Shown here one piece after another: positions 1 to 21,136 of a stretch of DNA of 21,136 bases (the first letter of the stretch is position 1; each line of letters starts with the position of its first letter). The stretch is from IMG/VR virus record IMGVR_UViG_3300037882_000592, positions 1-21,136 of that record. One strand, given 5' to 3'. The position numbers and the translations under genes are program-made. The DNA comes from a virus. The notes beneath the pieces are model-generated. The model searched no databases. It saw nothing but the letters and a program-made list of their open reading frames with translations, and had not been told where the DNA came from.

Positions 1-453
1 CCCATAAGCCTGTGCACCCTCACCTGTGCCAATCTTTGAAAAATCAAATTCACCTAGCGGGTTATTTGGTGTTGGTGCAAATTTATGAGGTGAGCCATGC
101 CAAACAACAGCGCCGCGCTGACTTGCATTTTTCATTGCATTAGGCGTTGCTAGGTTCTCACCCATGCCAAGTAACCCCTTAGCTATTTGTGGTGCTTTCG
201 TCACGCCCGCAAACGGTAATACCATTCCTGCAATATCGCCTGCCAATCCTGCGCCCTTGTTTTTTACCTCTCGCGTAAAGCCTTTTTCAGCAAGCCAATC
301 ACTGCCCATAACGGGGTTAGGTGGTACGTTTACGCCGCCTTTTCGTAGTAGCCATGCCAATACATCAACAGGTACAGCAGCGTTGCTTGCTACGCTGTTG
401 CTAGTGGCTTGGGCGAAGTCGCGCAGTAATGATGCAAGGTCGTTCTTTTCCAT
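1..453 (-). CDS. Phage protein with ADP-ribosyltransferase-like motif, N-terminal part only
   Basis: This reading frame is open from the ATG at 453 to the window edge, giving the first 151 residues; the C-terminus lies outside. It starts directly after the holin stop (TAAATG). Residues 28-60 resemble the start of large phage virion/ejected proteins (PVDVLAWLLRKGGV, then PPNPVMGSDWL). Residues 116-121 read VVWHGS and residues 141-151 read IGTGEGAQAYG. From recall of families, a HGS/HGT motif followed by an S-K-I-GTGEGAQAYG stretch resembles the beginning of ADP-ribosyltransferase-like toxin domains carried by phage and MuF-type proteins, where a YGxGxYFA motif would follow. That decisive part is beyond the edge. 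Inference: an effector delivered with the DNA or made late. It could instead be a structural protein that shares this domain. No endolysin motif is visible in the part seen. Confidence 0.6.
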   Translation of the reverse strand, partial: MEKNDLASLLRDFAQATSNSVASNAAVPVDVLAWLLRKGGVNVPPNPVMGSDWLAEKGFTREVKNKGAGLAGDIAGMVLPFAGVTKAPQIAKGLLGMGENLATPNAMKNASQRGAVVWHGSPHKFAPTPNNPLGEFDFSKIGTGEGAQAYG

Positions 454-759
454 TTACTTACCCATTTTTTTAAGTAATTTTTTCCAAAACTCACTAATTG
501 GGGCGGCTTCCAAAAATCTAAAAAATAGCCCACAAGTGCCAACCGCGACAAGCCCTAAAAGGAATCCGACTGACCCCTCGGTTACGTTATATCTTGCTGC
601 AATATCAGGGGCGACAAAATAGCTAGTTGCCCATCCACAAATAACCATTGTGGATTTGTCGTAGATGTTTTTTCCGTTAATGAATTTGAGAGACACCAAT
701 GCGCCAACTAGCCCCGATAGTTTTGCCATTATTGCGTCAGGTGGTATTGTGTCGTTCAT
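454..759 (-). CDS. Putative holin
   Basis: A 101-residue protein with three predicted membrane segments at about residues 12-26, 36-51 and 62-82 (the last GSVGFLLGLVAVGTCGLFF), ending in a basic tail (FWKKLLKKMGK). Size, three segments and charged C-terminus fit class I-like phage holins, which form the inner-membrane lesion that times lysis. The ATG at 759 overlaps the stop of the upstream membrane gene as ATGA, and GGGAAG lies just upstream, so the start is well supported. It sits in a late cassette after the fibre genes, a usual place for lysis genes. The family assignment rests on general resemblance to betaproteobacterial phage holins; no enzyme partner (endolysin) is seen in this window. 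Confidence 0.7.
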   Translation of the reverse strand: MNDTIPPDAIMAKLSGLVGALVSLKFINGKNIYDKSTMVICGWATSYFVAPDIAARYNVTEGSVGFLLGLVAVGTCGLFFRFLEAAPISEFWKKLLKKMGK

Positions 760-1037
760 ACGTGCTTCCCGCTAGGTGATATCTTGTCCAAAATTGGTGC
801 GATGTAACGTGCAAAATCGCCTCGCCAATCGGTGTTATGTTGTAACCGTGATAGTCGTTTGCTAAATGTCCACTCCCCCAACTTAGGAACATCCCAAGTT
901 ACGGCGGCAAGCTCCGTGTAGTTAGCAACAACGTCAATCAGCAGGACGGGTATGGCTACGATGTAGCACAGTCGCCACCAGCCGCCCCTCTCGTACTGGA
1001 TAGCTATCGGATAAAAAATCCACAATAGCAAGGTCAT
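756..1037 (-). CDS. Conserved phage membrane protein of the lysis region
   Basis: A 93-residue protein with a short hydrophobic N-terminus (residues 2-14), a second membrane segment around 22-39 (CYIVAIPVLLIDVVAN) and a soluble C-terminal half. The C-terminal half carries GEWTFSKRLSRL (54-65), WRGDFARYIAP (71-81) and a terminal DPSG-like LDKISPSGKHV. This layout is one I recognise as a recurrent phage protein found next to holins, but I know no proven function for it. The ATG at 1037 overlaps the upstream stop (ATGA), with an AAGGGA ribosome site six bases ahead. Context suggests a role in lysis or its control, for example a holin partner. That is inference; it has no spanin lipobox and no catalytic motif. 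Confidence 0.65.
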   Translation of the reverse strand: MTLLLWIFYPIAIQYERGGWWRLCYIVAIPVLLIDVVANYTELAAVTWDVPKLGEWTFSKRLSRLQHNTDWRGDFARYIAPILDKISPSGKHV

Positions 1038-1360
1038 GGTCGATCCCTTATCGCCTTAGCAGCTTGCTCCAAATTGTAGAGCTTGAAGTAGCCTGTACCT
1101 TGCGCCATTAACGCAGCGTGTACCTGTTCTGTGGTTAAAGTTGGCGCTTGTTTGCAAGCCCAGTCGAGTGCCACTTGTAGGTTTATCTGCCTTGTCATTC
1201 GCGCAGCATCGTCAGCGAACGGCGCTTCTAAAGCTCTAATTTCAGCGGCTTTGATTGATTTTGCATCAGGGACGGGCAGACTTGCAATAAATACCAAGTC
1301 TTCATCTGTTGGTTCGCGCGTGGTCTGTATGCCAGTACGTACATCAATAGTTAGTATCAT
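1034..1360 (-). CDS. Small protein after the tail fibre, possible fibre assembly partner
   Basis: A 108-residue soluble protein. The ATG at 1360 is preferred over the upstream TTG at 1372 because GGGAG sits five bases before it and the TTG lies inside the fibre gene. The protein opens with ILTIDVRTG, has a helical middle (KSIKAAEIRALEAPFADDAARMTR begins near residue 34; only part is quoted) and ends LEQAAKAIRDRP. No catalytic motif is evident. In many phages the gene directly after a fibre encodes a small chaperone needed for fibre trimerisation or attachment. Position, size and tight linkage (2 bases after the fibre stop) suggest that role, but I do not recognise a named chaperone family. 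It ends in an ATGA overlap with the membrane protein gene. Confidence 0.6.
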   Translation of the reverse strand: MILTIDVRTGIQTTREPTDEDLVFIASLPVPDAKSIKAAEIRALEAPFADDAARMTRQINLQVALDWACKQAPTLTTEQVHAALMAQGTGYFKLYNLEQAAKAIRDRP

Positions 1361-1362
1361 TA

Positions 1363-2364
1363 TTACTCCCAAAAAATACTTACAGAGCCGCCGTCGAATG
1401 TATCTCCCCCGGCGGTTAGCCTCACTCGATCAAGCTGACCAGACAAAGTTACATCACCGCCGCCAAAGACAGCAATTGCGCCGGAGCTGACCTTGCCGCA
1501 CACAGACGCAACCCAAATTGTGCCCGTAGGCTTAGTTAGTATGATGTGTCCTGAAAAGGATTCAGATGCTTGTGCGCCGCCGATGTTTACGCCAAATGAG
1601 ACACCCGACGCGCCGCCACCAGTAGTACTGTTATTGGCAACACGAATAAGCGAGGATGAATACCCTGTGAATTGCACAGTACCACTACCTAACTGCACAC
1701 CAATACCTCCTACGCCGTTTGAACTAACGCCAACACAAGAAATTGTTATTCTTTTAGCCCACGAAGGAATCCCCGTAAAGTCAACAGAAGTGCCTGACGT
1801 AGTTGCAAAATTGATTTGCGGCGGGATGCTTGATCCGACTCTAGAATAAGCTGATACGTACCAACCGCCAGAAATAGGCAAAACAATGCAAGTATCACCT
1901 GTTGCCGTGGTAATGTTTGCACCAGCTGGTAAAATCAAAGTAGATGCGTTATGCGTTAAAGTCAACGCGCCAGAAAAACGCAAGAATCGTGGGCCGTTGT
2001 AATTAACGCCAAAAGAAGTTATTGTTGTCGTTCCTGTGATTCTTAAAAAATTAGTATTTTGTGCGCCGATATCAGTAGTCGTTGCAGATGCAAGGTCTGA
2101 CTCAGTGCCTTGGCTGAATAGTTGCTGCCAAGCTAATGATTGACCTGACGCATTACCAGCGGCTAGGCTGGATAACTTATTGTTACCCATGTTTAAATTG
2201 CCCGTGATAGTCGTTTGGCCATCAGCGGATACGGATTGAGTCATTGCCGCAGCAAGGTCAGCAAGCAACGCATTCCAGTCTGCCGCTGTTGCGCTATTGC
2301 CGTTTATTGCGGGATTCCATGCGCCACTAGGGGCTGTGTATGTTCCGCTACCGTTTCTTGACAT
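1363..2364 (-). CDS. Tail fibre / receptor-binding protein
   Basis: A 333-residue protein. The N-terminus (MSRNGSGTYTAPSGAW, then SADGQTTITGNLNMGNNKL near 46-64) is the typical attachment and shaft-start pattern of many podovirus and prophage fibres. The middle is rich in T, S, N and G. From about residue 187 there is a C-terminal domain beginning SGTSVDFTGIPSWAKRITI and ending GGSVSIFWE, a widespread fibre tip domain that in homologues carries the host-recognition surface. It should sit on the tail hub and contact the cell surface. The ATG at 2364 has AAAGGA eight bases upstream. The gene follows the only gap of more than 100 bases in the structural region. At 333 residues the fibre is short, so a trimeric short fibre is likely. 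Confidence 0.85.
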   Translation of the reverse strand: MSRNGSGTYTAPSGAWNPAINGNSATAADWNALLADLAAAMTQSVSADGQTTITGNLNMGNNKLSSLAAGNASGQSLAWQQLFSQGTESDLASATTTDIGAQNTNFLRITGTTTITSFGVNYNGPRFLRFSGALTLTHNASTLILPAGANITTATGDTCIVLPISGGWYVSAYSRVGSSIPPQINFATTSGTSVDFTGIPSWAKRITISCVGVSSNGVGGIGVQLGSGTVQFTGYSSSLIRVANNSTTGGGASGVSFGVNIGGAQASESFSGHIILTKPTGTIWVASVCGKVSSGAIAVFGGGDVTLSGQLDRVRLTAGGDTFDGGSVSIFWE

Positions 2365-2386
2365 AATGGTTTTCCTTTGTTACGAT
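2358..2386 (+). promoter_or_regulatory. Candidate plus-strand sigma70 promoter
   Basis: On the plus strand, TTGACA (2358-2363) is a perfect -35 box. It is followed by a 17-base spacer and TACGAT (2381-2386), which keeps the key TA...T positions of the -10 box. It would start RNA near 2393, pointing at the 34-codon plus-strand frame at 2408. Caution: the -35 overlaps the first codons of the fibre gene on the other strand, so the match may be coincidental. Confidence 0.4.
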
Positions 2387-2407
2387 AAAATCTTTTAAAG
2401 ATTACTT

Positions 2408-2512
2408 ATGTTAATTTCACTAATCATCTTGTCTTCGGCTTTAATTTTTAGCTTATTTGGGTGGATAGGTGTTACTGTTTTCTCTGTTTTGGCTCTGTTT
2501 TTAAGGGGCTAA
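2408..2512 (+). CDS. Possible 34-residue membrane peptide on the opposite strand
   Basis: An ATG-to-TAA frame of 34 codons fills the gap between the fibre gene and the ejection gene, on the strand opposite to all other genes. The product is almost entirely hydrophobic: it starts MLISLIILSS, has FGWIGVTVFSVLALF in the middle and ends LRG, which fits one membrane helix with a positive end. A candidate promoter lies 22 bases upstream (2358-2386). The ribosome site is weak (AAAGA, about eight bases before the ATG). The stop overlaps the end of the convergent gene by four bases. T-rich sequence easily gives hydrophobic frames by chance, so this is tentative. If real it resembles a moron: a small self-promoted gene placed in a tail operon. 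Confidence 0.33.
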   Translation: MLISLIILSSALIFSLFGWIGVTVFSVLALFLRG

Positions 2513-2549
2513 TCCGTTAGTGAAACAGGCGCACCACGGTAAGCCCCTT
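2503..2549. repeat. Inverted repeat at the end of the ejection gene
   Basis: AAGGGGCT (2503-2510) and AGCCCCTT (2542-2549) are perfect 8-base inverted copies with a 31-base loop. They bracket the last codons of the minus-strand gene ending at 2509. No T-run follows on the minus strand, so it is not a classical terminator. It could fold at the 3' end of the upstream coding region and affect RNA stability. Confidence 0.4.
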
Positions 2550-3885
2550 GGCGTAGCGCATTTATCACTAAATTACCTTCTTCTGGTGTAATTCGATTCA
2601 TACCTCTTGCCGCTAGAGATTTCAATAAAGCACTACGGTCTGCAAGCATCGCTGCTAATTGTGATGGGCTTTGAGATAAACCAGCAAGCCCAACGGGGTT
2701 TCTGTTATCGTCCATCATTGCCCTGCGACCAGTAACTTTTAACGCCTTGATTAGTTCGCTTTGTTTTGCATTTAAAGGCGCAACCGCTGGCACTGCCTCT
2801 GCCATTTGCTCTTTCAAGCCTCTCGCTAAACCTTTTTGCGCTTCAATTTCTGCGCTGCCTAATTGCCCGTATTTTTTATCTACTATTTTGTAAGTTCCCT
2901 GCTTTAACTTTTGGGCTAATTCAATTGGTATGTCGCCAGAATCAATTAATGGATGCCGTGCAAAATCTGCCCCAACGTTTTGAATGGCTGCAATATCAGA
3001 AGTGGGGCTTACTTGGTTTGCAAATTTAGATTCAACATCGCCAAGAGTGGATAAAACCTTTTCTTTACTTACAGTTTTTCCAGAGCCTGCAATCAGATTT
3101 GAAATTTCATCATCCACACCCCGCACCATTGACTTTAATTTTTCTGCGCCGCCTTGTGTAGCATTGATGCCATACTTTAAAAGCGTATCAATCGCCGTTT
3201 TAGCCTCACCAGATTTTTGCTGTGCCAGTGTTGGCTTTAATGCGCTTTGCATTAGTCGCTCAGGGCTAATAAAACCACCAACGGTAGAAAGAATCTTTCC
3301 AGCTACAGGCATAGCCCCGCCAATTACCGCACCAGCACCAGCTTCATCAATCCCGCCAGTCACGCCAGCACCAGTAGCGCCCGTAGCAGCGCCGCCACCA
3401 ACTCGCGCCAATAAACCTTTTGCGCCGCCAAGAGCGCCAGATGACATGCCGCTAGTCCGCAAAGCCTCGATTAAGGCTGGGACTTTTGATGCAGCATTTG
3501 GAATCATGGACACGCCGCGAGCCAATAAAGAGCCAACTCCACCAGTAGCGCCAATCTCAGAACCTAATTTCCCCGCGCCGTAAGCTAATGACTCAGGGTT
3601 AGCGCCGTAGCCAACAAGATATTTTTCTACTGCTTTACGTCCTTCTTCGCCTTGCAATCCAAGCGTTGCGCCAATCCCCCCAATGCCACGCGCTGAACCG
3701 AATCCAAACTGTGCAGGGATAGAGTCTAACGCCTCGCGCCCTAGCTGTTCGGCGTTAGTGCGAAGCCAGCCTTTTGTTGGGGTTTCGGGATGTGCCGCAA
3801 CCATCGATCCTGGCGAAGTTTTAAGGTATCCATCAGGGTCAAAAGGCTTTTGCGCTAGGTATGCATCAGGGTCAAATGTTGCCAT
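2509..3885 (-). CDS. Ejection / internal virion protein
   Basis: A 458-residue protein starting MATFDPDAYLAQKPFDPDGY, a repeated F-D-P-D-(A/G)-Y opening seen in phage virion proteins that are injected with the genome. Residues 60-215 are rich in G and A, with stretches such as GGAATGATGAGVTGG, a composition suited to membrane insertion or a flexible channel. The C-terminal half is helical and charged and ends MNRITPEEGNLVINALR, then YRGAPVSLTD. It is the third of three consecutive proteins that in podoviruses form the ejected channel or internal core. The ATG at 3885 abuts the upstream stop (TAAATG) with GGGG ahead of it. The stop is TAG. The exact role (pore, pilot or core) cannot be assigned from sequence alone. 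Confidence 0.7.
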   Translation of the reverse strand: MATFDPDAYLAQKPFDPDGYLKTSPGSMVAAHPETPTKGWLRTNAEQLGREALDSIPAQFGFGSARGIGGIGATLGLQGEEGRKAVEKYLVGYGANPESLAYGAGKLGSEIGATGGVGSLLARGVSMIPNAASKVPALIEALRTSGMSSGALGGAKGLLARVGGGAATGATGAGVTGGIDEAGAGAVIGGAMPVAGKILSTVGGFISPERLMQSALKPTLAQQKSGEAKTAIDTLLKYGINATQGGAEKLKSMVRGVDDEISNLIAGSGKTVSKEKVLSTLGDVESKFANQVSPTSDIAAIQNVGADFARHPLIDSGDIPIELAQKLKQGTYKIVDKKYGQLGSAEIEAQKGLARGLKEQMAEAVPAVAPLNAKQSELIKALKVTGRRAMMDDNRNPVGLAGLSQSPSQLAAMLADRSALLKSLAARGMNRITPEEGNLVINALRQGAYRGAPVSLTD

Positions 3886-5178
3886 TTATAGCCCCAGTCT
3901 TTGTTTAATAGCCACCGCACGTGGGTCGTTAGGATTTGCGTTAGCCCATGCCGCCGCCTGCGAGTCAGCGCCGCTTAATCCTCCACCCGATTGTTCAAAT
4001 TGTGGCGCGCCACCTTCAGCCATGTAAGTTCCACCTCGCAAAGCGTCTCCTTTTTGCTTATTAAAATCAACCCTACGCTTCGCCGCTTGCATTGCGCGTC
4101 CTAGAATTTCCTCACGTTGTTTTGGTGTTTTGTTTGCAGAGGCTTGTAATTCCATCAGCACAGCGCGTTCACCCTCAGTAGGATTGCCGCCAAATATAGA
4201 CTTCATTGAAGTCAGCGCTTGGTCTTTGATGATGTTTTCCATTGCAATGGTTGCATCGGCAGACTCAGAAGCCCCTGGGAGGTTGCTTCTAACCATTGCG
4301 CGTGCGCCTGCGCCAACACCAGAGTAAGCTTTGTTATTCAACTCCATAGCTTTTTTCAGTGAGCTAACCGCGCCCAAGCCGTTTTGCACAGCGTCATCAG
4401 CTTCAAACAGTTCTTTTTGAGCCGTTGCAGACAACCCAGCCGTTCCTTTTTTAGGCGCAGATATTGGAGCGCCATTTGGCCCGACGATAGGCATAGCACG
4501 TCCCCCAACTAGCTGCATTGGCCCTGTATCCGTTTGGATAATCTGCGCTTGCGGCGCTTGGCGAGTAGATGCAATCATGCGTTGCATGTCTTTTCTCGCG
4601 TCAATTTGCATCTGCTGTAACTCGCGCTGAGCTTGTATTTTTTCCTGTTGGCTGACACGCTGGTCATTCAATCGCATCAACAACTCTTGCGCTCTTGCTT
4701 CACGCGCGTCTTTTGTCTCTTGGCGTTTTGCTTCAAGCTCTGGCATTCTTGCGAGGCCTTGTATTCCCGCCTGCTTCATTATCGGATTAGATGCTTCCAT
4801 CAATGCGGCATATCCAGCCATAGGGTCAGGTGCAACGGCTTCTTTTCTAGCCATTGGCATTACATTACCTTCGTCGTCCATTGGTGTTAATGGTTGAATA
4901 TCTTGTGCGGGTGTTCCTCGTAATGCGGCAGTAAACTTAGACATTGCATCCGCATCCATGCCTTGACGTTTTGTGCGTAAGTCTCCCAATTCTTTTTTCA
5001 CGAATTGTTCGCCGCGCATACCGCCATAAGCACGAAGACCAGCCGCCAAAGATTCAAGTGGATGTGTTGGAATATAGCTTCCACCAACCATTCGACCATC
5101 TGGTGAATCGATGTTTTGTTGTTGTAAATAACGCGCCCTGCGCTGCTCTAGTATTTTTTCTTGGCTATCAAAGTCCAT
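3886..5178 (-). CDS. Ejection / internal virion protein
   Basis: A 430-residue helical protein. The N-terminus (residues 1-20) is charged and rich in Q and R. Residues 35-75 contain PTHPLESLAAGLRAYGG, and residues about 150-205 form a long K/E/R/Q-rich coiled coil. The C-terminal third, from about residue 245, contains LSATAQKELFEADDAVQNG, YSGVGAGARAMVRSNLPG, then SIFGGNPTEGERAVLMELQ and RRVDFNKQKGDALRGGTY. I recognise that block as recurrent in podovirus internal virion/ejection proteins, where it precedes a disordered tail. It lies between two other presumed ejection proteins with almost no spacing. Likely role: packaged in the head and released to help DNA cross the envelope. No enzymatic motif (for example a lytic transglycosylase) is visible. 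Confidence 0.7.
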   Translation of the reverse strand: MDFDSQEKILEQRRARYLQQQNIDSPDGRMVGGSYIPTHPLESLAAGLRAYGGMRGEQFVKKELGDLRTKRQGMDADAMSKFTAALRGTPAQDIQPLTPMDDEGNVMPMARKEAVAPDPMAGYAALMEASNPIMKQAGIQGLARMPELEAKRQETKDAREARAQELLMRLNDQRVSQQEKIQAQRELQQMQIDARKDMQRMIASTRQAPQAQIIQTDTGPMQLVGGRAMPIVGPNGAPISAPKKGTAGLSATAQKELFEADDAVQNGLGAVSSLKKAMELNNKAYSGVGAGARAMVRSNLPGASESADATIAMENIIKDQALTSMKSIFGGNPTEGERAVLMELQASANKTPKQREEILGRAMQAAKRRVDFNKQKGDALRGGTYMAEGGAPQFEQSGGGLSGADSQAAAWANANPNDPRAVAIKQRLGL

Positions 5179-5180
5179 AA

Positions 5181-6044
5181 TTAAATCCAGCCTTGCTTAG
5201 CTGCATAATCTCCAAACAAAGAACCGCCGCCTGCCGTAGGCATTCCAGCAGCGGCTAGTCCCACACCAAACAATCCCTTCATCATTGCTGCATTGTTTGC
5301 ATTGTTTACATTATTCGAGTCCACCGAAGCGCCATATTGCGCCTGAGCCGCGCCTAGCATATTAGCTCCTTGCGTTGTGGCTTGCTGTGCGAATTGTTGG
5401 AATTGTGGGTTTTGTACTTGGTTTCCAGTTCTTAGCGCGTTAATTAAGTTAAGCGGGCGGTCTTTTACGTAAGCCTGCTCTTGCAATGCTGCGGTCCTAT
5501 TTTGCTGGTCAAGGCTAATTCCTTGCAATGCCGCTTGCATTTCTAGGTCGTTTCTGCCTTGGTTGTAGTTCGCCATCTCGCGCCCAAAAGCGGTAGAGCC
5601 TAGACCGATGCCTTGGTTTGCCATTTGCTGCCTAAGCTGTTCCTCGCGCTGCTGCATTTGAGGATTGAGTCGAGACATAATCGCTTGCTGTGCGGTTTGT
5701 CCTAAATTGATGCCTCTTTGGGGCAATTGAGACATGTCAAGCTCAGGATTTTCAAGACTTGCGCGGGCTTTATCAAAGCCAGCATTAGCCGTTTCGCCAT
5801 ACTTTTTATTGAGTGATAGCTGCTGGTCTAGCGCTGCCTGCGCCTGCGGGGATAGTGTTTGTGTTTGAGTCCACCCCGCATCAGGGTCGCTACCTGTTTG
5901 GCTGTATGTCAAACTGCCGTAAGGCGTTACTTGATTGACTCGGTTAGCTTTTGTGGCGGCTCTTGCAGCGTCAAGATTGCCTGATGCTGTCTCTTTAGCT
6001 GCGGATGAATAGTCTGGTGCTGGCGGTGCGCTAGATTTTCCCAT
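5181..6044 (-). CDS. Minor virion protein, ejection-type (Gln/Asn-rich)
   Basis: A 287-residue protein starting MGKSSAPPAPDYSSAAKETA, a signature opening of a very common podovirus protein placed first in the ejection-protein block. It continues with VTPYGSLTYSQTGSDPDAG and TLSPQAQAALDQQ, then a Q/N-rich helical middle (LNPQMQQREEQLRQQMANQG, 20 residues). It ends with a glycine-rich hydrophobic segment, MKGLFGVGLAAAGMPTAGGG, around 253-272. Such a segment could insert in membrane. The ATG at 6044 has AAGGGAG upstream and lies 14 bases inside the end of the acetyltransferase gene. Homologues are annotated variously as internal virion or tail proteins; the precise job is uncertain. Confidence 0.7.
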   Translation of the reverse strand: MGKSSAPPAPDYSSAAKETASGNLDAARAATKANRVNQVTPYGSLTYSQTGSDPDAGWTQTQTLSPQAQAALDQQLSLNKKYGETANAGFDKARASLENPELDMSQLPQRGINLGQTAQQAIMSRLNPQMQQREEQLRQQMANQGIGLGSTAFGREMANYNQGRNDLEMQAALQGISLDQQNRTAALQEQAYVKDRPLNLINALRTGNQVQNPQFQQFAQQATTQGANMLGAAQAQYGASVDSNNVNNANNAAMMKGLFGVGLAAAGMPTAGGGSLFGDYAAKQGWI

Positions 6045-6450
6045 TATAGGACTCCCTTAAATACTTACATTCTTCTCGGAACATTCGATAGAGAAGCATA
6101 TTTCCGCTAGGGGTAGCCTGCGCTAGTGTGCATTCTAACTTAAAACCCATGTGCGTTACAAGTTTTTTCGACGCTTCGTTATCATCATTCACAGGCACGG
6201 TAATTCGCTTTACCATCAATTGGTTAAAAGGGTAATCAAACATCGTTGCTAGATATTTCCGATTCGCCCACCCCGCATCACCCCTGATATGACATACAAC
6301 ATTTGCGCCGTTAAACTGCTCATAAATCACGCCAGCAACTAACTTGCCGTCTTTCAACCATCCAATCGTTGTGCCGTTATCTTTTATCCATGTGCCGCCA
6401 GCCTTTTCACATACCCAAGGCCCGACAACATTTGAATCAAGATAAATCAA
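6031..6450 (-). CDS. GNAT-like acetyltransferase of the virion operon
   Basis: A 139-residue protein. The central part has alternating strands (TTIGWLKDGKLVAGVIYEQF, residues 27-46), and the segment at 81-103 (KRITVPVNDDNEASKKL, then VTHMGF) matches the GNAT pattern in which a helix after N-x-x-(A/S) leads into a GF turn near the acetyl-CoA site. GNAT enzymes move acetyl from acetyl-CoA to amines. The start is a TTG at 6450: GAGGAG lies five bases ahead and TTGA overlaps the upstream stop, while no ATG fits. Genes of this type recur between hub and ejection genes in podoviruses; their target is unknown. It could modify host or virion proteins, or be a non-catalytic structural fold. The stop is TAG. 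Confidence 0.7.
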   Translation of the reverse strand: MIYLDSNVVGPWVCEKAGGTWIKDNGTTIGWLKDGKLVAGVIYEQFNGANVVCHIRGDAGWANRKYLATMFDYPFNQLMVKRITVPVNDDNEASKKLVTHMGFKLECTLAQATPSGNMLLYRMFREECKYLRESYNGKI

Positions 6451-7991
6451 AGCACTCCTCTGCCTGGCTGATATACATAATCAATCGCTGAAAACTGTAA
6501 TGTAGCCCCATTGCCTTGTGTTTTCATTCTTAAGGAAGCAGAGTTCGCTACGTCACCTACTGTGTTCCATGCTGTGATATTGGTTAGACCAGAACCCCAA
6601 AACATCGCGCCCCACACCATCGTTCCCCATACCATACCTGAAGGAGGTGTAAAACTAAGCGGCCCTGTTACGTTTTGAAGGAAATAATCAACATTTAATC
6701 CGTAAAGAATAGAAGGGCTTCCTGATGTGGCTAAATAGGGTCTAACCATCGTGACATATTTATTAAATGTTTGAGACCCAAAGTTTGTAAATGCGGGGAG
6801 CACATCGGATTGAATAGGCGTTGCTACGTCCAAATTTCCAGTCCACGCTTTATAGACGTTTGTCGCGTCAGCGTAATAAAGCCCAGTTGATGCATTAAGC
6901 CATACATTAGCATCCCAGCCTGTAAACTTTGTCCACGCCCCAGTGATTGTGTTTTGTGCATATTGGTAATTTAAACCAATTGATTGAGGAGCGTTCAAAA
7001 TTAACATGTTCTGGTCAGGGTACAAACATAATTGCCAACCAAAAGTTGATCCTTCAGAATTTGCCGCTTGGCTTACTGAGTTTTGTATCTTGTCAGTCAA
7101 CGCTACCCTGCGGTCAACGCTTGCACTTAAAAGCCCTTTTCCTAGTGGGAATACGCCCTCCATCGTGTTAATGGCTAGGTCTCCACCGTACTTAATGCCA
7201 CATCTGCGTCCTAGCGGTCTACCCATAGTAAACACACCCACAAGCCGCCACGCAGCTAAACTGCTAGGGTCAGTGCCTGAGTAAACCGCTATTTCCCCAT
7301 TGGTAGAGATGATAACTAAATGGTCGTCAGCGCCATCACCCGCATCAATCGTCCATGTATAAATGGCGTTGATTGACCCGCCCATTCTAAAAACAGAGCC
7401 AAGATCAAGGAATGCCGCAGCGCCGCCAATAGACAAAGGCGGCAAGTAAGCTAGCCTCATGCTATTCTTTACAACAAAGAACATCCTATTTTTATAAACG
7501 CAAGCATGGATTAAATCATTTGTCGTCAATCCAGTGATTGCAGGAGAGGATGCGCCCGTCACAGCCGTCCACGTTGCTCCATCCCACAACCTAGGCGAAT
7601 CTGCGCCATTTACAAGATAAAGGAAAGAGCCGCCTGGTGTGGTAATGCTTGCATCTTGCCATCGCGCATTAGCCAAACCAGATTGAACAGCAGCCCCCAA
7701 AGCGCCAGCCGTAGTGACGTTATAGATAGACGCCCCAGCAGCAGCAAAGAGCGTAGAAGTGCCTGATTCTGGCAGATATTCCACTAGCGTTTCAATAGGA
7801 GAAACCGCGCCTGTAACGTGTTCTGCGCTGCCTTTTCTAACCTCAAGATATGAAGGGTATGGCCACCAGTTTTCTAGCACGACCGCATCGGTTGGCTTCA
7901 TTGCTGCGATAGAGTCTCGGTCATTTAACCCGCCGACAGGCGCGGGAATTGATAGCGTTCTAAATTTAGGCGCTACCAGGCCCCCCCCCAA
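6447..7991 (-). CDS. Tail hub / nozzle protein (P22 gp10- or T7 gp12-like position)
   Basis: A protein of about 514 residues. The conserved opening is SIPAPVGGLNDRDSIAAMKP, followed by VVLENWWPYPSYLEVRKG. This is a familiar start of podovirus tail hub/nozzle proteins that sit below the adaptor and hold in the DNA. The rest has many short strands with W-D and Y-V-G repeats, consistent with a beta-propeller. Near the C-terminus there is a tryptophan-rich repeat (MVWGTMVWGAMFWGSG). The start is uncertain: the only in-frame start after an upstream stop is the TTG at 7991, with no ribosome site. The G9 run at 7981-7989 sits in codons 1-4. With eight Gs, the ATG at 7998 would come into frame (MALGGGLVAPKF). 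The gene overlaps the adaptor gene by 19 bases. Confidence 0.75.
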   Translation of the reverse strand: MGGGLVAPKFRTLSIPAPVGGLNDRDSIAAMKPTDAVVLENWWPYPSYLEVRKGSAEHVTGAVSPIETLVEYLPESGTSTLFAAAGASIYNVTTAGALGAAVQSGLANARWQDASITTPGGSFLYLVNGADSPRLWDGATWTAVTGASSPAITGLTTNDLIHACVYKNRMFFVVKNSMRLAYLPPLSIGGAAAFLDLGSVFRMGGSINAIYTWTIDAGDGADDHLVIISTNGEIAVYSGTDPSSLAAWRLVGVFTMGRPLGRRCGIKYGGDLAINTMEGVFPLGKGLLSASVDRRVALTDKIQNSVSQAANSEGSTFGWQLCLYPDQNMLILNAPQSIGLNYQYAQNTITGAWTKFTGWDANVWLNASTGLYYADATNVYKAWTGNLDVATPIQSDVLPAFTNFGSQTFNKYVTMVRPYLATSGSPSILYGLNVDYFLQNVTGPLSFTPPSGMVWGTMVWGAMFWGSGLTNITAWNTVGDVANSASLRMKTQGNGATLQFSAIDYVYQPGRGVL

Positions 7992-8872
7992 GAGCCATCA
8001 GGGACATTGTTTAACGTTAGCATGCCAGTGGGGAAGATTGGCGATAAACTGAGTTTAGGCGCACTCTTGTCTTGGCCTTTTAAGGTTTCTAGCAAGCTAC
8101 GAAACTCCGATAAATCAAATGTTCCGTCTAATCCTTTAGCCGCTTTCCATTGCGCTTTCAATCCAGTAATTAGTAATGAATCATCAAATATGGGCGTGTC
8201 AGTGTCTGCTGTAAATGTAGATTTACGTGCTCCGTCTATGCCTGTAATCCACCCGCTAGAGATGTACTCATACGAAAAAATCAATCCGTTAGGCGGATAG
8301 GGGACAATGTTTACCGCGTTATTAGCTATGCGGAATCGTTGACGAGGGCCAGAATAAACAATGCCAGAACGGAATGACTGCCAATCTTGCGACGACTCTG
8401 GCCCCATCAGCGGCCAGCGATTTGTCCTGTCCCACTCGGTTTGTGGGATTTGCCTATCCCAATCTGAAGGAAGGTTGTAGGCGTTTTGTGAGAATGTAAT
8501 ATCTGCCGTTCCGTCAGCCGTTGCAGGCATATTCATTAAAACGGTTGTAGGAGACGATACAGATTCAATCTGCGCGAATGGCTGGATACCAGCCCCTATA
8601 GCGCCGTATTGCGTTGTCAAACCCGATGTATTAGCTAATGTGATGGTTTTTGAGCCGTTTACAGTTGTGCCAGATAAAGTAACCGCTGCGGTTGTCACAA
8701 GATACTCAGACTGAAGTCTCTGCCATTCAAACTGACGAACAAGGTCAATACCCAATCGATTCAATAACGCCTGCATTTGCTGGACTTGCTTATCCTGCGA
8801 GCCGATAACGACTGAAGGCTGGTTAAGTGCTAACTCAGCGCAGACTTGTTGAATCAATTGAATTAAAGTCAT
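7973..8872 (-). CDS. Head-tail adaptor (tail tube A-like / gp4-like) protein
   Basis: A 299-residue protein. The N-terminal helices (TLIQLIQQVCAELAL, then QVQQMQALLNRLGIDLVRQ) and the C-terminal DDSLLITGLKAQWKAAKGLD match podovirus adaptor proteins, which form the ring under the portal and carry a beta insertion in the middle (here about residues 55-130). It includes LPSDWDRQIPQTEWDR (about 134-149). The ATG at 8872 shares one base with the upstream stop (TAATG), so the pair is tightly coupled. The end is at a TAG immediately after the nine-G run, giving the tail GSWGGAW. If the run were eight Gs, the protein would end a few residues differently (GGPGSA). The neighbours (neck protein above, hub below) match the physical order of the parts. 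Confidence 0.8.
   Translation of the reverse strand: MTLIQLIQQVCAELALNQPSVVIGSQDKQVQQMQALLNRLGIDLVRQFEWQRLQSEYLVTTAAVTLSGTTVNGSKTITLANTSGLTTQYGAIGAGIQPFAQIESVSSPTTVLMNMPATADGTADITFSQNAYNLPSDWDRQIPQTEWDRTNRWPLMGPESSQDWQSFRSGIVYSGPRQRFRIANNAVNIVPYPPNGLIFSYEYISSGWITGIDGARKSTFTADTDTPIFDDSLLITGLKAQWKAAKGLDGTFDLSEFRSLLETLKGQDKSAPKLSLSPIFPTGMLTLNNVPDGSWGGAW
7981..7989. repeat. Nine-C/G homopolymer at the adaptor-hub overlap
   Basis: Nine consecutive C on the plus strand (G9 in the mRNA) lie inside the 19-base overlap of two genes. The adaptor reads TGG GGG GGG GCC, and the hub reads TTG GGG GGG GGC, a -1 register relative to the adaptor. A one-base change in run length alters the adaptor's tail and the hub's start. 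Confidence 0.9.
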
Positions 8873-9390
8873 TATTCGTCTTTCTTAGGCCGCCCTGGAG
8901 TGCGTTTAATTTCGTCGACAGTTGCGGACAATTCTGCCACTTGCTTTTTAAGCGATTCCTTCTCTTCATCTACTTTTGCAACGTTAAGGCTATCCAGCCA
9001 CTTCAAAGCGGACTCACGAAGCGGTCTAAATCCTGCGCCCATTTTCATCAGATTGCCATCACTCATTTGAGCTAGCTGCTCAACAGTGTGGCACTCTACG
9101 TATTTGAGTTCTTTGATTTGTGCGCGTGTGATGTTAGGCCATTTTTCTAACGGCGTTCCAATCACTTCGCCTGATTTATTCATTGCTTCATACTCAGCCC
9201 ATTGGCGAGGGTATTGCCGCATGTCCTGTTCTTTAGCGGCGCGTTCAATAATGTTGTTTGCATCGCCTGGTACCATCTTCCGAATGAACGGTACGTCCTT
9301 AAAAATAGGTCGTTTTTGAAGCTCGCTCTCATATTTGAGTTCAACAGCATCGGTGTAAAAGGTGACAAATACGCCTGTAGGGTTTTCCAT
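8872..9390 (-). CDS. Conserved phage neck/head protein with C-terminal coiled coil
   Basis: A 172-residue protein. The middle is a pattern I recognise from many phages at this position: VPFIRKMVPGDANNIIER (34-51), then RQYPRQWAEYEA, GTPLEKWPNITRAQIKELKY and TVEQLAQMSDGNLMKMG. The last motif resembles helix-hairpin-helix-type text. The C-terminus is a coiled coil (KEESLKKQVAEL type) ending in a basic, AT-hook-like tail, RTPGRPKKDE, that could touch DNA. Function in the family is not established; its place between coat/decoration and adaptor genes suggests a head-completion or DNA-contact role. The ribosome site before the ATG at 9390 is weak (GAAAG), which, with the terminator just upstream, fits low expression. 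Confidence 0.65.
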   Translation of the reverse strand: MENPTGVFVTFYTDAVELKYESELQKRPIFKDVPFIRKMVPGDANNIIERAAKEQDMRQYPRQWAEYEAMNKSGEVIGTPLEKWPNITRAQIKELKYVECHTVEQLAQMSDGNLMKMGAGFRPLRESALKWLDSLNVAKVDEEKESLKKQVAELSATVDEIKRTPGRPKKDE

Positions 9391-9410
9391 GTGGGGCTTT
9401 CAAAAAGTTA

Positions 9411-9438
9411 AGAAAAAGAGGGGGATTTCTCCCCCTCT
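9411..9438 (-). terminator. Strong intrinsic terminator after coat/decoration genes
   Basis: On the minus strand, AGAGGGGG pairs perfectly with CCCCCTCT (plus-strand arms 9431-9438 and 9417-9424) around a six-base loop, followed by TTTTCTT. The plus direction lacks a T-run, so it acts only on the minus-strand operon. It sits just downstream of the decoration-gene stop, as late terminators follow capsid genes in T7-like phages. Confidence 0.85.
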
Positions 9439-9442
9439 TGGT

Positions 9443-9739
9443 TTACACGCTGGCGATTGAGAACCAGCCACGGTCGCCCGTTGCCATTGCCGTTGCTGGC
9501 GAGGTGTAAGCACCTGCCGTTGCGGTCGCAAGGAACGTTGTTGGCGGGATGGTACATACAGCGGTTGATGCAGGGATTGCAATCGATGCTTGTGCGTACA
9601 CATAACGACGACCGTTAGTCCCCCATACTTGGTCACCAAGTCTAGCATCCGCAGATTTGCCAGAGGCAATGTCAGCAGCGAGAGTGATGGTGTTAAGGTC
9701 AACCCCAATCTTAGTGGTGCTTGTTGATGGTAATGCCAT
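9443..9739 (-). CDS. Putative capsid decoration protein
   Basis: A 98-residue protein, small and rich in A, S and T, starting MALPSTSTTKIGVDLNTIT and containing ARLGDQVWGTNGRRYVYAQA (residues 33-52). No catalytic or membrane features are seen. It lies immediately after the major coat gene, with its own good ribosome site (AAAGGA, eight bases before the ATG at 9739), and is closed by a strong terminator, so it shares the high expression of the coat protein. In many phages this position encodes a small cement protein that binds the expanded capsid. That assignment is from position, size and composition; the named decoration folds cannot be confirmed from sequence by eye. Confidence 0.6.
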   Translation of the reverse strand: MALPSTSTTKIGVDLNTITLAADIASGKSADARLGDQVWGTNGRRYVYAQASIAIPASTAVCTIPPTTFLATATAGAYTSPATAMATGDRGWFSIASV

Positions 9740-9765
9740 GATTTATTCCTTTCAGGTTTAATTGG

Positions 9766-10758
9766 TTAATCTAGCAAAACGCCTTGGAACTGCGAACCAG
9801 ACGAGGTTAAGTTACCCGCCCAGCCCATGAGTTTCACGGTTGCGTCTTGATTGACGGATTGACGATCACCACCGATGGCGGTGAAGTTTCGTGCAGCGTG
9901 TGGACGGAAGAACATGTACTTTGTGTTAATAAAATACATGCGGTTAGCGGGGGATGCGCCACCGATACCGCCATCCAAATACACTGGGCAATTCAATCCA
10001 GCGCCGTTATAGGCGATAGATGTGAAGCCAGCCGCAGCGTCAGATTCGCTTGTAATGCGTTGAATGGATTGCATCGACTCAAGGAATAGGCGGTAGTAGT
10101 TGTTATCAGCCACGATCATATCGGGACGGTCAGAGCCACGCACCAATTGAACTGCGACGCTATTCATATATCTTTGGATGTTTAACGAGGTGGCAGCAGC
10201 GCCGCCATCGGTAGTTGCATCAAAAGCCACATTGCGCCAGAAGTTCCATGTCGCACGGTTAATACCGCCGTATGTGCCAGATGTAGGAGTGGCTGAAATA
10301 GCAGCAGCCAAGCCAGTTATGGCCTTGCCGCCTTGCCCTGTACCATCACCGTAGCAATCAGCGCTAATTTGGTTAACCAGTTGCGCCTCGGCCACTTGCA
10401 TACGACCTTCTAACAAGTCGATAAACTGCTCGGCGCCAGAGTTTTGCAACTCCTCCAAGCCAGAAATAGTGACAGCAGCAGCGTACTGTTTGATGTCAAA
10501 TTGCGAGTAAGTGATGGGGCTGTTTGGGGTGATGTCAATCACATCATAACCAGAGAATGCCCCTGCGTTTTGAGTGGCTGGGTCGTTGTACATAATCTCT
10601 TGAGTAATGATACGACCGCCCGAAAACGTTTTCACGTTGCCGCGCTTACGCATCCTGTCAAGGAATGCATTTTGTTTTGTCACATTGTCGGCTAGTGAGC
10701 CTGTTCGTGATTCGATGGTTGTGGCGATAATGTCGTTCACATTTGGAAAAGTAGCCAT
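9766..10758 (-). CDS. Major capsid protein
   Basis: A 330-residue protein. It starts MATFPNVNDIIATTIESRTG and has RGNVKTFSGGRIITQEIMY (39-57), SPITYSQFDIKQYAAAVTISG (residues about 80-100) and an EELQNSGAEQFIDLLEGR helix that matches the spine-helix region of HK97-fold coats. The C-terminal part carries NRMYFINTKYMFFRPHAARN and KLMGWAGNLTSSGSQFQGVL. This is the pattern of the coat proteins found with P22-like portals and separate scaffolds. Around 415-420 copies would form a T=7 shell if size follows relatives. The ATG at 10758 has AAAGGG five bases upstream, among the best sites in the window. A separate scaffold gene precedes it, so no N-terminal delta domain or fused protease is expected, and none is seen. 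Confidence 0.9.
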   Translation of the reverse strand: MATFPNVNDIIATTIESRTGSLADNVTKQNAFLDRMRKRGNVKTFSGGRIITQEIMYNDPATQNAGAFSGYDVIDITPNSPITYSQFDIKQYAAAVTISGLEELQNSGAEQFIDLLEGRMQVAEAQLVNQISADCYGDGTGQGGKAITGLAAAISATPTSGTYGGINRATWNFWRNVAFDATTDGGAAATSLNIQRYMNSVAVQLVRGSDRPDMIVADNNYYRLFLESMQSIQRITSESDAAAGFTSIAYNGAGLNCPVYLDGGIGGASPANRMYFINTKYMFFRPHAARNFTAIGGDRQSVNQDATVKLMGWAGNLTSSGSQFQGVLLD

Positions 10759-10769
10759 TTTTACCCTTT

Positions 10770-11771
10770 CTAGGATTGATAAACTTGCGCCGCGATAATA
10801 TCTCGCAGCGAACCTTTGAGTTGTTGCGCCCCAACAGTCGAGGGTGAAGAACCTTTCACGCTAACAGCCGCAGATTTTGCTCGCTGTGCTTGACGTTCAA
10901 CCTCAAACTTTTTAGACGCTTCCGCTCGTTCGTTTTCAATCAGGGTTTGCCTGACGTTTGGATTCAACCAAACAGCCTTATCGTAGGCTTCTTGTAACGA
11001 TTTAGCTTGCCCAGATTCAATCAGGTCTGCCATATCGTTACGGACGGCCTCAAAATGAGGCTTTTCTGAGCCAAACTCAGTAAGGGTCTGCCCTACTTGT
11101 TCTAGCTCTTGAACTTGATTTCTATTTTGCCACAACATTTGCTCTTGACGCAAGTTTTGTAGCTCAAACATCATATTTTGTGTTTGTTGGTCGTATTGCG
11201 GGGAATTTTCTAAGTCAACACCATACTGAATAGCTAACTGCCGAAGATATGCCGCCTTAGTTGCTGGTTCTGCCGTTCTTAGTGTGTGGTCAGCTTGTAG
11301 TAACTTAGATATTGCTGTAGGCGCATCTACACCTAATTGTTTTAAGGTAGCTTGATATGGCGCTATCGCTTGGTCATATTGCCTTGCGCGTTCGCTATGG
11401 GTTTTAAACTCACTCACGCCCTTATGGAAGTCACCTTCGCGGCGCTCTGCCTCTAATGCCAATAGCCTAACCTCCTCTGGTGTCAGCGCTTCGCCTTTAT
11501 CAGCTTTTAACCACGCCGTTTGCGCGTCAGGCTTCCAACTAGAAGGGGCTTTACGTGGCGCTGGCTCTGGCTCGATTGGCTTGTTTAAGTCTGCCGATTC
11601 TGCTTTTGCAAACTTTCCCGTTTCGTCGCGGGGTTTATCAGCTTTTACATCAGTTGTCTCTAAGGGTTTGTCCGTAGATAAATCCTCTGATTGAGATGGT
11701 ACGATAGGCTGCGGAGAATCATCGCTGTGTTTTTCAAAAGCGTCTTGAAGGGCTGATCTTAGGTCTGACAT
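10770..11771 (-). CDS. Capsid scaffolding protein
   Basis: A 333-residue, highly charged, mostly helical protein directly before the coat gene. Residues 1-75 are acidic, P/E/K-rich and probably disordered (KPRDETGKFAKAESADLNKP, 20 residues). Then SSWKPDAQTAWLKADKGEAL (80-99 approx.) and the motif REGDFHKGVSEFKTHSERAR, followed by YDQAIAPYQATLKQLG, are typical of podovirus scaffolds. The C-terminus is basic and short-helical (RAKSAAVSVKGSSP, then LRDIIAAQVYQS), where scaffold proteins bind the coat. It directs procapsid assembly and leaves before or during packaging. The ATG at 11771 has AGGA seven bases ahead. The stop (TAG) is 11 bases before the coat start. Confidence 0.85.
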   Translation of the reverse strand: MSDLRSALQDAFEKHSDDSPQPIVPSQSEDLSTDKPLETTDVKADKPRDETGKFAKAESADLNKPIEPEPAPRKAPSSWKPDAQTAWLKADKGEALTPEEVRLLALEAERREGDFHKGVSEFKTHSERARQYDQAIAPYQATLKQLGVDAPTAISKLLQADHTLRTAEPATKAAYLRQLAIQYGVDLENSPQYDQQTQNMMFELQNLRQEQMLWQNRNQVQELEQVGQTLTEFGSEKPHFEAVRNDMADLIESGQAKSLQEAYDKAVWLNPNVRQTLIENERAEASKKFEVERQAQRAKSAAVSVKGSSPSTVGAQQLKGSLRDIIAAQVYQS

Positions 11772-11780
11772 AGGGTTTTC

Positions 11781-12146
11781 CTAGTTGTGGCGTTTGTAGG
11801 CTTCGATTATATCCCGACGAAGACCTGTATCGGGTTTTGCTTTGGGCGCTAAATGTGCTTTAACCTCGTTGCCGATCTCGATTAAACGATGTTGTTTAAG
11901 GTGCTCACGGTGCTGCCTGCGACCGCCTATCATTTCACCCGTTTGCATAGATTTGTATGGCTGAATGTCTGCCAACACAAAAGGAGCGACCACATTAGGC
12001 GGGACGTATTCACTAGCTGGAACAAACTCTTTTTTTTCTGCGTCAAAAATGAACCTGCCTCGCTTAACACCACCTTTAAAAATGTTTTCGTATGCGCTAT
12101 CAAAAGCATCTACATCCTCTGGTCTGCGGTTGCTACCTTTACTCAT
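11781..12146 (-). CDS. Conserved phage morphogenesis-region protein
   Basis: A 121-residue basic protein starting MSKGSNRRPEDVDAFDSAYE. It has KRGRFIFDAEKKEFVP (28-43) and a strongly conserved-looking core, LADIQPYKSMQTGEMIGGR (58-76), followed by RQHREHLKQHRLIEIGNE (76-93). I recognise this core from many phage genomes, always near the scaffold and coat genes, but know no established function. Composition (R, K and H-rich) allows nucleic-acid or scaffold binding. The ATG at 12146 has GGA six bases upstream and follows the preceding stop by one base. It may be a minor head assembly factor; there is no metal-binding cysteine cluster to suggest a zinc finger. Confidence 0.65.
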   Translation of the reverse strand: MSKGSNRRPEDVDAFDSAYENIFKGGVKRGRFIFDAEKKEFVPASEYVPPNVVAPFVLADIQPYKSMQTGEMIGGRRQHREHLKQHRLIEIGNEVKAHLAPKAKPDTGLRRDIIEAYKRHN

Positions 12147-12147
12147 T

Positions 12148-13209
12148 TTAGTCCATCATCATGAAGGTTAATAGGTCGTCGTTCTCTTGCTCGATTCTTT
12201 GCAATTCTACAATAATTAGTAGTTGTTTTGCAATAAATTCTTGCAACTTTATGAAATCGTTTACCTTTTGGTAATCAATTGCAACTACTTTAGCTTTTAC
12301 TTTGGGCTTAACGTCCGATTCTTGAATTGCCTCAATCGCTTCTTTAGGGGCGTTTTTGACAACTTCTATCGCATCTTGAATGTTGACAATACGCTCTAGC
12401 TTTTTGCGGAATCTTACCCATGCGTCACCATCGTGTGTATCAATTGCGCCGACACTAAAATTCCCCTCGCTTGCGGTTGTTTGTGCCTGCGACGTAGTCG
12501 CAGCACCAGATATACTCGAGACAGCGGATGAACCACTAGCCGCTATTCTTTGAGCCTGCGAAGTAGACGCCACGCCACTAACACTCGCAGGATTAGCCGA
12601 GCCAGCACCAACAATCTTCTGCGCTTGACTTGTCGCTATCGTTCCACTGACACTAGCAACCGATGCACTCCCCGTGCCTGCTGTGGTTTGCGCTTGTGAT
12701 AATGCGCCAGTTCCAGATACCGCCAATACCGAACTGGAGCCGCTCGCTGATATTTTTTGAGCCTGTGCGGTTGTTATCGCGCCGCTAACGCCCGCCACAG
12801 TAAATGAACCGTTAGCCCCTATCCTTTGAGCTTGTGAAGTCGAGGCCGTGCCGCTAACAATTGCAGGCGCGAATGAACCGCTAGCCGCAGATGTTTGAGC
12901 TTGCGAGGCTGACGCAGCGCCTGTAATAACAAGAAGTTCAAACGAGCCATTGCCTGATATTGTCTGGGCTTGTGAAGTTACTACCGTGCCACTTGCGCCT
13001 TGTGGCGCAGCCGCCCCTGATGCTGTCGCCGTTTGAGCTTGTGAAGTCGTCGCTGTGCCAGTTATAACAACGGCATTAGCGTCAAAGTAAAAATCATCAA
13101 GCGCGACATGACCAGCAGCGTTAGGGCTTTGTTTGATAAGCGGGCTGCTGCCCCTGCCCCTGCCCCTGCCGAGCCATAATAGCTGGTCAGCTCTAGTCGA
13201 GGCTGCCAT
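12148..13209 (-). CDS. Repeat-containing virion protein (nine 23-residue SQAQ repeats)
   Basis: A 353-residue protein in three parts. Residues 1-47 include GRGRGRGSSPLIKQSP and HVALDDFYFDAN. Residues about 48-250 hold nine tandem repeats with an exact 23-residue period: S/A-QAQ begins at 56, 79, 102, 125, 148, 171, 194, 217 and 240. Each unit ends in GS(x)nVSG, suggesting two short strands per repeat, as in fibrous or solenoid structures. Residues 257-353 start DTHDGDAWVRFRKKLERI and continue as a long helical/coiled-coil region ending in MMMD. A DTHDGD-type start to a helical tail recurs in phage virion proteins. Function is unknown. Position between portal and scaffold genes suggests a head fibre or other virion appendage. 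The ATG at 13209 has AAGG upstream. Confidence 0.65.
   Translation of the reverse strand: MAASTRADQLLWLGRGRGRGSSPLIKQSPNAAGHVALDDFYFDANAVVITGTATTSQAQTATASGAAAPQGASGTVVTSQAQTISGNGSFELLVITGAASASQAQTSAASGSFAPAIVSGTASTSQAQRIGANGSFTVAGVSGAITTAQAQKISASGSSSVLAVSGTGALSQAQTTAGTGSASVASVSGTIATSQAQKIVGAGSANPASVSGVASTSQAQRIAASGSSAVSSISGAATTSQAQTTASEGNFSVGAIDTHDGDAWVRFRKKLERIVNIQDAIEVVKNAPKEAIEAIQESDVKPKVKAKVVAIDYQKVNDFIKLQEFIAKQLLIIVELQRIEQENDDLLTFMMMD
12460..13068 (-). repeat. Tandem 69-base coding repeats (nine units)
   Basis: Nine degenerate 69-base units encode the 23-residue SQAQ repeats. Protein period is exact, while DNA copies differ at many third positions, so the array looks old and under selection at protein level rather than freshly duplicated. 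The fifth unit has AQAQ instead of SQAQ. Confidence 0.85.
13148..13170. repeat. Six-base microsatellite in the repeat protein gene
   Basis: CTGCCC is repeated about 3.8 times and encodes the GRGRGRG stretch near residue 14-20 of the repeat protein. Gain or loss of a unit keeps the frame and adds or removes one R-G pair. Confidence 0.8.
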
Positions 13210-13212
13210 TTA

Positions 13213-14016
13213 TCAACCTTGTGTATAAATTACGTTGCCGCTAATTTGTGTCGCTGCCGTTGTTTGCGGCATAAAAATTGCAAAAGGAACGGTGCCATCA
13301 TACAACCTCGGCAAGCCTCCAGTTACTGGGTCAACACCACTAGGGACACCAGCGGCAACTAAAGCAATACTTGCAAGCGGCCTGAATGCAACCAAGTGAA
13401 CGACGCCAGATGTCATTGATACCGTGGAGGTGTATGTTTGCACAGAGCGAACACCAGTGTCGCCTGCCTGAAGGTTGAAAATGTAAAACGAACCAGAGCC
13501 AGAGGACGCTGCGTAAAGTGGGTTAAGCGTACCAGTCCTGCCTGCTGTGCCTGCTTGGTTTGTGTAGGATATAGACACCACAGAAGCCCCCGCGCCCGTC
13601 GCTGTACTTATTTCCAATCCAATGTAAACGCCCTCGCCTAGTGTTGCGCCATTGCGGTCACGCGAAGGCCATGTAACCGAGTTAATTGTTTGCGCTGTAA
13701 TTGCTGTAACAACAATACCTGAATTGTGCCATAGCCTGTCACACAATATGACGCTACCGCTCTGTGCGCTTGATGCAAACTGGGCTGAATGTAAGTGAGT
13801 ATTATTGCTTGGCGCAGGTATCGGGATTTGCCCCGCATAAGACGTGAGTGCAGCGCCAGCGAGTCCAGGGGTAGGGGCTACTGCAGGGCTTGGCACTCCA
13901 TTAAGGTAAAACAGAGATGTTGCTCTGCCAGCCGTCAAAGCAACTGTTCCAATTTTAGAAAAAAAATTAAGCGGCGAAGCCCCCGCCATTGCTTGGTCTA
14001 GTGTGGTAATCGCCAT
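13213..14016 (-). CDS. Gly/Ser/Ala-rich presumed virion protein
   Basis: A 267-residue protein with strand-rich, low-charge composition. It starts MAITTLDQAMAGASPLNFF, a start I recall from phage proteins near portal genes. It continues with NGVPSPAVAPTPGLAGAAL, then HLHSAQFASSAQSGSVILCD, VTWPSRDRNGATLGEGVYIG and, near the end, GVPSGVDPVTGGLPRLYDG. No enzyme motif, signal peptide or membrane helix is visible. It lies between two other proteins of similar style (142 and 353 residues), spaced by 2-3 bases, so the three are probably made together and may form one virion structure. A head-surface or fibre role is possible but unproven. The ribosome site before the ATG at 14016 is weak (GGGC), fitting coupling to the upstream gene. 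Confidence 0.6.
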   Translation of the reverse strand: MAITTLDQAMAGASPLNFFSKIGTVALTAGRATSLFYLNGVPSPAVAPTPGLAGAALTSYAGQIPIPAPSNNTHLHSAQFASSAQSGSVILCDRLWHNSGIVVTAITAQTINSVTWPSRDRNGATLGEGVYIGLEISTATGAGASVVSISYTNQAGTAGRTGTLNPLYAASSGSGSFYIFNLQAGDTGVRSVQTYTSTVSMTSGVVHLVAFRPLASIALVAAGVPSGVDPVTGGLPRLYDGTVPFAIFMPQTTAATQISGNVIYTQG

Positions 14017-14018
14017 TA

Positions 14019-14447
14019 TTACAGCCCAGCACTAGAGTTCAAAACATCAAGCGTAAAACTAGACACCGCCACCGTGCCGCCGATAATGATTTGACCGCCA
14101 GTTAGTCCCGTCAAATTAAGGTTGGCACCAGATGCGCCAACCGTGCCATCCATTACCACGGTCGTGCCATTGGATTGAAGCGCCCTAAACCATGTCGGCG
14201 TTCCCGTGGCATTAGCATTTGTGTCGGGTGTAAGCGCGTTAAACGTAATTAACCCGTTTACTGTAGCAGGCGCGGCAGTAGCTGAAAATGTCAACTCAGC
14301 AAGCAATACCTGTGCGCCTATAGCCGTATCTGCATTCGTTGGCTGTGTGCCGTCATAAATGCGTAAGAATCCGCTGTTTAATCGTGTGGCAAGGTTATCA
14401 CCCTGACCGTTTACTGTGGCGTTTGCCAATTGTGTGTTTAGTGCCAT
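14019..14447 (-). CDS. Small beta-rich presumed virion protein
   Basis: A 142-residue protein starting MALNTQLANATVNGQ, with LNSGFLRIYDGTQPTNAD (23-40), LLAELTFSATAAP, TGTPTWFRALQSNGTTVVMDG and GTVAVSSFTLDV near the end. This order (a sentence-like IYDGTQP motif, then W-F-R and M-D-G) recurs in phage structural proteins of unknown role. It follows the portal with a very strong ribosome site (GGAGG, seven bases before the ATG at 14447) placed inside the last portal codons, so it should be abundant, which favours a structural or decoration role over an enzyme. No membrane helix, cysteine or catalytic motif is present. Confidence 0.65.
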   Translation of the reverse strand: MALNTQLANATVNGQGDNLATRLNSGFLRIYDGTQPTNADTAIGAQVLLAELTFSATAAPATVNGLITFNALTPDTNANATGTPTWFRALQSNGTTVVMDGTVGASGANLNLTGLTGGQIIIGGTVAVSSFTLDVLNSSAGL

Positions 14448-14449
14448 GT

Positions 14450-16603
14450 TTATTCCTCCGTCATTTCAAAAGAGCCGTCTTTTAGTTTTCTGCCAATTTT
14501 ACGTTTAGGCCGTGCAATCTCAGCGGCTACAACCGTCATATTGTTAGCAGCCTCAGCCACTGCCTGAGCGGTTTGTGTGAGTTGGTTAATAGCCTCAGCC
14601 ATGACTGTGCCAGATTCGCCCGCCATTGTTTTAATCGTCTCGCCAATCTCGCCAAGCGCCGCATCCGCGCTTAGGTTGACAGCGGGTTTTTCTGCTGCGC
14701 TTGTGTGCATTTGGGCTATTTCAATCTTAACGCGAGCTTCCAACTGGGCTTTCATTGCCGCCCTTTCGGTTTCGCCTTGTTGCTTCATAGCTTCCATTCT
14801 TGTCTCGTGCTCAAAGCGCTGAGATTCTAATTCTTGTTGGCTTTGTAGCTTTGCAGCTTCTAACTGCTGGCTTGATTGCATTTTTGCGCTCTCAAGCTGC
14901 ATTCTCGCTTGTTCCGCTTGCTGGCCTGCCTGCGCTTGCAATTGTTCAGGGCTTGGGCCTTGTGGTTGTTGCGGCTCTTGCATCTTAGCCAATGCTTGCT
15001 CGAAAGCGCTTTCCATTGTGCGTGCGCCTTTAAACGAACGCACACCAAACATCAACATCTCGCCAATAAGTGGCGCTAGTGCTGGCTGTGCTTGGGCTAC
15101 GGGTAGCGAGTTTTGCATGAATTGCCCAGCCGCCGTTAAAAACTCCATGCGGCTTTGCTTTTCTGATGCCTCGTCCATCTCAACCATTGAATCAGCAGCA
15201 ACTTCAATTCTAAAGTTACGCGCTGGCTCATCTTTGATTAGTTGTATGGCTTGTTCGGCATATTGAGCATCCATCGTGCCCTGAATGCCTGACATGTTTA
15301 ACAATGTTTCTGCGCTGTAAAAGTCTGATATAAGCTGCGATTTGATTCTCAACACTTCGGTAGCAAATAATGCTACTTCTTGCTGTAATCGCTTTAGTCT
15401 GAGGCTTGCGTATTGGCTTTTAATCTGCTGTGCGGTAGCTGTCTCGCTTGCGACTGATGCGCCACGAATGATGTCGGATAAGCCAGTGATTTCATAAATA
15501 ACCTGTTTAGCGGCTTCTCTAGCGCGATAACATTCATTTAACGCAGTAATCACTACATCGAGTGGCAACCACTCAACCACGCCTTTAACACCGCCTTTTT
15601 CAGAGAATGCAGCCCACTTATCAACGGGGATTAGTTGATTGTCAAAACCTTCATTAAGCATTCGCTGTACGCCAATTTGAGAAGCGTCATAAACACCCAC
15701 AACCTTTACGGCTTTAACCAACATGCCAATGCGAGTAGTCAAAACGTCTAATTCGTCGGCTTGGTCTTGATAAAGCGCAAAATCAGGCACGGGACACAGT
15801 GTGTCGCTTGTCTGTGTCGCAAACAAAGGGCGCGGGCATGGGAAGAAGCCATCTAGACCATAAGGGTCTTTTCGTTCGTCCAATGTCTTATCGTAGCCTT
15901 CGGCAACCCACGTCACCATCTTTGTCTTTTTATCCCACACTTCCCATATTTGGGCGCGTTTCAAGTGGTCAACGGATTCACCGCTGCGCTTCATTTCGTC
16001 CAAGCCAATCGGCTCTTGGGTTAGCGGAACGTCTTTGAATTTGTCGCCAAAGCGCTCAATCACCTCGGTTTTTGTCATGTAAACACGTCGAGCGACCCAC
16101 GTCACCTCGTCCCATGTGCGTGCTACCGAGTACCTGAAGTCTTCCCAGTAGACATAATCAACTGGCGAGCATTCGTATAAATACTTATCAGCTTCACCAC
16201 CCTCTTCAATTTCTTCGTGCTCCTTGGTTTCAAAACGCACCCAAACCACGCCACGACCAGGCAATAGTCGGTCTGTAATCGCTAGTTTGTTAGATGCATC
16301 AAAATCACCATAATGGTCAATCTCATATTGCAGGCAGCGCTCTAAAATTGTTGATGCCGTGCGACCTATTGGGTCTTGGTCTTTGTATCTGCGCTCTACT
16401 TGTGCGCGTGGTGTTTTGCCGTACAAGGCAGGCAGCATGGTTTGTACGTTTGACCATAGGATGTTGAATCGCTTTGATCCATCTCTAGCAGAATCCCTGT
16501 CATCACGGTATCGCTTGACAATCTTTTTGCCGCGCTTTGCCCACTTATCATCTTCTTTTTTAGATAACGATAAATCAGATAGCCATTGTTGCGCTTGCTT
16601 CAT
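14450..16603 (-). CDS. Portal protein (P22-like)
   Basis: A protein of about 717 residues, long for a portal as in P22-like phages. The N-terminus (GKKIVKRYRDDRDSA, then RFNILWSNVQTMLPALYG near 45-62) and the core (CSPVDYVYWEDFRYSVARTW; YEITGLSDIIRGASVASETA, 20 residues) are classic for this portal family. It forms the dodecameric ring at one capsid vertex through which DNA enters and leaves. Residues about 540-630 are a long Q/E/K-rich coiled coil, matching the C-terminal barrel-type helices of P22-like portals. The second of two adjacent ATGs (16603) is chosen because AAAGGA lies five bases ahead of it and only two ahead of the first (16606). It lies downstream of the terminase genes, and its end carries the next gene's ribosome site. 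Confidence 0.9.
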   Translation of the reverse strand: MKQAQQWLSDLSLSKKEDDKWAKRGKKIVKRYRDDRDSARDGSKRFNILWSNVQTMLPALYGKTPRAQVERRYKDQDPIGRTASTILERCLQYEIDHYGDFDASNKLAITDRLLPGRGVVWVRFETKEHEEIEEGGEADKYLYECSPVDYVYWEDFRYSVARTWDEVTWVARRVYMTKTEVIERFGDKFKDVPLTQEPIGLDEMKRSGESVDHLKRAQIWEVWDKKTKMVTWVAEGYDKTLDERKDPYGLDGFFPCPRPLFATQTSDTLCPVPDFALYQDQADELDVLTTRIGMLVKAVKVVGVYDASQIGVQRMLNEGFDNQLIPVDKWAAFSEKGGVKGVVEWLPLDVVITALNECYRAREAAKQVIYEITGLSDIIRGASVASETATAQQIKSQYASLRLKRLQQEVALFATEVLRIKSQLISDFYSAETLLNMSGIQGTMDAQYAEQAIQLIKDEPARNFRIEVAADSMVEMDEASEKQSRMEFLTAAGQFMQNSLPVAQAQPALAPLIGEMLMFGVRSFKGARTMESAFEQALAKMQEPQQPQGPSPEQLQAQAGQQAEQARMQLESAKMQSSQQLEAAKLQSQQELESQRFEHETRMEAMKQQGETERAAMKAQLEARVKIEIAQMHTSAAEKPAVNLSADAALGEIGETIKTMAGESGTVMAEAINQLTQTAQAVAEAANNMTVVAAEIARPKRKIGRKLKDGSFEMTEE

Positions 16604-16612
16604 CATTGTCCT

Positions 16613-16813
16613 TTATGGCGTAATAACTACAGCAACTGCGCTATTTGCGGCAAAAGGCACAAATCCAGTGCTGACTGGGTTTGTTGATATGCAAAGCGTA
16701 CCGCTAGATGTTAGCAGTCCATTCGTCAACCTCAAAGAGGCAGAGTACACATCGCCACCAGACACGGCTGCGGTAGTGAGTTGGACTGAGTTTGAGGATA
16801 ACGGTAATAACAT
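16613..16813 (-). CDS. Small protein between terminase and portal
   Basis: A 66-residue protein rich in S, T, V and A, with strand-like alternation (VQLTTAAVSGGDVYSASLRL, 20 residues) and the ending FAANSAVAVVITP. The ATG at 16813 shares one base with the terminase stop (TGATG), so it is translationally coupled; a TTG one codon earlier is also possible but is not needed. No motif or family is recognised. Small beta-rich proteins at this position in other phages are mostly uncharacterised; a minor head component is the simplest guess. The gene is intact, uses codons like its neighbours and ends a few bases before the portal start. Confidence 0.6.
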   Translation of the reverse strand: MLLPLSSNSVQLTTAAVSGGDVYSASLRLTNGLLTSSGTLCISTNPVSTGFVPFAANSAVAVVITP

Positions 16814-18150
16814 CAATACCTCTCTTTTACACTAGTGGTTAACCCCCATAGATCGTCAAGGGGTATTGTGATAATACCATGTTTTGTCCCACTAATGGGG
16901 TAAATTGAAGGTTTTTTAGGCAAATCTTTGACTTTTTCGCGGTAACTAATCGCCATCATCCTAAATGCATCGGCGCAATGTGATGTATGGTCGTGCCTTG
17001 GCTTGTCTCTAAACGCCTTCTTTTCTTCGTCCCACTCTCTTTGATACTGCTTCAATAACTCTACCGCTTCGCCCATGTTTTCCTTGTCAAACCACATCTT
17101 AGGGAACGCTGCACGAGCGGCCTGAATCCCATCCTGTACGCTTAGGCTTGGCACAATATCCATTTTGGCAATCGTTAAATAACTTGCGAGCTGTTCGATT
17201 ATTGAGCGGCCACCACTAGCCAACGTCTTAGCCCTTGCATCATGCGGCAAATAGTGTTTTTCGTATTTGTAGGATTTGCCCAGAACTACGTTTGCGTAGT
17301 CCTCAATAGGCAAGCCCGACCCTGAGTAGTAATCAATCAGGTGTATCTCGTCATACGTACACTGATAGAAAATAATCGCCGTATCGTCGTGATAGCCCAA
17401 ATCCCACGCCGTGTAGACTGGTAACGCGGGGTCATAATCAACCTTAGTGATTCTGTTTTCGGCTGCTTTTAGCTCTTTGCCATAGTACGCCCCCAAGATA
17501 GCCGCCTCAAATGAGCACTCAAACTCTTGTTCATACTGGTCTTCACTCATGCCTTTTGCAGCGTCTATAAGTTCAGACGTAGGTAATAATTTTGATTCAT
17601 TTGCTTTGATACTTGCGCTATACCATGACTCGCTCACCTTAGATGTTTTGTAAATATCGTAAAAGGCGTTATGTCCTTTTGGTGTACCGATAAAAACCGC
17701 CCAGCCCTCACGGTCAGCCAAAAGTGGACGGATAATCTCACCCCATACCCTGGGCCGCATATCTGCGTACTCATCTAAAATTACACCGTCTAAGTACAAG
17801 CCGCGAAGCGCATCAGGGTTATCAGCGTCAAATAAACGGATTCTCGCGCCGTTAATAAGCTCCACCCAAAGCTCGGAAGCGTTGGCGTTTACCCTTACTG
17901 GGTCGCTAAACCTAAGTAGATAGTCCCACGCAATAGACTTAGCCTGCGAGTGATAAGGCGCTATGTATGCGTATCTAGCGTTTTCTTTTTCGTCAACAAA
18001 AGCACGCCGTATTAGGTCATTAATACACGCTACTGTTTTGCCCGCTCGTCGGTGTGCAACTAAACAAGCCCACCGTGTTTGACGATTGTGAAAATCCCTA
18101 AAAGCCCCTCTAGGCTTGTATGGGACAACAACACGCTTTACATCTCCCAC
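16813..18150 (-). CDS. terL: Terminase large subunit (ATPase and nuclease)
   Basis: A 445-residue packaging motor. The Walker A motif is AHRRAGKT (residues 32-39). Walker B is VILDE (123-127), with the catalytic glutamate at 127. The coupling motif is GTPKG (155-159). The nuclease domain shows acidic residues in the expected places: D250 in TAWDLGYHDD, D304 in LPHDA and D394 in HTSHCADAFR. All key residues are present, so it should be active. It cuts concatemeric DNA and pumps it through the portal. The start is a GTG at 18150, 13 bases inside the small-subunit gene; no in-frame ATG or clear ribosome site is found nearby, so coupling to the small subunit is likely. The packaging strategy (pac or cos) cannot be told from this sequence. 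Confidence 0.95.
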   Translation of the reverse strand: MGDVKRVVVPYKPRGAFRDFHNRQTRWACLVAHRRAGKTVACINDLIRRAFVDEKENARYAYIAPYHSQAKSIAWDYLLRFSDPVRVNANASELWVELINGARIRLFDADNPDALRGLYLDGVILDEYADMRPRVWGEIIRPLLADREGWAVFIGTPKGHNAFYDIYKTSKVSESWYSASIKANESKLLPTSELIDAAKGMSEDQYEQEFECSFEAAILGAYYGKELKAAENRITKVDYDPALPVYTAWDLGYHDDTAIIFYQCTYDEIHLIDYYSGSGLPIEDYANVVLGKSYKYEKHYLPHDARAKTLASGGRSIIEQLASYLTIAKMDIVPSLSVQDGIQAARAAFPKMWFDKENMGEAVELLKQYQREWDEEKKAFRDKPRHDHTSHCADAFRMMAISYREKVKDLPKKPSIYPISGTKHGIITIPLDDLWGLTTSVKERY

Positions 18151-18464
18151 GATACAACCGTTTTAACTGGCCCACCGCCTTCGCCCACATGCTCCGTTCG
18201 GTTAAGTTTAGGTGCTGCATACTCGGCTAGTTTAGCCAATAGGTCTAATGCTTTTTCTGGCGATGCTGGTTTATTTCCTACGCCGTTAGCTACTTGCTCT
18301 AGCCATATGCCTACATTCTGGCTGTTATCTTCTAATACCCTGCGAACGGTATCTCTAAACTCAATTGTGACGCGATTGGGTGTGCCTGATGGCCTTCCTG
18401 CGCCCTTGCGTTTGCCGCCATTCTTGCCGACGATAGTTTTTTTCAATTGTTTTTCAGTCGCCAT
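18138..18464 (-). CDS. terS: Terminase small subunit
   Basis: A 108-residue basic protein directly upstream of the large subunit. The N-terminus is lysine-rich, then GGKRKGAGRPSGTPNRV (about 18-34), a pattern common in phage small terminases and related DNA-binding proteins. The helices that follow (EFRDTVRRVLEDNSQ; SPEKALDLLAKLAEYAAP) suit oligomerisation. The acidic/glycine tail ends VSWEM. It recognises the packaging start site and recruits TerL. The second ATG (18464) is preferred: AAAGG lies immediately before the first ATG (18470) but six bases before the second, a normal spacing. A terminator and a consensus -10 box precede it, so it begins a separate transcription unit. The family is judged by position and motif, not by a search. 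Confidence 0.75.
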   Translation of the reverse strand: MATEKQLKKTIVGKNGGKRKGAGRPSGTPNRVTIEFRDTVRRVLEDNSQNVGIWLEQVANGVGNKPASPEKALDLLAKLAEYAAPKLNRTEHVGEGGGPVKTVVSWEM

Positions 18465-18493
18465 AGTCATCCTTTGGTTTTCAAAGATGATCC

Positions 18494-18499
18494 ATTATA
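18494..18499 (-). promoter_or_regulatory. Consensus -10 box before the packaging genes
   Basis: The minus strand reads TATAAT at 18499-18494, a perfect -10 box, 30 bases before the terS start. The -35 region is poor: TTAGCC at an 18-base spacing, inside the terminator hairpin. It may be a weak, activated or coincidental promoter that would restart transcription after the terminator for late genes. Confidence 0.5.
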
Positions 18500-18501
18500 A
18501 C

Positions 18502-18521
18502 AAAAAAAGCCCCGAAGGGCT
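18502..18521 (-). terminator. Intrinsic terminator between early small genes and packaging genes
   Basis: On the minus strand, AGCCC-TTCG-GGGCT forms a five-base-pair stem with the very stable UUCG tetraloop, followed by a run of seven T (18508-18502). It lacks a T-run in the plus direction. It lies 24 bases after the stop of the small cysteine-containing gene, so it closes the small-gene operon. Confidence 0.85.
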
Positions 18522-18544
18522 AAAGGTCTTTCAACCTAGGAGAA

Positions 18545-18784
18545 TCACAACGCAAGGCTATCACATAATTTTGTCGTTGTAAAATCCTCATTTACTCGCC
18601 ATATCTGGTTTTTGTCGCCGTGCCTGCACTTTGCGATTGTCTCACCGTTTTCCTCGACTAAATCAAGCTCCCCAATTATCGTCCCACCAGTTCTATTTTT
18701 CTCTTTTTGGCTAAACCGTAGCGACTTGTTTTTAAGGGATGCCACATCGTGCTGGCAGCACATGATGCAAGGTGGGTTAATCAT
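18545..18784 (-). CDS. Small cysteine-containing protein, unknown
   Basis: A 79-residue protein. The ATG at 18784 is chosen because GGGAG stands six bases ahead of it; a longer frame to 18799 is not needed. It has C6-x-x-C9-C10 with H12 near the start (PPCIMCCQH) and C53-x-H55 (AKCRHGD) later, plus C74. Two Cys/His pairs could bind one zinc ion, but the spacing matches no family I know. The central part GGTIIGELDLVEENGETIAK looks like a small beta structure. It overlaps the ribbon-helix-helix-like gene by eight bases and is the last gene before a terminator, so it belongs to the small-gene operon. Function is unknown; a regulatory or anti-host protein is possible. Confidence 0.6.
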   Translation of the reverse strand: MINPPCIMCCQHDVASLKNKSLRFSQKEKNRTGGTIIGELDLVEENGETIAKCRHGDKNQIWRVNEDFTTTKLCDSLAL

Positions 18785-18962
18785 TCCTTGCTCCCGCATG
18801 TGCAGCCACCGCCTCTCGGATCATATGGCTGATTGTTTTTGGATATGCCAGTTGTATCCAAGCCGCTTTTTCCGCTGGCGTTACGGCAACAACTACTTTA
18901 GCCGTTTGGTGTTGGTCTAGTGGCTTGGCGGCGGCGGCGTTGCCTTTTGTAAATTTAGTCAT
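18777..18962 (-). CDS. Small ribbon-helix-helix-like DNA-binding protein
   Basis: A 61-residue protein with a basic, alanine-rich N-terminus. It then has a strand at about 22-27 (KVVVAV), a helix at 29-39 (PAEKAAWIQLA) and a second helix at 43-56 (TISHMIREAVAAHA). Strand, helix, helix with the pattern V-x-V-T-P-x-E-K-x-x-W and x-S-x-x-I-R-E-A is the Arc/MetJ-type ribbon-helix-helix layout, which dimerises and reads DNA through the paired strand. It is a likely transcription regulator. The ATG at 18962 overlaps the upstream stop (ATGA) and has no ribosome site of its own, so translation should be coupled; the longer frame to 19067 is rejected. The start residues MTKFTKGNAAAA give an extended arm. 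Confidence 0.6.
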   Translation of the reverse strand: MTKFTKGNAAAAKPLDQHQTAKVVVAVTPAEKAAWIQLAYPKTISHMIREAVAAHAGARND

Positions 18963-19147
18963 TTTGGAGCTAACGAGTAAAGATTGATGGATCCGTCGGG
19001 CTTCCAAAACGGCTGGGCAACCCAGCGCTGACCGTTTGGCGTATCGACAGGCGCAGGGTCTCGACAATAGCCAAAAGTCGCAGCGCGATTGTGCGTACTG
19101 TAAGTCTTTGTTGTTGCTGGTAACTCTACTTTGTGTGATGTTTGCAT
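18959..19147 (-). CDS. Small unknown protein, first gene after a strong promoter
   Basis: A 62-residue protein, MQTSHKVELP at the start and KPDGSINLYSLAPK at the end, with GYCRDPAPVDTPNGQRWVAQ (residues 26-45) in the middle. No family is recognised; one cysteine, no membrane helix. The start is firm: AAAGGA lies seven bases before the ATG at 19147. A strong promoter (19204-19231) would start RNA about 50 bases upstream, making this the first gene of a unit that also carries the ribbon-helix-helix-like and cysteine-containing genes. ATGA coupling to the next gene suggests they act together or share dosage. Confidence 0.65.
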   Translation of the reverse strand: MQTSHKVELPATTKTYSTHNRAATFGYCRDPAPVDTPNGQRWVAQPFWKPDGSINLYSLAPK

Positions 19148-19203
19148 TTTACTTTCCTTTGCCTAGATTCGCCCAGGTGCGTTATGCTGTGTGCATGTAT
19201 CGT

Positions 19204-19231
19204 ATTATGCCACAACATCGGTAAGTGTCAA
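19204..19231 (-). promoter_or_regulatory. Strong sigma70 promoter for the small-gene operon
   Basis: On the minus strand, TTGACA (19231-19226, perfect -35) is followed by a 16-base spacer and CATAAT (19209-19204, five of six -10 bases). TGG just before the -10 adds an extended -10 element. RNA would start near 19197 and give an untranslated leader of about 50 bases before the ATG at 19147. It lies in the only non-coding gap of about 100 bases in this area. Confidence 0.8.
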
Positions 19232-19250
19232 GCCTTTTCTAATTTATTTT

Positions 19251-19409
19251 CTAGGTGGTTTCCCTATGTTCAATAAATACTTTTACCTCAATATCCACTA
19301 CGTTAGCCCCGCGTTTTAGATAATCGTGTATTCTATTTTCTACGATTGTCGCAAAATCAGTAGGTAAAGGCTTATCTGTTTTTAGTTTTGTAATGATGGT
19401 GTAGTTCAT
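19251..19409 (-). CDS. Small unknown protein
   Basis: A 52-residue protein, MNYTIITKLKTDKPLPTD at the start and EVKVFIEHRETT at the end. Alternating strand (YTIITKL), helix (FATIVENRIHDYLKRG) and strand (VVDIEVKVFIE) suggests a compact alpha/beta fold. No family recognised. The ATG at 19409 is chosen over a longer frame to 19490 because GGGGGA lies just before it; the same GGGGGATTTATG context occurs at the start of the amber-broken frame upstream. The stop is TAG. It is the last gene before the promoter gap, so it ends the replication-linked unit. Confidence 0.6.
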   Translation of the reverse strand: MNYTIITKLKTDKPLPTDFATIVENRIHDYLKRGANVVDIEVKVFIEHRETT

Positions 19410-19422
19410 AAATCCCCCGCTA

Positions 19423-19560
19423 CTATTTTTTAATGTTTTGAATAAGTGAAAATGCATCCCGAAAAATATAGACCGCCAAAGCGATAACATAATCCCAGCC
19501 GCTCAAGCCCCAAATAGCCAAAACAAATGCACAATCAATCAAAATCTAAAAAATTCTCAT
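19423..19560 (-). pseudogene. Small membrane-protein frame interrupted by an amber codon at position 5
   Basis: The ATG at 19560 overlaps the upstream stop as ATGA and has GGGGGA just ahead of it, the same arrangement as the next gene. The frame reads MRIF, then TAG (19548-19546), then 40 clean codons to a TAG at 19425-19423. The part after the amber codon is membrane-like: ILIDCAFVLAIWGLSGWDY followed by VIALAVYIFRDAF and a basic end, IQNIKK. One base change (for example AAG to TAG) would restore a 45-residue single- or two-pass peptide. Alternatives are a restart at the TTG two codons after the stop, or amber read-through by a suppressor tRNA. Other genes here end in TAG (for example those ending at 7973 and 2509), so general recoding of TAG is unlikely. 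Confidence 0.55.
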
Positions 19561-19667
19561 AAATCCCCCGTTAGCTGAAGTGCAAAATTGATTTCCTCTA
19601 GCGTGTAGTCCTTAGACCCTGCTTTTATTGCGTTTAGTACGCTATGGGCGTATTCTTTTTGCGTCAT
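19557..19667 (-). CDS. Very small protein after the replication gene
   Basis: A 36-residue frame, beginning MTQKEYAHSVLNAIKAG and ending NFALQLTGDL. It is mostly one or two helices, with no membrane segment and no known family. The ATG at 19667 overlaps the stop of the DUF6475-like gene (ATGA), with GGAGAA a few bases upstream, so the start is convincing. Its own stop overlaps the next start, also as ATGA. Two well-formed couplings argue for a real gene despite its size. It could be a small host-interaction or replication accessory peptide; nothing in the sequence decides. Confidence 0.6.
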   Translation of the reverse strand: MTQKEYAHSVLNAIKAGSKDYTLEEINFALQLTGDL

Positions 19668-20305
19668 TTTATGTTCTCCAAAAGTTGATGAATTGGTTTG
19701 AAACCGATTACGCCGCGAGCATCATTTGTGCCGTTTAGCCTTACCTGATTACATTTATCCTTATCACCGTACATCACTGGCTCTGGCGGCTTAATTCCTC
19801 GTTTTTCGTACATCACGCGATTTTGACCGCTTCCATTGATTCCGTCTAGCATTGGTGGGTAAGCCACAGCACCACGCCCGGCATAGCTTCGATAAGTCTC
19901 GCAAAATGTGTGCTGCGTGTAACTTAGCTTATCGGTCTCGGTTTGGCATATTTTTACCCAGCCGCCCATGTCACCGATTACCAAATGAATCAATCCATCA
20001 TCAAACACAATATCTTGATAAGCCCCTACAGCCCCCATGGCGGCGAAAACCTTACCCCAAGCCACCCTAGCCTTATCTGTGGTCGTTCCGCTTAATCCGC
20101 GCACTATATCGGCGACTTTAGGGGCAAATTGCCCGTTATCAGGATTCATGGCGTGGTTTTTCAGTGATTTTGCCACTTGTTCGTAGTCATAACCCTTCAA
20201 AGCCTCCCAAAAAATACCCATGGTGAATGTGGATAAGTCCTGCTTGTAATAATCCATAACGGACTGAAGAAGGTTGCGAAATTCTTTTTTGTCATTGTCT
20301 TTCAT
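19664..20305 (-). CDS. DUF6475-like replication-associated protein
   Basis: A 213-residue protein. The features I recognise as DUF6475 are: FWEALKGYDYEQVAKSLKNH near 38-57, MNPDNGQFAPKVADIVRGL (59-77), DKARVAWGKVFAAMGAVGAY (20 residues), then IVFDDGLIHLVIGDMGGW and FCETYRSYAGRG. In phages these proteins follow a DUF1376-type replication initiator and are thought to help load the host replicative helicase; that role is from gene context, not proof. The ATG at 20305 is chosen because AAAGGA lies six bases before it and ATGA overlaps the upstream stop; an earlier ATG at 20323 would contain that ribosome site in its coding part. No ATPase motif is present, so it is not a DnaC-like ATPase. Confidence 0.75.
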   Translation of the reverse strand: MKDNDKKEFRNLLQSVMDYYKQDLSTFTMGIFWEALKGYDYEQVAKSLKNHAMNPDNGQFAPKVADIVRGLSGTTTDKARVAWGKVFAAMGAVGAYQDIVFDDGLIHLVIGDMGGWVKICQTETDKLSYTQHTFCETYRSYAGRGAVAYPPMLDGINGSGQNRVMYEKRGIKPPEPVMYGDKDKCNQVRLNGTNDARGVIGFKPIHQLLENIK

Positions 20306-21003
20306 GTATTTTCCTTTAACCATTGGTCTGCTACCGCTTTATTTCTCGCCTCTAATGCCGTTTGTTTGTTTTCACCACGTACGCTTGATTCTTTTATCCA
20401 TTCAGCCTTAAAGCTCTTCCATCCGCGATTGCAAGCCATAACCAATGCAGCCTCTAGGCTTATCCCCGCTTTGTCCGCTTCGCCTTGTATGCCTTTTAAA
20501 GCCGTAGCCGTCAAAATTACTTTACGCTGTTTTTTAAAATCATCCCAAACCCCTTGGGAAACAGAATCAGGGCGCGTAAGCGCTGTATTCTTTATAACTG
20601 GGTTATGGGTTAATGGGTTATGGGTTATGGGTAGCATTGGTTTCGCATCGCTTTTAGGTGCGTTCGCATCTTTTTTTGATTCGTTCGCATTGCGTTCGCT
20701 ATCCCATCGCATTTTTGCTGACGCTCTAGCCTTCTCAGACTTTGCGTAAAAATCAGCAATAACCTTATCACACCTTGTATGAGTCCAGCCATTTTCTGAT
20801 TCTTTGAAAAAGTGTTTTAGAAGCGTTCGAACGGTTTTTTCATCCGAACGCACAGCAAACGCAATATCTTCGCATTCCCCTTTAAGGGGGGATTCGCCAA
20901 GATAGTATTTCCACATCATTCTTAGATATGTGGCTAAATGGTGGTCATCAAGGTTTGATGTATCCTTGATAAAATCACCTATGTGGTGTGTGTAGTAATG
21001 CAC
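20302..21003 (-). CDS. DUF1376 (YdaU-like) phage replication protein
   Basis: A 233-residue protein. The first 90 residues (HYYTHHIGDFIKDTSNLDD, then ATYLRMMWKYY and DEKTVRTLLKHFF) match DUF1376, a winged-helix-like domain at the start of many phage replication initiators. A charged linker (about 95-135) contains repeated N-A and THNP text written in repeated DNA. The C-terminal part (WDDFKKQRKVILTATALKGI; LEAALVMACNRGWKSF) is the helical domain often paired with it. It probably binds the phage origin and recruits the next protein. The start is GTG at 21003: GGAAGG stands eight bases ahead and the protein begins exactly where the domain does. A longer frame to 21084 would run through a terminator-like hairpin and is rejected. 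Confidence 0.8.
   Translation of the reverse strand: MHYYTHHIGDFIKDTSNLDDHHLATYLRMMWKYYLGESPLKGECEDIAFAVRSDEKTVRTLLKHFFKESENGWTHTRCDKVIADFYAKSEKARASAKMRWDSERNANESKKDANAPKSDAKPMLPITHNPLTHNPVIKNTALTRPDSVSQGVWDDFKKQRKVILTATALKGIQGEADKAGISLEAALVMACNRGWKSFKAEWIKESSVRGENKQTALEARNKAVADQWLKENT
20600..20700. repeat. Iteron-like direct repeats inside the replication gene
   Basis: Four consecutive copies of GGGTTAT or GGGTTAAT occupy 20600-20628 with a partial fifth after them. Next to them, at 20643-20700, a CGTTCGCAT-type word appears in variant form several times (minus strand GATGCGAA or TGCGAACG). They encode the linker of the DUF1376 protein. By analogy with lambda, whose origin iterons lie inside gene O, this could be the replication origin. 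That is inference. Confidence 0.4.
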
Positions 21004-21011
21004 ATCAACAA

Positions 21012-21017
21012 CCTTCC
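21012..21017 (-). promoter_or_regulatory. Ribosome binding site of the first replication gene
   Basis: GGAAGG on the minus strand stands eight bases before the GTG at 21003 and three bases after the T-run of the hairpin. It decides the GTG start. With flanking bases it reads TTGGAAGG, which can pair, with one bulged base, to CCTCCAA in the hairpin's linker. Confidence 0.7.
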
Positions 21018-21020
21018 AAT

Positions 21021-21100
21021 AAAAAAAGGTTTCTATTGCTATCGTCCAGCTTTTGACTGGTTGGAGGACTGTTAGGCACAGCACAATAGCAATAGAAACC
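21021..21100 (-). ncRNA. Structured leader RNA with terminator-like end (C4-like candidate)
   Basis: On the minus strand, a perfect 15-base-pair stem is formed by GGTTTCTATTGCTAT (21100-21086) and its complement (21042-21028), followed by seven T (21027-21021). The 43-base interior holds two small hairpins: CTGT-GCCTA-ACAG (21081-21069) and CCAGT-CAAAA-GCTGG (21060-21046, one U-G pair). They are joined by a single-stranded TCCTCCAA (21068-21061), an anti-Shine-Dalgarno sequence. The result is a three-way junction ending in an intrinsic-terminator tail, directly before the ribosome site of the replication gene. C4 antisense RNAs of P1/P7-like phages share this plan: a co-transcribed small RNA, just upstream of a regulated gene, with a segment complementary to its ribosome site. 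Whether this belongs to that family needs a covariance search. It could also be a simple attenuator. Confidence 0.6.
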
Positions 21101-21106
21101 CCGCCT

Positions 21107-21129
21107 AAATAAAAACGCCTCCAAGCGTT
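21107..21129 (-). terminator. Weak intrinsic terminator ahead of the leader RNA
   Basis: On the minus strand, AACGC-TTGGAG-GCGTT is a five-base-pair hairpin followed by TTTATTT. It would end transcripts of whatever gene lies beyond the right edge, or act as the first hairpin of the leader. Its loop region contains TTGGAGG (21124-21118), a perfect complement to CCTCCAA in the next hairpin. Confidence 0.5.
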
Positions 21130-21136
21130 ATGCCAA

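What the first reader, a model, noticed from the sequence alone, without database searches (positions are those of the whole stretch)
21021..21100. Three-way-junction RNA with an anti-Shine-Dalgarno linker directly upstream of the replication gene (C4-like layout)
Seen: a perfect 15-bp stem, two inner hairpins, a TCCTCCAA linker and a T7 tail, three bases before the GGAAGG ribosome site of the first replication gene. Known: phage C4 RNAs (P1/P7 immI) are made from the same transcript as their target, fold into a terminated structure and pair with the ribosome site of the downstream operon. Inference: this RNA may switch replication-protein synthesis on and off, by attenuation, by direct pairing with TTGGAAGG, or by action in trans on an incoming phage (immunity). 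Such control of a DUF1376 replication gene, rather than of an antirepressor, would be unusual.
Basis: partly seen in the sequence, partly recalled or inferred. Interest (0 to 1): 0.75.

Follow-up and report, generated by a model that had tools for sequence, protein, structure and literature searches.

The report
Self-terminating antisense RNA controlling phage replication
In front of a phage's replication gene lies a small folded RNA whose exposed bases match a site just upstream on its own transcript; dozens of other phages carry the same device with different matching codes, which suggests an uncatalogued RNA switch that lets a phage turn off its own or a rival phage's replication.

Summary
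The structure is real: minus strand 21102-21021, a three-way junction (z -6.2) ending in U7, directly before a DUF1376 replication gene. The linker CCTCCAA is complementary to TTGGAGG in a hairpin loop upstream (21124-21118), and the P2 loop GCCTAA to TTAGGC (21108-21103); neither tracks the ribosome site. I found 36 further IMG/VR members, plus out-of-sample hits in Pseudomonas phage AH02, Leptolyngbya phage Lbo-JY16 and two Manatee Spring genomes. Stems and both long-range pairings covary (0/500 shuffles); the loop pairing scores 5.69 against 3.54±0.20 with swapped partners. The architecture (a, b, then an RNA exposing b', a') is that of P1 C4 and P4 CI RNA, but Rfam C4 does not match, the spare hairpin is on the other side, no downstream target was found, and the RNA carries its own terminator. 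Nascent leaders mostly fold a:a'+b:b', which excludes the terminator stem. Best reading: an antisense attenuator; the mature RNA captures a/b on new transcripts, so the terminator forms and replication genes stay off (immunity or dosage control). P4 is a precedent for replication control. Members checked lack an integrase. No RNA has been measured; trans action is inferred.

The parts
21114..21129 (-). a-hairpin: AACGC 21129-21125 / GCGTT 21118-21114, displaying target site a
   Evidence: sequence; the stem covaries in 36 leaders, 95.8% paired, all 4 pairs counted have changes on both sides
21118..21124 (-). site a (TTGGAGG), complementary to the linker a'
   Evidence: exact complement; a:a' covaries across members: TTGGCGG, TTGGAGG, TTGACGG, TTGGTGG, TTGCAGG
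21103..21108 (-). site b (TTAGGC), complementary to the P2 loop b'
   Evidence: own 5.69 nt vs swapped 3.54 +/- 0.20 over 26 distinct combinations
21021..21102 (-). terminated RNA body: three-way junction P1-P2-P3 plus U7
   Evidence: z -6.2; covariation 0/500 shuffles; the window is one of the sequences of model R1
21083..21102 (-). P1 5' strand (closing stem, also terminator stem)
21026..21045 (-). P1 3' strand
21069..21081 (-). P2 hairpin, whose loop carries b' (GCCTAA 21077-21072)
21061..21068 (-). linker TCCTCCAA; a' = CCTCCAA 21067-21061
21046..21060 (-). P3 hairpin (spare hairpin, 3' of the linker)
21021..21027 (-). U-tract (intrinsic terminator with P1)
   Evidence: U-tract also directly after P1 in four members not used for the model
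21012..21017 (-). ribosome site GGAAGG of the DUF1376 gene
   Evidence: does not covary with the linker
20302..21003 (-). DUF1376 replication (primosomal-type) protein, 233 aa, GTG start
   Evidence: Pfam DUF1376 E 4e-15; PHROG primosomal protein E 3e-22

Best explanation
An antisense-RNA attenuator in the 5' leader of the phage early (replication) operon, built on the logic of C4/P4 CI RNA but of a distinct class. Transcription starts at or just before the a-hairpin. As the leader emerges, a and b can pair in cis with a' and b' (antiterminator); this uses the base of the P1 stem and delays it, so some polymerases read through into the replication genes. Transcripts that form P1-P2-P3 stop at the U-tract, and the released RNA shows b' (P2 loop) and a' (linker). 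When that RNA has accumulated it binds a and b of new transcripts in trans, from its own genome or from a co-infecting relative with the same code; the antiterminator is then blocked, the terminator forms and the replication operon stays off. Shown by sequence: anatomy, covariation of the stems and of a:a' and b:b', mutually exclusive predicted folds, promoter position, diversified codes. Inferred: that both folds form in cells, the direction of the switch, action in trans, and the role (immunity or dosage control).
For: Covariation of stems, a:a' and b:b' in 36 leaders: 28 of 42 pairs with changes on both sides, 0/500 shuffles; b:b' own vs swapped 5.69 vs 3.54 +/- 0.20. RNAalifold on the leaders prefers a:a'+b:b'; 26 of 37 prefixes ending at the linker fold that way and 37 of 37 full leaders fold P1; in the window both cis pairings hold from nt 71 to 92 and P1 takes over at nt 95, before the U-tract. 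A -10 box precedes 34 of 36 leaders. Codes change on a constant scaffold: L291 vs L020. Members not used for the model, in AH02, Lbo-JY16, MW202462 and MW202520, carry both complementarities and a U-tract. Precedent: P4 CI RNA stops P4 replication genes by termination (PMC4825925).
Against: No RNA or expression data. The full-length terminator is about 18 kcal/mol more stable than the forced antiterminator (-44.3 vs -26.0), so read-through needs kinetic trapping, which was not simulated. In 11 of 37 members the linker-length prefix does not fold with both cis pairings, and in AH02 that prefix is no more stable than shuffles. Covariation of a:a' and b:b' alone cannot tell cis from trans pairing.
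Confidence: 0.55

Rival explanations
1. Cis-only attenuator: the two exclusive folds form a timing or dosage switch (decided by polymerase speed, pausing or a protein), and the released RNA is inert.
For: The cis folds explain the covariation without trans action; the phages checked lack an integrase, so a lysogen that makes the RNA is not evident.
Against: A cis-only switch gives no reason to exchange a, b and their partners while P1 and nearly all of P3 stay the same (L291 vs L020). The terminated form leaves b' in a hairpin loop and a' in a linker, as in the trans-acting C4 and CI RNAs.
Confidence: 0.22
2. Trans activator, as reported for Gifsy-1 IsrK: the short terminated RNA binds the read-through transcript and raises expression of the downstream genes.
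For: IsrK is likewise a terminated short RNA with a read-through form from the same promoter (PMC4825925); an isrK-family match lies upstream of the P4 CI RNA.
Against: IsrK acts by opening a ribosome site; here the linker does not track the ribosome site. No isrK match in the new class.
Confidence: 0.08
3. One reading: the linker masks the Shine-Dalgarno of the replication gene (C4 a2/b2 type translational control).
For: TCCAA of the linker can pair with TTGGA of the window's ribosome site.
Against: No covariation of linker and ribosome site (3.92 vs 4.00 swapped); the same ATTGGA stands beside different linkers; no a..b site downstream of the RNA.
Confidence: 0.05
4. Canonical member of the C4 RNA family (RF01695).
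For: Same a, b, b', a' order and a displayed in a hairpin loop.
Against: No Rfam C4 match; model R1 does not match P1 or P4; spare hairpin on the other side of the linker; own terminator; no downstream target.
Confidence: 0.05
5. An ordinary intrinsic terminator or a chance hairpin without regulatory pairing.
For: P1 plus U7 is a textbook terminator.
Against: Conserved linker, P2 loop and upstream sites with compensating changes are not needed for a terminator; a promoter lies immediately upstream in nearly all members.
Confidence: 0.03

Closest known systems
Satellite phage P4 CI RNA (Rfam RF01695 C4; P4 immunity)
   Same: a (seqA) in a hairpin loop and b upstream, RNA exposing b' and a'; [quoted passage not shown]
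   Different: P4 RNA is processed from a longer transcript, matches Rfam C4, has its spare hairpin 5' of the b' hairpin, and also uses a downstream site seqC; the new class ends at its own U-tract, is not matched by Rfam C4 and has no downstream a..b site.
Phage P1 C4 antisense RNA with a1/b1 (RF01695, RF03163)
   Same: Order a1, b1, C4 with b' loop then a' linker; a1 in a hairpin loop; same promoter.
   Different: P1 C4 acts at a2/b2 at the icd/ant ribosome site (record annotation) and lacks a U-tract after its stem; order of inner hairpins differs.
Gifsy-1 IsrK (RF01394)
   Same: Short terminated RNA and a read-through mRNA from one promoter in a phage operon (PMC4825925).
   Different: IsrK activates translation; no Rfam isrK match and no ribosome-site link here.
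Plasmid pT181/pIP501-type antisense attenuators (from general knowledge)
   Same: Antisense RNA favours a terminator over an antiterminator in the leader of a replication gene.
   Different: There the antisense RNA comes from the opposite strand; here it would be the aborted form of the transcript that it regulates.

Membership tests
C4 antisense RNA (RF01695) | Match to the Rfam covariance model | tested here: not met
   No C4 hit in the window up to E 10, nor in 13 member loci up to E 0.5; P1 and P4 are hit as positive controls.
C4 antisense RNA (RF01695) | Long closing stem with two inner hairpins and one unpaired linker | tested here: met
   Fold and covariation.
C4 antisense RNA (RF01695) | Order: spare hairpin, b' hairpin, a' linker, closing strand | tested here: not met
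   Here b' hairpin, a' linker, spare hairpin.
C4 antisense RNA (RF01695) | Upstream a1 (in a hairpin loop) and b1 complementary to a' linker and b' loop | tested here: met
   compare P1 and P4.
C4 antisense RNA (RF01695) | Second target (a2/b2 or seqC) downstream of the RNA | tested here: not met
   No further a..b composite in the window or member loci, and linker does not track the ribosome site. A downstream site of one element only was not excluded.
C4 antisense RNA (RF01695) | Mature 3' end by processing, no intrinsic terminator at the closing stem | tested here: not met
   U-tract directly after P1 here; none after P1 C4.
C4 antisense RNA (RF01695) | Represses its target in trans | not testable with these tools
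   Needs reporter assays.
P4-type immunity (works like) | Antisense RNA in the leader of the replication operon | tested here: met
   DUF1376 directly downstream in the window; in about 13 of 37 members the first gene is DUF1376-like.
IsrK (RF01394) | Match to the Rfam model | tested here: not met
New terminator-tailed class (model R1) | R1 match, U-tract after P1, and a:a' plus b:b' complementarity in loci not used for the model | tested here: met
   AH02, MW202462 and MW202520 found with R1; Lbo-JY16 found by BLAST from AH02 and confirmed with R1; complementarities read from the sequences.

The most novel reading that the evidence does not exclude
A widespread RNA-only superinfection-immunity system of non-integrating, possibly obligately lytic phages: each phage makes a short self-terminated RNA that switches off the early operon of any co-infecting phage with the same a/b code, and the codes diversify under this pressure like immunity groups.
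Probability: 0.3. Interest if true: 0.9.

Novelty: new variant of a known kind. Interest (0 to 1): 0.78.

Why it matters
C4-type RNAs are best known from temperate enterobacterial phages. This class is not matched by any Rfam 15 family, occurs in dozens of environmental phages and in at least two cultured ones (Pseudomonas phage AH02, Leptolyngbya phage Lbo-JY16), stands before several different kinds of early genes, and merges antisense RNA and intrinsic terminator in one molecule. If right, it would show how phages without a recognisable integrase or repressor can limit or exclude replication, give readable codes that predict which phages interfere with each other, and offer a naturally diversified set of attenuators. 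A cultured phage and host make it directly testable.

Tried and rejected
Rfam C4 membership: no match. Linker-to-ribosome-site pairing: no covariation. A second a..b target elsewhere in the window or member loci: none. A genome-contig scan with the RNA core gave only hits without the structure, and R1 on 398 Pseudomonadota genomes found nothing (weak evidence, strict filters and no positive control). BLASTN of the RNAs of L217 and L291, and of the L259 locus, in the phage collection: no match. Plasmid search with the Lbo-JY16 RNA: none. Most hits of the loose patterns lack the structure and were discarded. A generic descriptor (stem plus bipartite complement) barely exceeded shuffled controls and was dropped as a discovery test. 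L199 passed the filters by chance and was excluded; L268 has no clear b and was left out of alignment A4. An open frame running through the leader (20302-21135) was set aside because DUF1376 relatives begin at the HYYTHHIGDF start.

Full report
OBSERVATION. The window is a whole IMG/VR virus record of 21,136 bases. Its genes run on the minus strand: DUF1376, DUF6475, terminase, portal, capsid and so on. The reported element is present at the stated coordinates, read on the minus strand: a perfect 15-bp core stem (18 bp with one G-U), two inner hairpins, an unpaired TCCTCCAA, a T7, then ATT and the ribosome site GGAAGG of a GTG-started DUF1376 gene. It folds at -37.1 kcal/mol, z -6.2 against dinucleotide shuffles. 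Rfam 15 gives no match at gathering scores, and at E up to 10 only chance hits.

Just upstream lie two sites. TTGGAGG (a, 21124-21118) sits in the loop of a small hairpin and is the exact complement of the linker (a'). TTAGGC (b, 21108-21103) abuts the main stem and is the complement of the P2 loop (b'). The composite a..b occurs in the window only there and as its own complement inside the RNA (0.03 expected by shuffling).

HOMOLOGUES. A DUF1376 relative at 87% identity (L002) has the same RNA with many paired changes in P1 and with a:a' and b:b' changed together. An RNA-core pattern found L018 and L020, and a survey of 80 DUF1376 upstream regions found L167 with a third code. The first genes downstream differ: DUF1376-like in about 13, otherwise small ORFs of the MLKFR type, MQVKNWAKFQHF-type proteins, ParB-like, HNH and others (names given here by inspection of the first residues). 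The leader is thus a module of early operons, not part of one gene.

STATISTICS. On 36 distinct leaders, 42 named pairs (a-hairpin, a:a', b:b', P1, P2, P3) are 91.5% paired; 28 pairs have changes on both sides, with 196 such cells against 53 +/- 7 in shuffles (0/500) and 20-53 in slid controls. b:b' was not used to select members: own complementarity 5.69 nt, partners swapped 3.54 +/- 0.20, none of 2000 permutations as high. Linker to upstream loop: 6.95 vs 4.88 +/- 0.19, partly by construction, since members were required to have a 6-nt upstream complement. Linker to ribosome site: 3.92 vs 4.00, i.e. no relation; most members were recruited with a fixed ATTGGA, but L002, L018, L020 and L167 were not, and they show the same. 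Among 106 pattern sites with enough upstream sequence, 36 have the exact upstream 6-mer; chance is about 1% per site. A -10 box with at most one mismatch precedes 34 of 36 leaders (6.8% of random windows), mostly 11-13 nt before a, so the transcript probably starts at the a-hairpin. In the window the contig ends 12 nt upstream of a, so its promoter is not visible.

TESTS OUTSIDE THE TRAINING SET. A covariance model (R1, with a:a' and b:b' left unpaired) gives nothing in P1, P4 or the classical C4-type leaders. It hits Pseudomonas phage AH02 at 29520-29632 (E 1.5e-14), MW202520 (E 4e-8, directly before DUF1376) and MW202462 (E 6.5e-15); 16 phage records other than P1 and P4 were tried this way. 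BLAST from AH02 gives Leptolyngbya phage Lbo-JY16, confirmed by R1 at 75.9 bits. Read by eye, all four carry the a-hairpin, a:a', b:b' (5-7 nt) and U-tract. In AH02 the RNA stands before gene 51, not before its DUF1376 gene. AH02 is described by its authors as lytic (PMC8567786). No Phage_integrase match was found in AH02, MW202520, the window or six member contigs of 35-39 kb, and Pfam scans of three of those contigs, partial for two, list no CI-type repressor.

MECHANISM. Without constraint RNAalifold chooses a:a' + b:b', extended into the first bases of P1, over P1 itself. In the window the growing leader has b:b' from about nt 59, both pairings from nt 71 to 92, and flips to P1 at nt 95, before the U-tract is made. 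In the set, 26 of 37 prefixes ending at the linker fold a:a'+b:b', and 37 of 37 full leaders fold P1. b abuts P1, so both folds can hardly coexist (inference). I infer an attenuator: cis pairing permits read-through; terminated RNA exposes a' and b'; in trans it occupies a and b of later transcripts, which then terminate. The full-length terminator is about 18 kcal/mol better than the forced antiterminator, so the outcome must be kinetic; this was not simulated. The trans step rests on analogy with C4 and P4 CI RNA and on exchange of codes on a constant scaffold: L291 and L020 share P1 and nearly P3 but differ in a, b and their partners. It has not been measured.

KNOWN SYSTEMS. P1 C4 and P4 CI RNA (both RF01695) share the order a, b, then b', a', with a in a hairpin loop. 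P4 CI RNA prevents expression of P4 replication genes by premature termination through seqA and seqC (PMC4825925), so the target operon is not unusual. Differences: no Rfam match, spare hairpin on the 3' side of the linker, no downstream a2/b2 or seqC found, and a U-tract as the RNA's own 3' end. I therefore do not file it as a C4 RNA but as a separate class that appears to work like one. Classical-order RNAs with a = GTGAGAA (as in P4) or GGTCAGAG also stand before DUF1376 genes (L128, L139, L163, L147), again without an Rfam match.

LIMITS. No expression data; predicted folds only; the member contigs are related and were recruited by pattern; hosts are unknown except for the cultured phages; immunity in particular is a hypothesis.

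Noticed in passing
L128, L139, L163 (within about 130 bp upstream of DUF1376), L147 about 905-1032: Classical-order C4/P4-CI-like leaders before DUF1376 genes: a = GTGAGAA (identical to the P4 site) or GGTCAGAG in a hairpin loop, with matching b/b'; not matched by Rfam C4.
   Followed up: partly
L113 1413-1481 and L180 1408-1484: Rfam int-alpA RNA (RF02996) immediately upstream of DUF1376 genes, another structured RNA in the same position.
   Followed up: no
L088 8692-8615 (-): Rfam isrK match upstream of the P4 CI RNA, spanning the GTGAGAA site, so that the isrK and a1/b1 elements may be the same leader feature.
   Followed up: no
L106 590-726: A close DUF1376 relative (68% identity) with nearly the same promoter as L020 but a different leader without this RNA, as if the cassette had been exchanged.
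   Followed up: no
Alignment A4, middle of P1: Most members keep one mismatch (A-C or C-C) at the same place in the long stem P1; the window subtype and L167 lack it.
   Followed up: no
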